Source of the DNA: an uncultured Mycoplasmatota bacterium
GTDB taxonomy: Bacteria > Bacillota_I > Bacilli_A > RF39 > UBA660
DNA length: 48,290 nucleotides
Reading direction: 5' to 3'
Assembly (NCBI GenBank): GCA_947571135.1
Contig: CANOWY010000008.1
Location: forward strand, 1-48,290
The translations under genes were made by a program, and so were the position numbers. Of the stretch, positions 1 through 48,290 are shown in pieces. Positions within the stretch are counted from its first letter, which is position 1, and the number at the start of each line of letters is the position of its first letter. The notes beneath the pieces were generated by a model. That model was not told the origin of the DNA. It worked only from the letters and a program-made list of their open reading frames with translations, and did no database searches.

Positions 1-53
1 GCAAACAAAAAGCGATACATTCTTTATGAACATATCACTTTGTCAACAATCTG

Positions 54-80
54 AATCTATAAGGTTTTCCCTTATAGATT
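54..80. terminator. Perfect inverted repeat after the first gene
   Basis: An 11-bp perfect inverted repeat (54-64 and 70-80) with a 5-nt loop sits directly after the stop codon of the gene at 80-1081. Neither strand has a convincing U-tract after it, so it may be an RNA 3' stabiliser rather than a classical intrinsic terminator. Confidence 0.4.
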
Positions 81-1081
81 TATCTTGCATATCCTTGTTC
101 TTTATCCTCAAAATCAGATAGTAACTCTCCATTGACATCATAATAAGAGGTTCGTAAATCTCCATTTTCATCTAAATAGTTAACAAAAGAACCATTTATT
201 TCTAAAGTTCCTGTATCAGAAAACACATACGTTGGAAAACGACCTAATAAGGAATTATCAGGAAAAAACTTGTCAGAATCAAAGATAAATTCAGAAGCGT
301 ATACAGTGTAATCTTGATTAAAAGATTTAAGGTTTACTAAAGATTGTATGTTTTCATAGTTGTAGCCTGCTTCTTCTAAACGCTGCTTTCTTTCTTCACC
401 ATTACCATATTCTCCACGAATAACCAAATCTGATACTTGATCTTCTGTCCAAGTATACCAACTAATAGAATCAGATTCCAATTCTAAATCCCCAAAAATA
501 TCTTTTTCTTTATGTTCAGAAGTCTTATAAACACTTTCTTTTTTATAAACGCCTTCATAATCCCATTTATTTTTAGAATTTTCATTTAAAAGCAAATACC
601 CAAAATGTTGATAACCCATACCATTACACTCTATAATCTTATAATCAGTATCTGCAATTACTTTATTTCCATTTTCATCTAAATAAACAGCAGCACCATT
701 ACTTTGGTTTAAATATTCATTAGAATAAGTTGATTTTAAAGGCTTATCTAAATCTTCTAAATTATAAATAGGAGTTCCTTCTTTCGTTTCCAACTTTGTT
801 CCAATGAGATAAACATCCCTCATTAATTGTTCTCCAATTGGAACATAATCTTCATTGAATAAGTCATTTGCTTCATACTCTCCTGTATATTTATTATAAG
901 AACGAAGTACCCCTTGATTTTTTGTGTCACTTCCATCAAATAATTCTATTTTTTCTATTTCCTTTTGTTTATCCACCTCTACTGCAACACCAGTGACTAA
1001 CATTGCCCCTAAAGATACAACTCCAACTTGAATAATTCTATCCATTTTCATGTATTTTGTTTTACTATCTTTGATTTTCAT
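80..1081 (-). CDS. Hypothetical membrane-anchored extracellular protein
   Basis: Family not recognised. The 333-residue product has a basic start and one hydrophobic segment at about residues 15-34, then a long polar, acidic and aromatic-rich region, as expected for a single N-terminal anchor or signal sequence with an exported domain. Phrases such as YLDENGN and YDVNGELL recur (near residues 133 and 316), which hints at weak internal repeats of a YD/YxDENG kind, but no known repeat family can be assigned. The ATG start is backed by GGGG 9 nt upstream and by a good promoter at 1112-1140. It is monocistronic by context. No function is claimed. Confidence 0.75.
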   Translation of the reverse strand: MKIKDSKTKYMKMDRIIQVGVVSLGAMLVTGVAVEVDKQKEIEKIELFDGSDTKNQGVLRSYNKYTGEYEANDLFNEDYVPIGEQLMRDVYLIGTKLETKEGTPIYNLEDLDKPLKSTYSNEYLNQSNGAAVYLDENGNKVIADTDYKIIECNGMGYQHFGYLLLNENSKNKWDYEGVYKKESVYKTSEHKEKDIFGDLELESDSISWYTWTEDQVSDLVIRGEYGNGEERKQRLEEAGYNYENIQSLVNLKSFNQDYTVYASEFIFDSDKFFPDNSLLGRFPTYVFSDTGTLEINGSFVNYLDENGDLRTSYYDVNGELLSDFEDKEQGYAR

Positions 1082-1111
1082 AACAAAATCCCCTTTCTCA
1101 AATTGATTGTT

Positions 1112-1140
1112 ATATTACCAAAAATTAAGATATAAGTCAA
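1112..1140 (-). promoter_or_regulatory. Promoter of the gene at 80-1081
   Basis: On the minus strand, -35 TTGACT (1135-1140), a 17-bp spacer and -10 TAATAT (1112-1117) preceded by an extended TG. Spacing and position fit sigma-A. Confidence 0.65.
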
Positions 1141-1176
1141 TTTGAACTCTTTCCAAGAAATAAAAAAAGAACTTCC

Positions 1177-1728
1177 TCATTCATAACGCCGATTTAAAAT
1201 AGAAAATAAACACTCATGTTCTTCTGATAAGGGAACATAATTCTTATCTTTATTTTCTAAAATAGACTGTAAATATTTATAATATACATATTTTATATCA
1301 GTAAGTTCTTCTACTTGCAATTTGGTATGATTTACATCCACATTCCAGGGAAGTAAATATACATCATCAAACACTCTTAAAACAGAATCATGGTAGTTTT
1401 GTTCTCTTTTTATAGTAAACAAATATTCCAACTGTTCTGGCTTTATATCAATATTTAACTCTTCTTTTAATTCTCGTATTCCAGATTCTAAACTCGTTTC
1501 ACCTTTTAATACATGTCCTGCTGAAGATAATGCCCACAAATTAGGAAATGTCTTTTTAAATGGATTTCTCTTTTGCATTAAAAGTTCATGCTTATCGTTA
1601 ATAATCCAAATATGTACTGCCCGATACCAATATCCTTTTAGGTAAATCTCACTTTTTGTTGCCCATTTGCCCGTTTTTGAACCATCTTCATTTAAAATAT
1701 CCATTACTTCATCCATTACATCACTCAT
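1177..1728 (-). CDS. Nudix hydrolase, IPP-isomerase-like subgroup
   Basis: Nudix family protein that would hydrolyse a nucleoside-diphosphate-linked or similar phosphorylated substrate in the cytoplasm. From the ATG at 1728 the Nudix box runs from G71 to L91 and fits GX5EX7REXXEEXG well (GHVLKGE, then RELKEEL). The region before it (VHIWIINDKHELLMQKR) and the WALSSAGHV stretch resemble the type 1 isopentenyl-diphosphate isomerase-like Nudix subgroup, whose real substrates are mostly unknown. An upstream TTG at 1758 would add ten residues, but the ATG at 1728 has GGGTG at a suitable distance, so I chose the shorter form (183 residues). It is not obviously in an operon with pheT. Confidence 0.85.
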   Translation of the reverse strand: MSDVMDEVMDILNEDGSKTGKWATKSEIYLKGYWYRAVHIWIINDKHELLMQKRNPFKKTFPNLWALSSAGHVLKGETSLESGIRELKEELNIDIKPEQLEYLFTIKREQNYHDSVLRVFDDVYLLPWNVDVNHTKLQVEELTDIKYVYYKYLQSILENKDKNYVPLSEEHECLFSILNRRYE

Positions 1729-1812
1729 ATTTTTACACCCAGTAGTATCATAACACAAAAATATAGTATGTCTTTATAGAATTTATTAAAAATTGACATT
1801 CTAAAAGTAAAA

Positions 1813-1834
1813 AAGAGACAATTACTTATCTCTT
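1813..1834 (-). terminator. Terminator of the pheST operon
   Basis: Read on the minus strand: AAGAGA, a 10-nt loop, TCTCTT and a run of T. The stem includes the last codons of pheT. Confidence 0.7.
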
Positions 1835-4194
1835 AAAACAGCATTGCATTCGCTTTCTACACGTTTAATAATTGCATTAAAGACTTCCATAACTTCCTCT
1901 TCTTCCAAAGTACGAGTAGAATCTTTAAATACTAATTTATACGCAATGGATTTCTTTCCTTCTTCTATATTTGGATATAAATCAAAAACTGCTACACTAT
2001 CAAGCATTCTCTTGCCACTCGCTTTAATGACATTTTTAATAGTTTCACTATCAATAGAGTTATCCACAATAAAGGCTACATCTTTAATAATCTCTGGATA
2101 CTTGCTTGCTTCTTTGTATTTAATTGGTTTTACATTAGCATTATATAATGCTTTCATTGAAAGTTCACAAACATAGATTTCTTCCTTTTTCATACTTGGA
2201 TGAATTCTACCTATTACGCCAATTTTTTCTCTATCCAAATAAATACCTGCACTAATACCAGGATGTAGACTATTAATACTTTCTCGTACAAAAGAAATAC
2301 GATTTTTAAAGCCTAAATAATCAAGTAGATTTTCAACAATTCCTTTTAGCAAATAAAAATCCACTTTTACAACTGTACTCTGCCATTCATTTAAAATATA
2401 ATTTCCTTTCATAAGGATTGCTACTTTGGTCATTTCCTCAAAATTACTATTGTATGTTTTGGCAATTTCATAAAGCATGACATCTTTTACATTTCTCTTT
2501 TTGTTATATTCATACGTATTTAGTAAAGAAGGAAGTAAACTTGTACGAAGTACACTCTTATCAACACTCATAGCATTTGGTAACACTAAATTTTCACGTT
2601 CATCGTATTTAAACATAGAAGCCATATCTGGACTTGTTAACGTATATGTTTTACACTCGTTTAATCCAAGCGTTCTTAAACGCTTGCTAATCAATTTCCT
2701 GATTTTAACATCTCCAACATATTCTCCACGACGTGCTACTCCTTTTGGTAATGTTGAAACTAAATTATGATAACCATAAAGTCTACCAATTTCTTCTGCA
2801 ATATCATTAATATTGGCATCAATATCTAATCTTCTACTAGGTATGGTTACAGTAAATACATCTTTATCTAAGGTATAGGAAAAACCAAGACGTTTTAACT
2901 CTACTTCCATCATATTTGTATCAATAACAATCCCAAGCATACGATTTACATCACTTGCTTTAAACGTAACTATTTTAGGTGTTTTATCAATCACATCATG
3001 AGAAACAGTATCCCTTAAAATGGTTGCGTCTGCATATTTCTCTAGCAAATGACACGCTCTTTCAATCGCCATCTCGGTATACTCATAACTTAAACCTTTC
3101 CCATAACGAATACTAGCTTCACTTTTTAAATTCAAATGACTTGCCGTATTACGAATACTTACGGCGTCAAAAATAGCACTTTCAATTAAAATATTTTGTG
3201 TTGAGTCATCCACATCTGTATTTAACCCACCCATAACTCCTGCAATACAAACTGGTTTTTCACCATCTGTAATTACAATATCACTTGAATTTAAAACTCT
3301 TTCTTTATTATCTAAAGTTGTAATCTCCTCATTTTCTTTAGCATCACGAACAACAATTTTATCCCCTAGTTTATCTTTATCAAAAAAATGTAAAGGTTGT
3401 CCAAATTCAAGCATAACGTAATTCGAAATATCCACAACATTATTAATAGGACGCATTCCGGCTGCAATTAATCTTTTTTTAATAAAATCAGGTGACTCTT
3501 TTAGTTTTACATTCTTTACCATCTTGGCTAAATAAAATGGGCATTTTTCGGTTTCAACTTTTAAAGAGAAATGATTGTTGATAGAGTCACTATCTTCTTT
3601 AAAATCACGATTAGGCAAAGTCACTTCTTTATTCAAAATAGAAGCAATTTCATAAGCAAAACCAATATGATAATAGCAATCGTTGTTTCTATGTTTATGA
3701 ATATCTAATTCATATAAAGTATCGTCATATCCTAAATATTTTAAAGCGTCTACTCCAACAGGTGCATTTTCTTCTAACTCATGAATTCCTTTGTTGTAAT
3801 TCTCTTCTGTTTTTTCTTCTACACCAAGTTCAAATAGTGCACAAATCATTCCGTTAGATTCTACTCCACGTATTTTACTTTTCTTTATTTCAAAATCTCC
3901 AGGCAAAACGGCACCAGGAAGGGCAACAATCACCTTTATTCCTTTACGAACATTAGAAGCCCCACAAACAATTTGGTAAGTTTCTTCATCACTAATACGA
4001 ACCTCACATACATGCAAATGGTCGCTATCAGGGTGATTACTACATTCTAACACTTCTCCAACTACTAAATGGTCAATATGATTCGTAATGACTTTTTCAA
4101 CATTAATTCCCGCTTTCGTAATTTTTACTGCTAACTCTTGTAAATCTTCATTTGTAATATCTACGTAATCACTTACCCACTCTAAACTAATCAT
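1822..4194 (-). CDS. pheT: Phenylalanine--tRNA ligase beta subunit
   Basis: Large subunit of the alpha2-beta2 phenylalanyl-tRNA synthetase, responsible for tRNA binding and editing. About 790 residues, the normal length for the full bacterial form. In order: an N-terminal EMAP/tRNA-binding domain (roughly residues 35-150, with VVGEVLECSNHPDSDHLHVCEV), the B3/B4 editing region (MRPINNVVDISNYVMLEFGQPLHFFD), B5, the catalytic-like core and a C-terminal anticodon-binding FDX-ACB fold (KYPEIIKDVAFIVD to YKLVFKDSTRTL). The ATG at 4194 is preferred over one seven codons earlier, because AGGAG lies 8-12 nt upstream and MISLEWVSDYVDI is the usual N-terminus. It overlaps the end of pheS, so translation is probably coupled. 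Confidence 0.97.
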   Translation of the reverse strand: MISLEWVSDYVDITNEDLQELAVKITKAGINVEKVITNHIDHLVVGEVLECSNHPDSDHLHVCEVRISDEETYQIVCGASNVRKGIKVIVALPGAVLPGDFEIKKSKIRGVESNGMICALFELGVEEKTEENYNKGIHELEENAPVGVDALKYLGYDDTLYELDIHKHRNNDCYYHIGFAYEIASILNKEVTLPNRDFKEDSDSINNHFSLKVETEKCPFYLAKMVKNVKLKESPDFIKKRLIAAGMRPINNVVDISNYVMLEFGQPLHFFDKDKLGDKIVVRDAKENEEITTLDNKERVLNSSDIVITDGEKPVCIAGVMGGLNTDVDDSTQNILIESAIFDAVSIRNTASHLNLKSEASIRYGKGLSYEYTEMAIERACHLLEKYADATILRDTVSHDVIDKTPKIVTFKASDVNRMLGIVIDTNMMEVELKRLGFSYTLDKDVFTVTIPSRRLDIDANINDIAEEIGRLYGYHNLVSTLPKGVARRGEYVGDVKIRKLISKRLRTLGLNECKTYTLTSPDMASMFKYDERENLVLPNAMSVDKSVLRTSLLPSLLNTYEYNKKRNVKDVMLYEIAKTYNSNFEEMTKVAILMKGNYILNEWQSTVVKVDFYLLKGIVENLLDYLGFKNRISFVRESINSLHPGISAGIYLDREKIGVIGRIHPSMKKEEIYVCELSMKALYNANVKPIKYKEASKYPEIIKDVAFIVDNSIDSETIKNVIKASGKRMLDSVAVFDLYPNIEEGKKSIAYKLVFKDSTRTLEEEEVMEVFNAIIKRVESECNAVLRDK

Positions 4195-5239
4195 TGTCTT
4201 TCTCCTCTCTATCAAACACGCTTAACTCACGTAAATCTGTTTGGTAAAACGTTCTAATATCGCTGATGCCATACTTAAGCATTGCAAGTCGCTCTGCCCC
4301 AAAACCAAAAGCAAATCCTGTCCATATACTTGGATCATAACCACAGTTTCTTAACACATTAGGGTGAACAATCCCTGCTCCACTTACTGTAATCCAACCA
4401 GAATTTTTACACAAACTACAACCTTTTCCTTTACAAACAAAGCAAGAAATATCCGTTTCAACAGATGGTTCTGTAAATTGATAATAACTTGGTCTAAATC
4501 TTGTCTCGCAAGACTCCCCAAACAACTTTTTAAATACGACATCCATCGTTCCTTTTAAATCTGATAGACTGACTTCTTTGTCAACTAACAAGCCTTCTAT
4601 TTGCATAAATTGATGAGAATGAGTAGCATCATCGTCATCCCTTCTATAAGTCTTACCAGGACAAATCATACGAATTGGAGTATCACCACCAGCACGCAAC
4701 ATCGTTCTTGCTTGCACTGGAGAAGTTTGACTACGAAGCAATATTTCTTCCTCTTTCAAATAAAACGTATCTTGCGCGTCTCTTGCTGGATGTCCTTTTG
4801 GAATATTTAAAAGTTCAAAGTTAAATTTATCTTCTTCTACCTCTGGTCCATCGACAACATCATAACCCATAGACATAAAGACACTTTCTACTTCTTCAAT
4901 AATCTTTTCTAAAATATTAGGAGCCCCAACAGGCATCTTCGTTCCAGGCAAAGTAATATCAATTTGTTCTTTTTCTAGTTTTTCTCTAATTTCTGCCTCT
5001 TCATAATATTTGATTTTCTCTTCTATTTTCGAACTAATCTCCGTTTTTAATTCATTCAAAACTTTCCCAAACTCTTTTTTTCCTTCATTATCCAACTCTT
5101 TTAAGTGCGTTGTTAGTTCACTTATTGGCCCTTTCCTTCCTAAATAAGTCACCTTAATTTCATTGATTTCTTTTAAGTTTTCTGCCTTACTTATTTTATC
5201 TTCGGCTTCCCTTTTTATTTGTTCTACTTTCTCTTTCAT
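4187..5239 (-). CDS. pheS: Phenylalanine--tRNA ligase alpha subunit
   Basis: Catalytic subunit that activates phenylalanine and charges tRNA-Phe. 350 residues, typical length. It has an N-terminal coiled-coil arm (about residues 1-85) and then the class II core: motif 2-like TYRRDDDDATHSHQFMQIEGLLVD and motif 3 FGFGAERLAMLKYGISDIR. The start overlaps the stop of the PTPS-like gene in an ATGA arrangement (5236-5239), which indicates translational coupling to that unrelated upstream gene. It ends in TAG, showing TAG is a normal stop here. Expression is expected to follow uncharged tRNA-Phe through the T-box near 7.4-7.65 kb. Confidence 0.97.
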   Translation of the reverse strand: MKEKVEQIKREAEDKISKAENLKEINEIKVTYLGRKGPISELTTHLKELDNEGKKEFGKVLNELKTEISSKIEEKIKYYEEAEIREKLEKEQIDITLPGTKMPVGAPNILEKIIEEVESVFMSMGYDVVDGPEVEEDKFNFELLNIPKGHPARDAQDTFYLKEEEILLRSQTSPVQARTMLRAGGDTPIRMICPGKTYRRDDDDATHSHQFMQIEGLLVDKEVSLSDLKGTMDVVFKKLFGESCETRFRPSYYQFTEPSVETDISCFVCKGKGCSLCKNSGWITVSGAGIVHPNVLRNCGYDPSIWTGFAFGFGAERLAMLKYGISDIRTFYQTDLRELSVFDREEKDND

Positions 5240-5568
5240 TCTATCTCCTCCTTAAAAATTTCAACATATTTTGTTGGTCCTTCCCAAACTTTCACTGAGT
5301 ACAAATTATCAAACTCTTGTAAGTTCTTTATAATATAAATTGCAATGTTTTCAATTGTTGCTCTTGGTGTTATAAATTCATCTAAATACTTCTTGTCTAA
5401 TATAGATATAACTTCATCTATTTTAGGTTCAATAATATGAAAATCTAGATTCCCTACCATGTTATCCACCAGTTTATCTTGAAAATCTATTTCTATTTTA
5501 AAGGTATGTCCATGAATATGTTTTCCATGAGCAGAATTTATTTCTCGTATAATACATAACTTTGCCAT
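5236..5568 (-). CDS. PTPS/QueD-family protein lacking canonical catalytic residues
   Basis: Belongs to the 6-pyruvoyl-tetrahydropterin synthase / 6-carboxytetrahydropterin synthase fold (110 residues, about the family length). Visible family features: the zinc ligands H14, H19 and H21 in NSAHGKHIHGHTF, PRATIEN at 68-74, and the pterin-anchoring Glu region VKVWEGPT (E96). Two catalytic positions differ. The Cys of the CxxxHGH motif is Gly (G15), and the Asp-His pair is Asp-Lys (D58-K59 in LDKKYL). The fold and the metal site look intact, but normal QueD or PTPS chemistry is doubtful. The start has a perfect AAGGAGG. It sits 2 nt after the kinase-like gene and overlaps pheS by 4 nt. Alternatives: a divergent pterin or purine-derivative enzyme, or a binding protein. 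Confidence 0.8.
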   Translation of the reverse strand: MAKLCIIREINSAHGKHIHGHTFKIEIDFQDKLVDNMVGNLDFHIIEPKIDEVISILDKKYLDEFITPRATIENIAIYIIKNLQEFDNLYSVKVWEGPTKYVEIFKEEIE

Positions 5569-5570
5569 AT

Positions 5571-6071
5571 TTATTCCTCCTTTACTAACTCTAAATCTAG
5601 CAAAAAATTTTCTAAATATTTATTTTTTTCTAATACATAAATTGGATAAGGATAATCTTTTTGTTCTCTGCTCCAATTATCAAAATAATTTAAAACTTCA
5701 CCTATTAATTTTTCATTATTATTTCTTTTTTTATATCTTTCCAATAAAACTTCACGACTATCTAAAGTAGGAAGTACAAACATAAATGGTATTTTATTAC
5801 TCAAAAGTAAAGCGCGAATATCTTCATTAGATGGAACTAAAACAATATCATAATTTTCCATTGCAGACTTTAATGCCGCAACATAATTATTTGGCCATTC
5901 AGGATTTACATTCTTTTCACCTGCATATTTTAATTTTTCATAATCATTAAAATTTACACCACGATAATCATAACGATAAGGAGAACTCTGTAAATCACAA
6001 ACGTTTTTATACTTTTTTCCTACGTATGTTTTTCCCAATCCTGCAAAAACACTAATTACTTTTACTTTCAA
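5571..6071 (-). CDS. P-loop kinase-like protein (nucleoside/nucleotide kinase-like)
   Basis: A small P-loop protein. The N-terminus (ISVFAGLGKTYVGKKY) carries a shortened Walker A-like GLGKT. WPNNYVAALK, VLVPSNEDIRALLLSNKIPFMFVLP and LLERYKKRNNNEKLI resemble a family of uncharacterised adenylate/nucleoside-kinase-like proteins found in Firmicutes and their phages. Substrate is unknown. The ATG at 6080 lies only 1 nt after GGAG, whereas the TTG at 6071 lies 9 nt after it, so I place the start at TTG (166 residues). The first bases overlap the YhcG-like gene, and the PTPS-like gene follows 2 nt later, so it is a firm operon member. Confidence 0.65.
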   Translation of the reverse strand: MKVKVISVFAGLGKTYVGKKYKNVCDLQSSPYRYDYRGVNFNDYEKLKYAGEKNVNPEWPNNYVAALKSAMENYDIVLVPSNEDIRALLLSNKIPFMFVLPTLDSREVLLERYKKRNNNEKLIGEVLNYFDNWSREQKDYPYPIYVLEKNKYLENFLLDLELVKEE

Positions 6072-6624
6072 AATTGTCATTCTCCTTCAATGCTTTTTCA
6101 ATTTCATTAATGAGTTGTTCTTTATTGGGAATATAGAAAGTGTAAGTAGAAGCAAAAACGTTATTAGAAAGACCCCCTAAAGCGTATTCCATTTTTCTTT
6201 TAGAACATTTTGAATTAATACATTCTTTTTCATAAAACGCTCTTTCATCGTCATCTTCTATATAAATTAAATAACAATAATGACTCCAACTTAAATTTCT
6301 AGCCAGTGGTTGGAAATTCTTATATTTGCTATAAAAAAGTCTCATATTATATAAACCTGAAATACTAAAACCACTGCCAAATTTTTCTGTCAATTTCTTA
6401 GACAATTTTTTAAGTAATTCTTTCCCATATATTGCACGTATATTCCCATTTTGCTCATTTTCCACAATTATTTTTCCTATTAAAAAATAAGTATTTACTA
6501 ATGTATCATTGATTTGATATGTCATTTTTTCTTTATTTTTAAGAATAATAGAAGATATTTCTGTATATAATTCATTTATTAATTTACCTTCTCTTTCGAC
6601 ATCTTTTTCTAATAAATTATTCAT
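6052..6624 (-). CDS. YhcG/DUF1016-type protein without its nuclease domain
   Basis: Residues about 10-145 match the DUF1016 N-terminal domain of YhcG (RAIYGKELLKKLSKKLTEKFGSGFS, then LSWSHYCYLI and FYEKECIN). In full-length relatives a PDDEXK-type nuclease domain follows, and the protein ends with a GLSNxxF-S-Y-LP-x-EEL tail. Here the tail (GGLSNNVFASTYTFYIPNKEQL, from residue 150) follows the N-domain directly, so the central nuclease appears cleanly missing. 190 residues instead of about 330-370. Possible roles are a non-nucleolytic DNA/protein-binding remnant or a decaying gene. The start is chosen at ATG 6624; a TTG at 6633 with AAGGG close by is also possible. Its last codons overlap the kinase-like gene. 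Confidence 0.8.
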   Translation of the reverse strand: MNNLLEKDVEREGKLINELYTEISSIILKNKEKMTYQINDTLVNTYFLIGKIIVENEQNGNIRAIYGKELLKKLSKKLTEKFGSGFSISGLYNMRLFYSKYKNFQPLARNLSWSHYCYLIYIEDDDERAFYEKECINSKCSKRKMEYALGGLSNNVFASTYTFYIPNKEQLINEIEKALKENDNFESKSN

Positions 6625-6650
6625 CTTATCCAAACACCCTTCTTTAACAT

Positions 6651-7394
6651 TTATTTCAATAATATTCCACCATTAACATTTAAATTTTCTCCATTAATAT
6701 AACTTGCTTTATCAGAAAGTAAAAATAAAGTCGCATTAGCAATATCTATGGGTTCTCCTAAACGATACATAGGATTATTATTCATTTGTTCTTCTATCTC
6801 TTTTTCTGTCCAACCTGCTAAAGCAAGAGGTGTTCTTGTTAAACTTGGGCTTATAGTATTTACTCTTATTTTATATTTAGAAAGTTCTAAAGCACTTACT
6901 TTCGTAAAATTAATTATTCCTGCTTCACTGGCACAATAAGCACTTGCTTCTTCACAAGGTTTTGTTCCTAAACGAGACGCTATATTTACAATGCTTGCAT
7001 TTTCACTTTTCTTAAGAAGTGGTATTGCAAACTTTGTACATATCACTTTGCCTACTAAATTTACATCAAGCACTTTTCGAAAACCATCTATATCCAAATC
7101 TTCAATAAAACAATCTATGTTCATTCCTGCATTATTTACTAAATAATCTAACTTACCAAACTTTTCTTTTACTGTTTCAAACATTTCATAAACTTCTTGT
7201 TCCTTACTAACATCTGCTTTTATACATTTAAAGTTTTTACTGATTTCTTTAAATTCTTTCTTGGCTTCGTACATTATTTCTTCACTATGTCCAAAATTCA
7301 CAAATACGAAACAGCCTTCCAATAACAATTGTTTCACTATTTCTTTTCCAATGCCACTTGTTCCTCCCGTAACCAAAGCAATTTTATCTTTCAT
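6651..7394 (-). CDS. SDR-family oxidoreductase with catalytic Lys replaced by Glu
   Basis: Classical short-chain dehydrogenase/reductase of FabG-like length (247 residues). It has the NAD(P)-binding TGGTSGIG (9-16), a D61-type acidic residue, NNAG (87-90), N112, S140 (NIAS), Y153 and the C-terminal NVNGG. The usual catalytic YxxxK is YCASE here (E157, codon GAA where AAA would give Lys). The Ser-Tyr pair is kept, but the Lys that lowers the Tyr pKa is not, so normal reduction is uncertain. It is the first gene after the Phe T-box, with GGAG at a good distance. Substrate unknown. Given the PTPS-like neighbour, a pterin reductase role is one guess, and a fatty-acid or sugar substrate is equally possible. 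Confidence 0.85.
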   Translation of the reverse strand: MKDKIALVTGGTSGIGKEIVKQLLLEGCFVFVNFGHSEEIMYEAKKEFKEISKNFKCIKADVSKEQEVYEMFETVKEKFGKLDYLVNNAGMNIDCFIEDLDIDGFRKVLDVNLVGKVICTKFAIPLLKKSENASIVNIASRLGTKPCEEASAYCASEAGIINFTKVSALELSKYKIRVNTISPSLTRTPLALAGWTEKEIEEQMNNNPMYRLGEPIDIANATLFLLSDKASYINGENLNVNGGILLK

Positions 7395-7425
7395 TTTATT
7401 TCTCCTTCAATCTTAAATTCAACAT

Positions 7426-7665
7426 AAAAAATCCCCTACAAAATATTTTTGTAAGGGACGAAAAAACATATTCCGCGGTACCACCCAAATTCTAGAAAAG
7501 AATTCTAGCACTCTTTTAGATTTAACGCATACATTACGATTCAAACTCAAGTATAGTGAAATTCGTTTGTATTCTTATCTTTGGATACTTCCAGCGTATC
7601 ATACCCAATCTCTTTTTAAGAAGTAATACAACCTACTTAAAATATATACTTTCAAACGTTTTATT
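7426..7665 (-). promoter_or_regulatory. T-box leader, probable tRNA-Phe specifier
   Basis: The minus strand at 7473-7486 reads GGGTGGTACCGCGG, the hallmark T-box antiterminator sequence that pairs with the tRNA acceptor end. Upstream lies a stem I region with an AGAGA element (7609-7613) and the CGCTGGAAG apical-type motif (7587-7595). The 3' side of the specifier loop reads GAATTTCACT, giving TTC (Phe) at 7558-7560 followed by A, as T-box specifiers are. Downstream is an intrinsic terminator. Established mechanism: uncharged tRNA-Phe stabilises the antiterminator and lets transcription proceed. The specifier is read by eye, without a folded model. Confidence 0.9.
7432..7458 (-). terminator. 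T-box regulatory terminator
   Basis: A 12-bp stem (TCCCTTACAAAA with TTTTGTAGGGGA, one G-T pair) and a T-run lie just after the antiterminator. It is mutually exclusive with the T-box antiterminator in the standard model. Confidence 0.85.
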
Positions 7666-7671
7666 ACTCAC

Positions 7672-7699
7672 ATTATAGCACAAATATTTAGATAAACAA
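7672..7699 (-). promoter_or_regulatory. Promoter of the T-box/pheST operon
   Basis: -35 TTGTTT (7694-7699), 16-bp spacer, -10 TATAAT (7672-7677). The start site would fall just ahead of the T-box leader. Confidence 0.7.
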
Positions 7700-7728
7700 G
7701 CCATTTTCTTTACAATTCTTTAACAATA

Positions 7729-8172
7729 TTAAGACTTTTTAATGTAAGTATAGGTAATATTTCCAATTTTTATTTTTTTATTTTTAATTTTCGAAACATC
7801 TATATTCCATTTTTCAGAAGAAACAGTAAATTGATACATAGACTTTCCTATTTTCTTAAAATCTGTTATATAACCAGAAATATATTTACCAGAAGAAAAC
7901 CACCCTGAATTAAACCATTTTTTCTTTTTCTTAGTAGTAAACTCTATATAAAAATCTCCATTTTCTTCTTTCCAAACCCCACGCAGTTTTTTATAAGTAC
8001 TTTCTACGCTACTTTTTTCTTTTGCATTAGAAGACTTTATTTGCTCGACTTCCTTTTTGCGATTCTGTACTTCTTCTATTTTTTTTGCTATTTTTTCCTC
8101 TAAATTATTTTGAATACTTTTATTTTCTAATTCATAATTTTGAATCGAATTTTTAATGGTTTCTTTCAATTT
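7729..8172 (-). CDS. C-terminal part of a TAG-split membrane protein
   Basis: A 146-residue frame that can only start at a TTG (8169) with no clear ribosome binding site. It continues in exactly the same frame as the gene at 8173-8844; only one TAG and one AAA codon lie between. The first 60 residues are a charged coiled coil (NNLEEKIAKKIEEVQNRKKE). The rest is a lysine-rich beta-type domain with GVWKEENGDFYIEF and KWFNSGWFSSGKYISGYI. I read it as the C-terminal half of a single protein of about 370 residues interrupted by a nonsense codon, or made only by TAG readthrough or re-initiation. Function unknown. Confidence 0.5.
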   Translation of the reverse strand, partial: KLKETIKNSIQNYELENKSIQNNLEEKIAKKIEEVQNRKKEVEQIKSSNAKEKSSVESTYKKLRGVWKEENGDFYIEFTTKKKKKWFNSGWFSSGKYISGYITDFKKIGKSMYQFTVSSEKWNIDVSKIKNKKIKIGNITYTYIKKS

Positions 8173-8844
8173 CTATGGATCCATATCCAAAGAAAATTGT
8201 AATCCCTCTTTTTCTTCTAAATCTGGTTTTATGAATACTTCTTCCGATTCAGAAAAAGTAACAATATTTCCAAATACATCTTTAACAGTTGTTCTATCTT
8301 CTTCACTAAAAATATATTCATATCCAGGATTTTCTATATCAAGCACCGAATCTTCTATACGCTCTTTTATTTCATGAGAGATAGATTCAAAATACTCTTC
8401 TTCCTCATGATAAATATGAAGATAATAATCGCTCTCATTCTTTTCTACATTGTATAAAAATTCTATATCAACAGGTTCTTCATAAATAATAGAGTTTACT
8501 TTTTTATCTGCAATAAAATAAACATTCGCATACTGTTTCCCATTAATCTGATAATGCAAAACCATCACTGGATTTTCAACTTCTTTTACAGAATAAAACT
8601 TTATGGTATGCTCTTCTGATTCCTCTGGTAAAACAACTTCCTCTTTCTTATCCAACAAATAGTTATAATACACTTGTCCCCAATCTTCTTTACTATAAGT
8701 ACTCTCTATCCAAAAATGAGAGAAAAACATAATTCCTGACACTATAAAAAAACTAATGAAAATAAAACGAACAGGATAAATTTTTGTGTGATTTTGCTTG
8801 ATTTTCTTAATTGATTTCTTTGTTTTCTTTTTTACATTACCCAT
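8173..8844 (-). CDS. Hypothetical membrane protein, N-terminal part of a TAG-split gene
   Basis: 223 residues: a very basic start (MGNVKKKTKKSIKKIKQ), one transmembrane segment at about residues 25-43 (VRFIFISFFIVSGIMFFSHFW), then an acidic extracellular-type domain rich in Glu and Tyr that ends DMDP before a TAG. The family is not recognised. The same frame stays open for 146 more codons after the TAG, so the present end may not be the original one (see 7729-8172). The ATG at 8844 is the likely start, although its Shine-Dalgarno is only moderate (GAGGTCGTCATT before ATG). Downstream it reaches the 7.7-kb promoter region of the T-box operon. Confidence 0.65.
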   Translation of the reverse strand: MGNVKKKTKKSIKKIKQNHTKIYPVRFIFISFFIVSGIMFFSHFWIESTYSKEDWGQVYYNYLLDKKEEVVLPEESEEHTIKFYSVKEVENPVMVLHYQINGKQYANVYFIADKKVNSIIYEEPVDIEFLYNVEKNESDYYLHIYHEEEEYFESISHEIKERIEDSVLDIENPGYEYIFSEEDRTTVKDVFGNIVTFSESEEVFIKPDLEEKEGLQFSLDMDP

Positions 8845-8927
8845 AATGACGACCTCTATATAAACTAAAAATTATTTTTATATTAGTCCCCATTTTATTC
8901 TTTTATGTTCATTAAAATTTAATTTTA

Positions 8928-9956
8928 CTATTTAAGTTTAATAATAGAATCTAAATAATATGCATCTTCATTCTTTTTAAATTGATATTGATAACGATTT
9001 AATCTTCTAGCATTTTCTTTAACATCATTTTCTGTAACACCAGTTACTTCTGGCTCATATAAATTATCGAAAGTATAAAAACTATTTTCACTCTCATTGT
9101 AAATAGTGGCATTTGTGATAATGTATAATACATCTCCTTCTTCATACATATCTTCTATTTCTTCTAAAATCTTATTATTAGAAGTTTCACATTTATTATT
9201 CTCTGCTGTATAACGATCCTTATCTTCACTATATTTAAAATTCAAACAATTATAACTAAAAGAAGTTGGTTTGTAATTTACTAAAGAACCAAATAACGCT
9301 TCAAAAGCATTTTTCAACTCTTCACCTTCTACGGTAATATTTACAGAATTTGTTTTAATACTCTTAGAACTTAATGAATTATAGGCTAAATTCAAAAGAA
9401 TACTAGATTTCATTTCGCTTACCTTGCGGTCAGTACTATATAAATAATAAGCACTCACACTATCTGCGTTCAAAGAAAGTTTAGTTTTCTCAAGTAAATC
9501 TCCGAAATGTTCTATATACCAATCTTTATCTTTAACAATTTCTGAAACTTGTTCTTTGTTTTCACCATTAAGATTACTATTATTTTCCGTAATAGAACAG
9601 TTCCCGTTTCTTTCACATTCAGATTTCATAAAATTAAAATATTTTACATCATATAAACAATATCCAAAATACAAAATAAGAGCAAAAAGCAATGAAATAA
9701 TGACATCTCTTTTAAAAATAGAAGCATTTTTGCCTTTTAAAATACGTTTTTCTTCCTTTTTCACAAGGTCTGCTACTTCGCTATTGACATCTTCTAAAAG
9801 TTCTACTCTCAAATCTTCTTTATATTTTTTAGTATTCTCCATAATAGAATTTTTAATTTCTTTATTTACTTCACTTAATACCTTGTCTTTAATTTCTTTT
9901 ACTACATCTTTCTTGATGGTTTCTTCCTCTTTTTTTGATACTTCTTTCTTAGGCAT
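8928..9956 (-). CDS. Hypothetical single-pass membrane protein with cytoplasmic coiled coil
   Basis: From the ATG at 9956 (GGGGG 7-12 nt upstream) the product has about 342 residues. Residues 1-80 are a highly charged Lys/Glu helix (KKEVSKKEEETIKKDVVKEIKD...), likely a cytoplasmic coiled coil. A hydrophobic segment follows at about 88-110 (VIISLLFALILYFGYCLY), then an extracellular domain containing CERNGNCS and a second Cys pair (YNCLNFKY...NKCE) that could form disulfides. A longer reading from 10088 would run into the rubrerythrin gene and has no ribosome binding site. Family not recognised. It resembles the other single-pass exported proteins of the window in layout only. Confidence 0.75.
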   Translation of the reverse strand: MPKKEVSKKEEETIKKDVVKEIKDKVLSEVNKEIKNSIMENTKKYKEDLRVELLEDVNSEVADLVKKEEKRILKGKNASIFKRDVIISLLFALILYFGYCLYDVKYFNFMKSECERNGNCSITENNSNLNGENKEQVSEIVKDKDWYIEHFGDLLEKTKLSLNADSVSAYYLYSTDRKVSEMKSSILLNLAYNSLSSKSIKTNSVNITVEGEELKNAFEALFGSLVNYKPTSFSYNCLNFKYSEDKDRYTAENNKCETSNNKILEEIEDMYEEGDVLYIITNATIYNESENSFYTFDNLYEPEVTGVTENDVKENARRLNRYQYQFKKNEDAYYLDSIIKLK

Positions 9957-9981
9957 ACAAATCCCCCTCTTCCTATGGCGT

Positions 9982-9987
9982 ATTATA
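9982..9987 (-). promoter_or_regulatory. Extended -10 promoter of the gene at 8928-9956
   Basis: TGG-TATAAT on the minus strand, immediately after the rubrerythrin terminator. The -35 is weak, which is usual for TGn-type promoters. Confidence 0.55.
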
Positions 9988-10003
9988 CCATAAAACCAAA
10001 AAA

Positions 10004-10023
10004 AAAGCACTTTTTTGTACTTT
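10004..10023 (-). terminator. Rubrerythrin terminator
   Basis: Minus strand: AAAGTAC, 6-nt A loop, GTGCTTT and a long T-run, just after the rubrerythrin stop. Confidence 0.75.
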
Positions 10024-10026
10024 TTC

Positions 10027-10566
10027 TTAGTAATTTTCTGCTTTAAGTTCCATGAATGCTTGTGGATGTTTACAAACAGGACAAACAACAGGTGCTTTTT
10101 CCCCTACATAAATGTGTCCACAATTTCTACAAATCCAAACACGCTCTTCGCCTTTTTGGAATACCAAATGATCTTCAATATTAGAAACCAATTTCATGTA
10201 TCTTTCTTCATGCTGACGCTCTATTTCTCCTACCATTTCAAATAGGTTTGCAATATCACTAAATCCTTCATCTCTAGCAGTACTAGCAAATTCTTTGTAC
10301 ATTTCTGTCCATTCATAATTTTCACCAGTGGCAGCATCTTTAAGGTTAGTTAATGTATCTGGTACATCTCCATCATGTAATGCTTTAAACCAAAGTTTAG
10401 CATGTTCTTTTTCATTATTAGCCGTTTCTTCAAAAATAGCAGCAATTTGTTCATAACCTTCTTTTTTTGCTTTAGAAGCATAATACGTATATTTATTTCT
10501 TGCTTGACTTTCACCAGCAAATGCCGCCATTAAATTGGCTTCTGTTTTACTTCCCTTCAATTCCAT
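10027..10566 (-). CDS. rbr: Rubrerythrin
   Basis: Cytoplasmic non-haem iron peroxidase that protects anaerobes from hydrogen peroxide, using electrons from rubredoxin-type partners. 179 residues with both standard parts. The ferritin-like diiron four-helix bundle has Glu ligands in [11 protein letters not shown] and [10 protein letters not shown], and a second pair in [14 protein letters not shown]. The C-terminal rubredoxin-like FeS4 domain has [10 protein letters not shown] and CPVCKHP. GAGG lies 9 nt before ATG. It has its own promoter (10591-10619) and terminator, so it is monocistronic. Its presence points to an anaerobic or microaerobic lifestyle. Confidence 0.97.
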
Positions 10567-10590
10567 TTTATATACCTCACTTTCATAAAC

Positions 10591-10619
10591 ATTATAACGA
10601 TTATAAGATTTAAAGTAAA
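10591..10619 (-). promoter_or_regulatory. Rubrerythrin promoter
   Basis: -35 TTTACT (10614-10619), 17-bp spacer, -10 TATAAT (10591-10596), with a second TATAAT just upstream inside the spacer. No PerR box was identified by eye. Confidence 0.6.
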
Positions 10620-10628
10620 GGGAAATTT

Positions 10629-11585
10629 TTATAGATTATCAATTCTCAAAGGTCTTTTTTGAAGTCCTAAAACTATTTCACCTTCTTGATTTATTTGTGT
10701 GTCATATCCTTTTAAAAAACGAATATAATCCTCCTCAGAGTAATTGGTTGTATAAGAGAAATCCTGTGTTTTTTCATAATACAATCCATTACGATATGAA
10801 ATAGCAAAACCATCTAAATAAGCCTTTAAAACATCATTTGTTAATAAAACAAAGCCATTTCGGATAATTTCTTCCGCTATGCTTTTCCTATCCTCTTTCA
10901 TCACCATAAAAGTTCCCGCATAATTAGGAAGAAGTAAAGGAACACCAATTCTTTCTAACAAACAGCGTTTTAATAGAAAAAATTGGCTATAAGTACAATC
11001 TACTAAATAAAATTGATTATAAATTTTTACAATAGTAAAACAATGCTTTCCGTATCCATTACATAATAATGAATTTGTTTTAAATCCTGGTTCTAAAATA
11101 ATTTCATAGGCTAAAATAGAATTATTTTCACACAAAGAAACAATCATTTCATTAGCAAAAACACAATAATTTTCTAAACTACAACAATCAATATTTCCAT
11201 TAAATTGACTACTCTTTTTTAATTCGTCTATTAAAGCATAACGAGTTTTAGCAACCATCCAATTTAAAATAGCAGTAGCATCATGAAAATCTGGTAAAAT
11301 AAAAGCATTCTTCTCATCATATTGAGTATAAAAATTTATAATAAAGGCTTCTCCTAATTTAGATTCTAAAAAAGAAACATAAGAAAGCAAAGTTTTAGAA
11401 TATAACGTATAAAAGCCACTCTTGCCTTTGTAAAAAGAAGGGCCTATTTCTTTCATATAAGCATAAACTGACTTTAAAATTTCTACTTTTCTTTCCAAAG
11501 AATCAGCAGTACGCATCTGGCTTACATATTCTGAAAACTTAACATCAGCCATTTTAAAATTACGATAAACTTCCAAAGAATCCAT
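10629..11585 (-). CDS. Transglutaminase-like/papain-fold protein (putative)
   Basis: Not recognised as a named family. From the ATG at 11585 (318 residues, GGGGG upstream) residues 140-200 look like the core of a transglutaminase-like fold. C141 starts a helix ([24 protein letters not shown]), followed by H181 ([17 protein letters not shown]) and D196 (VDCTYSQF), the order and spacing of a Cys-His-Asp triad. No signal peptide is visible, so it is probably cytoplasmic. The remaining parts are helical and unassigned. A GTG at 11591 is a possible alternative start. It is divergent from gmk, with separate promoters. The triad assignment is inference. Confidence 0.6.
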
Positions 11586-11612
11586 AAACACGTCCCCCTT
11601 AACTGCCTAGTT

Positions 11613-11641
11613 ATTATACTAAAAAAGAAAATGAATTCCAA
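11613..11641 (-). promoter_or_regulatory. Promoter of the transglutaminase-like gene
   Basis: -35 TTGGAA (11636-11641), 17-bp spacer, -10 TATAAT (11613-11618) on the minus strand. Confidence 0.6.
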
Positions 11642-11677
11642 TAGATTTTCTAACTTTTGTTTTTTTAATATACATGC

Positions 11678-11683
11678 TATAAT
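11678..11683 (+). promoter_or_regulatory. Promoter -10 of gmk
   Basis: TATAAT about 30 nt before the gmk start. The -35 region is a T-rich TTTTGTTT stretch without a clear hexamer. Confidence 0.5.
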
Positions 11684-11712
11684 AGGCACACAAAGAAAGG
11701 GATTTATAATAT

Positions 11713-12399
11713 ATGATTAAAGAAAAGAAACAAGGCAGTTTAATTATCATTTCCGGAACAACTTGTGCCGGAAAAGGAGCAGTCATTGAATTACTGCTCC
11801 AAAGAAATAAAAATTTATCACTTTCCATATCCTACACTTCTAGAGGAATGCGCGATGGAGAAGTCAACGGAAAAAACTATTATTTTGTTACGAAAGAAGA
11901 ATTTGAAAATAAGATTAAAAGAGAAGAATTTTTAGAATATGCATATGTGCATAATAGTAATTACTATGGAACCCCAAAAGCAGAAATTAAGGAATTATTA
12001 GATTCTGGAAAAGATGTCATTCTAGAAATAGAAGTACAAGGTGCAGGGAAGGTAAAAGAACTATTTCCTGAAACTATTTTGATATTTATTATGGCTCCAA
12101 GCATGGAAGAAATAAAGCGTAGAATTAAAGCACGAGGACAAGAAACGAATGAACAAATCATAGATAGATTTAGAACAGCATACAAAGAAATAAACGAAAT
12201 ACCAAAATATAACTATGTTGTAGTAAATGACGAAGTAGAAAATGCCGTAAATAAAATTGAAGCCATATTAATTAGCCAAAAATGTCGTGTAGATCGTATT
12301 GAAGAAATTGCTGTTGAAAACCAAGAAGAAATTATTCACGAATTTTTAATGGACAAAGAATTTGACAATTCCAATATCTATGAAGATAAATTCGAGTAA
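11713..12399 (+). CDS. gmk: Guanylate kinase with a variant P-loop
   Basis: Cytoplasmic GMP kinase (GMP + ATP to GDP + ADP), required for GTP and dGTP synthesis. The family core is clear: the GMP-binding region SISYTSRGMRDGEVNGKNYYFVTKEEF, EFLEYAYVHNSNYYGTP, DVILEIEVQGAGKV and the lid RIKARGQET. The P-loop is GTTCAGKGA (residues 15-23) rather than the usual GPSGxGKGT, so it keeps GxxxxGK but changes the following Thr to Ala. It is longer than usual (228 residues) because of a C-terminal acidic tail. AAAGGG precedes the ATG. It is one of the few plus-strand genes and stands alone between two minus-strand genes. Confidence 0.88.
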   Translation: MIKEKKQGSLIIISGTTCAGKGAVIELLLQRNKNLSLSISYTSRGMRDGEVNGKNYYFVTKEEFENKIKREEFLEYAYVHNSNYYGTPKAEIKELLDSGKDVILEIEVQGAGKVKELFPETILIFIMAPSMEEIKRRIKARGQETNEQIIDRFRTAYKEINEIPKYNYVVVNDEVENAVNKIEAILISQKCRVDRIEEIAVENQEEIIHEFLMDKEFDNSNIYEDKFE

Positions 12400-12403
12400 G
12401 TAA

Positions 12404-12436
12404 GGAAAGGGATTAGAATACTTTACTATTCCTTTT
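12404..12436 (+). terminator. Possible gmk terminator
   Basis: An imperfect stem of AAAGGGATTAG with CTATTCCTTT followed by a T-run, a few bases after the gmk stop. Confidence 0.4.
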
Positions 12437-12545
12437 TAAACAAAAAAAGGAAAGTTATTATAAAAAATACTTGCCAAAGAAAAATCTTTAGAAAAAATCA
12501 AAGCCCTACATTAAGACTTATAAATCAGTTCTTTAAAATAAAAAG

Positions 12546-12572
12546 AAAAAGCACATCAAAATTGTGCTTTTT
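12546..12572. terminator. Bidirectional terminator between gmk and the coiled-coil gene
   Basis: AAAAAGCAC and GTGCTTTTT arms with a 9-nt loop. It is flanked by A and T runs so that it can work on both strands. Confidence 0.8.
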
Positions 12573-14343
12573 ATAGTTCTTCTATTTCAACTACTTCTGG
12601 TTCTTCATGAATTTCATTATAGTCCCCTATCACAAAAGTGTTTTCTTCTGAACCATTTTCACCATCTTCTTCTTTAGTTTCTACTGGTGAGATTTCAACA
12701 TTATCAATTACAGGCAACTCATCCATAACAGTATTAGAAGTTATTTCATCTAACACATCTGCAATGGATTCCTCTTTTGATATAATTGAATCATCAAAAG
12801 ATTTCTCCTTAAAAGAAGCACCCATATCCATTGTACCTAAAGAAATCTCAATTTCATCGTATATTTCACTAGGAGTTTGTCCATATTTTTGACGATGCTT
12901 AATGTTCTTAACTGCAGCATCTAAATCCTTTAATTTCTGCTTATCATTTTCAATTGCTAAAACATCTTTTGCTTTGCTTACATTTTCAAGCAAAAATTCC
13001 ATCTCACGAATTTCTTGTTTATGTGCACTAATTTCACTCTCATATTGACGAATAGATTCTGTTTCTAATAAGTAAGCCTTATTTACTAACACCTTTTGAT
13101 CCATTTTATAATGCTCAATAATATTAAGAACGTCTTCCAATTCTTTTTGTTTTCGATCATAAGCAGCAGATAAAATCGCACGTCGTTTTGGTGTCTTATC
13201 ATCATTTTCTGTTTCAATAATAATCTTATATTCCGCAAGTTCATCTTGTAATTGACTATAAACTTCCATCGTATTTTGTAAGTGCATAGTTAATTCTTTA
13301 AACTGAACATTATCAATATTTGTAATCTCTTCTTTTGCATTCTTAATTTTATTTTCTAATAAACTAATTTCAGAATTCAAATACTTAATTCTTTCCTCGA
13401 TTACTTCAGTATCTCCACTAGAATAATTTTTTGTATCAATTAAAGAGGCAAACTCATCTCTAGCATTCGTCGCTGCTTCCTCTTCTTCTTGTAACATCGC
13501 TGTTAATTCATTACTACTTGGAATATCCATATAAGGTTTAGAACGCACAATCGTAACCAACTCTTGAATTTTGGATAAAGCATTTGCTCGGTCATCTCTC
13601 ATAATAAATTCTTTTGCTTCACTTGCAATCATAGCAGGATCTGTAATAATTTCTAACCTACGAGTTTCTAAAGTAGAAATTCTCCTTTGCAACTCTTGCA
13701 TACGCTTATCATCTTGATCTTTTAATTCTTCATCTATATAAGAATTTTGACTACCCAAATTATTTTTTGTTTCAGCAAGTCTTGACTTTTCGTCCTCCAA
13801 TTTTTGATTCATTTCTTCCATAGCCTGATTTAAATAATTCAAACTATCTAAAGCATCACGATCTTTTTTCTCTAGTTCCTCTAAATGAATATTAAGATTT
13901 TTGGCCTTTTCTTCTTCTTCTTTTAAAACAGTTTCATAGTATTCTTTTGTAGAGAGTTCTATTATGCTTACTAGGCGATTATGAATGGTATCCATATATT
14001 CATTACTTAAATGAATTTCATCTTTTACTTTTACAATTTTATTGTGTAAATTGGCTTCATCATCTAGAACAGAATCAATTTCTTTTTGTAATTTTTTTAT
14101 TGCTTTTTCTTGCTTTTTTATTTTGGCTTCTAAACTAACTTTAATGTTTTCATCTACTTGTTTTTCACTAATTTTAAAGTACTTTCCACCTTCTTTTGAT
14201 TCACGCAAAACAACAAGTTCATCTTTCAACTCGCTAATTTCTAATTCAATTTCTTTTAATTCTGCTCTTGCAGTATCTACATTTGTTGTTGATTCTGTCA
14301 TTTCAAACAGAATGCCAATCTTCTTTAGTATCCCAGTTTGCAT
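12571..14343 (-). CDS. Long coiled-coil protein with acidic tail
   Basis: About 590 residues, mostly heptad-rich Lys/Glu/Leu helix from about residue 20 to 480 (for example ELKEIELEISELKDELVVL and SISLL-type repeats), followed by a disordered acidic C-terminus ending VEIEEL. No transmembrane segment, Walker motif or hinge is seen, so it is not an SMC ATPase despite the similar composition. A cytoplasmic structural or scaffold role, such as in cell shape or division, is possible but unsupported. The start is taken as ATG 14343 with GGGAG 9 nt upstream; a TTG two codons earlier is less well placed. Single gene with its own terminator. Confidence 0.75.
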   Translation of the reverse strand: MQTGILKKIGILFEMTESTTNVDTARAELKEIELEISELKDELVVLRESKEGGKYFKISEKQVDENIKVSLEAKIKKQEKAIKKLQKEIDSVLDDEANLHNKIVKVKDEIHLSNEYMDTIHNRLVSIIELSTKEYYETVLKEEEEKAKNLNIHLEELEKKDRDALDSLNYLNQAMEEMNQKLEDEKSRLAETKNNLGSQNSYIDEELKDQDDKRMQELQRRISTLETRRLEIITDPAMIASEAKEFIMRDDRANALSKIQELVTIVRSKPYMDIPSSNELTAMLQEEEEAATNARDEFASLIDTKNYSSGDTEVIEERIKYLNSEISLLENKIKNAKEEITNIDNVQFKELTMHLQNTMEVYSQLQDELAEYKIIIETENDDKTPKRRAILSAAYDRKQKELEDVLNIIEHYKMDQKVLVNKAYLLETESIRQYESEISAHKQEIREMEFLLENVSKAKDVLAIENDKQKLKDLDAAVKNIKHRQKYGQTPSEIYDEIEISLGTMDMGASFKEKSFDDSIISKEESIADVLDEITSNTVMDELPVIDNVEISPVETKEEDGENGSEENTFVIGDYNEIHEEPEVVEIEEL

Positions 14344-14458
14344 ACTCAAGCACTCCCTTTTATTCTTATACTATTAACAGTTTAACATATGCAAATGCAA
14401 TTTGCAACAAAGAAAAATAAGAGAATTGTAAAAAATTTACGCCAAGGAAAAGAAAAAA

Positions 14459-14479
14459 TCTAGATTTAAATAATCTAGA
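14459..14479 (-). terminator. Pyrophosphatase terminator
   Basis: TCTAGATT and AATCTAGA arms with a short loop, followed on the minus strand by a run of T. Confidence 0.8.
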
Positions 14480-14489
14480 CAAAATTTTT

Positions 14490-16106
14490 CTATTTTTCTA
14501 ACACTTCCATAACACCTGGAACCAATTGTTTCTTACGTGACAATAAATCCTGCACAAAAAAGCCTTGATGAAACTCAGCATTATCAAATACATCACGAAC
14601 TAAATTCTCACTTTTTCGATCATAAAAAACATAAGAACCATTTTTTTCAATATCTGTAATCAAAGTAATTACAATATCAAATTTACCACTAGCCAAATCA
14701 TCAATTTTATCAATGAAATTATCCATATCGGAAGCAATATCTTCATAATCCATCGTAAATATTTGGCTAATTCCTACCATCGTTTTATCCACTCTAAACG
14801 TTTTAATATCTTCTTCAAGTAAATCTTCCGCTTTTTTCCCTTGAATTGAAAACCCTGCTTTTACCATTTCATGACCATATGTATTAATATCAACACCAGA
14901 GAGTTTAGCAAGTTCTGTAACTACTTTTCTATCAATATCTGTTGTAGTTACCGATTTTAAAAGAAGGGTATCCGAAAGAATAGAAGACAACATAATTCCA
15001 GCAATTTCTTTAGGAATTGGTACTCCACTTTCTCTATACATATGATAAAGAATGGTACAAGTACAACCGACTGGCATACTTCTAAAATTAATTGGAGTAG
15101 AAGTACCAACATTTAACATGTTATGATGATCAACTATTTCATCCACAATAGCCTCCTCTATTCCATCTACACTTTGGCTAAATCCGTTATGATCTACTAA
15201 CATAACATGCAATTTTTCAAACTGATTAACATCACTTATTTTAAGTAGCCCTAAACACTTACCTTTTTTATTGACAACTGGATAATTAGTATGCCCACAC
15301 TTTTCAGATAATTCTAAAAGATCAGTACGATAATCCAAATCTCCTATGCAAATAGGATTTTGATTAAATAAAAGTGTAGAAACATAATTAGATAAAATTA
15401 AATTGCTAGAAGTATGATAGGTATCCATGTTTGTTCTTATAATACTTACCTTTTTCTCTTTTGCTTTCAAAAGCAAATCTTCATTAAGCAAATGACCACC
15501 CGTAATGATAATTAATTGTACTCCAGAAGAAATTGCATACTCTAAAACTTTATAACGATCTCCAACAATCATAATATTATGATTGGATAAAGAAACGCTC
15601 TCTACAATGGTTTTACTTTGATAAGTAGCCGCAAAAATACTACCATCCACTTCATCAGAATACTTTAAAACAACTTCACCATCCAAAACATTCACGATAT
15701 TATCTATATTTGTTTTTAAAGTATCACGATTTCCACGAATCAGTTGCTTAGCAAGTTCCTTTAAAGTAACCAAACCTTGCAATTTTTTATTTTCATCGAC
15801 AACACATACCCCTGTTACTTTTTCTTGTTGCATCACCATAAAAGCATCATGTATGGAAGAATTCTCTACTATAATACAATTTTTATTGTATTTCATATTA
15901 CGAACTTGTACCTTAACATCATTTAAATATTCTGGTTCTTTAACGCCAAAATAATTTAAAACAAACTTAGACTCTTTATTCACATGTCCTAAAACTTTAG
16001 GAACAGTATTATATCCTAATTGATTTTTTAAATAAGACAAACTAATACTTGCACATACACTATCTGTATCTGGCTTTTGATGTCCAAAAATATAGATTTT
16101 ACTCAT
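14490..16106 (-). CDS. ppaC: Manganese-dependent inorganic pyrophosphatase with CBS and DRTGG domains
   Basis: Family II (DHH superfamily) pyrophosphatase that hydrolyses PPi to phosphate in the cytoplasm. Residues 1-70 hold the first DHH motif (GHQKPDTDSVCAS). A regulatory insert follows with two CBS modules flanking a DRTGG domain (about 65-300; VTGVCVVDENKKLQGLVTLKEL and YPVVNKKGKCLGLLKISDV). The core then resumes with VDHNGF, DHHN and the DHHA2 C-domain. 538 residues matches the CBS-PPase form, which is inhibited or activated by adenine nucleotides and ApnA in characterised relatives. ATG 16106 has GGAAG 8 nt upstream; the GTG at 16115 is less likely. It has its own promoter and terminator. 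Confidence 0.95.
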   Translation of the reverse strand: MSKIYIFGHQKPDTDSVCASISLSYLKNQLGYNTVPKVLGHVNKESKFVLNYFGVKEPEYLNDVKVQVRNMKYNKNCIIVENSSIHDAFMVMQQEKVTGVCVVDENKKLQGLVTLKELAKQLIRGNRDTLKTNIDNIVNVLDGEVVLKYSDEVDGSIFAATYQSKTIVESVSLSNHNIMIVGDRYKVLEYAISSGVQLIIITGGHLLNEDLLLKAKEKKVSIIRTNMDTYHTSSNLILSNYVSTLLFNQNPICIGDLDYRTDLLELSEKCGHTNYPVVNKKGKCLGLLKISDVNQFEKLHVMLVDHNGFSQSVDGIEEAIVDEIVDHHNMLNVGTSTPINFRSMPVGCTCTILYHMYRESGVPIPKEIAGIMLSSILSDTLLLKSVTTTDIDRKVVTELAKLSGVDINTYGHEMVKAGFSIQGKKAEDLLEEDIKTFRVDKTMVGISQIFTMDYEDIASDMDNFIDKIDDLASGKFDIVITLITDIEKNGSYVFYDRKSENLVRDVFDNAEFHQGFFVQDLLSRKKQLVPGVMEVLEK

Positions 16107-16137
16107 AAAATACACTTCCCTTTTTTAAACTTTTGTT

Positions 16138-16165
16138 AGTATACCACAATTTAGCAAATTTACAA
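16138..16165 (-). promoter_or_regulatory. Pyrophosphatase promoter
   Basis: -35 TTGTAA (16160-16165), 16-bp spacer, extended TGG-TATACT (-10 at 16138-16143), located between uvrB and the pyrophosphatase gene. Confidence 0.6.
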
Positions 16166-16168
16166 GTT

Positions 16169-18118
16169 TTATTCGCTTCTCATTTCAAACAAAACATTTC
16201 GAAGTTCCATAGCACGTTCAAAATCAAGAGATTTTGCCGCCTCTTTCATTTCCTCTTCTATTCTTAACATTAATTTTGCCTTATCTTTTTTACTCATCTT
16301 CACTTCTTGCTTTTTACCATCTTGTACTTCATTACTGATAACTTCTTTAATTTCTTTCTCAATAGTTTTAGGTACAATCCCATGTTCCTTATTATAGGAC
16401 TCTTGAATCTCACGACGTCTTACAGTTTCTTTAATCGATAAATCCATCGCTTCACTTAAAACATCTGCATACATAATAACATGACCATTACTATTCCTTG
16501 CAGCACGACCTATCGTTTGAATCAAACTTCTACTGCTTCTTAAGAAACCTTGTTTATCGGCATCCAAAATACAAATCAAACTTACTTCTGGGATATCTAG
16601 TCCTTCACGTAACAAATTAATTCCTACAACACAATCATAGACTCCAAGTCTTAGTTCTTGAATAATCTTAAGGCGTTCTAAAGTTTTAATTTCACTATGT
16701 AAATAAGCCACTTTAATATTCATTTCTTTTAAATAATTGGTTAATTCTTCACTCATTCGAATCGTTAATGTAGTAATCAAAACCCTTTCATTCTTTTCTT
16801 TTCGTATATGAATTTCATTGATAATATCATCAATCTGTCCCATACTAGGTTTTATCTCAATAGTAGGATCAAGTAAACCTGTTGGACGAATAATTTGTTC
16901 CACATATATACCATTCGTGCGTTCTAATTCATAATCTCCAGGAGTTGCAGACACATAAATAGCCTGATTAATTTTGCTCTCAAACTCTTCATACTTTAAA
17001 GGACGATTATCTAGGGCACTCGGAAGACGAAACCCATAATCCACAAGTGTTTGTTTTCTCATTCTATCTCCATTATACATTCCTCGCACCTGTGGCAAAG
17101 TTACATGCGATTCATCTACAACTAGCAAAAAATCTTTAGGAAAGAAATCAATTAAACAAGTAGGAGTTTCCCCTTCCCCACGTAATGCTAAATGTCTAGA
17201 ATAATTTTCAACTCCACTACAAAAACCAGTTTCTTTTAACATTTCTAAATCGTATAAAGTTCTTTCTCGAAGCCTTTGCTCTTCTAATAACTTATTTTGG
17301 CTTTTTAACTCTTCCAAACGAACCTCAAGTTCTGCTCCAATTCTTCTAATCGCTTCTTGCATTTTTTCATCACTTGTTACAAAGTGACTAGCAGGAGAAA
17401 TTGTTATCGTTTTTTTATTCTGAACAATCGCACCTGTTACAGGATCAAAACTATAAATACGTTCTACTTCATCTCCAAATAATTCAATACGAATACCATT
17501 AGCGTGTTCATTTACAGGAACAATGTCGATTACGTCTCCTCTAACCCGAAATGTTCCACGATGAAAATCCATATCGCTTCTTTCATACGTCATGTCTACT
17601 AACTTATTAATAATGGTATTACGGCTTATTGTATCCCCAACAGTTAAAATTAGCATTTTATTAATATACTCTTCTTTTTCACCAATACCATAAATACAAG
17701 AAACACTAGAAACAACTATAGTATCTGGATTATTGATAAGAGAAGACGTCGCCGCGTGTCTTAACTCATCAATTTCATCATTGATAGAAGAATCTTTTTC
17801 AATATAAGTATCACTCGATGGAACATAGGCTTCTGGTTGATAATAGTCATAATAAGAGACAAAGTACTCAACGTGATTCTCAGGGAATATCTCCTTGAGT
17901 TCCGCATATAACTGTCCAGCAAGCGTTTTATTGTGTGCTAAAACAAGTGTTGGTTTATTTGTTTTTGCGATTACATTTGCGATTGTAAAAGTCTTACCAG
18001 TTCCCGTAGCACCCAGTAAAACCTGCTCTTTTTCGCCATTCTTGATTCCCTCTACTAACTTATCTATCGCTTGTGGTTGGTCTCCACTTGGTGTGTATTT
18101 TGATACTAATTTGAACAT
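16169..18118 (-). CDS. uvrB: Excinuclease ABC subunit B
   Basis: DNA helicase-like damage-verification subunit of the UvrABC nucleotide excision repair complex. Walker A is [11 protein letters not shown]. The beta-hairpin region includes [21 protein letters not shown], Walker B is VVDESH, and helicase motifs IV-VI include [26 protein letters not shown] and QTIGRAARN. The C-terminal UVR motif for UvrC binding ([20 protein letters not shown]) is present. 649 residues, normal length. ATG 18118 follows a near-perfect GAGGAGGT; the upstream in-frame extension to 18157 is not needed. uvrA and uvrC are not in the window. No recognised LexA box is seen, but ACACGAA repeats lie upstream. Confidence 0.98.
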
Positions 18119-18165
18119 TTTTTCTACCTCCTCATTTTTCACTATGATTACTATCAATCAAGAAA

Positions 18166-18264
18166 TTCGTGTAATGGAACGAAATTTCATCTTAAAATTT
18201 GGCTGACACGAATCATACACGAAAAAAAGTCACAAATTTATTTTTAAGCACTAAACAACACGAA
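18166..18264. repeat. ACACGAA heptamer repeats upstream of uvrB
   Basis: Direct copies of ACACGAA at 18206-18212, 18217-18223 and 18258-18264, and an inverted copy TTCGTGT at 18166-18172. A further TTCGTGT lies at 18431-18437. The first two direct copies are 11 bp apart, about one helical turn. This stretch (18119-18439) holds no gene apart from these repeats and the terminator at 18323-18350. Confidence 0.45.
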
Positions 18265-18322
18265 ACAATACAAAATCAAACTATATAGTTTATTTATTCT
18301 AGCATTTATTGCCCCAAAAAAC

Positions 18323-18350
18323 AAGGAATGTACTTGTCTTTACATTCCTT
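18323..18350 (-). terminator. Terminator after the decayed DHH gene
   Basis: A perfect 10-bp stem AAGGAATGTA/TACATTCCTT with an 8-nt loop, followed by GTTTTTT on the minus strand. Confidence 0.75.
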
Positions 18351-18439
18351 TATATTATTCTACATTCAAAATAAATTATGTTATTTCTAATAAATCAAAA
18401 TAATGTTCACTATAAATATCAATTTCTACATTCGTGTAA

Positions 18440-18787
18440 TCAAAAATATTTTCTTCTTATAACTTTTTCGATATATGGCTCTAAAACAGCAACAAAAGAG
18501 TACTGATTTAAATGAATATTACTTGCAAGATAATCAAAAACTTTATTTTTTTCTTTAACTGTTTCATTCTTCTCAATTATCTTCGCCATCTCTTCATTCA
18601 TATTAACATCCACAATATAAATCTTTTTATAATCATTATGATAAGAGACCATCTCTTTCAAAACCTCATCAAACTCTGAAACTTCACAAGAATAAACATC
18701 TAAATCTCAAAAAAACAATTTCGACAAAATAACAGGAAATGCTCCATCCACATCTGCAATATGTGTAATTAAACAAATTTTCTCCAT
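18440..18787 (-). pseudogene. Decayed DHH-family phosphoesterase
   Basis: Translation from ATG 18787 gives MEKICLITHIADVDGAFPV, the DHH-family first motif (ITHxADxDG), then an in-frame TGA at 18707-18709. The same frame then continues (SEFDEVLKEMVSYHNDYKKIYIVDVNM...) to a stop at 18440. The downstream part holds VFDYLASNIHLNQYSFVAV, where a functional relative would read (I/V)xDHHxSN, so the DHH triplet itself has become DYL. The C-terminal DHHA1 domain is missing altogether. An ORF of 73 residues (18440-18661) survives but is unlikely to be functional. The intact ancestor was probably an NrnA/oligoribonuclease-like or related phosphoesterase. Confidence 0.8.
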
Positions 18788-18789
18788 TT

Positions 18790-19772
18790 TCAAAACCTTT
18801 CTAAAACTTTTACCTTTAAATAAATAAGCAAACTATCTTCCGTAAATTCTTCTTTAAACATTTTCCCACTTTCTTGCTATTCTTGGTATAAATGCTCTTT
18901 ATAATCTAAAAATGTTTTATATCCAGTAAGTTTATAATCTACCTTACTTGCTTTCAAATCTTTAAAAGAAATAAATTCTTCACTTATAACTTCTAAAGTA
19001 CCACAATATTCATTTTCAGGATTTACTACCATATAACGATTTCCAACTTCTGTTTCTTTATGAAAAGTATATTTTCGTCTCAAAATATAATCTTTCTTTC
19101 CATTTAAATAAGCTTCTGTGACACCAGTTTTCTCAGTATAAAGAGGGTGATAAGAACTATAAAGTAGTGCTTTTTCATTGGTATACCTTTTTAGTTTTTC
19201 TTTCTCTCTTAATTTTTCCCATTTTTTTTGATAACAAAGAAGAAAGAATCTATCCCTTAAATTTTTTCTCTTTTTATTATCAATTTCTTCCCATTTTTTA
19301 TCTAATGCTGTAATTTCTGGACTTTCTTTTTTATCTGGTAAACCAATTGCTTTTAAATAACTTTGCATTTTCTTTAAACAACGTAATTCTTGTTTACTAT
19401 ACTCTTCTAAACAATCCTCTGGTATACAAAATGACTCTGGATAATCATAAACACATCCTACTATTTCATCAAACGAATGACAATGGCTTTCCATCATTTG
19501 ATACTTAAGTTCCTCTTGTTCTGGATTTTTTCTGCCATACATAAACGCTTCATAGTGATAGGTCACTCCACTACTAGAAACATTGCCGAGCGCCTCATAC
19601 AAACTCTTCTGTATGTCATATCCACCTTGCCTATATTTATCATAATAAACCCACTCAAACGTATCCCTTTTTTTATCCCAAAAAGGATAGGGCAAATTAC
19701 AAGTCAATTTCTAAATTTTTTATATCTTCTGTTTATTTTCCAACTATAATTTTTATCTTTTAAACTCCTCAT
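18790..19772 (-). pseudogene. Broken paralogue of the gene at 22537-23511
   Basis: The longest open part (18877-19707, 276 codons) is clearly related to the 324-residue protein at 22537-23511: LPYPFWDKKRDTFEWVYYD matches LPYPFYDVTRDTYEWVYFD, and similarity continues to the end. Two lesions are visible. The basic N-terminus (start ATG 19770-19772, GAGG upstream, NRRYKKFRN) is in another frame; one extra A near 19706 would restore RYKKFRKLTCNLPYPF. At the other end a TAG (18877-18879) precedes 28 in-frame codons (QESGKMFKEEFTEDS...) that align without gaps to the paralogue's tail. Family not recognised. Confidence 0.75.
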
Positions 19773-20059
19773 AATATCATGCCTCTTTTTTTCTAGTATA
19801 CAATAAAAGAAAATTAAAAGGAAGTGAATAACTATCTACTTATCCACACTATAATAAGACCTATAATATATTTTTGTTATCCTTCGATTAACTCTATATT
19901 TTGAGAAATATGATGTCATTTAAGTAAAAACATCTTTTAACAAATGACAGTAGCATACCATGTAATAAAAATTAGATTAATACTATTTTTATCACAGAAA
20001 CTAAGAAAAAAATCAGCAATTTCAAAATTTATTCCGAAATACTTTTATAATAAAATAAA
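19773..20059. other. Intergenic stretch without recognisable gene
   Basis: About 290 AT-rich bases. No ORF with a ribosome binding site and no RNA motif were seen. A small plus-strand ORF here lacks coding character. Confidence 0.5.
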
Positions 20060-20084
20060 AAAGAGCACTAATTGTTATGCCCTT
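20060..20084 (-). terminator. L,D-transpeptidase terminator
   Basis: Minus strand: AGGGCA, 10-nt loop, TGCTCT followed by a long T-run, immediately after the stop codon. Confidence 0.75.
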
Positions 20085-20088
20085 CTTA

Positions 20089-21159
20089 TCAATCTTTTAT
20101 TAGAATTAAAGTCGCGCCTTCTACAACATGATCTGCTACCTCCATAACAGCATCATAAGGCATATTAACACAACCATGAGAACCATTTGTCAAATAAGTA
20201 TCTCCACCCATTTCTGAAAAAGTTCTCCAACCATGCGTATCACCATTTTTATGAGTATGAAACTCTGCAGGATGTAGACCTTCATTATTATAAAATTTCA
20301 TCATTACATCTACATAAGAAGCGTATCCAGGCCCTTTTAAATATCTATTATAAGTTACATTATAAATAGGAAATAATCCTTGATGTGTAGCACAATCTTT
20401 TGAAGGCTGGCCTGTAACAACAGGTGTTTTTAAAATAACTTCATTATTTTCATATAATTTCAATTCTTGCTCACTAATGTCAACAGTAACGAATGTTCCC
20501 TCAAGTTCCCCTAAATTCGTCTTTGGCACATATCCGATATAATCATTTGTTTGTACTAAATAATTATCTTCATTCTCTTCATAAACTTCTAAGCATTCTA
20601 ATTCTGGAAGTACTTTGTGTTCTTCAGTACCCTTCATACTAACCTCTTTAGGAATTGTAATTTCAGTTTCTGTCTCTTCTTTCACATAACATACTTTTTG
20701 AATATTTCTATTTATTTTATATGTATTTACTTCTTTTACATAATCCCCTTTTATATATCCCACTTTATCATAATAGAAAACCTTATACCATCCATTAGGC
20801 ATTACTTCTGCAATTTCCAAAGTGGAACCACTTACTAAAGTACCCATAAGTTCTCCATCAACATCAGATGTACGAATATTTACATTTTCCTTTGCCATTA
20901 CGGAAGGAACAACAATAAACTTTTCGTTATCTTTTAAAAGATTACACAATATTCCATTTATTTCTTGAGAAACATCTACAAGTCTATCTTCTGCTTTTAA
21001 TAACTCTATTGAATTTTCTAAATCCGCTACCATTTGTTCCATATATTCATTTGCTAAATCATGCTCTTTTCCATTACATCCATTTAAAGACATACTTAAC
21101 AAACTTAACATCGAAGCACATAATATGGCTCTTTGTTTATTTTTAAAATTACTCTGCAT
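20089..21159 (-). CDS. L,D-transpeptidase lipoprotein with SH3-type domain
   Basis: Exported YkuD-family enzyme that would form or exchange peptidoglycan cross-links outside the membrane. It has a signal peptide with a lipobox (SLNGC, C28 lipidated), a bacterial SH3-like domain at about residues 88-140 (ENVNIRTSDVDGELMGTLVSG, GWYKVFY, GYIKGDYV), a second degenerate SH3-like stretch at about 170-215, and then the YkuD catalytic domain at about 225-356. The active-site motif is SHGCVNM near the C-terminus with an upstream conserved His (FHTHKNGDTHGW). GGAGG lies 7 nt before ATG. It has its own promoter and terminator. Confidence 0.93.
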   Translation of the reverse strand: MQSNFKNKQRAILCASMLSLLSMSLNGCNGKEHDLANEYMEQMVADLENSIELLKAEDRLVDVSQEINGILCNLLKDNEKFIVVPSVMAKENVNIRTSDVDGELMGTLVSGSTLEIAEVMPNGWYKVFYYDKVGYIKGDYVKEVNTYKINRNIQKVCYVKEETETEITIPKEVSMKGTEEHKVLPELECLEVYEENEDNYLVQTNDYIGYVPKTNLGELEGTFVTVDISEQELKLYENNEVILKTPVVTGQPSKDCATHQGLFPIYNVTYNRYLKGPGYASYVDVMMKFYNNEGLHPAEFHTHKNGDTHGWRTFSEMGGDTYLTNGSHGCVNMPYDAVMEVADHVVEGATLILIKD

Positions 21160-21194
21160 GCTTAATCCTCCCCCTTTTTTTACAAGCGGATACT

Positions 21195-21222
21195 ATTATA
21201 ACATAAAATTTCTATAATACAA
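21195..21222 (-). promoter_or_regulatory. L,D-transpeptidase promoter
   Basis: -35 TTGTAT (21217-21222), 16-bp spacer, -10 TATAAT (21195-21200). Confidence 0.6.
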
Positions 21223-21228
21223 CTAAAA

Positions 21229-21251
21229 AAGAATCGACTAACGCCTATTCT
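21229..21251 (-). terminator. Possible CotH-operon terminator
   Basis: AGAAT and ATTCT arms with an internal CG pairing, followed by TTTTTT, at the end of the CotH gene. Confidence 0.45.
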
Positions 21252-22521
21252 ATTCATTAAGACTGTTCATATAAACATCCAAAATTGGAATTCTAACACT
21301 CAAAAACTCTTTAATTTGTTCTAAATCATATCCAGGCAAATTCTCTCCCCATCTTGCTTTCTCTTTTAAAAAGACTTCTTCTGGAATAACATTCTCATAT
21401 TCCCAAAACTTGTTCATAATATTTTCCTCTGTTAAAATATCTTCTCTTAAAGCAAAATACCTTTTCTTTATTTCTTCTGGAAAACAACGTACTAACTTTT
21501 TCCACAAATTACTGACTAAAGAGTCATTAATCGTAGTATAATTCAAAACTTCATTCCCATAACAATCTGTCCCAAAAGAAGTATCTAAATCATACAAACT
21601 TGGATACCATATAGTCCCATCATAGGTAACCATTAGCATATTCTTAGCACTATTATCAATTAATTCTGCAAACTCTAACATAATATAATAATTAATTGTA
21701 GAATCTAAATCCAGATAATTAGAAAATTCTTCTTTAAACAATTCATCTGTACTATTCTTAGCAAATCCAACTAAACGATTAAACTTATTTAAAGTAACAT
21801 CATTCTTTTCTCCTACTTCCACATCCCACTGTGCATAATTAGCAAGATCTAAAAATAAATTGCCATCTTCCCATCTTTCACCAGATAAAACAATATGGTT
21901 TTCGTTTTCATCATCCATATTAAACATCCATGCATCTTTTGGAATATTCCATGTATAAAGACCTAAAAATTCTCCATTAATATACACTTCAATCGGAAAG
22001 CCATCTATTACACCATTATTGGGAGTATCCATAAATAAGTTATATTTTTTTTGTATATCACTAGTAAGTCTAGCCGTTACAATATTTCTAGCATGTGTCC
22101 TATCAATCCAATTTGCTTTTAAACAATACTTACTCTCACTTCCAAATCCTACATCAACACCCATTTTATTTTCATACGCTTCATCTTCATATAGATTTAT
22201 CGTATAATTCTTTTTTTCATAAGCAAGACTAGACGTTCCTTGAATCTTAATCTTAGTATAGGCTTCAAAATGAAGATCTTTGCTTTCATATTTCAATTTA
22301 ATATCACGAACATCTTCTTTAGAATTCATGTCTGCAATGTCACCTACAAAATATACCTTTGGTAATTCTTTAGTAATTTCTTGAATTTCCTCTTCAACTT
22401 CTAATAATTCTTCTTTTCCAATACTACGAACAAGACATCCAACCGTTAACAAAAAACAAAAGAAAATTAAAGTAACTTGAACTTTGAAATTTTCTATCCA
22501 CTTTTTATTCTTTTTCTCCAT
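21250..22521 (-). CDS. CotH-kinase family protein
   Basis: Protein-kinase-like fold of the CotH family. Bacterial CotH proteins phosphorylate spore-coat or surface proteins, but many members outside spore formers are uncharacterised. One transmembrane or signal segment lies at about residues 13-30 (VTLIFFCFLLTVGCLV). The family signatures follow: KIQGTSSLAYEKKNYTI, DRTHARNIVTARL, GEFLGLYTWNI, and the metal-binding-type DLDTSFG at about 313-319 (SLYDLDTSFG). 423 residues. GAGG precedes the ATG. It starts 15 bp after the gene at 22537-23511, so the two form one operon and that unknown protein may be its substrate or partner. Confidence 0.9.
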   Translation of the reverse strand: MEKKNKKWIENFKVQVTLIFFCFLLTVGCLVRSIGKEELLEVEEEIQEITKELPKVYFVGDIADMNSKEDVRDIKLKYESKDLHFEAYTKIKIQGTSSLAYEKKNYTINLYEDEAYENKMGVDVGFGSESKYCLKANWIDRTHARNIVTARLTSDIQKKYNLFMDTPNNGVIDGFPIEVYINGEFLGLYTWNIPKDAWMFNMDDENENHIVLSGERWEDGNLFLDLANYAQWDVEVGEKNDVTLNKFNRLVGFAKNSTDELFKEEFSNYLDLDSTINYYIMLEFAELIDNSAKNMLMVTYDGTIWYPSLYDLDTSFGTDCYGNEVLNYTTINDSLVSNLWKKLVRCFPEEIKKRYFALREDILTEENIMNKFWEYENVIPEEVFLKEKARWGENLPGYDLEQIKEFLSVRIPILDVYMNSLNE

Positions 22522-22536
22522 AACTACCTCGCTTTT

Positions 22537-23511
22537 TTATCTTGTCCTATTGTTTACTATAATTTCTTGTAATACAAATTTCGCATAACAAATTTTCGAA
22601 TTATCATTAAAATCTTCACGATACCATTTACTTTCTTCTGCAAATTTATAATACAAATCTTGCTTATAATCTTTAAAACTTTTAAACCCACTAATTTTAT
22701 AATTTACCATATCATCTGTTAAATCTTTAAAAGGAATAGCCTCTTCACTCACAAATTCTAAAATCGCTCTATAATTTCCTTCTTTATCAATTAAAAAATA
22801 CTTTTTACCTATTCTAGAGGAATTCTTAAACTTACGATAGATTCGATAATCTCTTTCTTCTTTTAATATAGAATCAATGATATTATTGTTCTCCTCATAC
22901 ATATTTTTAAAAAGCAAATATCGTTTAGCCTTACTATTATTATATCTTACAAGTCTTTCTTTATTCAATAATTTACTTTCTAACTTGTCGTATTTTTTTA
23001 ATTTAAAATGCTCTTTTATGGTTCTCTTCTTTTTATAATACAACTCCTCCAAAACATTGGTAACCTCGTTTAATTCCTTACTTCTTTTTTCATCTCTTAA
23101 ATCAATTATATGTAAATAATTTTGAATACTTTTTAAATACTTTAATTCTTGTTCACTATATTCCTTCAAATATTCATGAGGTATTATAAAAGTATCAGGA
23201 TGATTATAAAGTGCTTGTACAACTTCTTCAAAATTATGAACATGATTTATTTTAATTCGATAACTTGCTCTTTCATTACGATGTTTTCTAGCATAGATAT
23301 TAGCCTGATAATGATAAGTAACCCCAACCCTTGCAAAATCTCCTAACGCATAAAGGATACTTCTATCTACACTATAAGAACGTCTAATAGAATCAAAATA
23401 TACCCACTCATAAGTATCTCTTGTAACATCATAAAATGGATAAGGCAAACTGCAAGTTTTAAAACGTTTATAACGTTTCCTATATTTTCTCTTTCTCAAA
23501 AAATTCCCCAT
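22537..23511 (-). CDS. Unknown protein, intact paralogue of the broken gene at 18.8-19.8 kb
   Basis: Not recognised. 324 residues, strongly basic start (MGNFLRKRKYRKRYKRFKTC) without a hydrophobic segment, then LPYPFYDVTRDTYEWVYFD, an HVH-containing stretch (KINHVHNFEEVVQALYNH), a long Lys/Glu helical section (about 135-200) and a beta-type C-terminal region (YFLIDKEGNYRAILEFVSEE). Probably cytoplasmic or membrane-surface. A GAGG site sits 8 nt before ATG. It is co-transcribed with the CotH kinase gene (15-bp gap) from the promoter at 23535-23563. A broken paralogue lies 3 kb away. High aromatic content and conserved Tyr/Ser positions would suit a kinase substrate, but this is speculation. 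Confidence 0.75.
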   Translation of the reverse strand: MGNFLRKRKYRKRYKRFKTCSLPYPFYDVTRDTYEWVYFDSIRRSYSVDRSILYALGDFARVGVTYHYQANIYARKHRNERASYRIKINHVHNFEEVVQALYNHPDTFIIPHEYLKEYSEQELKYLKSIQNYLHIIDLRDEKRSKELNEVTNVLEELYYKKKRTIKEHFKLKKYDKLESKLLNKERLVRYNNSKAKRYLLFKNMYEENNNIIDSILKEERDYRIYRKFKNSSRIGKKYFLIDKEGNYRAILEFVSEEAIPFKDLTDDMVNYKISGFKSFKDYKQDLYYKFAEESKWYREDFNDNSKICYAKFVLQEIIVNNRTR

Positions 23512-23534
23512 AACGAAAACCTCGCTTTTGTTGT

Positions 23535-23563
23535 ATTATAACGAAAAATTCCCTATTTGAAAA
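23535..23563 (-). promoter_or_regulatory. Promoter of the unknown protein-CotH operon
   Basis: -35 TTTTCA (23558-23563), 17-bp spacer, -10 TATAAT (23535-23540). Confidence 0.6.
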
Positions 23564-23571
23564 GAGAAGAA

Positions 23572-23892
23572 TTACATTCTAAATTTACCAATAGATATTT
23601 CATTTCCTTGAATTTGATTCATTTGTATCACTCTATTGATAAAACATTCTTTTACAATTTTTCTCATATTTAATTTTTCTAAATCAAGTTCATTATTATC
23701 TATCAAATTAGTAAAATAGGTAAAACCATCTAAAAAACCATAAGAACACCAATTGTTTTCTTGTAAAAAATAAGTTTTCTCTTTATTTAAATCTATAACT
23801 TTCCCTAATTTAAAAGACTCAACTATTTCATTTTTTCCAGATAAAAAACCTGTCTTATATTGTATAAATTCATCTGTTATAATCTCTTTCAT
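23572..23892 (-). CDS. Small hypothetical protein
   Basis: 106 residues, no signal peptide or membrane segment, no recognised domain. The gene has a clear GGAGG about 8 nt before the ATG, and codon use like its neighbours. The middle (FLQENNWCSYGFLDGFTYFTN) is aromatic-rich. It lies between the CotH operon and an IS3-family remnant. No function suggested. Confidence 0.6.
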   Translation of the reverse strand: MKEIITDEFIQYKTGFLSGKNEIVESFKLGKVIDLNKEKTYFLQENNWCSYGFLDGFTYFTNLIDNNELDLEKLNMRKIVKECFINRVIQMNQIQGNEISIGKFRM

Positions 23893-24003
23893 TATGAAAC
23901 CTCCACTTCCTTAATTTATCATACAACTTATATAAATATTGTACAGCATTTTCTAAATAAAAAATAATGAATAATATAAAAAATATCAAAAACTAATAAA
24001 ACA

Positions 24004-24120
24004 ATAGATGAATTAATATTAGCGATAGATGATTATATTAATTACTATAATTATGATAGAATTAAAGTAAAATTAAAAGGACTGTCCCCTGTAAATTACA
24101 GGTTACAATCCTCTAATTAG
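24004..24120 (+). pseudogene. C-terminal remnant of an IS3-family transposase
   Basis: The plus strand encodes 38 residues before a TAG: DELILAIDDYINYYNYDRIK then KLKGLSPVNYRLQSS. This is the typical end of IS3/IS150-type OrfB transposases, where YI-YYN--RI-KLKGLSPVQYR is highly conserved. No upstream transposase (DDE core, OrfA) is present, so only the last part of the element survives. Confidence 0.85.
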
Positions 24121-24165
24121 AAACTATTTATAAACTGTCCAACTTTTGGAGTTCAGTTCAAAGTT
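24121..24165 (+). mobile_element. Right end of the decayed IS3-type element
   Basis: The sequence after the transposase stop contains CTGTCCAACTTTTGGAGTTC and ends near GTTCAGTTCA, the usual style of an IS150-like terminal region. The partner terminal repeat was not found, so the left end is lost. The boundary is approximate. Confidence 0.6.
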
Positions 24166-24172
24166 TGGCTAT

Positions 24173-25531
24173 CTATTTAGATAATACATATGGATTTGCT
24201 TTAGTACCATCTCCTTTAATGATACTAACATTATGATTTAAATAAACAACAGGTCTTATTAATTTTTTATCTAAAGGGCTACTAAGAACTATATTTCCAT
24301 CATTACGAATTGAATATACATTAGAATTAATTTGGTTAATTAACCATTCATCTTTAGCAGAATAAAGCCAATTTGTGGCATTCAAACTACTTAAATTGCT
24401 TAATAAAGTTTCATTATTAATAGAATTAGCAAATGCATAATCACTAGCATTCATCAACCCTACATTAATTAAAGTCCCATTCTCCTGTGCTATTTCTTCA
24501 TCATATATTTCCATAGAAGTTACTTCTAATGAAGAAGTACCTATTGTTTTAAATACATGTGGACTAATCTGATTCTTTGAAGTTTGACTCAAAGAATTAT
24601 AAAATTCTCCATTTAAGTATTTATTAATAGAAGATTCATCAAAAAGCATTTCCTCTTCACTATAAGCATTCTCTAAATTAGTATAATCATATATCAATTT
24701 CAATTGTTCTCCATTATAAATTCCTAAAATTCTCCACACTTCACAAGTTTCTAATGAACTATCATCACTACAATTAAAATATATATAGTTATTAGGATTT
24801 TCTCCTGTATAACGGTATTCTTTTCTCATTTCTTCTGTATTATATGTAGAAGGTAATTCTATTTCTTCTAAACTCGAATTAGATTGATCAGAGGTTAACA
24901 ATTTCGCAGCACTACTTCCCTCAAAAACACTACCAACTACATCCAGTTTTAAATAAACATATTGTCCAATTATATCAATGGTGGCTTCTTCACTAATCCA
25001 TATGTTTAAAGAAAAGGTAATAGTTTCACCTACTTCAATTATATTGGATTCTAAAGTTCTTTTTCCTTCATTTAAAGTTAACTCGCTTAATGATTTTGCA
25101 TCAGTTACCGTTTCCATATTTGTACTTTCTTTTGAAATTTGCTTATTTAACGAATGTCTTACTAAAGAATGATCTACAAAAACTGCATCGCTTGGTGCTT
25201 CTTCAACATTATCATATATTAATAAATTATATTGCATAGGAAGTGTACCAGTATTTGTTACACTTAAAGTAAACTTACATCCTCCTGTTCCTGAACCTGT
25301 TTCATCTCCCTGTGGTATCAAACAATTATTTTCATCATTTTCATCCACAATTATAGTATTCCCTTTATCATATTCAATAATTAAACTTCCTGCCGTTACA
25401 ACTTGATTGTCACGATTATTATTTACTTGTAAAAATAGAGCATAACTCGTACCAATTACAACTAGAGTAAGGGCAATAACAACATAAGCAATGACTTTAG
25501 TTTCTCTTTTAAAAACTTTCTTATAGTTCAT
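24173..25531 (-). CDS. SipW-type exported protein with camelysin-like N-domain and DUF6273-like C-domain
   Basis: From ATG 25531, a basic start and one hydrophobic helix (about residues 14-32, IAYVVIALTLVVIGTSYALF) ending in GTSYALF, the SipW/TasA-type signal region. Residues 35-200 resemble a TasA/camelysin beta-sandwich (LTVTNTGTLPMQYNL-like stretch, GETITFSLNIWI). The C-terminal part (about 240-450) has YFNCSDDSS..CEVWRILGIYNG and YAFANSINNETLLSNLSS..NWLYS, seen in many low-GC surface proteins of the DUF6273-like kind. Secreted or membrane-linked, probably a minor fibre component. It has its own promoter (25549-25577). The gene ends next to the IS3 remnant. Confidence 0.8.
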   Translation of the reverse strand: MNYKKVFKRETKVIAYVVIALTLVVIGTSYALFLQVNNNRDNQVVTAGSLIIEYDKGNTIIVDENDENNCLIPQGDETGSGTGGCKFTLSVTNTGTLPMQYNLLIYDNVEEAPSDAVFVDHSLVRHSLNKQISKESTNMETVTDAKSLSELTLNEGKRTLESNIIEVGETITFSLNIWISEEATIDIIGQYVYLKLDVVGSVFEGSSAAKLLTSDQSNSSLEEIELPSTYNTEEMRKEYRYTGENPNNYIYFNCSDDSSLETCEVWRILGIYNGEQLKLIYDYTNLENAYSEEEMLFDESSINKYLNGEFYNSLSQTSKNQISPHVFKTIGTSSLEVTSMEIYDEEIAQENGTLINVGLMNASDYAFANSINNETLLSNLSSLNATNWLYSAKDEWLINQINSNVYSIRNDGNIVLSSPLDKKLIRPVVYLNHNVSIIKGDGTKANPYVLSK

Positions 25532-25548
25532 ATTATCACCATAATTTA

Positions 25549-25577
25549 ATAATACCAAAATTAAACGGTTTTTACAA
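25549..25577 (-). promoter_or_regulatory. Promoter of the 24173-25531 gene
   Basis: -35 TTGTAA (25572-25577), 17-bp spacer, TGG-TATTAT (-10 at 25549-25554). It lies right behind the terminator at 25588-25605. Confidence 0.6.
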
Positions 25578-25587
25578 GAAAAAAAAA

Positions 25588-25605
25588 GACTACACTTGCG
25601 TAGTT
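25588..25605 (-). terminator. Terminator of the 25590-26138 gene
   Basis: Minus strand: AACTAC, 6-nt loop, GTAGTC and a run of eight or more T. It overlaps the last codons of the gene. Confidence 0.7.
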
Positions 25606-26138
25606 TCATTTATTAAATCAAAGTTCATAATTAAATTTTTAGCCTGCATTTCATTACCAGTTTGCGAATCTAACCAAAGACGGATATTATAAGTTTTTAC
25701 TTCTCCCACAATAGAATCTCTTGCTAATATAAAAACAATTTCATCATTAGTATCTTTACTCTCTAAATCTTTTAAAGAATAAACTTTCTCATTCAATCCG
25801 AGATTTAAAAAATGATAATCCAAAGAAGATTTCTTATTTATTTTTAAAACAAGAGTATAATTTTCATGAGTATAAGTTTCATTTATAACTTGAATTAAAC
25901 ATGGTTTTAAATACTGCATAGCATATTCATCTGTCATTGGATACATACTATAATCAATAGGATCAGTAACAATTAAATCTGTATAACTCAAGTTATGAAA
26001 AGTATTCATTGCTGCAAGCATATTTTGGGAATGTTTTCCTCTCCATAAATAAGTAGCAAAAAAAACAAAACTTACCATAAATACAATTTCTACAACTTTT
26101 TTTAAAATCAATCGGTTAATATCTTCTACTATTTTCAT
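25590..26138 (-). CDS. Hypothetical exported/anchored protein of the SipW locus
   Basis: About 182 residues from ATG 26138, with one N-terminal hydrophobic segment (KKVVEIVFMVSFVFFATYLW, about residues 9-28) and an extracellular beta-rich domain (LVTDPIDYSMYPMTDEYAMQ, YTLVLKINKKSSLDYHFL, TYNIRLWLDSQTG). The TYNIRLWLD phrase resembles the closing strand of TasA/camelysin-type domains (compare the SLNIWISEE stretch of the next gene), so it is probably a membrane-tethered fibre-related protein. A longer reading to 26174 is possible but less well supported. Individual promoter and terminator. Confidence 0.65.
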   Translation of the reverse strand: MKIVEDINRLILKKVVEIVFMVSFVFFATYLWRGKHSQNMLAAMNTFHNLSYTDLIVTDPIDYSMYPMTDEYAMQYLKPCLIQVINETYTHENYTLVLKINKKSSLDYHFLNLGLNEKVYSLKDLESKDTNDEIVFILARDSIVGEVKTYNIRLWLDSQTGNEMQAKNLIMNFDLINETTQV

Positions 26139-26165
26139 AATCTTATAATCCCCACTGTATTGCTT

Positions 26166-26193
26166 ATTATACATAAAAAAAACGATAAAGCAA
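26166..26193 (-). promoter_or_regulatory. Promoter of the 25590-26138 gene
   Basis: -35 TTGCTT (26188-26193), 16-bp spacer, -10 TATAAT (26166-26171). The -35 overlaps the sipW terminator hairpin. Confidence 0.55.
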
Positions 26194-26206
26194 CTACTTA
26201 TCGTTT
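26181..26206 (-). terminator. sipW terminator
   Basis: AAACGATAA and TTTATCGTT arms with a 7-8-nt loop and a T-run on the minus strand. Confidence 0.75.
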
Positions 26207-27076
26207 ATTTTTTCTTTGTTTAGACCTTCTAGTATTATTTTGTCTATTACTTTTCGTATTTCGCGCTTTAGTTCTAGAAAGAATCATAGGTTCTTTAGAT
26301 ATCTCATCAGTTTGTACTGGAGCCTTTTTAGCAACTACAATTCTCGTAGGTTTTTGCGTTACAATAGGTTCAATTTCATATGTGCTTTTTTCTAATCTTA
26401 AACGTTTCCTGATTTCTTCTTTACGAATTTCTTCCCTTTTCGATCTTTCACGTTTCATTTTTTTATTATCTTCATCAATTTGTTCAATTTGATTTTTAAC
26501 TCCAGCCAATTTAAAAATTTTCAAAATATCAGAAATAATAATAATTAACGCTGGAATAACAATTACAATTAACCATCCACTTTGAGTCCCAATAAAACTC
26601 TGTACTCTACCAAGTTGTGGTACACGTAAAATTACTTTTCCTATCACATTATGAAACTCTGCTGGGGCAGTATCTGGACTAAGATTATTATCACCTTTTG
26701 TACGATAAACCGTACCCTTTTCTGTCTCTTTTACTTCTATAACACGATGAGTAACTGTCATTCCTTTTGATATTGAACTTGTAGAAACAAATGTTATAAC
26801 ATCTCCTACTTTGATATCTTTAGGATTTTTTACTTTTCTAGAAATTACAACATCATACACCTTAATATTTGGCTCCATACTACCACTTACAATAGTATAT
26901 AAAGATACATAAGGCTCAAATTTCTCACCCTTACTAGAGTAAATACGAGTACTAATTGTATAATAGGCTAAAAAAAGGGCTAACAATATTAAAATAACCA
27001 ATGCAGTCCATGAAATGACACTGGTAATAAATTTAAATACGCCTTTAAAACCACTATAATTTTCTCTCGGCTTCAT
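26198..27076 (-). CDS. sipW: Signal peptidase I, SipW (ER/archaeal type)
   Basis: Membrane-bound signal peptidase of the Ser-His type that matures TasA-like fibre proteins. Two membrane segments, at about residues 20-42 and 168-190, flank the catalytic region. S66 in VSGSMEP is the nucleophile, H110 in VTHRV replaces the Lys of ordinary bacterial enzymes, and YRTKGDNN (Asp129) follows. The long C-terminus after the second segment is strongly basic (KKMKRERSKREEIRKEEIRK, ending RRSKQRKNKR), an unusual addition of about 90 residues. It sits among its likely substrates. It has its own promoter (27102-27130) and terminator. Confidence 0.93.
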   Translation of the reverse strand: MKPRENYSGFKGVFKFITSVISWTALVILILLALFLAYYTISTRIYSSKGEKFEPYVSLYTIVSGSMEPNIKVYDVVISRKVKNPKDIKVGDVITFVSTSSISKGMTVTHRVIEVKETEKGTVYRTKGDNNLSPDTAPAEFHNVIGKVILRVPQLGRVQSFIGTQSGWLIVIVIPALIIIISDILKIFKLAGVKNQIEQIDEDNKKMKRERSKREEIRKEEIRKRLRLEKSTYEIEPIVTQKPTRIVVAKKAPVQTDEISKEPMILSRTKARNTKSNRQNNTRRSKQRKNKR

Positions 27077-27101
27077 ATTGCGACCCTCTCTATTCTCTTT
27101 A

Positions 27102-27130
27102 ATTATAATCTACTACTGTAAAAATTACAA
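27102..27130 (-). promoter_or_regulatory. sipW promoter
   Basis: -35 TTGTAA (27125-27130), 17-bp spacer, -10 TATAAT (27102-27107). Confidence 0.65.
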
Positions 27131-27137
27131 GAAAAAA

Positions 27138-27154
27138 ACTCATCTCTATGAGTT
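27138..27154 (-). terminator. Terminator of the DxDGDG-repeat gene
   Basis: AACTCAT and ATGAGTT arms with a short loop, followed by TTTTTTT on the minus strand. Confidence 0.75.
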
Positions 27155-27155
27155 C

Positions 27156-28925
27156 TTATTTTGATGAAACAACTTCCAATCTTGCACTAAATGATTTACC
27201 AGCATCTTCATCTTGAGGAATCGGTAAATTATTAAATTTATATTCTATTTCATAATAATAAGTAGTATTAGCAGGAATAACTACACGACTCAACATAGCA
27301 GAATTAGTCTTAGGAGCAGGAGTTGAATCCTTTTCTAAAATACCATTTCTCTTTACAGAATAAGTAAATGAACCTTCATGAGTAAACTCATTTTTAATAT
27401 TCGTCCAATTGATATCAAATACAACTGTTTCATTTGACTTATTTTCAACAGTAAATGTTTGAATGTCATGCCAACCAAGACCAATGTTAGTAGCAACAAC
27501 ACTTTTGGTATAAGATACAAACAAAGTAGCATTATTCTTTCCAGTAGAAATGTCTACTATTGGGTCATCACTACAATTAAAATCACATTTTCCATCACCA
27601 TTTGTATCTACATTTTTATCTGGTTTGCCATCGCCATCAGTATCACAGTTTAAATCACATACACCATCGCCATTATTGTCTATATTAATATTAGGTATAT
27701 TTGGATTTTGCGGAGGATTTTGTAAATTATCACAATTTAAATTACATGTGCCATCGCCATTTGTATCTACATTTTTATCTGGTTTGCCATCTCCATCAGT
27801 ATCACAGTTTAAATCGCATACACCATCGCCATTTGTATCAATATTAACATCTGGCTTGCCATCCCCATTAATATCTATATTTTTATCTGGTCTACCATCG
27901 CCATCAGTGTCACAGTTTAAATCACATATACCATCGCCATTTGTATCTTGATTAGTTTGATTTAAATCTGGCTTGCCATCTCCATCGGTATCTACATTAA
28001 AAGTAGGGTTACCATCACCATTATTATCAATATTAATATCTGGCTTTCCATCTCCATTAGTATCACAATTAACATCGCATACACCATCGCCATTATTATC
28101 AATATTAATGTCTGGTTTACCATCTCCGTTAATATCAAGATTAGTGTCTGGAATTCCATCGCCATTTGTATCACAATTCAAATCGCATATTCCATCGCCA
28201 TTTGTATCTTGTCCTACAACATTCTTATCTGGTTTACCATCTCCATCAGTGTCAATATTATAATCTGGTTTGCCATCTCCATCATAATCAATATTAATAT
28301 CTGGTTTACCATCTCCATTAGTATCAATATTAACATCTGGTCTACCATCTCCATCAGTATCAATATTAACATCTGGTTTACCATCTCCATCAGTATCAAT
28401 GTTTAAATCTGGCTTACCATCTCCATCAGTATCAATATTAACATCTGGTCTACCATCACCATTAATATCAAGATTTATATCAGGAAATCCATCATCATTC
28501 GTATCACAATTCAAATCACAAACTCCATCACCATCTATATCTTGATTCATTAAATTAGTATCTGGAATCCCATCGCCATTTGTATCTAAATTAAAAATAG
28601 CAGATATATATTTCTTACTAACGCTTACATTTGTATAAGGTTTACCATTCTTTTCACAATTTACATCACAAACTCCATCACCATTGATGTCAACATTCAA
28701 ATCTGGAATTCCATCACCATCAGTATCAATATTTAAATTTGATTTAGAACCACCTACATAAATTCGAATATAAGAGTAAGTTGCTCCTAAAACCGAAAAC
28801 AAAATAATACATAAACAAAAAAATATAATCCAAAACGTTTTCTTCTTTTGCTTTTCTTCCTCTTCTTCTACTAAGATATCATATTGATCTTGATAATCTT
28901 TCACAACATTTTCTTTTTTACTCAT
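27156..28925 (-). CDS. Membrane-anchored protein with 28 calcium-binding-type DxDGDG repeats
   Basis: From ATG 28925 (AGGAGAG upstream), an acidic/basic cytoplasmic start and one hydrophobic segment (about residues 30-52) ending LGATYSYIRIYVGG, similar to SipW-type signals. Then 28 copies of a D-x-[DN]-G-D-G-x-[PC]-D unit of about 12 residues (thrombospondin type 3-like, calcium binding in known proteins). The repeats are interrupted by short linkers. Nine places have a CDxNC-type pair, in which the Pro of the repeat is replaced by Cys. A C-terminal beta-sandwich (about 465-589, TFTVENKSNETVVFDINW) resembles camelysin/TasA-type domains. Likely a calcium-stiffened extracellular stalk. Confidence 0.85.
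   Translation of the reverse strand: MSKKENVVKDYQDQYDILVEEEEEKQKKKTFWIIFFCLCIILFSVLGATYSYIRIYVGGSKSNLNIDTDGDGIPDLNVDINGDGVCDVNCEKNGKPYTNVSVSKKYISAIFNLDTNGDGIPDTNLMNQDIDGDGVCDLNCDTNDDGFPDINLDINGDGRPDVNIDTDGDGKPDLNIDTDGDGKPDVNIDTDGDGRPDVNIDTNGDGKPDINIDYDGDGKPDYNIDTDGDGKPDKNVVGQDTNGDGICDLNCDTNGDGIPDTNLDINGDGKPDINIDNNGDGVCDVNCDTNGDGKPDINIDNNGDGNPTFNVDTDGDGKPDLNQTNQDTNGDGICDLNCDTDGDGRPDKNIDINGDGKPDVNIDTNGDGVCDLNCDTDGDGKPDKNVDTNGDGTCNLNCDNLQNPPQNPNIPNINIDNNGDGVCDLNCDTDGDGKPDKNVDTNGDGKCDFNCSDDPIVDISTGKNNATLFVSYTKSVVATNIGLGWHDIQTFTVENKSNETVVFDINWTNIKNEFTHEGSFTYSVKRNGILEKDSTPAPKTNSAMLSRVVIPANTTYYYEIEYKFNNLPIPQDEDAGKSFSARLEVVSSK
27565..28740 (-). repeat. Coding tandem repeat array (about 36-nt unit)
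   Basis: The DNA behind the DxDGDG repeats is itself a diverged tandem array with a unit near 36 nt (recurring CCATCTCCATCAGTATCAAT-type blocks on the plus strand). It gives several long shadow ORFs on the plus strand. Such an array can expand or shrink by slippage or recombination. Confidence 0.85.
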
Positions 28926-28951
28926 AAGAATTACTCTCCTTACTATAATAC

Positions 28952-28980
28952 AGTATACCATACTGGACTTTTTTGGGCAA
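28952..28980 (-). promoter_or_regulatory. Promoter of the DxDGDG-repeat gene
   Basis: -35 TTGCCC (28975-28980), 17-bp spacer, TGG-TATACT (-10 at 28952-28957), directly behind the fibre-gene terminator. Confidence 0.6.
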
Positions 28981-28988
28981 CAAAAAAA

Positions 28989-29004
28989 TCTATCCTAAGA
29001 TAGA
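28989..29004 (-). terminator. Terminator of the fibre-like gene
   Basis: TCTATC-TTAG-GATAGA followed by TTTTTTT on the minus strand. Confidence 0.8.
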
Positions 29005-29027
29005 CCTTTCGTTTTCTAAAATTACTA

Positions 29028-29795
29028 TTAAGGTTGTGGTGTAGTACTTCCGTAATCTCTGTCAGTATTAATAGTTGTACTAGCACCAAAAGAAATATCA
29101 ATAGTAAAATTCTTATCTTGTTGTGCATCTTGATTTCCATTATCAGCATAAGATACAACTAAATAATAATAATCATCTGTTTTATTATTTGCTGAGCCAT
29201 AAACAGTAATCATTTTTGATAATTCATTTACATCTCCAGAAATTAATGCAGTCATACTATCAAAATCTACATCAGTAAGTGCTTTAAACTCATCATCAGT
29301 AGTAGCATCAGTTACAGTTCCTAATTTACAAGTACTATTCTGCGTATAACGAATTTCAGTAGTTGTTGAATTTGGAGTAGTAGTATTGTCTGGTGCTTGA
29401 GCAACTGGAACAATTACATTTCTACAAGTAATAGGTTGATCTGACTTATACAATTTCCAAGTAATATCTGTTTTAAATACATCTGAGTTAATATTTGGTG
29501 TTACTGTAATATCAGTATTGATTGGCGTACAAGTCGTAGCACCTTCTCTACACCCACCTGTAACATGAATTGGTTTTACTACTTTGGCACCTGGATAAAT
29601 GTCATTCGCAGTAACTTGAGGCCCTAAGTCCATAGTAGCAGTTGCTAAAGCTGCTGTAGTTACATCAACATTATTTTGATCATCATTATTAGTAGTTACT
29701 TGTGCTGTAAAATATGCAAATGTTGCACCTACTACTGCCACCAATAATGTTGCAATTGCGATAACCGTTAACAAGATAGTATTTTTCTTTTCCAT
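29028..29795 (-). CDS. TasA/camelysin-like secreted fibre protein (putative major subunit)
   Basis: 255 residues. A short basic start and hydrophobic helix (about residues 8-24) end in GATFAYFTAQ, almost the signature of SipW-processed TasA and camelysin precursors. The mature part is Thr/Asn/Asp-rich and beta-type, with four Cys (GGCREGATTC, ITCRN, STCKLG) that may form disulfides, and TDITWKLYK and YYYLVVSYADN strands. It is the first gene of the SipW locus with the best AAGGAGG site of the region, as expected for an abundant subunit. Function as an extracellular filament or biofilm fibre is inferred from family and neighbours. Confidence 0.8.
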   Translation of the reverse strand: MEKKNTILLTVIAIATLLVAVVGATFAYFTAQVTTNNDDQNNVDVTTAALATATMDLGPQVTANDIYPGAKVVKPIHVTGGCREGATTCTPINTDITVTPNINSDVFKTDITWKLYKSDQPITCRNVIVPVAQAPDNTTTPNSTTTEIRYTQNSTCKLGTVTDATTDDEFKALTDVDFDSMTALISGDVNELSKMITVYGSANNKTDDYYYLVVSYADNGNQDAQQDKNFTIDISFGASTTINTDRDYGSTTPQP

Positions 29796-29821
29796 ACTTT
29801 TATATCCTCCTTACAATAAAA

Positions 29822-29850
29822 ATGTTATCAAAAATAATTAGTTTATGCAA
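29822..29850 (-). promoter_or_regulatory. Promoter of the fibre-like gene
   Basis: -35 TTGCAT (29845-29850), 17-bp spacer, -10 TAACAT (29822-29827). This gives a short 5' leader before AAGGAGG. Confidence 0.45.
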
Positions 29851-29961
29851 CACCTTTTTTGCGAATATTTTACAAAATCAAGAAAAACGTAAAGAAACAA
29901 GTATCTTAAAAAAAAAGAAATATTTTTATACTTTTGCATAAAATAATTATAGATAAACTTT

Positions 29962-29990
29962 TTGACAAATTAAGATTTTTATATTAAAAT
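29962..29990 (+). promoter_or_regulatory. tRNA-Cys promoter
   Basis: Consensus -35 TTGACA (29962-29967), 17-bp spacer, -10 TAAAAT (29985-29990), about 20 nt before the tRNA. Confidence 0.8.
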
Positions 29991-30010
29991 AAAAAGTGTT
30001 AAAAAAAAAT

Positions 30011-30084
30011 GGGTCTATAGCCAAGTGGTAAGGCGTGGGACTGCAACTCCCTGATCGTTGGTTCAAATCCGACTAGGCCCTCCA
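30011..30084 (+). tRNA. tRNA-Cys (GCA)
   Basis: A complete cloverleaf reads from GGGTCTA to TAGGCCC followed by encoded TCCA (discriminator U, as in tRNA-Cys). The D-arm AGCCAAGTGGTAAGGC, the anticodon loop CTGCAAC with anticodon GCA, and the T-arm GTTCAAATC are all standard and close to the Bacillus tRNA-Cys. The acceptor has one T-G pair. Confidence 0.97.
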
Positions 30085-30130
30085 TTAGAAAATTGCTCCT
30101 AAACTTTTAAAAGTTTAGGACTTAAAATAG

Positions 30131-30166
30131 AAAAGTATCAATTTCGTGAGTAAGTTGATACTTTTT
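30131..30166 (+). terminator. tRNA-Cys terminator
   Basis: AAAAGTATCAA and TTGATACTTTTT arms with a 13-nt loop and trailing T. Another perfect hairpin (TCCTAAACTTTT with its complement) lies just before it, after the tRNA, without a T-run. Confidence 0.7.
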
Positions 30167-30329
30167 AATATTTAAGTTTTAGAAATAAAAATATCATTTG
30201 TATGTATTTTTAATAATTTAAAACCTTGCATTAATAAATTCAAATTTTATACTTTTATAAGTAGTATAATAACTAATAAAATAAGATTATCAAAATATTA
30301 CACAATTAGTAATTTATTGAGGAAGAAAT

Positions 30330-30706
30330 ATGAAGAAAAAAATAATGGAAATTATAATAATTATTTTAGTATTAGAAGTAGAAACAGGTGTAATATACAA
30401 AATCATCAAAAAAGATGTTACTAATAGAGGAACATTTGATTTTAAAACTGACACAAATGGTTCTAATGACACAATAAGCCACGATAAACATTCTTTTTAT
30501 GGAAAAATACGTGAAGTAACTTCAACTTATATTATAGTTGAACCAAATGAAAAAGAAAAAAATTTTCTGATAAGTTTAATATAGAATTTAAAAATAATAA
30601 AACAACTTATAATGTTGGTATTAATGTAAAAATGACTTATGTAAGAGACATTGGCAAAAGTTATCCAGCCCAAATTAAAACAACTAAAATAGAAATCTTT
30701 CCATGA
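30330..30706 (+). pseudogene. Frameshifted DUF3221-like small exported protein
   Basis: Frame one gives 84 residues: a basic start, a hydrophobic segment (about residues 6-24), then FYGKIREVTSTYIIVEPNEKEK. At an A7 run (30556-30562) the frame must slip by -1 to continue as FSDKFNIEFKNNKTTYNVGI, VKMTYVRDIGKSYPAQIKTT and KIEIFP, ending at TGA 30704-30706. The joined product (about 125 residues) has the layout of DUF3221-type small exported beta-barrel proteins (G-I-EV--YIIVEP...VG--VK-TY-G-I-SYPAQI). Either one A was lost (decay or assembly error) or the slippery A7 is used. GAGG precedes the ATG. Confidence 0.75.
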
Positions 30707-30877
30707 TAAAATGAAAGAAAAGGAGAGAAAAAAAGTTAAAATAACTTTCATTGCGTTTTTCTCTACCATATTTATGTTTTTTTATTTCTATAAATAGTCT
30801 AAACATTCTAAGATTATCAAAAAAACAAATATAAATATCGTTTTTCATATTTTAGGCACTAATTTTTTAAATAACAT

Positions 30878-32485
30878 CTATTTCAAATTAAAAACGTACC
30901 TATGATTTCTATTGGTCAATAAAAGTTCAATTTTATCAGCATTTAATACCTCATCTCTTGTCTCAAATACCAAAGTATTCTGCATAAAATCAGTCGTTCT
31001 ATTATTCAAAGAAAGAATCTTAGACGTTCCATTTTTCGTATAACGAATAGAGAAAAACTGATTAAAAAAACTTCTATCTGTTCTAATATTACTAGCATAT
31101 ATAGAATTTCTGTCTAAACTATATTCCATGTTTAAAACAAGTAATGTTGTCTTTTCAATAGTTCCACTCACATCTGTTGTAATTTTATCTTTTAAAGTAG
31201 TACAACGACCATCTTGAGAACAATAAGGATAACTATACGTATAACTATTACTAAAATTGTAAGAATTTATTTTAAAAGTAGTATAACCAAGACGCGAATT
31301 TTTTAAATTTGCAATTTTATCAATAGTTAAATGCTCTTCTACTTTTATTTGATCTATCTTAGGAGGATTTAATATAATATTTTTATACTTCGCGGCAATC
31401 TCTCCAATTTTAAAATCAATACTTTCTAATATTTTGATTTTGTATTCATTTGTTAATTCCGATGCGTCTATTTCATACGCTAGAACATAATAATCTTTGG
31501 TTTGCTTTTTGATACTTTCTTTATTATAGGCAATACCATAATCAATAAAATATCCTCCCCGATCTAAAGTTGGGTAAATATTTTTTCCATTTAAAACCAA
31601 GCGAAAATTCGTATAATCAAGTTCATAATTTTTATTAGTACGATTTTCAATCAACAATTGCAATACTAAATAATATTTTCCTTCTGTAATTACGTTTCCA
31701 TCCAACCCTAAATTCGTAACGACACTATCAGTAATTTGAATATTAAAATAATTATGGGTCATCTTATCACTCATACGATACGTTTTATTATATACTCCAT
31801 AATTCATATATAAAACAGTTCCAATAAAAATAATAAACACTACTAAAATACAACTAAAGATAAAAGTATTTTCTAAAATATAATATTTGGTTTCTCTAAG
31901 AAAACGCCTTAGCGTTCGCTTGGCTTTATATCCTTCGACATTAATAGAAAACTCAAATTCCTCATTATCAATATCCGTAATTTCTAAATCTTTTAAATCA
32001 TTAGCGAAATCAAACTTTTTAACATCAAATCCAATGCCACGTATTAAAGTATAAATAAAGAAAAAATATTGTGGCAAACATAATACAACGGATATATCTC
32101 GATAAGCCCTAGCCGTTTGTGCAGTTATTAGATTATGCTCCATATCACTTAAAATACTATGTGTAACACCAATTAAAACAAACATCAAAATATAATACAC
32201 TAATACAAAAAAATATAATTTTGTTGATTTCTTTTTCTGGCGCATTAAATAATAAATAGCAAGAACTGCACCAATAATCACCAAAACTGCTAAATACATA
32301 AAGTAACTAATATGCTCTGCGGCGATATTAATAATACTAGTAGTGTAATTATTACTTACATAAGTTCTAAAAAATGAAACAACTCGAAAAGTTCTATGAA
32401 TTAAGTAAGCCATCGGTACAAGAAGCAATAAGTGGATAATACGAAAATGACGTATCAAAAAAGCATAAGGTTTTTTTAGTATCAT
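30878..32485 (-). CDS. Polytopic membrane protein with extracellular DUF4352-like domain
   Basis: 535 residues. About four hydrophobic segments lie in the first 150 residues (RIIHLLLLVPMAYLI, YFMYLAVLVIIGAVLAIYYL, YFFVLVYYILMFVLIGV, VVLCLPQYFFFIYTLI). A cytoplasmic acidic loop follows, then a further segment at about 210-232 (IFSCILVVFIIFIGTVLYM) and a large extracellular beta domain (YYLVLQLLIENRTNKNYELDYTNFRLVLNGK) that resembles the DUF4352 / telomeric-repeat-like immunoglobulin fold. SQDGRC near residue 425 and YC form a possible Cys pair. Function unknown. GGGAG lies 10 nt upstream. No obvious terminator was found at the 3' end. Confidence 0.75.
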   Translation of the reverse strand: MILKKPYAFLIRHFRIIHLLLLVPMAYLIHRTFRVVSFFRTYVSNNYTTSIINIAAEHISYFMYLAVLVIIGAVLAIYYLMRQKKKSTKLYFFVLVYYILMFVLIGVTHSILSDMEHNLITAQTARAYRDISVVLCLPQYFFFIYTLIRGIGFDVKKFDFANDLKDLEITDIDNEEFEFSINVEGYKAKRTLRRFLRETKYYILENTFIFSCILVVFIIFIGTVLYMNYGVYNKTYRMSDKMTHNYFNIQITDSVVTNLGLDGNVITEGKYYLVLQLLIENRTNKNYELDYTNFRLVLNGKNIYPTLDRGGYFIDYGIAYNKESIKKQTKDYYVLAYEIDASELTNEYKIKILESIDFKIGEIAAKYKNIILNPPKIDQIKVEEHLTIDKIANLKNSRLGYTTFKINSYNFSNSYTYSYPYCSQDGRCTTLKDKITTDVSGTIEKTTLLVLNMEYSLDRNSIYASNIRTDRSFFNQFFSIRYTKNGTSKILSLNNRTTDFMQNTLVFETRDEVLNADKIELLLTNRNHRYVFNLK

Positions 32486-32528
32486 AAATCAACGACTCCC
32501 TTTTCTATTATCTATAATAGCACAAAAA

Positions 32529-32552
32529 AAATAGGAAACATAGTGCCTATTT
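32529..32552 (-). terminator. Terminator of the LysM gene
   Basis: AAATAGG and CCTATTT arms with a 10-nt loop, followed by a T-run on the minus strand. Confidence 0.7.
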
Positions 32553-32600
32553 TGTAAATTATTTAGAGATTTTTTATAAATTTTTTAGAAATACAAAAAC

Positions 32601-33053
32601 TTACTTATTCTTTTTTACTAAAATCTGCCCTGCCAACAAATAAATCGTTGGATTATTTTCTAACAATTTTTCTTTTGTCATTGCAAAAGTATCCGAAACA
32701 GTATCCAAAGTATCGCCTTCTTTGGTTATATAATAACTAAAACCACTTTTTGGAATTAATATTTCTTGATTTGGATAAATGTAGTCATCTAAGTCCATTC
32801 CGTTCATACTCGCAAGTAACTCTGGATTAATATTATATCTTCTTCCAATTTCATATAAAGTATCCCCTTTTTCAACTACATAATAATTAAAATAATTTTC
32901 TGGCCCTTTAGGGACAATTACATCCATTCCTGCACGTACTTGTTCATCATAATAAATATTATTAATGCTTTTTAAAACATCAACGTTTGTATTAAAACGC
33001 TTTGCCACTTGATTTAAAGTTTCTCCGCTTTTTATAGAATATTTATCGTACAT
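32601..33053 (-). CDS. Triple LysM-domain protein without signal peptide
   Basis: 150 residues made of three consecutive LysM modules (roughly residues 4-48, 57-102 and 107-148). Each has the GDTL/GETL phrase and an N-P-x-I/L-type end (SGETLNQVAKRFN, KGDTLYEIGRRYN, EGDTLDTVSDTFA). LysM binds N-acetylglucosamine polymers such as peptidoglycan. No signal peptide or anchor is present, unlike most cell-wall LysM proteins. This is the layout of spore-coat/morphogenetic or non-classically exported LysM proteins, or it may act inside the cell. The last module looks degenerate (LLAGQILVKKNK). A 21-bp palindrome lies over its promoter. Confidence 0.9.
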   Translation of the reverse strand: MYDKYSIKSGETLNQVAKRFNTNVDVLKSINNIYYDEQVRAGMDVIVPKGPENYFNYYVVEKGDTLYEIGRRYNINPELLASMNGMDLDDYIYPNQEILIPKSGFSYYITKEGDTLDTVSDTFAMTKEKLLENNPTIYLLAGQILVKKNK

Positions 33054-33063
33054 AAAATCACTT

Positions 33064-33084
33064 CCTAGTATAAAGTATGCTAGG
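33064..33084. promoter_or_regulatory. Palindrome over the LysM-gene promoter
   Basis: CCTAGTATA-AAG-TATGCTAGG, 8 of 9 arm positions complementary, contains the minus-strand -10-like TATACT and lies just before the Shine-Dalgarno. It is a candidate repressor operator. Confidence 0.5.
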
Positions 33085-33159
33085 CGAAAAAAATGGTTAA
33101 AAAGAATTGTCTATTAAAAAAAGGGACATAGTAAATAAAAGTACTCGCAACAAACAAAA

Positions 33160-33178
33160 AAAGAGAAATTTTCTCTTT
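33160..33178 (-). terminator. Terminator of the 33177-34289 gene
   Basis: AAAGAGAAA/TTTCTCTTT arms followed by TTTTTTG on the minus strand. Confidence 0.75.
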
Positions 33179-34289
33179 AAAAAACATAAATCATATTTTT
33201 ATAATTAAAATTCCATTCAAAATTACGCATAACAAGGACCTCTCCATCACTATCAGTATAATAATATAGTTTATCCTCTATCAAATAATATACAATACTT
33301 TCATTTACATAAATAATTTCTTTTACAGACTGATTCGATATCTTAGTCTTATAATCTCCTTGTACTTTAAACAAAATACCATCTAAAAGTTCATAAGTTG
33401 TATTGAATTTGTATTGAAAATGTACATCATTATTCACCAAAGCATTCATACCAATAACTTCCCACTCACCATTATTTAAAATCCGTCCTTGATTTTTCTT
33501 AGTAATGTCGTGAAATTTCAAACGCTTAGGATCAATCTCATATTCCTTTTTATTTTTCTTATCCACTAAATAGACTTTTTTATCTGTTGTACCCAAAAAA
33601 TAAGAATCGAAAGAAATTTCTTTATCTACAACTAACTCGCGTACTTTATTATTTTTGGTATTAATAACATAAAACTTACTAAAAACATATTTTGCGTTAT
33701 AATCTGCTATAATCAAATAATTTCCAGTTTTAATTGCCAAAGGAATATTGTAAATATCTTCATTAAAAAGTTTTATTTCTTTTTGACTATCACCAGATAA
33801 AACAGTAAAGCCTTCATAATTCCAAATAAAATATTTTTTATTATTTAGACTATATATAGACATATTTTTAAAATCTTTTTGTTCATAAGTTATTTCTTTT
33901 CTTAATGAAGAATCGATAATTTCATCATCTTCTATTAAATGAAAACTAACATATTCATTATTTTGAATACATAAAGGATACAAATCTAATTTCTTACCTT
34001 TAGGGACAATACATAAAGTATCTCCCTTTTCTTTTACATCTACATTTTGTATTAATTTCTTAGAATGAATATAAGATTGTTCCAAAGAAACAAAAAACTC
34101 TTTTTCCTTTACTTTAAAAATAAAATCATAACTTTTCTTTTCTTTTTGAAACTTTTCTAAAACAGTAACTTCTCCAAGACTATATTCTATTTCATAACTT
34201 TTACTACGAAAAATACCATAAAATAAAACAATCAAAATAAATACAAAAAGAATAAGTTTTCTTTTTTTAATCTTTTTGAATTTGACCAT
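33177..34289 (-). CDS. Hypothetical membrane-anchored beta-rich protein
   Basis: 370 residues. Lys-rich start (MVKFKKIKKRK), one transmembrane helix (about residues 12-28, LILFVFILIVLFYGIF) and a large exported domain. The domain contains many short strands with alternating hydrophobic/charged pattern (KKYFIWNYEGFTVLSGDSQ, YLIIADYNAKYVFSKFYVINTKNNKV, VYLVDKKNKKEYEID), which looks like a beta-propeller, but no blade family can be named. A Cys pair (LCIVPKGKKLDLYPLC) may form a disulfide. Its start overlaps the PH-like gene by 23 bp, suggesting coupled expression. Function unknown. Confidence 0.7.
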   Translation of the reverse strand: MVKFKKIKKRKLILFVFILIVLFYGIFRSKSYEIEYSLGEVTVLEKFQKEKKSYDFIFKVKEKEFFVSLEQSYIHSKKLIQNVDVKEKGDTLCIVPKGKKLDLYPLCIQNNEYVSFHLIEDDEIIDSSLRKEITYEQKDFKNMSIYSLNNKKYFIWNYEGFTVLSGDSQKEIKLFNEDIYNIPLAIKTGNYLIIADYNAKYVFSKFYVINTKNNKVRELVVDKEISFDSYFLGTTDKKVYLVDKKNKKEYEIDPKRLKFHDITKKNQGRILNNGEWEVIGMNALVNNDVHFQYKFNTTYELLDGILFKVQGDYKTKISNQSVKEIIYVNESIVYYLIEDKLYYYTDSDGEVLVMRNFEWNFNYKNMIYVF

Positions 34290-34710
34290 ACTTCTGTTTT
34301 TCCCTCATCATAAATTCAGAAATTTGCGTTTCAATTTCAGGAAGACTTTTTTTATCCAAATTTGTAAGTATTATAACTTCTTTTACAGTATCAATTGTAA
34401 TTTTACCCCATCGAATACCACGATAAATTTGCATATCGTTAAATAAATCTGGAGTAATAGAATTTAGAGAATACCCAATAAGTATCCTTTTTTGACCAAT
34501 CAAAATTCTCTTGTTTGTAAGCGCTACAATACAAGTAGAAAACCAATCAAGTGGATGTTCATTTTTCTGCCCTACAAACGCATAGATTACAACTTCCTCC
34601 GGATTTAAATGTTGTTCTATTACAGAACTATGTTTTTTTAATCGATTCCAACATACCGTCTTAGGATATTTTTTTTTAAATTCCATTACTTGCTCATACA
34701 AAGACTTCAT
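34267..34710 (-). CDS. Bacterial PH-domain-like (YokE-type) protein
   Basis: 147 residues. The core LNPEEVVIYAFVGQ, then IVALTNKRILIGQKRILIGYSLNSI, then WGKITIDTVKEVIILTNLD is typical of bacterial PH-like (YokE/bPH) domains: VxTNKRIL followed by a strand and a D/T-x-x-x-E turn. No signal or membrane segment, so it is likely cytoplasmic or membrane-peripheral. Ligand unknown. GAGGTG precedes the ATG. It overlaps the start of the anchored beta-rich gene, which makes a two-gene operon. Confidence 0.75.
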   Translation of the reverse strand: MKSLYEQVMEFKKKYPKTVCWNRLKKHSSVIEQHLNPEEVVIYAFVGQKNEHPLDWFSTCIVALTNKRILIGQKRILIGYSLNSITPDLFNDMQIYRGIRWGKITIDTVKEVIILTNLDKKSLPEIETQISEFMMREKQKYGQIQKD

Positions 34711-34766
34711 GCGCCACCTCTTCTAAAAATATTGTAACCCTATTTTTTAAGATGTGCAAGTTTTGT

Positions 34767-35264
34767 TCAGTCTTTAGCAGGAATACCTACTACAGTAGTG
34801 TTATCATTTACATTGTTTAAAACAACCGCCCCTGCTCCAATGCGAGCATTTTCTCCAATCACAATATTTCCAAGTACTTGCGCATGCGCTCCCACTAAAG
34901 CATTATCTTTTAAAGTAGGATGTCTTTTTCCTTTATTATCATGAATCCCACCTAAAGTAACTCCATGAAAAAGTGTCACATTATCTCCTATAATTGTCGT
35001 CTCTCCAATTACAACCCCAAATCCATGATCGATAAACAAATTTTTACCAATCGTAGCACCAGGATGAATTTCAATTCCAGTTTTTCTTTTTGCTTTCTCA
35101 GAAATAAATCTTGCCCAAAAGTAATGATGGCGTAAATATAAAAAATGAGAAATTTTATAATAAATTTGAACACGAAAACTGGGATAAAGGAATACTTCCC
35201 ACAGACTTTTCAAGGCAGGATCTTTTTCTTTAATTAATGCTATTTGTTCTTTTATAAATTTCAT
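34767..35264 (-). CDS. cysE: Serine O-acetyltransferase
   Basis: Cytoplasmic enzyme that makes O-acetylserine from serine and acetyl-CoA, the first committed step of cysteine synthesis. 165 residues, the short EpsC/CysE form. N-terminal helical part ([23 protein letters not shown]), then the left-handed beta-helix of hexapeptide repeats: [41 protein letters not shown] and [18 protein letters not shown]. The catalytic His/Asp region ([12 protein letters not shown]) is intact. The C-terminal tail that binds cysteine for feedback is very short (VVGIPAKD). The partner cysteine synthase is not in the window, and no T-box or S-box was found upstream. Confidence 0.93.
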
Positions 35265-35324
35265 AAATCATCAACTCTAATGTATTTTATGAACAAAAGA
35301 ACAATAAGGAAAGTGTAAATAACT

Positions 35325-35349
35325 AAAAAAAGAACTTCCGCTCTTTTTT
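35325..35349 (-). terminator. Terminator of the YfcC-type transporter gene
   Basis: AAAGAGC and GTTCTTT arms with a GGAA loop and a T-run on the minus strand, overlapping the stop region. Confidence 0.7.
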
Positions 35350-36785
35350 TATACATATGTTAACAATACAAAAATAATAAGCAATAATGCTAACATAACT
35401 AATGCAAATTTCCAAATATATTTAATCCATTTCTTATATGGAATATCTAAATAAGTAAGTCCTAATAACATAATAGCACTCGTTGGAGCAACAAAACCTA
35501 CTAAACCATTTATAGTAACATAAATAAGCATTCCTATATTAAATGATGAGCCATAAGTAGTCACTAAAAGATCCCCAAGTGCATATCCTGCAAATCCAAA
35601 ATCAATATGGAAGAAACTAGATATCCCTGCACAAATAGTAGCTAAAAAAGGATTAAAGCCATCAGCAAAACTAGTAATCCAATTACAAATTGTTACAGTA
35701 AATGGACACCAATATACAAATACAAATACAATATATACCAATAACAATATTAATATGGGCTTAATAATTTTTTTAAGACCTTCAATAGCATTATCGATTA
35801 AGTCATCAAACTTAACACCATAGATAACGACTGATAGTAATAAAACAATAGCCATCACAATCGTAATTGTATATAAATCCCAAGCACCAAACGCTGTAGC
35901 GTTCTTTCCAACTATATAAGAAAGAATTGTATAATCTCCTACCGCTAAATCCGTTAGCCAAGTATGAAATTTAGTAAATGCAGTAATGTTAAAATTATCA
36001 CTCCAGTTGACATACCCTAATATTGTAAATACAAAAATTACAATTAAGAATAATGCCATTGGCCATACTTTTATTTTTTTACTTTTTTCTTCTTCTATTA
36101 CAAATAAATCATCTACGGTTTCTTCATTCTTTTTAGAACTCAAGGCTTTATTCATATGACGTACCATAAAGAAAGTAAATAAAATATAGGCTAAAGCAAG
36201 AATCCCAAAACGAATACCAATTTGTTCAGTAATAGATACCGTTTTATAATAATTTAAGTAATTGATAAAATAAACAAACCCTTCACTACCATAAGTGGCA
36301 CCTAAAATACCAACTAGCATAGAACCAAAAGTACATAAAAATGCTGTAATCTTATCTAAATTCATTTTACTAGCAATATTGATAATAAAAGGAATAAAAA
36401 TTAGAATAACATATGTTTGAGATAATATACTAGTTAATAAAGCAATAACAAATGAAGATACAAGTACAAATACTTTTTCCTTTCCTTTAAATTTACTGGC
36501 AACTTTACTAACCAATGCTTTGTACCCAGAAACATGTGACAAAATTCCATAAAACATTCCAACAAATAAAATGAACATTAATTGTTGAATAAAGAAATTG
36601 GCACTAAAAACACCAGATAACATAATATCTGCAAGTCCTTGTCTAGTTAGCCCAGATTTAACATAAGTTCCACCAGACAATGATCCTGCTGGAATAATCC
36701 AAGTCAATACAATAGTTACTAAAACTACCAATAAAATAATTTTAAATAGATCATGTTTTTCAAACATATTTTTAATTTTTCTCAA
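35349..36785 (-). CDS. YfcC/DcuC-like membrane transporter
   Basis: 478 residues with about 12 hydrophobic segments. The beginning (IILLVVLVTIVLTWIIPAGSLSGGTY) and the LTSILSQTYVILIFIPFIINIASKM and AFLCTFGSMLVGILGATYGSEGF regions resemble the YfcC/C4-dicarboxylate anaerobic carrier-like family (PF03606). Substrate (dicarboxylate, peptide or amino acid) is not certain. The charged loop at about 215-235 (KNEETVDDLFVIEEEKSKK) divides two halves. The start is a TTG: AGGAGG lies 9 nt before TTG 36785, whereas the first ATG (MFEKHD, 36767) is 27 nt away. Confidence 0.8.
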   Translation of the reverse strand: MRKIKNMFEKHDLFKIILLVVLVTIVLTWIIPAGSLSGGTYVKSGLTRQGLADIMLSGVFSANFFIQQLMFILFVGMFYGILSHVSGYKALVSKVASKFKGKEKVFVLVSSFVIALLTSILSQTYVILIFIPFIINIASKMNLDKITAFLCTFGSMLVGILGATYGSEGFVYFINYLNYYKTVSITEQIGIRFGILALAYILFTFFMVRHMNKALSSKKNEETVDDLFVIEEEKSKKIKVWPMALFLIVIFVFTILGYVNWSDNFNITAFTKFHTWLTDLAVGDYTILSYIVGKNATAFGAWDLYTITIVMAIVLLLSVVIYGVKFDDLIDNAIEGLKKIIKPILILLLVYIVFVFVYWCPFTVTICNWITSFADGFNPFLATICAGISSFFHIDFGFAGYALGDLLVTTYGSSFNIGMLIYVTINGLVGFVAPTSAIMLLGLTYLDIPYKKWIKYIWKFALVMLALLLIIFVLLTYV

Positions 36786-36830
36786 AATCTTCTACCTCCT
36801 AACAAAAATTATAGCACAAAATAACGCAAA

Positions 36831-36852
36831 AAAAAGACAATTGTGTCTTTTT
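36831..36852 (-). terminator. lysS terminator
   Basis: AAAAGACA-CAAT-TGTCTTTT followed by T-run on the minus strand. Confidence 0.8.
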
Positions 36853-36904
36853 TTAATGAAATTTTTGTGAAAATTATAAAATAAGAATACAAATTTACCA
36901 CAAT

Positions 36905-38368
36905 TTAATCTTTCGGTTTCATAAGAGGGAATAAAATACAATCTTTAATGTTATCCGAATTTGTTAAAAGTTGCATTAAACGATCAATTCCCATTCCCCA
37001 TCCACTAATTGGAGGCATTCCATATTCCATTGCTTCAATATAATCGTAATCCATAGGCATGGCTTCTTCATCTCCTCCTGCTTTTAACTCTGCTTGGTGA
37101 AGTAAACGTCTTTCTTGTTCCTGAGGATCGACAAGTTCTGAATAAGCGTTAATAATCTCTGCTCCATTAATAATTAATTGAAAACGATCTGTTATATTTG
37201 GATTTTCATCATTCGCTCTTGCTAAAGGAGATAAACTAATAGGATGACTTGTCATATAAAGAGGTCCAATAATATTAGGTCTTGCTACCTTTTTATAAAG
37301 TTGGTCTACTAAATTTCCATAACCTAAATTTTCAAGCGGTACATCACTATCGATTTCAATCTTTTCATGATGAATTTTTTCAAGCAAACTTTCTTTTGTA
37401 TTGCAAACATCAATGTCGATATTAGAATATTTCAAAATTAAATCTCTAAACGTTGCAACTTCCCATTCCCCATCTAAATTTATCAACTTATCTCCAATTT
37501 GAATTTCTAAAGTTCCAAATAAATTCTTAACAATCGTTTGTAACATACAACGTAGTAATTTCATATTATCCTCATAATTTAAATAAGCGCCATATCCTTC
37601 TATCATCGTAAAATCTTGTAAATGGGTCGCATCCATTCCTTCATTACGAAAACATCTAGCAATTTCAAACACTTTAGTAAATCCTCCCACTACTGCTCTT
37701 TTTAAATAGGTTTCGGGAGCAATTCTTAAATACAGATCAATATCGAGAGCATTATGATGTGTAGTAAAAGGCTTAGCAGTAGCACCACTTGCTTTATTAT
37801 TTAAAATAGGAGTTTCTATTTCTAAATAACCTAAACTGTTCAAATAACTTCTAATTTCCCACAGTAAACGACTACGAAGCAAGAATTTTTCTTTAGATTC
37901 ATCATTCATAATTAAATCTACATAGCGATTACGATAAATAGTTTCTTGATCTTCCAATCCATGAAATTTCTCTGGTAGTGGTTTTAATGCTTTTCCTAAA
38001 AATGTAAAAACATTAGCCCGAATCGTTTTTTCACCGGTATGAGTAGTAAATACCTCTCCTTCAACACCAATAAAATCTCCTAAATCAAAATTTTCTTTAA
38101 ACTCTTGGTATTTTTCTTCTCCAACCATGTCAATTTTAATAGAAATTTGGATTTTTCCCCCAATATCTCCAATCGTTAAAAAGGACATCTTTCCCATTTT
38201 ACGCATTAAAACAATACGACCTGCTACCCTAACATTAGTAACACCATCTTCTAAAGTACTTGCTTCTTTAATAGAATAATTTGTCTCATATTTTTCAGGA
38301 TAAGGTTTCTTTATATTTTTTAATTTCTCTCTTCTCACTAGTTCTTGTTCTGTAAACGTTCTTTCCAT
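36905..38368 (-). CDS. lysS: Lysine--tRNA ligase (class II)
   Basis: Cytoplasmic synthetase that charges tRNA-Lys. 487 residues, the normal length. N-terminal OB-fold anticodon domain (about residues 45-140, VRVAGRIVLMRKMGKMSFLTI), then the class II core: motif 1 LNSLGYLEIETPIL, the substrate loop GATAKPFTTHHNALDIDLYLRIAPE, motif 2 FEIARCFRNEGMDATHLQDFTMIE and motif 3 GMGIDRLMQLL. Substrate-binding residues look complete. It has a GGAAGTG site before ATG. It is followed by a terminator and lies between unrelated genes. Confidence 0.98.
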   Translation of the reverse strand: MERTFTEQELVRREKLKNIKKPYPEKYETNYSIKEASTLEDGVTNVRVAGRIVLMRKMGKMSFLTIGDIGGKIQISIKIDMVGEEKYQEFKENFDLGDFIGVEGEVFTTHTGEKTIRANVFTFLGKALKPLPEKFHGLEDQETIYRNRYVDLIMNDESKEKFLLRSRLLWEIRSYLNSLGYLEIETPILNNKASGATAKPFTTHHNALDIDLYLRIAPETYLKRAVVGGFTKVFEIARCFRNEGMDATHLQDFTMIEGYGAYLNYEDNMKLLRCMLQTIVKNLFGTLEIQIGDKLINLDGEWEVATFRDLILKYSNIDIDVCNTKESLLEKIHHEKIEIDSDVPLENLGYGNLVDQLYKKVARPNIIGPLYMTSHPISLSPLARANDENPNITDRFQLIINGAEIINAYSELVDPQEQERRLLHQAELKAGGDEEAMPMDYDYIEAMEYGMPPISGWGMGIDRLMQLLTNSDNIKDCILFPLMKPKD

Positions 38369-38416
38369 TTTTCCACTTCCTTTTTTATTTATGTTTAGTA
38401 TACAAAAAGGTTAAAA

Positions 38417-38443
38417 AAAATGCAAATTTTTATTCTGCATTTT
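38417..38443 (-). terminator. Terminator of the 38430-39098 gene
   Basis: AAAATGCA and TGCATTTT arms with an 11-nt loop, followed by TTTTTTTT on the minus strand; overlaps the end of the coding region. Confidence 0.75.
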
Positions 38444-39098
38444 CTTCTTGATTCACTTTGTCTTTCAAATTTCTACTTAAACAAATACCATTTTGAAACC
38501 TTTTAATTTGTTCATCAATAATAAACAAGGATTTACAAGATTCATAACTCTTTGTAAAATTTTCTAAAGCCTGATCTTTAAAGCCAGTAATTTTCTTTAT
38601 TATTTCTTCTTGAGAATCAAATTGTTTAATAAGATATTGCTTTGCATTTTGAATAGCATTATCATCATTACAAATCATACAAATATTATTAAAAAATAAT
38701 GGATTTTCTAAAATATAAGAACACTTATCCATAAACTCTTGTAAACTAAATTTCGAAAATATACCAAATTTATTCCTAAAAGAATATTCTGCAACAAAAC
38801 CATGATAATCTAAAGAATCTTTAGAAGATTCAAGAACTGGAGCAAATTGAAGAACTTCTCCCGTATAGAACTCAAAAAATTTTCCCCCTCCTTCATATCT
38901 TAGTAAAGTTTTCAAATATTGAAAGTCATTTGGAAGTTCTTGAGGAATAAAAATTCTTTGACTTGATGCACATACACTAAAAACAGCATTAAGATTTATC
39001 ATAACTAAAGTTCCTTTATTTAAATATTGGGCATAATTATCAATGTTGATTAAACTTAGAAAATCCCTTGCTTTTAAAGTCTTAACTTCATTAGCCAT
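38430..39098 (-). CDS. Hypothetical cytoplasmic protein
   Basis: 222 residues with no signal or membrane segment and no recognised domain. The sequence is mixed alpha/beta with long helical stretches near the C-terminus (AKQYLIKQFDSQEEIIKKI, LENFTKSYESCKSLFIIDEQIK). A clear AAGGAGG precedes the ATG. It has its own terminator before lysS. Nothing links it to lysS except position. Confidence 0.65.
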   Translation of the reverse strand: MANEVKTLKARDFLSLINIDNYAQYLNKGTLVMINLNAVFSVCASSQRIFIPQELPNDFQYLKTLLRYEGGGKFFEFYTGEVLQFAPVLESSKDSLDYHGFVAEYSFRNKFGIFSKFSLQEFMDKCSYILENPLFFNNICMICNDDNAIQNAKQYLIKQFDSQEEIIKKITGFKDQALENFTKSYESCKSLFIIDEQIKRFQNGICLSRNLKDKVNQEENAE

Positions 39099-39158
39099 AA
39101 ATAACCTCCTTCATTTCCCATTATAATATCACATATCACACAAATTACAAGTTAAATA

Positions 39159-39527
39159 CTATTTCTCCAACTCTGCTATTTTATTATTCCAATCTAATTT
39201 CAATTCTTCTAAAGGCTTAATTTCCTCTTCTAGTTCTTCGACTCTTTTTCTTTTTTCTTCTTCCTCTTTTTCTAACGCTTTAATAGTTTTACATTCATAA
39301 GAAAAGTTGAGTTCATCTTCGTTTTCTGTATTAAAGTCCCACACATTATCATCTATTATTTCTAGATATTCTTTATCTAAATTACCAATTTCTTCTTTTA
39401 ATTTTTCATTTTCATATTGTATGGCATTTACATCTTTAAATTGAAAAAAATCCACAAAAACAAATAAAAATGCAACGAAAATAAAACCAGCCTGTACGGC
39501 ACCTACAATCCTATACTTTTTATTCAT
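39159..39527 (-). CDS. Small membrane protein with coiled-coil tail
   Basis: From ATG 39527, about 122 residues. One hydrophobic segment (about residues 8-26, VGAVQAGFIFVAFLFVFVDFF) is followed by a Lys/Glu coiled coil (YENEKLKEEIGNLDKEYLEI, then KALEKEEEEKRKRVEELEEEI). This layout (membrane segment plus coil) mirrors the N-terminal half of the upstream C39-like protein, so the two may pair through their coils. The start overlaps the end of that gene by 8 bp, indicating coupled translation. Confidence 0.7.
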   Translation of the reverse strand: MNKKYRIVGAVQAGFIFVAFLFVFVDFFQFKDVNAIQYENEKLKEEIGNLDKEYLEIIDDNVWDFNTENEDELNFSYECKTIKALEKEEEEKRKRVEELEEEIKPLEELKLDWNNKIAELEK

Positions 39528-40506
39528 AATAAATTGCCCTTCTTCCATAAAAATCATAAGCATACTCAAACTTTTTCTTATCATAATTTACAAAAGTTCC
39601 AGTTAAAGGATCTGAAACTATTACTTTACTAGAAGTAGCACCAATCACTACCAAACTATGAAAATTACAATACCATGTAATCGTTTCCCCTGACTCTTTA
39701 TATTTCCAAGTATTACATTTTGTAGGAGTTCTATTATAAGAACTAGCCCATACTTGTACCGGTTTTCCCTGTTTTACAAGTTCAAGTATCTCATCAAGTG
39801 TCTTTCCTGTTGCCTTTACAATGCCACTCTTAAACTGATTTGCAACATCGATAATTGGATTTTCAAAAACACCATACCCATCTTTACTCATAGGATCTCC
39901 TACAAATTCTATTTCAGGATTCCCTCCATATTTAACACCATGTAAAGTATAAGGAGCATTTCCTTTTTTTAAAGCATTCACTATCTGTTTCGGTGTTACA
40001 TTCGTTCCATGGTATTTTAAAAGTAAATACAAAGAAATAGACTCACACCCATTAGGATAATCTTTTTTTTGATCAAACGTTGGAAAATCATCAATTCTAT
40101 ATAAAGGCGTATCTTGTAGTTCTTTGTACAAAGCATTGTATTCTTTTTTCAAAGTCTTAATTTCTGAATTTAAATTACTTTTCTTTTCTCTTAATTCCTG
40201 AATTCTGTTATCTAGAAAAACAATTTCATCCTCTAAACGTTTTTCCTCTAAATAAATTTGATTTATTTTCTCTTCCTTTTCTTCTTTCTCTTTCTCTAAA
40301 AAACGATTTTCGTTCACAATAGGAGTAAAATTTTTATAATCTAAAAAATAACAACCACAAAAAATAAGAAAAAACAAAATATTAACAGTAAGTAAAACAA
40401 CAAAAGTAATTTTCTCCGTGCCCAAATCTTTCTTCTTTTTCAAAAAATAACCAATTCCTGATGTAACACTCAACGCAAAAAGATAAAATAATAAAATCCA
40501 CTTCAT
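39520..40506 (-). CDS. Membrane-anchored C39-like cysteine peptidase
   Basis: From ATG 40506 (GGGTG upstream), 328 residues. Two hydrophobic segments at about residues 3-22 and 33-54, a coiled coil of about 65-130 (EKEKEEKEEKINQIYLEEKR), then a C39/papain-like domain from about 140. C154 lies in YPNGCESISLYLLLKYHG, H283 in NFHSLVVIG and D299 in VSDPLTG. This order and spacing match peptidase family C39-like domains (PF13529), so an outside-facing peptidase or amidase is likely. A Gln preceding the catalytic Cys is not obvious. It is the middle gene of a three-gene operon. Confidence 0.82.
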   Translation of the reverse strand: MKWILLFYLFALSVTSGIGYFLKKKKDLGTEKITFVVLLTVNILFFLIFCGCYFLDYKNFTPIVNENRFLEKEKEEKEEKINQIYLEEKRLEDEIVFLDNRIQELREKKSNLNSEIKTLKKEYNALYKELQDTPLYRIDDFPTFDQKKDYPNGCESISLYLLLKYHGTNVTPKQIVNALKKGNAPYTLHGVKYGGNPEIEFVGDPMSKDGYGVFENPIIDVANQFKSGIVKATGKTLDEILELVKQGKPVQVWASSYNRTPTKCNTWKYKESGETITWYCNFHSLVVIGATSSKVIVSDPLTGTFVNYDKKKFEYAYDFYGRRAIYYE

Positions 40507-40551
40507 AAAAATCACACCCATATTATATGATACCAACCCTCTTGACGCAAT

Positions 40552-41208
40552 TTATTTTTCTTGACAATAAATCCCATTTACAATATAGTCTTTTGGACAT
40601 TCATAACGTATCTTAGCAGGAATTTTTACTTCTTTCACACACTTATTTCCTTTTAACGTGTAACTAGAATCAGCACACATATATGCATTTGGCTTTTGTT
40701 CTTCTTTAAAAGTACAAAAACCACTATGTTCGTCATTTAAATTAATATAAAATTTTCCTTTTAATTCCGTTTTACAAGTTTCTTCTAAAATAGGAATAAT
40801 ATCTTTTTCTTCAACAGAATATACATTTGCTAAAGACATAAAATCAAATTTCATAGTAAACGTATTATCTTTAGTTGTAAGAATAACAGGCATTGCATTC
40901 ATTTCTAATTTTGTAATACACTCGTTACCATCCAAAGTATCTCCTGCTGAACAATAATAAACTTCGGTAGGTCTTATCTTTTGAACAACCTTAGAACTAT
41001 CTGAACTCTCTTTTACAATAGGTTCTTCTTGACTTTGCGGTTTTGACTCATTAATTTCTATGAGAATTCCTTCATTTTTCTCTTCTAATTTAACATCTTT
41101 TGTTTTATATTTAGCAAAAAACCAATGATTAAAAGAATAAAGCCCACACCCAATTCCTCCTAATAAAAGAAAAGAAAGAACCACTTTCACTTGTTTTTTT
41201 AATTTCAT
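40552..41208 (-). CDS. Membrane-anchored protein with three Cys-pair repeats
   Basis: 218 residues. N-terminal hydrophobic segment (about residues 9-28), a Glu/Ser-rich linker, then an exported part with three similar elements: YYCSAGDTLDGNECITK, YMCADSSYTLKGNKCVKE and YECPKDYIVNGIYCQEK. All follow Y-x-C-x7-8-(L/V)-x-G-x-x-C, with the first at about residue 84 and the other two at the end. A fourth Cys pair (ETCKTEL, GFCTF) lies in the middle. These would form disulfide-stabilised knots. No family name fits with confidence. First gene of the operon with the C39-like peptidase. Confidence 0.7.
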   Translation of the reverse strand: MKLKKQVKVVLSFLLLGGIGCGLYSFNHWFFAKYKTKDVKLEEKNEGILIEINESKPQSQEEPIVKESSDSSKVVQKIRPTEVYYCSAGDTLDGNECITKLEMNAMPVILTTKDNTFTMKFDFMSLANVYSVEEKDIIPILEETCKTELKGKFYINLNDEHSGFCTFKEEQKPNAYMCADSSYTLKGNKCVKEVKIPAKIRYECPKDYIVNGIYCQEK

Positions 41209-41229
41209 ACAAACACCACTTATATTTAT

Positions 41230-41258
41230 ATTTTAGCACATACATAAAACATAGTAAA
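41230..41258 (-). promoter_or_regulatory. Promoter of the Cys-repeat/C39 operon
   Basis: -35 TTTACT (41253-41258), 17-bp spacer, TGC-TAAAAT (-10 at 41230-41235). Confidence 0.6.
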
Positions 41259-41309
41259 TGAAAGAAAAATCTCCTGTCTTCTTAAATTAAAGACTTGTAA
41301 ATAAAATAC

Positions 41310-41338
41310 TTAACTCATTAAATACAAACTTGTATAAT
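41310..41338 (+). promoter_or_regulatory. Orphan plus-strand promoter-like sequence
   Basis: TTAACT (41310-41315), 17-bp spacer, TATAAT (41333-41338). No gene follows on this strand. Confidence 0.35.
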
Positions 41339-41614
41339 TAAATTAGATTGATTTTTTTCATGAGATACGAAAGTGAATAGTAAGTTATAAACAAAAAAAA
41401 TTTACAGTTATTTTTACTCAGAGATAATAAATATATTATTTTTAATTATTCATAAAACAAGCGCTAACTACTAATCTATATCAGTATAGCGCTTTCAATT
41501 AAAACTATGAGAGTTCTCTATATTGAATAACTCTTATATAACTATCATACACAATTTATATTTCTATACAATCTTTCCTATAAAAATTCAACGACCTAAA
41601 ATGTTATATTTTTT

Positions 41615-43111
41615 CTATTTATCTTTTCTTAACTTATTATTAGTTAATGTGTAAAGAACATCACATACTTCTAAAATATATTTTCTATCATGCGATACAC
41701 TAATAATACATCCAGAAAATTCACATAAACTTTTACGTATAACAGGATTAGACAAAGGACTGATATTCCTTGTAGGCTCATCAAGTAACAAAACATTACA
41801 TTTAGATAAAACAAGTTTCAATAAAATCAATTTTGCTTTCGAACCATTACTTAAACTTTTTATCTTGCCTGTCATTTCTTCCCTTGTAAAATTCAAATTT
41901 CCTAAATACATACGTGCGGTAGTTTTATCAATATCTTCATCGCAAAGATAATCCAAAACCGTTTCATAGTAATCTAAAATCAAACTATAATCTTGGGGCA
42001 TGTAGCCGACTTTTATATCTTGGCGTTTTTTTAAAGTCTCATAGATTTTAGAAAGTAAAGTAGATTTCCCTACTCCATTCTTTCCTACTATACATATGTG
42101 TTCATTTCCCACAACTTCTAACTGAATATCTCTAGCAAGCACTTTTTCTTCTACTATTAATTTAGGAATTTCTAATTTCAAAATAATTTTAGTTTTAGGA
42201 AGACTTACATTTTCAAAAAAAAGACGAATATGCTCCTCCACATCTGGCACTCTTGTAAGTTCTTTGTTACCTAATTTCTTCTCTTGCGATTTTAGAGTAT
42301 GCATTTTTTTCTTTAAAACTTTTGCTCCATGAGGATTGCTTCTAGAAATTGTATTTTGCTCAAATTCTACTTTTTGCATCACTTTTTTTAACTTATCTTC
42401 TTGTTTTTTATATTCTCTTGCTTTACTATGAGCCAGTTGAGTTTGTTTTTCTAATAGTCGTACTCTATTAGTAACATAAGTATCATAATCCACATTTAAA
42501 AGAGTATGACTACATTCTGTTTTGTGTTTTACTTGTTCTAAGTGTAAAATGCGATTGGCAGTATGAGAAAGAAGCGTTTCATCATGAGATACATAAAGAA
42601 TAGGTTTTTCTGTATGACAAATAAATTCTTCTAACCATTCTAATGTTTCAATATCTAAATCATTCGTAGGTTCATCTAAAAAATATAAATCTACTTCTAT
42701 AAGCATTAACTTCAGTATCCCAATTTTTACTTTTTCACCACCAGATAATGTACCTAATTTTTGGGTTAAAACTTCTTCTTTCAGTTGTAGTATTTCTAAG
42801 TATTTATAAAATAAAGTGATTTTGTCATAATAGGCATTTTCATTTTCAAACAAATAAGTAAAAACACTTGTATCAAAATGGTCAATACTCATACTTTGTT
42901 CTAAATAACCAATCGTATACCCATGAAAATAAATGCTCCCTGTATAAGTAACATAATCACAAATTCCTAGTAAAGTTTTAATTAAAGTAGATTTTCCATT
43001 GCCCTCTTCTCCAATAATGGCAAGTTTATCCCTTTTATTCAAAGTAAAAGATAAGTTTTCAATGATTGTTTTATCATTTTGTACAATAGTTAAATTTTTA
43101 ACTTCAAACAT
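41615..43111 (-). CDS. ABC-F ATPase, ribosome-protection type (putative)
   Basis: 498 residues with two ATP-binding cassettes and no membrane domain. NBD1: Walker A GEEGNGKST (34-42), signature LSGGE, Walker B FLDEPTNDLD. A charged linker of about 60 residues (LLEKQTQLAHSKAREYKKQE) occupies the interdomain position that reaches the ribosome in ABC-F proteins. NBD2: Walker A GKNGVGKST, a signature changed to LSNGS, and LLLDEPTRNISP instead of the usual DEPTNHLD. ABC-F proteins act on ribosomes and many give resistance to lincosamides, pleuromutilins or streptogramins. Which drugs, if any, cannot be read. The attenuator-like leader at 43109-43206 supports an inducible resistance role. Confidence 0.88.
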   Translation of the reverse strand: MFEVKNLTIVQNDKTIIENLSFTLNKRDKLAIIGEEGNGKSTLIKTLLGICDYVTYTGSIYFHGYTIGYLEQSMSIDHFDTSVFTYLFENENAYYDKITLFYKYLEILQLKEEVLTQKLGTLSGGEKVKIGILKLMLIEVDLYFLDEPTNDLDIETLEWLEEFICHTEKPILYVSHDETLLSHTANRILHLEQVKHKTECSHTLLNVDYDTYVTNRVRLLEKQTQLAHSKAREYKKQEDKLKKVMQKVEFEQNTISRSNPHGAKVLKKKMHTLKSQEKKLGNKELTRVPDVEEHIRLFFENVSLPKTKIILKLEIPKLIVEEKVLARDIQLEVVGNEHICIVGKNGVGKSTLLSKIYETLKKRQDIKVGYMPQDYSLILDYYETVLDYLCDEDIDKTTARMYLGNLNFTREEMTGKIKSLSNGSKAKLILLKLVLSKCNVLLLDEPTRNISPLSNPVIRKSLCEFSGCIISVSHDRKYILEVCDVLYTLTNNKLRKDK

Positions 43112-43150
43112 TTATGCCTCCTATTTGGCATAATCAAAAGTTTATGCCTG
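43109..43150 (-). promoter_or_regulatory. Mutually exclusive hairpins masking the ABC-F ribosome binding site
   Basis: The minus strand has GGCATAA (43148-43142), TTATGCC (43133-43127) and GGCATAA again (43118-43112). The middle element can pair with either copy, giving a 7-bp stem and 8-nt loop in both cases. The second copy overlaps AGGAGG (43122-43117) and the spacer before the ATG, so that pairing would hide the ribosome binding site. Confidence 0.75.
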
Positions 43151-43152
43151 AC

Positions 43153-43170
43153 TTAAAAAAAAGTTCTCAT
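43153..43170 (-). CDS. Leader peptide MRTFF
   Basis: A five-codon ORF (ATG AGA ACT TTT TTT TAA) with a strong TTGGAGG eight nucleotides upstream lies between the promoter and the ABC-F gene. It ends 4 nt before the first GGCATAA of the hairpin set. Short leader ORFs of this type sense ribosome-stalling antibiotics upstream of erm and several ABC-F genes. Confidence 0.65.
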   Translation of the reverse strand: MRTFF

Positions 43171-43200
43171 CTTCACACCTCCAAGGCAATTCTTAAATAT

Positions 43201-43206
43201 ATTATA
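43201..43206 (-). promoter_or_regulatory. Promoter -10 for the leader/ABC-F transcript
   Basis: TATAAT about 30 nt before the leader ORF. The -35 is poor. Confidence 0.5.
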
Positions 43207-43216
43207 ACACGTTTAA

Positions 43217-43248
43217 TTCAAAAAAATGACTTATTAAGCCACTTTTTT
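43217..43248 (-). terminator. typA terminator
   Basis: AAAAAGTGGCTTA and TAAGTCATTTTT arms, one bulge, at the end of typA, followed by T. The same region holds the start of the ABC-F promoter. Confidence 0.55.
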
Positions 43249-45039
43249 ATTTCTATATCTATCTTTTGGATCTAAATATTCTTTACGAAGACGAATGTCC
43301 TCTGGGGTTACTTCCACATATTCATCATCTTCAATAAATTCTAACGCTTCTTCTAATGTAAATTTCTTAGGTGTTGTTAAATTAATGGCTTCATCTGCAC
43401 CACTACTACGTGTATTCGTTAAGTTTTTATTTTTACAAGGATTGACATCTAAATCATTATCTCGGTTATGAATTCCCACGATCATCCCTATATATACTTC
43501 TGTTGCTGGTTCAATTATCAAAGTACCACGATCTTGTAAATTCCATAGAGAATAACCTAAGGCTTTTCCATTTTCCATAGAAACCAAAACACCATTCTTA
43601 CGTCTTGTAATTTCTCCTACAAACGGTTTATATTCTTCAAAACTACGAACCATTATTCCTTCTCCACGCGTATTGGTAATAAATGCACTTCTATATCCGA
43701 TCAAACCACGTGTTGGAGCACTAAACTCTAAATGGGCTTGATTATTTTCACTAGATACAACAAGTAATTGTCCTTTTCTTTCTTGTAAATCACTAATTAC
43801 TGTTCCTGAATATTCTTCTGGACAATTTATAATAACACGTTCAAATGGCTCATACTTTTTACCATCTCTTTCCTCCATCAATACCTGTGGTTTTGAAACA
43901 GAAAGTTCATATCCTTCACGACGCATATTCTCTAAAAGAATAGATAAATGTAGTTCTCCTCGTCCACTTACTTTATAACCATCAGCATTTTCTAAAGGTT
44001 CTACTACTAATCCTACATTAGTTTGTAATTCACGTTCTAGTCTTTCTTTAATATGGCGAGTGGTTAAAAACTTACCACTTTTTCCAACAAAAGGAGAATT
44101 ATTAACTAGAAAGTTCATAGATAATGTTGGTTTTTCAATCTCAATAGGAGGAAGAGGATCTATATGATCTTTATCGCAAATCGTATCTCCAATAGAAATA
44201 TTAGGACATCCAGCAATGGTAACAATATCTCCATAATAAGCAATATTTTTTTCTATCTTATTTAAACCTTCATTTACAAAAACTTTCGTAATTTTGAATG
44301 ATTCTAAACTTCCATCATTTTTAGATAGTGCTACCATTTGTCCTGCCTTAATAGAACCTTTTGTAACTCTACCAATTCCAAGTCGACCAATATATTCATC
44401 GTATCCTAAATTAGAAATTTGCAATTGTAAATGATCACTTTCATTTCCTTCAAAAGGTTTTACAACTTCTAAAATAGTATCCAACAAAGGAGCAATAGAA
44501 TTAGATTCCTCCTCCAAACTTTTCTTGGCAATTCCATCTCTTGCAACCCCATAAATAATTGGAAAATCAAGTTGTTCATCTGTTGCATTTAACTCCATAA
44601 ATAAATTAAATGTCATATCCACAACCTCTAGGGGTCTTGCATCTTTTTTATCAATTTTATTAATAAATAAAATAGGTCTTAGATTTTGTTCCAAGGCTTT
44701 CTTTAAAACAAATCTAGTTTGAGGCATTGGCCCTTCTGCAGAGTCAACTAAAAGTACAACGGTGTCAACTGTCTTAATGACACGTTCCACTTCACTTGAA
44801 AAATCCGCATGCCCTGGAGTATCCACAATGTTAATTTTAACATCTTTATAACGAATGGCACAGTTTTTAGAATAGATAGTGATTCCACGTTCTCTTTCAA
44901 TGTCATTGCTATCCATAACACAATCTACTTTTTCATCATGCTCTGAAAACACACCGTTTTGCTCCAATAATGCATCTACTAATGTACTTTTTCCTGCATC
45001 AACATGTGCTACAACGGCAATATTTATAATTTTATCCAT
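43234..45039 (-). CDS. typA: Translational GTPase TypA/BipA
   Basis: Ribosome-associated GTPase related to EF-G, involved in ribosome assembly and stress or low-temperature growth. 601 residues, usual length. G1 AHVDAGKST, switch I region [13 protein letters not shown]3 [16 protein letters not shown]4 NKIDK, then domain 2 ([20 protein letters not shown]), domain III, domain V (FAP-like [21 protein letters not shown]) and a C-terminal TypA-specific domain ([20 protein letters not shown]). All typical motifs present. Own promoter with consensus spacing. Confidence 0.98.
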
Positions 45040-45066
45040 AGAAACTCAACTTCTTTCAACTGTCAA

Positions 45067-45095
45067 ATTATACACCAAAAAAGAGCACTTTGCAA
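45067..45095 (-). promoter_or_regulatory. typA promoter
   Basis: -35 TTGCAA (45090-45095), 17-bp spacer, -10 TATAAT (45067-45072). Confidence 0.65.
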
Positions 45096-45264
45096 GAAAA
45101 ACACCCAATATTCCTTTACACAAAAATGTAAAGAATATCTTAACAGAAATAATATACTAACTACAGCCAAACAAATTATTGCTTATATATTTATAATATA
45201 TTTTTATTATATATATAATATACATTTTCAAAACCAATTATATCACTTCACTAAGTAGAAAAAA

Positions 45265-46386
45265 TTATAAAAAATTATTTTCAGACCAAGCCGAAGGACG
45301 ATCCGTTGTTGATAAAGTTAAAATCCATTCTTGAATATTTTCATTGGCTTTAATTTTTGTAGTATTTGGCATCCCTAAGAACATCTTTTCAGTGTCAACT
45401 ACTTTATCAATATTAAAATTACTTAAATCAATCGTCGATAATTTTAGACATTCATAAAACATAACAGCAATACTGATAGCATTATTAGTTTTAAAATTAC
45501 TTAAATTGACACTTTCTAAAGACTTATTTTTATAAAATACACCTCTCATTACTGATACATTACTTGTATCCCAATTTTCCAAACCAATAATTGTCTGTAA
45601 TTTATAATCATATCCAAATAAATCCATCATATTGGTAACTTTACTAACATTTAAAGAACTTACATCTATACTAGTTATATTTTCTAATTGTCTAAACATA
45701 AAAGACATATCCTTAACATTACTTGTATCCAAATACTCTAAATTTTCTATACTTGTTGTATTTACAAAACCATTAAATAACGCATGACTATTTGTATTAG
45801 CCGTTACTCCTCCATTTCCTTGAATATATAAGGTAAAAGTAGAAGTATCACTTTCATTGGCAACCATATAACTCATTACACTTCCATCTTGCGTATCAGA
45901 TACATCATAAGTGTAACTAGCATTCGCATAGGGTTTTATTCTATTTTCAAATACGATTCTTGTTATACTCTCTTTATGACCCCAAAACGCACTTGTATTA
46001 TTTGGTGTTGTAGCCATTAACGTTCCTGGACTTTTAAATTCAATCATACATTTTACTTTTGTTTTAGTCATATTTCCAACTACTACTGTCCATGCATCAT
46101 AATCCCATCTTCCTTCAGCACCATTATCGCAAGTCACTTCTACATAATATTTCCCTTTACTTGGAACCTCATTCGTATGATTTCCATCTACTGTCATAGC
46201 AAGTTCTAAATCATTTTCTACAAATTCTCCTATTTTTCCTCTTAGTACATCAAATTCTTTCTTTTCCTCATACAGCGCAAATGTTTTATATAAAGTTATT
46301 CCTCCTATTAATAGCAATATACCAATTACACTTCCTATCCCTATTTTCTTCACCTTTTTGTTTTTCTTGCATTTTTTTAACTTCAT
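45265..46386 (-). CDS. BspA-like/DUF285 surface protein with SipW-type signal
   Basis: 373 residues. Highly basic start (MKLKKCKKNKKVKKIG), hydrophobic segment (about residues 16-34, GIGSVIGILLLIGGITLY) ending KTFALYEEKKEF, similar to SipW-dependent signals in this window. A beta domain with GRWDYDAWTVVVGN and CMIEF, then from about 215 the DUF285/BspA leucine-rich repeats: DTSNVKDMSFMFRQLENITSI, VSKVTNMMDLFG, DTSNVSVMRGVF and VVDTEKMFLGM. Such repeats mediate adhesion in host-associated Firmicutes and trichomonads. It is divergent from an XRE regulator, with an inverted-repeat operator next to its promoter. Confidence 0.88.
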   Translation of the reverse strand: MKLKKCKKNKKVKKIGIGSVIGILLLIGGITLYKTFALYEEKKEFDVLRGKIGEFVENDLELAMTVDGNHTNEVPSKGKYYVEVTCDNGAEGRWDYDAWTVVVGNMTKTKVKCMIEFKSPGTLMATTPNNTSAFWGHKESITRIVFENRIKPYANASYTYDVSDTQDGSVMSYMVANESDTSTFTLYIQGNGGVTANTNSHALFNGFVNTTSIENLEYLDTSNVKDMSFMFRQLENITSIDVSSLNVSKVTNMMDLFGYDYKLQTIIGLENWDTSNVSVMRGVFYKNKSLESVNLSNFKTNNAISIAVMFYECLKLSTIDLSNFNIDKVVDTEKMFLGMPNTTKIKANENIQEWILTLSTTDRPSAWSENNFL

Positions 46387-46402
46387 TTTTGATTCCTTTC
46401 TA

Positions 46403-46419
46403 TGTGGAATTTCTCCACA
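46403..46419. promoter_or_regulatory. Inverted-repeat operator TGTGGA-N5-TCCACA
   Basis: A perfect 6-bp inverted repeat lies between the -10 and the start codon of the BspA-like gene. A further half-site TCCACA (46448-46453) touches the -35. It sits in the divergent region with the XRE regulator gene, which makes it the likely operator. Confidence 0.6.
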
Positions 46420-46430
46420 ATCATAGTAAT

Positions 46431-46459
46431 ATTATATTCCGTATTACTCCACATTTCAA
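46431..46459 (-). promoter_or_regulatory. Promoter of the BspA-like gene
   Basis: -35 TTGAAA (46454-46459), 17-bp spacer, -10 TATAAT (46431-46436). Confidence 0.65.
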
Positions 46460-46505
46460 GAAATAAATTCGGAAAAACACGACAATTATAACAGAAGGTG
46501 TAAAA

Positions 46506-46745
46506 ATGATAGGAAAAATAATAAAAACTATGCGAAGAGAAAAAGGTTATACTCAAGAACAATTAGCGGAACTAACCTTTTTAGGAAGAAGCACTTTAAG
46601 CGATTATGAAAGAATGAAAACGGACATAAACTTTGAAACCATTGAAAAAATAGCCAATGTATGTGGCTATGAAATTGTATTTATGAATAAACAAGATAAA
46701 CACAAAATGTTAACATCTAAAAATATCGAGCGAAAGGAAATTTAA
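46506..46745 (+). CDS. XRE-family DNA-binding regulator
   Basis: 79 residues, essentially a single lambda-repressor-like HTH (about residues 3-58): IIKTMRREKGYTQEQLAELTFLGRSTLSDYER and DINFETIEKIANVCGYEIVF. No sensing domain; a short basic tail. AAGGTG lies 8 nt before the ATG. It is divergent from the BspA-like surface protein gene and probably controls it, and itself, through the TGTGGA/TCCACA operator. This is inferred from position. Confidence 0.85.
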   Translation: MIGKIIKTMRREKGYTQEQLAELTFLGRSTLSDYERMKTDINFETIEKIANVCGYEIVFMNKQDKHKMLTSKNIERKEI

Positions 46746-46784
46746 AATATTATAAAACTAAAAATAAATTGTGTAGCACTTTTA

Positions 46785-47489
46785 TTAAATAAGTTCTCTA
46801 CTTTTTAAGTAATCAAAAAGAACAGGGCAAATATTTTCAATATCTAAACTCGTATTCTCTAAACAATAGTTAAATATATCTCTTAACTTATATTTACCAT
46901 TCTCTAAAATACAAAACTCAATTTTTTCAGGAATAACACCATGATGAGCAAAAGTGTGCATATTCCACCTATCCATACTGGTATTTTCAACTGACGAATA
47001 TTTTTCTGAATATCCCATCAAAATTAAATGTCTTTTCTTATACCCTCTTGCTTTAATTTCATCAATATCCTTGTAAGAGAAATCTATATTTTCATTTAAA
47101 TTTAACTTTAGAACAATTGAATCATCCAAAAAACGGTCAAAAATTTTAAAAGCTCTTTTTCGTTGGATTTTACTTTTCTTAAGTACTCCAAAATAACCAT
47201 CTGCAATAAACATAGGAAACCACTTTTTCCTCAAAAAGAAAGCACCTAATTTATAAACGAATGGAATGATAGGTATATAAAAATAGCAATTTATCCAGCA
47301 ATCCAAAAGAATAAAAAAATTATCTAAACCTTCAACAAAAAATACTTTCTCATTCTTTTCAATATATTTTGCATGAGCACCAATAGAAGGGGTTAAGCCA
47401 TTTTTTTTTATACTTTTTAAATTTTTTTCATTAGTAAAATGAAAAAAATGAGTATTCATATCTTCTTGACTAATTTGGTATTGCTTCAT
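46785..47489 (-). CDS. Hypothetical protein, possible ADP-ribosyltransferase-like fold
   Basis: 234 residues, no export signal. The start (FFHFTNEKNLKSIKKNGLTP, then HAKYIEKNEKVFFVEGLDNF) resembles the H-x-T...L-x-S-I-x-x-x-G-L beginning shared by PARP/DarT/KptA-like ADP-ribosyltransferase folds and by a related group of unnamed Firmicutes proteins. A hydrophobic patch lies at about 57-85 (FFILLDCWINCYFYIPIIPFVY). The end has NMHTFAHHGVIPEKIEFCIL, resembling the ligand-wall strands in those folds. Catalytic residues cannot be assigned with confidence. GAGGTG precedes ATG. Confidence 0.55.
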   Translation of the reverse strand: MKQYQISQEDMNTHFFHFTNEKNLKSIKKNGLTPSIGAHAKYIEKNEKVFFVEGLDNFFILLDCWINCYFYIPIIPFVYKLGAFFLRKKWFPMFIADGYFGVLKKSKIQRKRAFKIFDRFLDDSIVLKLNLNENIDFSYKDIDEIKARGYKKRHLILMGYSEKYSSVENTSMDRWNMHTFAHHGVIPEKIEFCILENGKYKLRDIFNYCLENTSLDIENICPVLFDYLKSRELI

Positions 47490-47543
47490 ATTTACACCTC
47501 AATTTATATAATTGTAGCATAACATGCTATCTAAATAACAAAA

Positions 47544-47565
47544 AGAAGACGCTTCACCATCTTCT
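47544..47565 (-). terminator. Terminator of the DUF1700-like gene
   Basis: AGAAGA and TCTTCT arms with a 10-nt loop and a T-run on the minus strand. Confidence 0.75.
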
Positions 47566-48079
47566 ATTTCATATTCTTAAACCACTTCTCAAAGGTTCTA
47601 ATAAAGAAAGACAAAGCAACTATCACATAAAAAATTTCGACAACAAGTCCCCATATGGCTAAAATCGTAATATTACTATCAAATATAGTTTCTGTTAAAC
47701 GATCTCCTAAGTCCCTCACAAAAATAAAGGGAATCTTTAATACACAAGTAACAGCAATCAAAAGCAAAATATCCAAAAGAATTTTTCCTCTTTTCTTACC
47801 ATCGCTATTTTTTAAAATCGTACTCAAATTGATTAAATCATTATAAAATCTTGTAAACCAAAATTCTTTTTTAGATGCACTTTGAGAACTTATTCCATAT
47901 TTTTTTGAAACTTCCTTTACAATATCATCTAAAGAACCAAAACTACTAATCACCTCAACATCGGAAAGTTTAGAACTATCAATTTTATTTATATAATAAA
48001 GAACTTCTTTTTCCAAAGCATCTTTCTTTAAAAAAGAAAGACGTTTTCGTAATTTTTTCAAAAATTCTTTCCTATTCAT
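47564..48079 (-). CDS. DUF1700-like membrane protein
   Basis: 171 residues from ATG 48079, which has GGAGG 5 nt upstream (a first ATG at 48091 lies before that site). The N-terminus (NRKEFLKKLRKRLSFLKKD, then VLYYINKIDSS, then SFGSLDDIVKEVSKKYG) matches the start of DUF1700-type proteins: a helical cytoplasmic part followed by membrane segments at about 108-125 and 144-160. Such proteins usually accompany a PadR-type regulator or a membrane partner; here the upstream gene overlaps the start by 8 nt. Function unknown. Confidence 0.75.
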   Translation of the reverse strand: MNRKEFLKKLRKRLSFLKKDALEKEVLYYINKIDSSKLSDVEVISSFGSLDDIVKEVSKKYGISSQSASKKEFWFTRFYNDLINLSTILKNSDGKKRGKILLDILLLIAVTCVLKIPFIFVRDLGDRLTETIFDSNITILAIWGLVVEIFYVIVALSFFIRTFEKWFKNMK

Positions 48080-48290
48080 AAAGACCTCCATCTTCTTTAT
48101 TATATATCATATCTTCATAATAACAACATCTGCTTTTTTCTTTTAAAGAACGAACAATAACACAATCTTCTTTTACAACTTTATCTTTTTCATATTTTAC
48201 AACTAAAGTTTTATTATCACTTGTTTTAATATTTACCATGTCCTTAAGCAAGAAAATAGTATCCGTTGTTCTTTCTACAAGTTCGTTATT
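48072..48290 (-). CDS. Hypothetical protein, partial (5' end outside window)
   Basis: The window end cuts this gene. The visible 72 residues (TTDTIFLLKDMVNIKTSDNK, then VVKYEKDKVVKEDCVIVRSL, ending KEDGGLYE) finish at a TAG that overlaps the next ATG in an ATGAATAG arrangement. Too short a piece to name, and no PadR-type winged helix can be seen in this part. Confidence 0.6.
   Translation of the reverse strand, partial: NNELVERTTDTIFLLKDMVNIKTSDNKTLVVKYEKDKVVKEDCVIVRSLKEKSRCCYYEDMIYNKEDGGLYE

What the first reader, a model, noticed from the sequence alone, without database searches (positions are those of the whole stretch)
43109..43206. ABC-F gene behind a leader ORF and competing hairpins (erm-like translational attenuator)
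Seen in sequence: -10 TATAAT, then a strongly initiated ORF (MRTFF stop), then GGCATAA / TTATGCC / GGCATAA with 8-nt loops. The second GGCATAA overlaps AGGAGG of the ABC-F gene, so TTATGCC either pairs upstream (site open) or downstream (site hidden). Known: erm and several ABC-F resistance genes are switched by drug-stalled leader ribosomes. Inference: this gene is drug-inducible. Direction is unclear, since a ribosome stalled at the leader end could cover the first copy and favour masking. A weaker TGCCT near the leader Shine-Dalgarno (about 43183-43187) could pair with the first AGGCA and give a four-element switch. The five-residue leader is unusually short.
Basis: partly seen in the sequence, partly recalled or inferred. 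Interest (0 to 1): 0.75.

Follow-up and report, generated by a model that had tools for sequence, protein, structure and literature searches.

The report
Leader-ribosome switch on ABC-F gene
Just before a probable antibiotic-protection gene, this gut bacterium carries a tiny reading frame and a three-part RNA switch, conserved in dozens of relatives, that most likely turns the gene on when a drug stops ribosomes at the very start of the tiny frame and off when ribosomes finish it.

Summary
On the minus strand, a leader ORF (MRTFF-stop, 43153-43170) precedes GGCATAA / TTATGCC / GGCATAA (copies 1, 2, 3). Copy 3 overlaps the AGGAGG of an ABC-F gene (41615-43111). None of 1000 shuffles reaches the three-copy score, and the 1:2 element occurs once in the genome. 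Fifty-six non-identical orthologous upstreams carry a 3-9-codon leader plus all three copies. Pairing survives change: one genus changed all three copies together, and most other internal changes are G-U-compatible. More distant orthologues lack the switch. No intrinsic terminator was found.

In 56 of 56 loci a ribosome on the leader start codon leaves copy 1 free, while a ribosome at the leader stop covers 4-7 of its 7 bases. Folding with those footprints makes the ABC-F start site about 4.7 kcal/mol harder to open for a ribosome at the stop (55 of 56). So an early stall should switch the gene on and completed leader translation off: trp-like logic, opposite in polarity to erm. The 47 different leader peptides argue against nascent-chain sensing and fit start-codon-arresting drugs. 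Drug response and resistance are untested. New variant of a known kind.

The parts
43201..43209 (-). Extended -10-like promoter element TGTTATAAT
   Evidence: Sequence; also present at the same distance in the closest relative L003; no -35 match
43184..43188 (-). TGCCT, possible extra partner of copy 1 (AGGCA); not a general feature
   Evidence: Only the window and L003 (TACCT/AGGTA); chance level across 56 loci
43176..43182 (-). Leader ribosome-binding site GGAGGTG
   Evidence: Conserved GGAGGTG/GAGGTGA in nearly all of 56 orthologues
43153..43170 (-). Leader ORF MRTFF-stop (ATGAGAACTTTTTTTTAA)
   Evidence: 56 of 56 switch-bearing loci have a 3-9 residue leader; in-frame stop at or before copy 1 in 55 of 56 against 35 and 25 in the other frames
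43142..43148 (-). Copy 1 GGCATAA (5' arm of the proposed ON hairpin 1:2)
   Evidence: 99.1% of cells paired with copy 2 over 50 sequences, about 21-47% when slid
43127..43133 (-). Copy 2 TTATGCC (shared arm of both hairpins)
43112..43118 (-). Copy 3 GGCATAA (3' arm of the proposed OFF hairpin 2:3, overlaps the ABC-F SD)
   Evidence: 98.3% of cells paired with copy 2, about 29-55% when slid
43117..43122 (-). ABC-F Shine-Dalgarno AGGAGG
   Evidence: Sequence
41615..43111 (-). ABC-F ATPase gene, 498 aa, probable ribosome-protection factor
   Evidence: NCBIfam ribo_prot_ABC_F best match, 298 bits, below the cut-off of 380; profile best PDB matches VmlR2, Sal(B), VmlR

Best explanation
This is a three-element translational attenuator in which the position of the leader ribosome sets expression of the ABC-F gene. 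When ribosomes complete the 5-codon leader, the ribosome at the stop codon covers copy 1, copy 2 pairs with copy 3, and the ABC-F Shine-Dalgarno site and the sequence up to its start codon are hidden (OFF). When a ribosome is arrested at the leader start or in its first codons, copy 1 stays free, the 1:2 hairpin can form (favoured because it is transcribed first), and the ABC-F start site opens (ON). Drugs known to arrest ribosomes at start codons (lincosamides, pleuromutilins, streptogramin A) are the expected inducers, and the ABC-F protein would then protect the ribosome and restore repression. Shown by computation here: anatomy, conservation, pairing, footprint geometry and folding energies. 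Inferred: ON/OFF polarity in cells, drug identity, resistance, autorepression.
For: 56 non-identical upstreams with a leader and all three copies. Both stems paired in 98-99% of cells over 50 sequences, with one genus changing all three copies together (L102, L105: GGTATA/TATACC/GGTATA). Start-to-copy-1 distance is 17-29 nt (mode 25), so a ribosome on the start codon covers none of copy 1 while one at the stop covers 4-7 of 7 bases, in 56 of 56. Energy to open the ABC-F SD-to-AUG region averages 4.1 kcal/mol with a start-stalled ribosome and 8.8 with a ribosome at the stop; the stop state is harder to open in 55 of 56. In-frame stop preserved (55 of 56 against 35 and 25) but 47 different peptides and no third-codon-position excess, which fits sensing of position rather than of a nascent chain. 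Closest solved relatives VmlR2, Sal(B) and VmlR. LSAP drugs stall at leader start codons (PMC12421871), and the CplR leader consensus is MR[I/M] (PMC10201436), as here (Arg at residue 2 in 45 of 56). No intrinsic terminator found.
Against: Only one clear three-way covariation event; the stems are otherwise nearly invariant. At equilibrium the window RNA with a start-stalled ribosome still favours 2:3 (p12 0.01 full length, 0.17 if the RNA ends at the AUG), so the ON state would rely on co-transcriptional folding or on arrest at codon 3 (p12 0.41). Across loci the start-stalled ensemble is split about 0.42 to 0.57. The ribosome footprint used is the standard one, not measured. No expression or drug data exist for these uncultured species, and three close orthologues lack the hairpins (L043, L074, L076).
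Confidence: 0.68

Rival explanations
1. Classic erm/cat/MsrDL-type attenuator: a drug plus nascent peptide stalls the ribosome late in the leader and this stalled ribosome induces the gene.
For: Leader ORF, sequestered SD and alternative hairpins are the shared anatomy. [quoted passage not shown]
Against: A late-stalled ribosome covers copy 1 and leaves 2:3 as the strongly preferred structure (mean p23 0.97), hiding the SD. 47 different peptides show no third-position bias, so no conserved stalling peptide. Four-element pairing is at chance level.
Confidence: 0.12
2. General translation-status switch: any fall in leader translation (low initiation, starvation, many drug classes) opens the gene; no specific drug arrest is needed.
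For: Without any ribosome the start site is also easier to open (4.9 kcal/mol) than with a ribosome at the stop (8.8); peptide not conserved. Broad-sensing leaders exist (toiL, whiB7; PMC12121999).
Against: Strong leader SD and strongly preferred Arg at codon 2 (45 of 56, including CGC/CGA) suggest selection on early codons; the gene is a probable ARE ABC-F, whose known leaders sense PLSA drugs (PMC10201436).
Confidence: 0.13
3. The hairpins form a ribosome-independent switch (temperature, ligand or protein binding) and the leader ORF is incidental.
For: Stem sequences are nearly invariant and part of the 1:2 loop is conserved in the main clade, as a binding site could be.
Against: Leader SD, start and in-frame stop are conserved with the hairpins; stems tolerate pair-preserving changes; no Rfam family matches.
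Confidence: 0.04
4. Inert shared sequence: conservation reflects recent spread of the gene with its 5' flank, not function.
For: The gene is patchily distributed (62 of 386 family genomes).
Against: Orthologues are 52-68% identical in protein, sequence upstream of the leader SD is unalike, and leader codons vary freely, yet the stems and SDs stay fixed; the tree fits one gain and a few losses.
Confidence: 0.03

Closest known systems
C. difficile cplR leader (uORF MRI; transcription plus translation attenuation), PMC10201436
   Same: Short leader starting Met-Arg before an ARE ABC-F gene; hairpin that hides the main SD; retapamulin and lincomycin inducible in cplR
   Different: cplR uses a 5' hairpin over the uORF and an SD-hiding terminator with poly-U in a 212-nt leader, and uORF start-codon loss abolishes expression. 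Here three short elements downstream of the uORF, no terminator found, and uORF loss is predicted to raise basal expression
B. subtilis vmlR leader (uORF MIN), PMC9226507
   Same: Very short leader, start-codon arrest by PLSA drugs, alternative RNA structures, closest protein relatives
   Different: vmlR uses RNAP pausing, an intrinsic terminator and four stem-loops in a 219-nt leader; none of that plan was found here
msrD leader (MsrDL, MYLIFM), PMC10314930
   Same: 6-residue leader in front of an ABC-F gene
   Different: Macrolide-specific nascent-chain arrest at the stop codon blocks a terminator; here peptide variable, no terminator, and a late stall predicted to repress
ermC-type translational attenuators (own knowledge)
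   Same: Leader ORF; hairpin swap that opens or hides the downstream SD
   Different: ermC has four segments and induction by covering segment 1; here three segments, and covering segment 1 favours masking
E. coli toiL-topAI, PMC12121999
   Same: Leader ribosome controls an SD-hiding structure; start-codon arrest by tetracycline and retapamulin induces
   Different: In toiL a stall anywhere in the uORF disrupts the hairpin; here early and late stalls are predicted to have opposite effects
trp-type attenuation (own knowledge)
   Same: Early stall favours the permissive structure, a ribosome at the leader stop favours the repressive one
   Different: trp acts on a terminator and senses charged tRNA; here the output is the start site of a probable resistance gene

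Membership tests
Translational attenuators (erm/cat type) | Leader ORF with its own ribosome-binding site upstream of the gene | tested here: met
   56 of 56 switch-bearing loci
Translational attenuators (erm/cat type) | Hairpin hiding the SD and a competing hairpin that frees it, conserved in homologues | tested here: met
Translational attenuators (erm/cat type) | Leader-stalled ribosome covers element 1 or the hairpin and thereby frees the SD | tested here: not met
   By computation only: covering copy 1 gives mean p23 0.97 and a 4.7 kcal/mol higher opening cost
Translational attenuators (erm/cat type) | Induction by a ribosome-targeting drug | not testable with these tools
   No expression data
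ARE ABC-F uORF attenuators (vmlR, cplR, vgaL, msrD) | Short uORF, mostly 3-6 residues, upstream of an ARE ABC-F gene | tested here: met
   PMC10201436, PMC9226507, PMC10314930
ARE ABC-F uORF attenuators (vmlR, cplR, vgaL, msrD) | Premature intrinsic terminator in the leader | tested here: not met
   None between leader and gene; 2:3 is followed directly by the start codon
ARE ABC-F proteins | Two ABC domains with catalytic Glu and a long helical linker | tested here: met
   E147 and E445 invariant in 18 sequences; linker helices 209-255 and 260-281 in the model, pLDDT 91
ARE ABC-F proteins | Reaches the curated score of a resistance ABC-F family | tested here: not met
   298 bits against 380 for ribo_prot_ABC_F
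ARE ABC-F proteins | Closest relatives are resistance ABC-Fs | tested here: met
   Profile best matches VmlR2, Sal(B), VmlR ahead of Uup, YheS and EttA; fold search is mixed, with PoxtA, VmlR2 and human ABCF1 on top
ARE ABC-F proteins | Confers antibiotic resistance | not testable with these tools
   Needs MIC assay

The most novel reading that the evidence does not exclude
A three-element, terminator-free attenuator that reads where on the leader the ribosome stops: arrest on the first codons, or no translation, opens the resistance gene, while finishing the leader (or stalling late) closes it. That is the reverse of erm and of other studied antibiotic-sensing leaders that act on translation, and it is conserved across one family of uncultured gut Bacilli.
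Probability: 0.55. Interest if true: 0.62.

Novelty: new variant of a known kind. Interest (0 to 1): 0.5.

Why it matters
Of the ABC-F resistance leaders described in the papers I read, nearly all rely on a transcription terminator, alone or together with SD masking. This clade has a compact design (about 60 nt from leader start to gene start) with only SD masking and, by geometry, inverted stall-position logic. It would explain how ABC-F genes in uncultured gut Bacilli sense drugs that arrest ribosomes at the start codon, predicts that a late-stalling drug would not induce, and is simple enough to test in a single reporter.

Tried and rejected
Four-element switch with TGCCT: chance level across 56 loci. 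Extended OFF helix between copy 1 and the ABC-F start codon, as in the window's minimum-free-energy fold: the flanking base does not follow the gene's second codon in the alignment (judged by eye), so not claimed. Known RNA family: no Rfam match. Whole-leader fold of 43080-43206: z-score only -0.63, so plain folding stability is no evidence. Occurrence before other genes: the covariance model found strong hits only at this ABC-F gene or its 5' remnants, as far as checked (G315 not opened). CplR family search in genomes failed because the family was not accepted. The Listeria vgaL upstream shows a GC-rich hairpin with a T run, read by eye; I did not resolve its leader. The vga(A) paper is not held.

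Full report
What is there. On the minus strand of the window an ABC-F gene (41615-43111, 498 aa) is preceded by TGTTATAAT (43201-43209), a leader Shine-Dalgarno GGAGGTG (43176-43182), a leader ORF ATG AGA ACT TTT TTT TAA (MRTFF, 43153-43170), and three 7-nt elements: GGCATAA (43142-43148), TTATGCC (43127-43133) and GGCATAA (43112-43118), the last overlapping the gene's AGGAGG. The two possible 7-bp hairpins share the middle element and are nearly equally stable alone (-7.4 and -7.7 kcal/mol). The score of the three-element arrangement is reached in 0 of 1000 dinucleotide shuffles, and GGCATAA-N(3-14)-TTATGCC occurs only here in the genome.

Relatives. A protein search of 386 genomes of the family found the gene in 62, so it is an accessory gene; more orthologues came from genome contigs. 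I compared 56 non-identical upstream regions that carry the whole arrangement. The sequence before the leader SD is unalike between loci, while leader SD, leader ATG, leader stop, the three elements and the gene's SD are conserved. Over 50 sequences, 99.1% of cells pair in hairpin 1:2 and 98.3% in 2:3, against 21-55% when partners are slid. The stems are nearly invariant, as expected if one base must suit two partners. In one genus (L102, L105) the third position changed in all three copies at once (C-G-C to T-A-T); of the other internal changes most are G-U compatible, and two break one hairpin. That is a single clear three-way event, so covariation is supportive rather than overwhelming. The protein tree puts the switch in one supported clade with losses in L043, L074 and L076; distant orthologues lack it (L035 is labelled as lacking in that tree only because its contig is cut).

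The leader. It is 3-9 residues long (34 of 56 have six). Residue 2 is Arg in 45 of 56, including CGC and CGA codons; otherwise there are 47 different peptides and no excess of change at third codon positions. The in-frame stop at or before copy 1 is present in 55 of 56 loci, against 35 and 25 in the other two frames (Fisher p 1e-6 and 6e-11; related sequences make these p-values optimistic). So the frame and its end are kept while the peptide is not. This argues against a nascent-chain-specific sensor like MsrDL (PMC10314930).

Direction. With the usual footprint (15-16 nt downstream of the first base of the P-site codon), a ribosome at the leader start covers none of copy 1 in 56 of 56 loci (start-to-copy-1 distance 17-29, mode 25), while a ribosome with the stop in its A site covers 4-7 of its 7 bases in all. 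Constrained folding gives p(2:3) 0.97 on average for the ribosome at the stop, and 0.42 for 1:2 against 0.57 for 2:3 when stalled at the start. The cost of opening SD-to-AUG is 8.8 kcal/mol at the stop, 4.1 with a start-stalled ribosome and 4.9 with no ribosome; stop exceeds start-stalled in 55 of 56. For the window itself the costs are 4.5, 5.4, 2.4, 9.5 and 8.9 kcal/mol for P-site codons 1-5. Finished leader translation therefore closes the gene and early arrest opens it. At equilibrium the window RNA leans to 2:3 even with a start-stalled ribosome, so co-transcriptional formation of 1:2 probably matters; this is inference.

What it senses. Lincosamides, streptogramin A and pleuromutilins arrest ribosomes at start codons of ABC-F leaders (PMC12421871, PMC9226507), and the Clostridial cplR leader consensus is MR[I/M] (PMC10201436); one orthologue here (L090) has exactly MRI. 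The ABC-F protein is closest by profile to VmlR2, Sal(B) and VmlR among solved structures, but it falls below the curated score for ribosome-protection ABC-Fs (298 against 380 bits), and the fold search does not separate resistance from housekeeping ABC-Fs clearly. Resistance is thus inferred.

Comparison. Known ABC-F leaders described in the papers read use a terminator, alone or with SD masking; none was found here. ermC-type switches have four elements and are opened by covering element 1; here covering element 1 closes the switch. The logic is that of trp attenuation applied to a start site. A covariance model of the leader finds strong hits only at this gene or its 5' remnants in the family sample, as far as checked, one further orthologue in another family of the class (G670; its DNA matches a goat-gut bin, so binning may be at fault), and none beyond the family in the phylum sample.

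Verdict. A real, conserved, ribosome-read translational attenuator; the most likely polarity is early stall on, completed leader off. New variant of a known kind. No experiment has been done.

Noticed in passing
L119 and L071 (genome G418, contig C2: 73572-73658 and 49150-50607): Attenuator plus the first ~24 codons of the ABC-F gene lie about 23 kb from the rest of the gene on the same strand, as if an element had inserted into the 5' end of the gene.
   Followed up: no
window 43219-43249 (minus strand): A 14-bp A/T-rich hairpin flanked by A and T runs just after the TypA/BipA-like gene (43234-45039), probably its terminator, immediately upstream of the leader promoter.
   Followed up: partly
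L002 and relatives, loop of hairpin 1:2 (window 43134-43141): The loop ACTTTGA/ACTTTTGA/ACTTTAA is conserved in the main clade but not in basal lineages; no partner found.
   Followed up: partly
L074, L103, L015 upstream regions: These ABC-F orthologues keep a leader ORF (MRIMKQEKL, MRILLSKK, MISIVTLKR) but have no recognisable hairpins.
   Followed up: no
L092: The leader ORF (MRIIVTSLA) runs into copy 1 and ends on the TAA inside it.
   Followed up: no
L041/L080 (same gene in two collections): ABC-F reading frame holds two in-frame TAA codons although the attenuator is intact.
   Followed up: no
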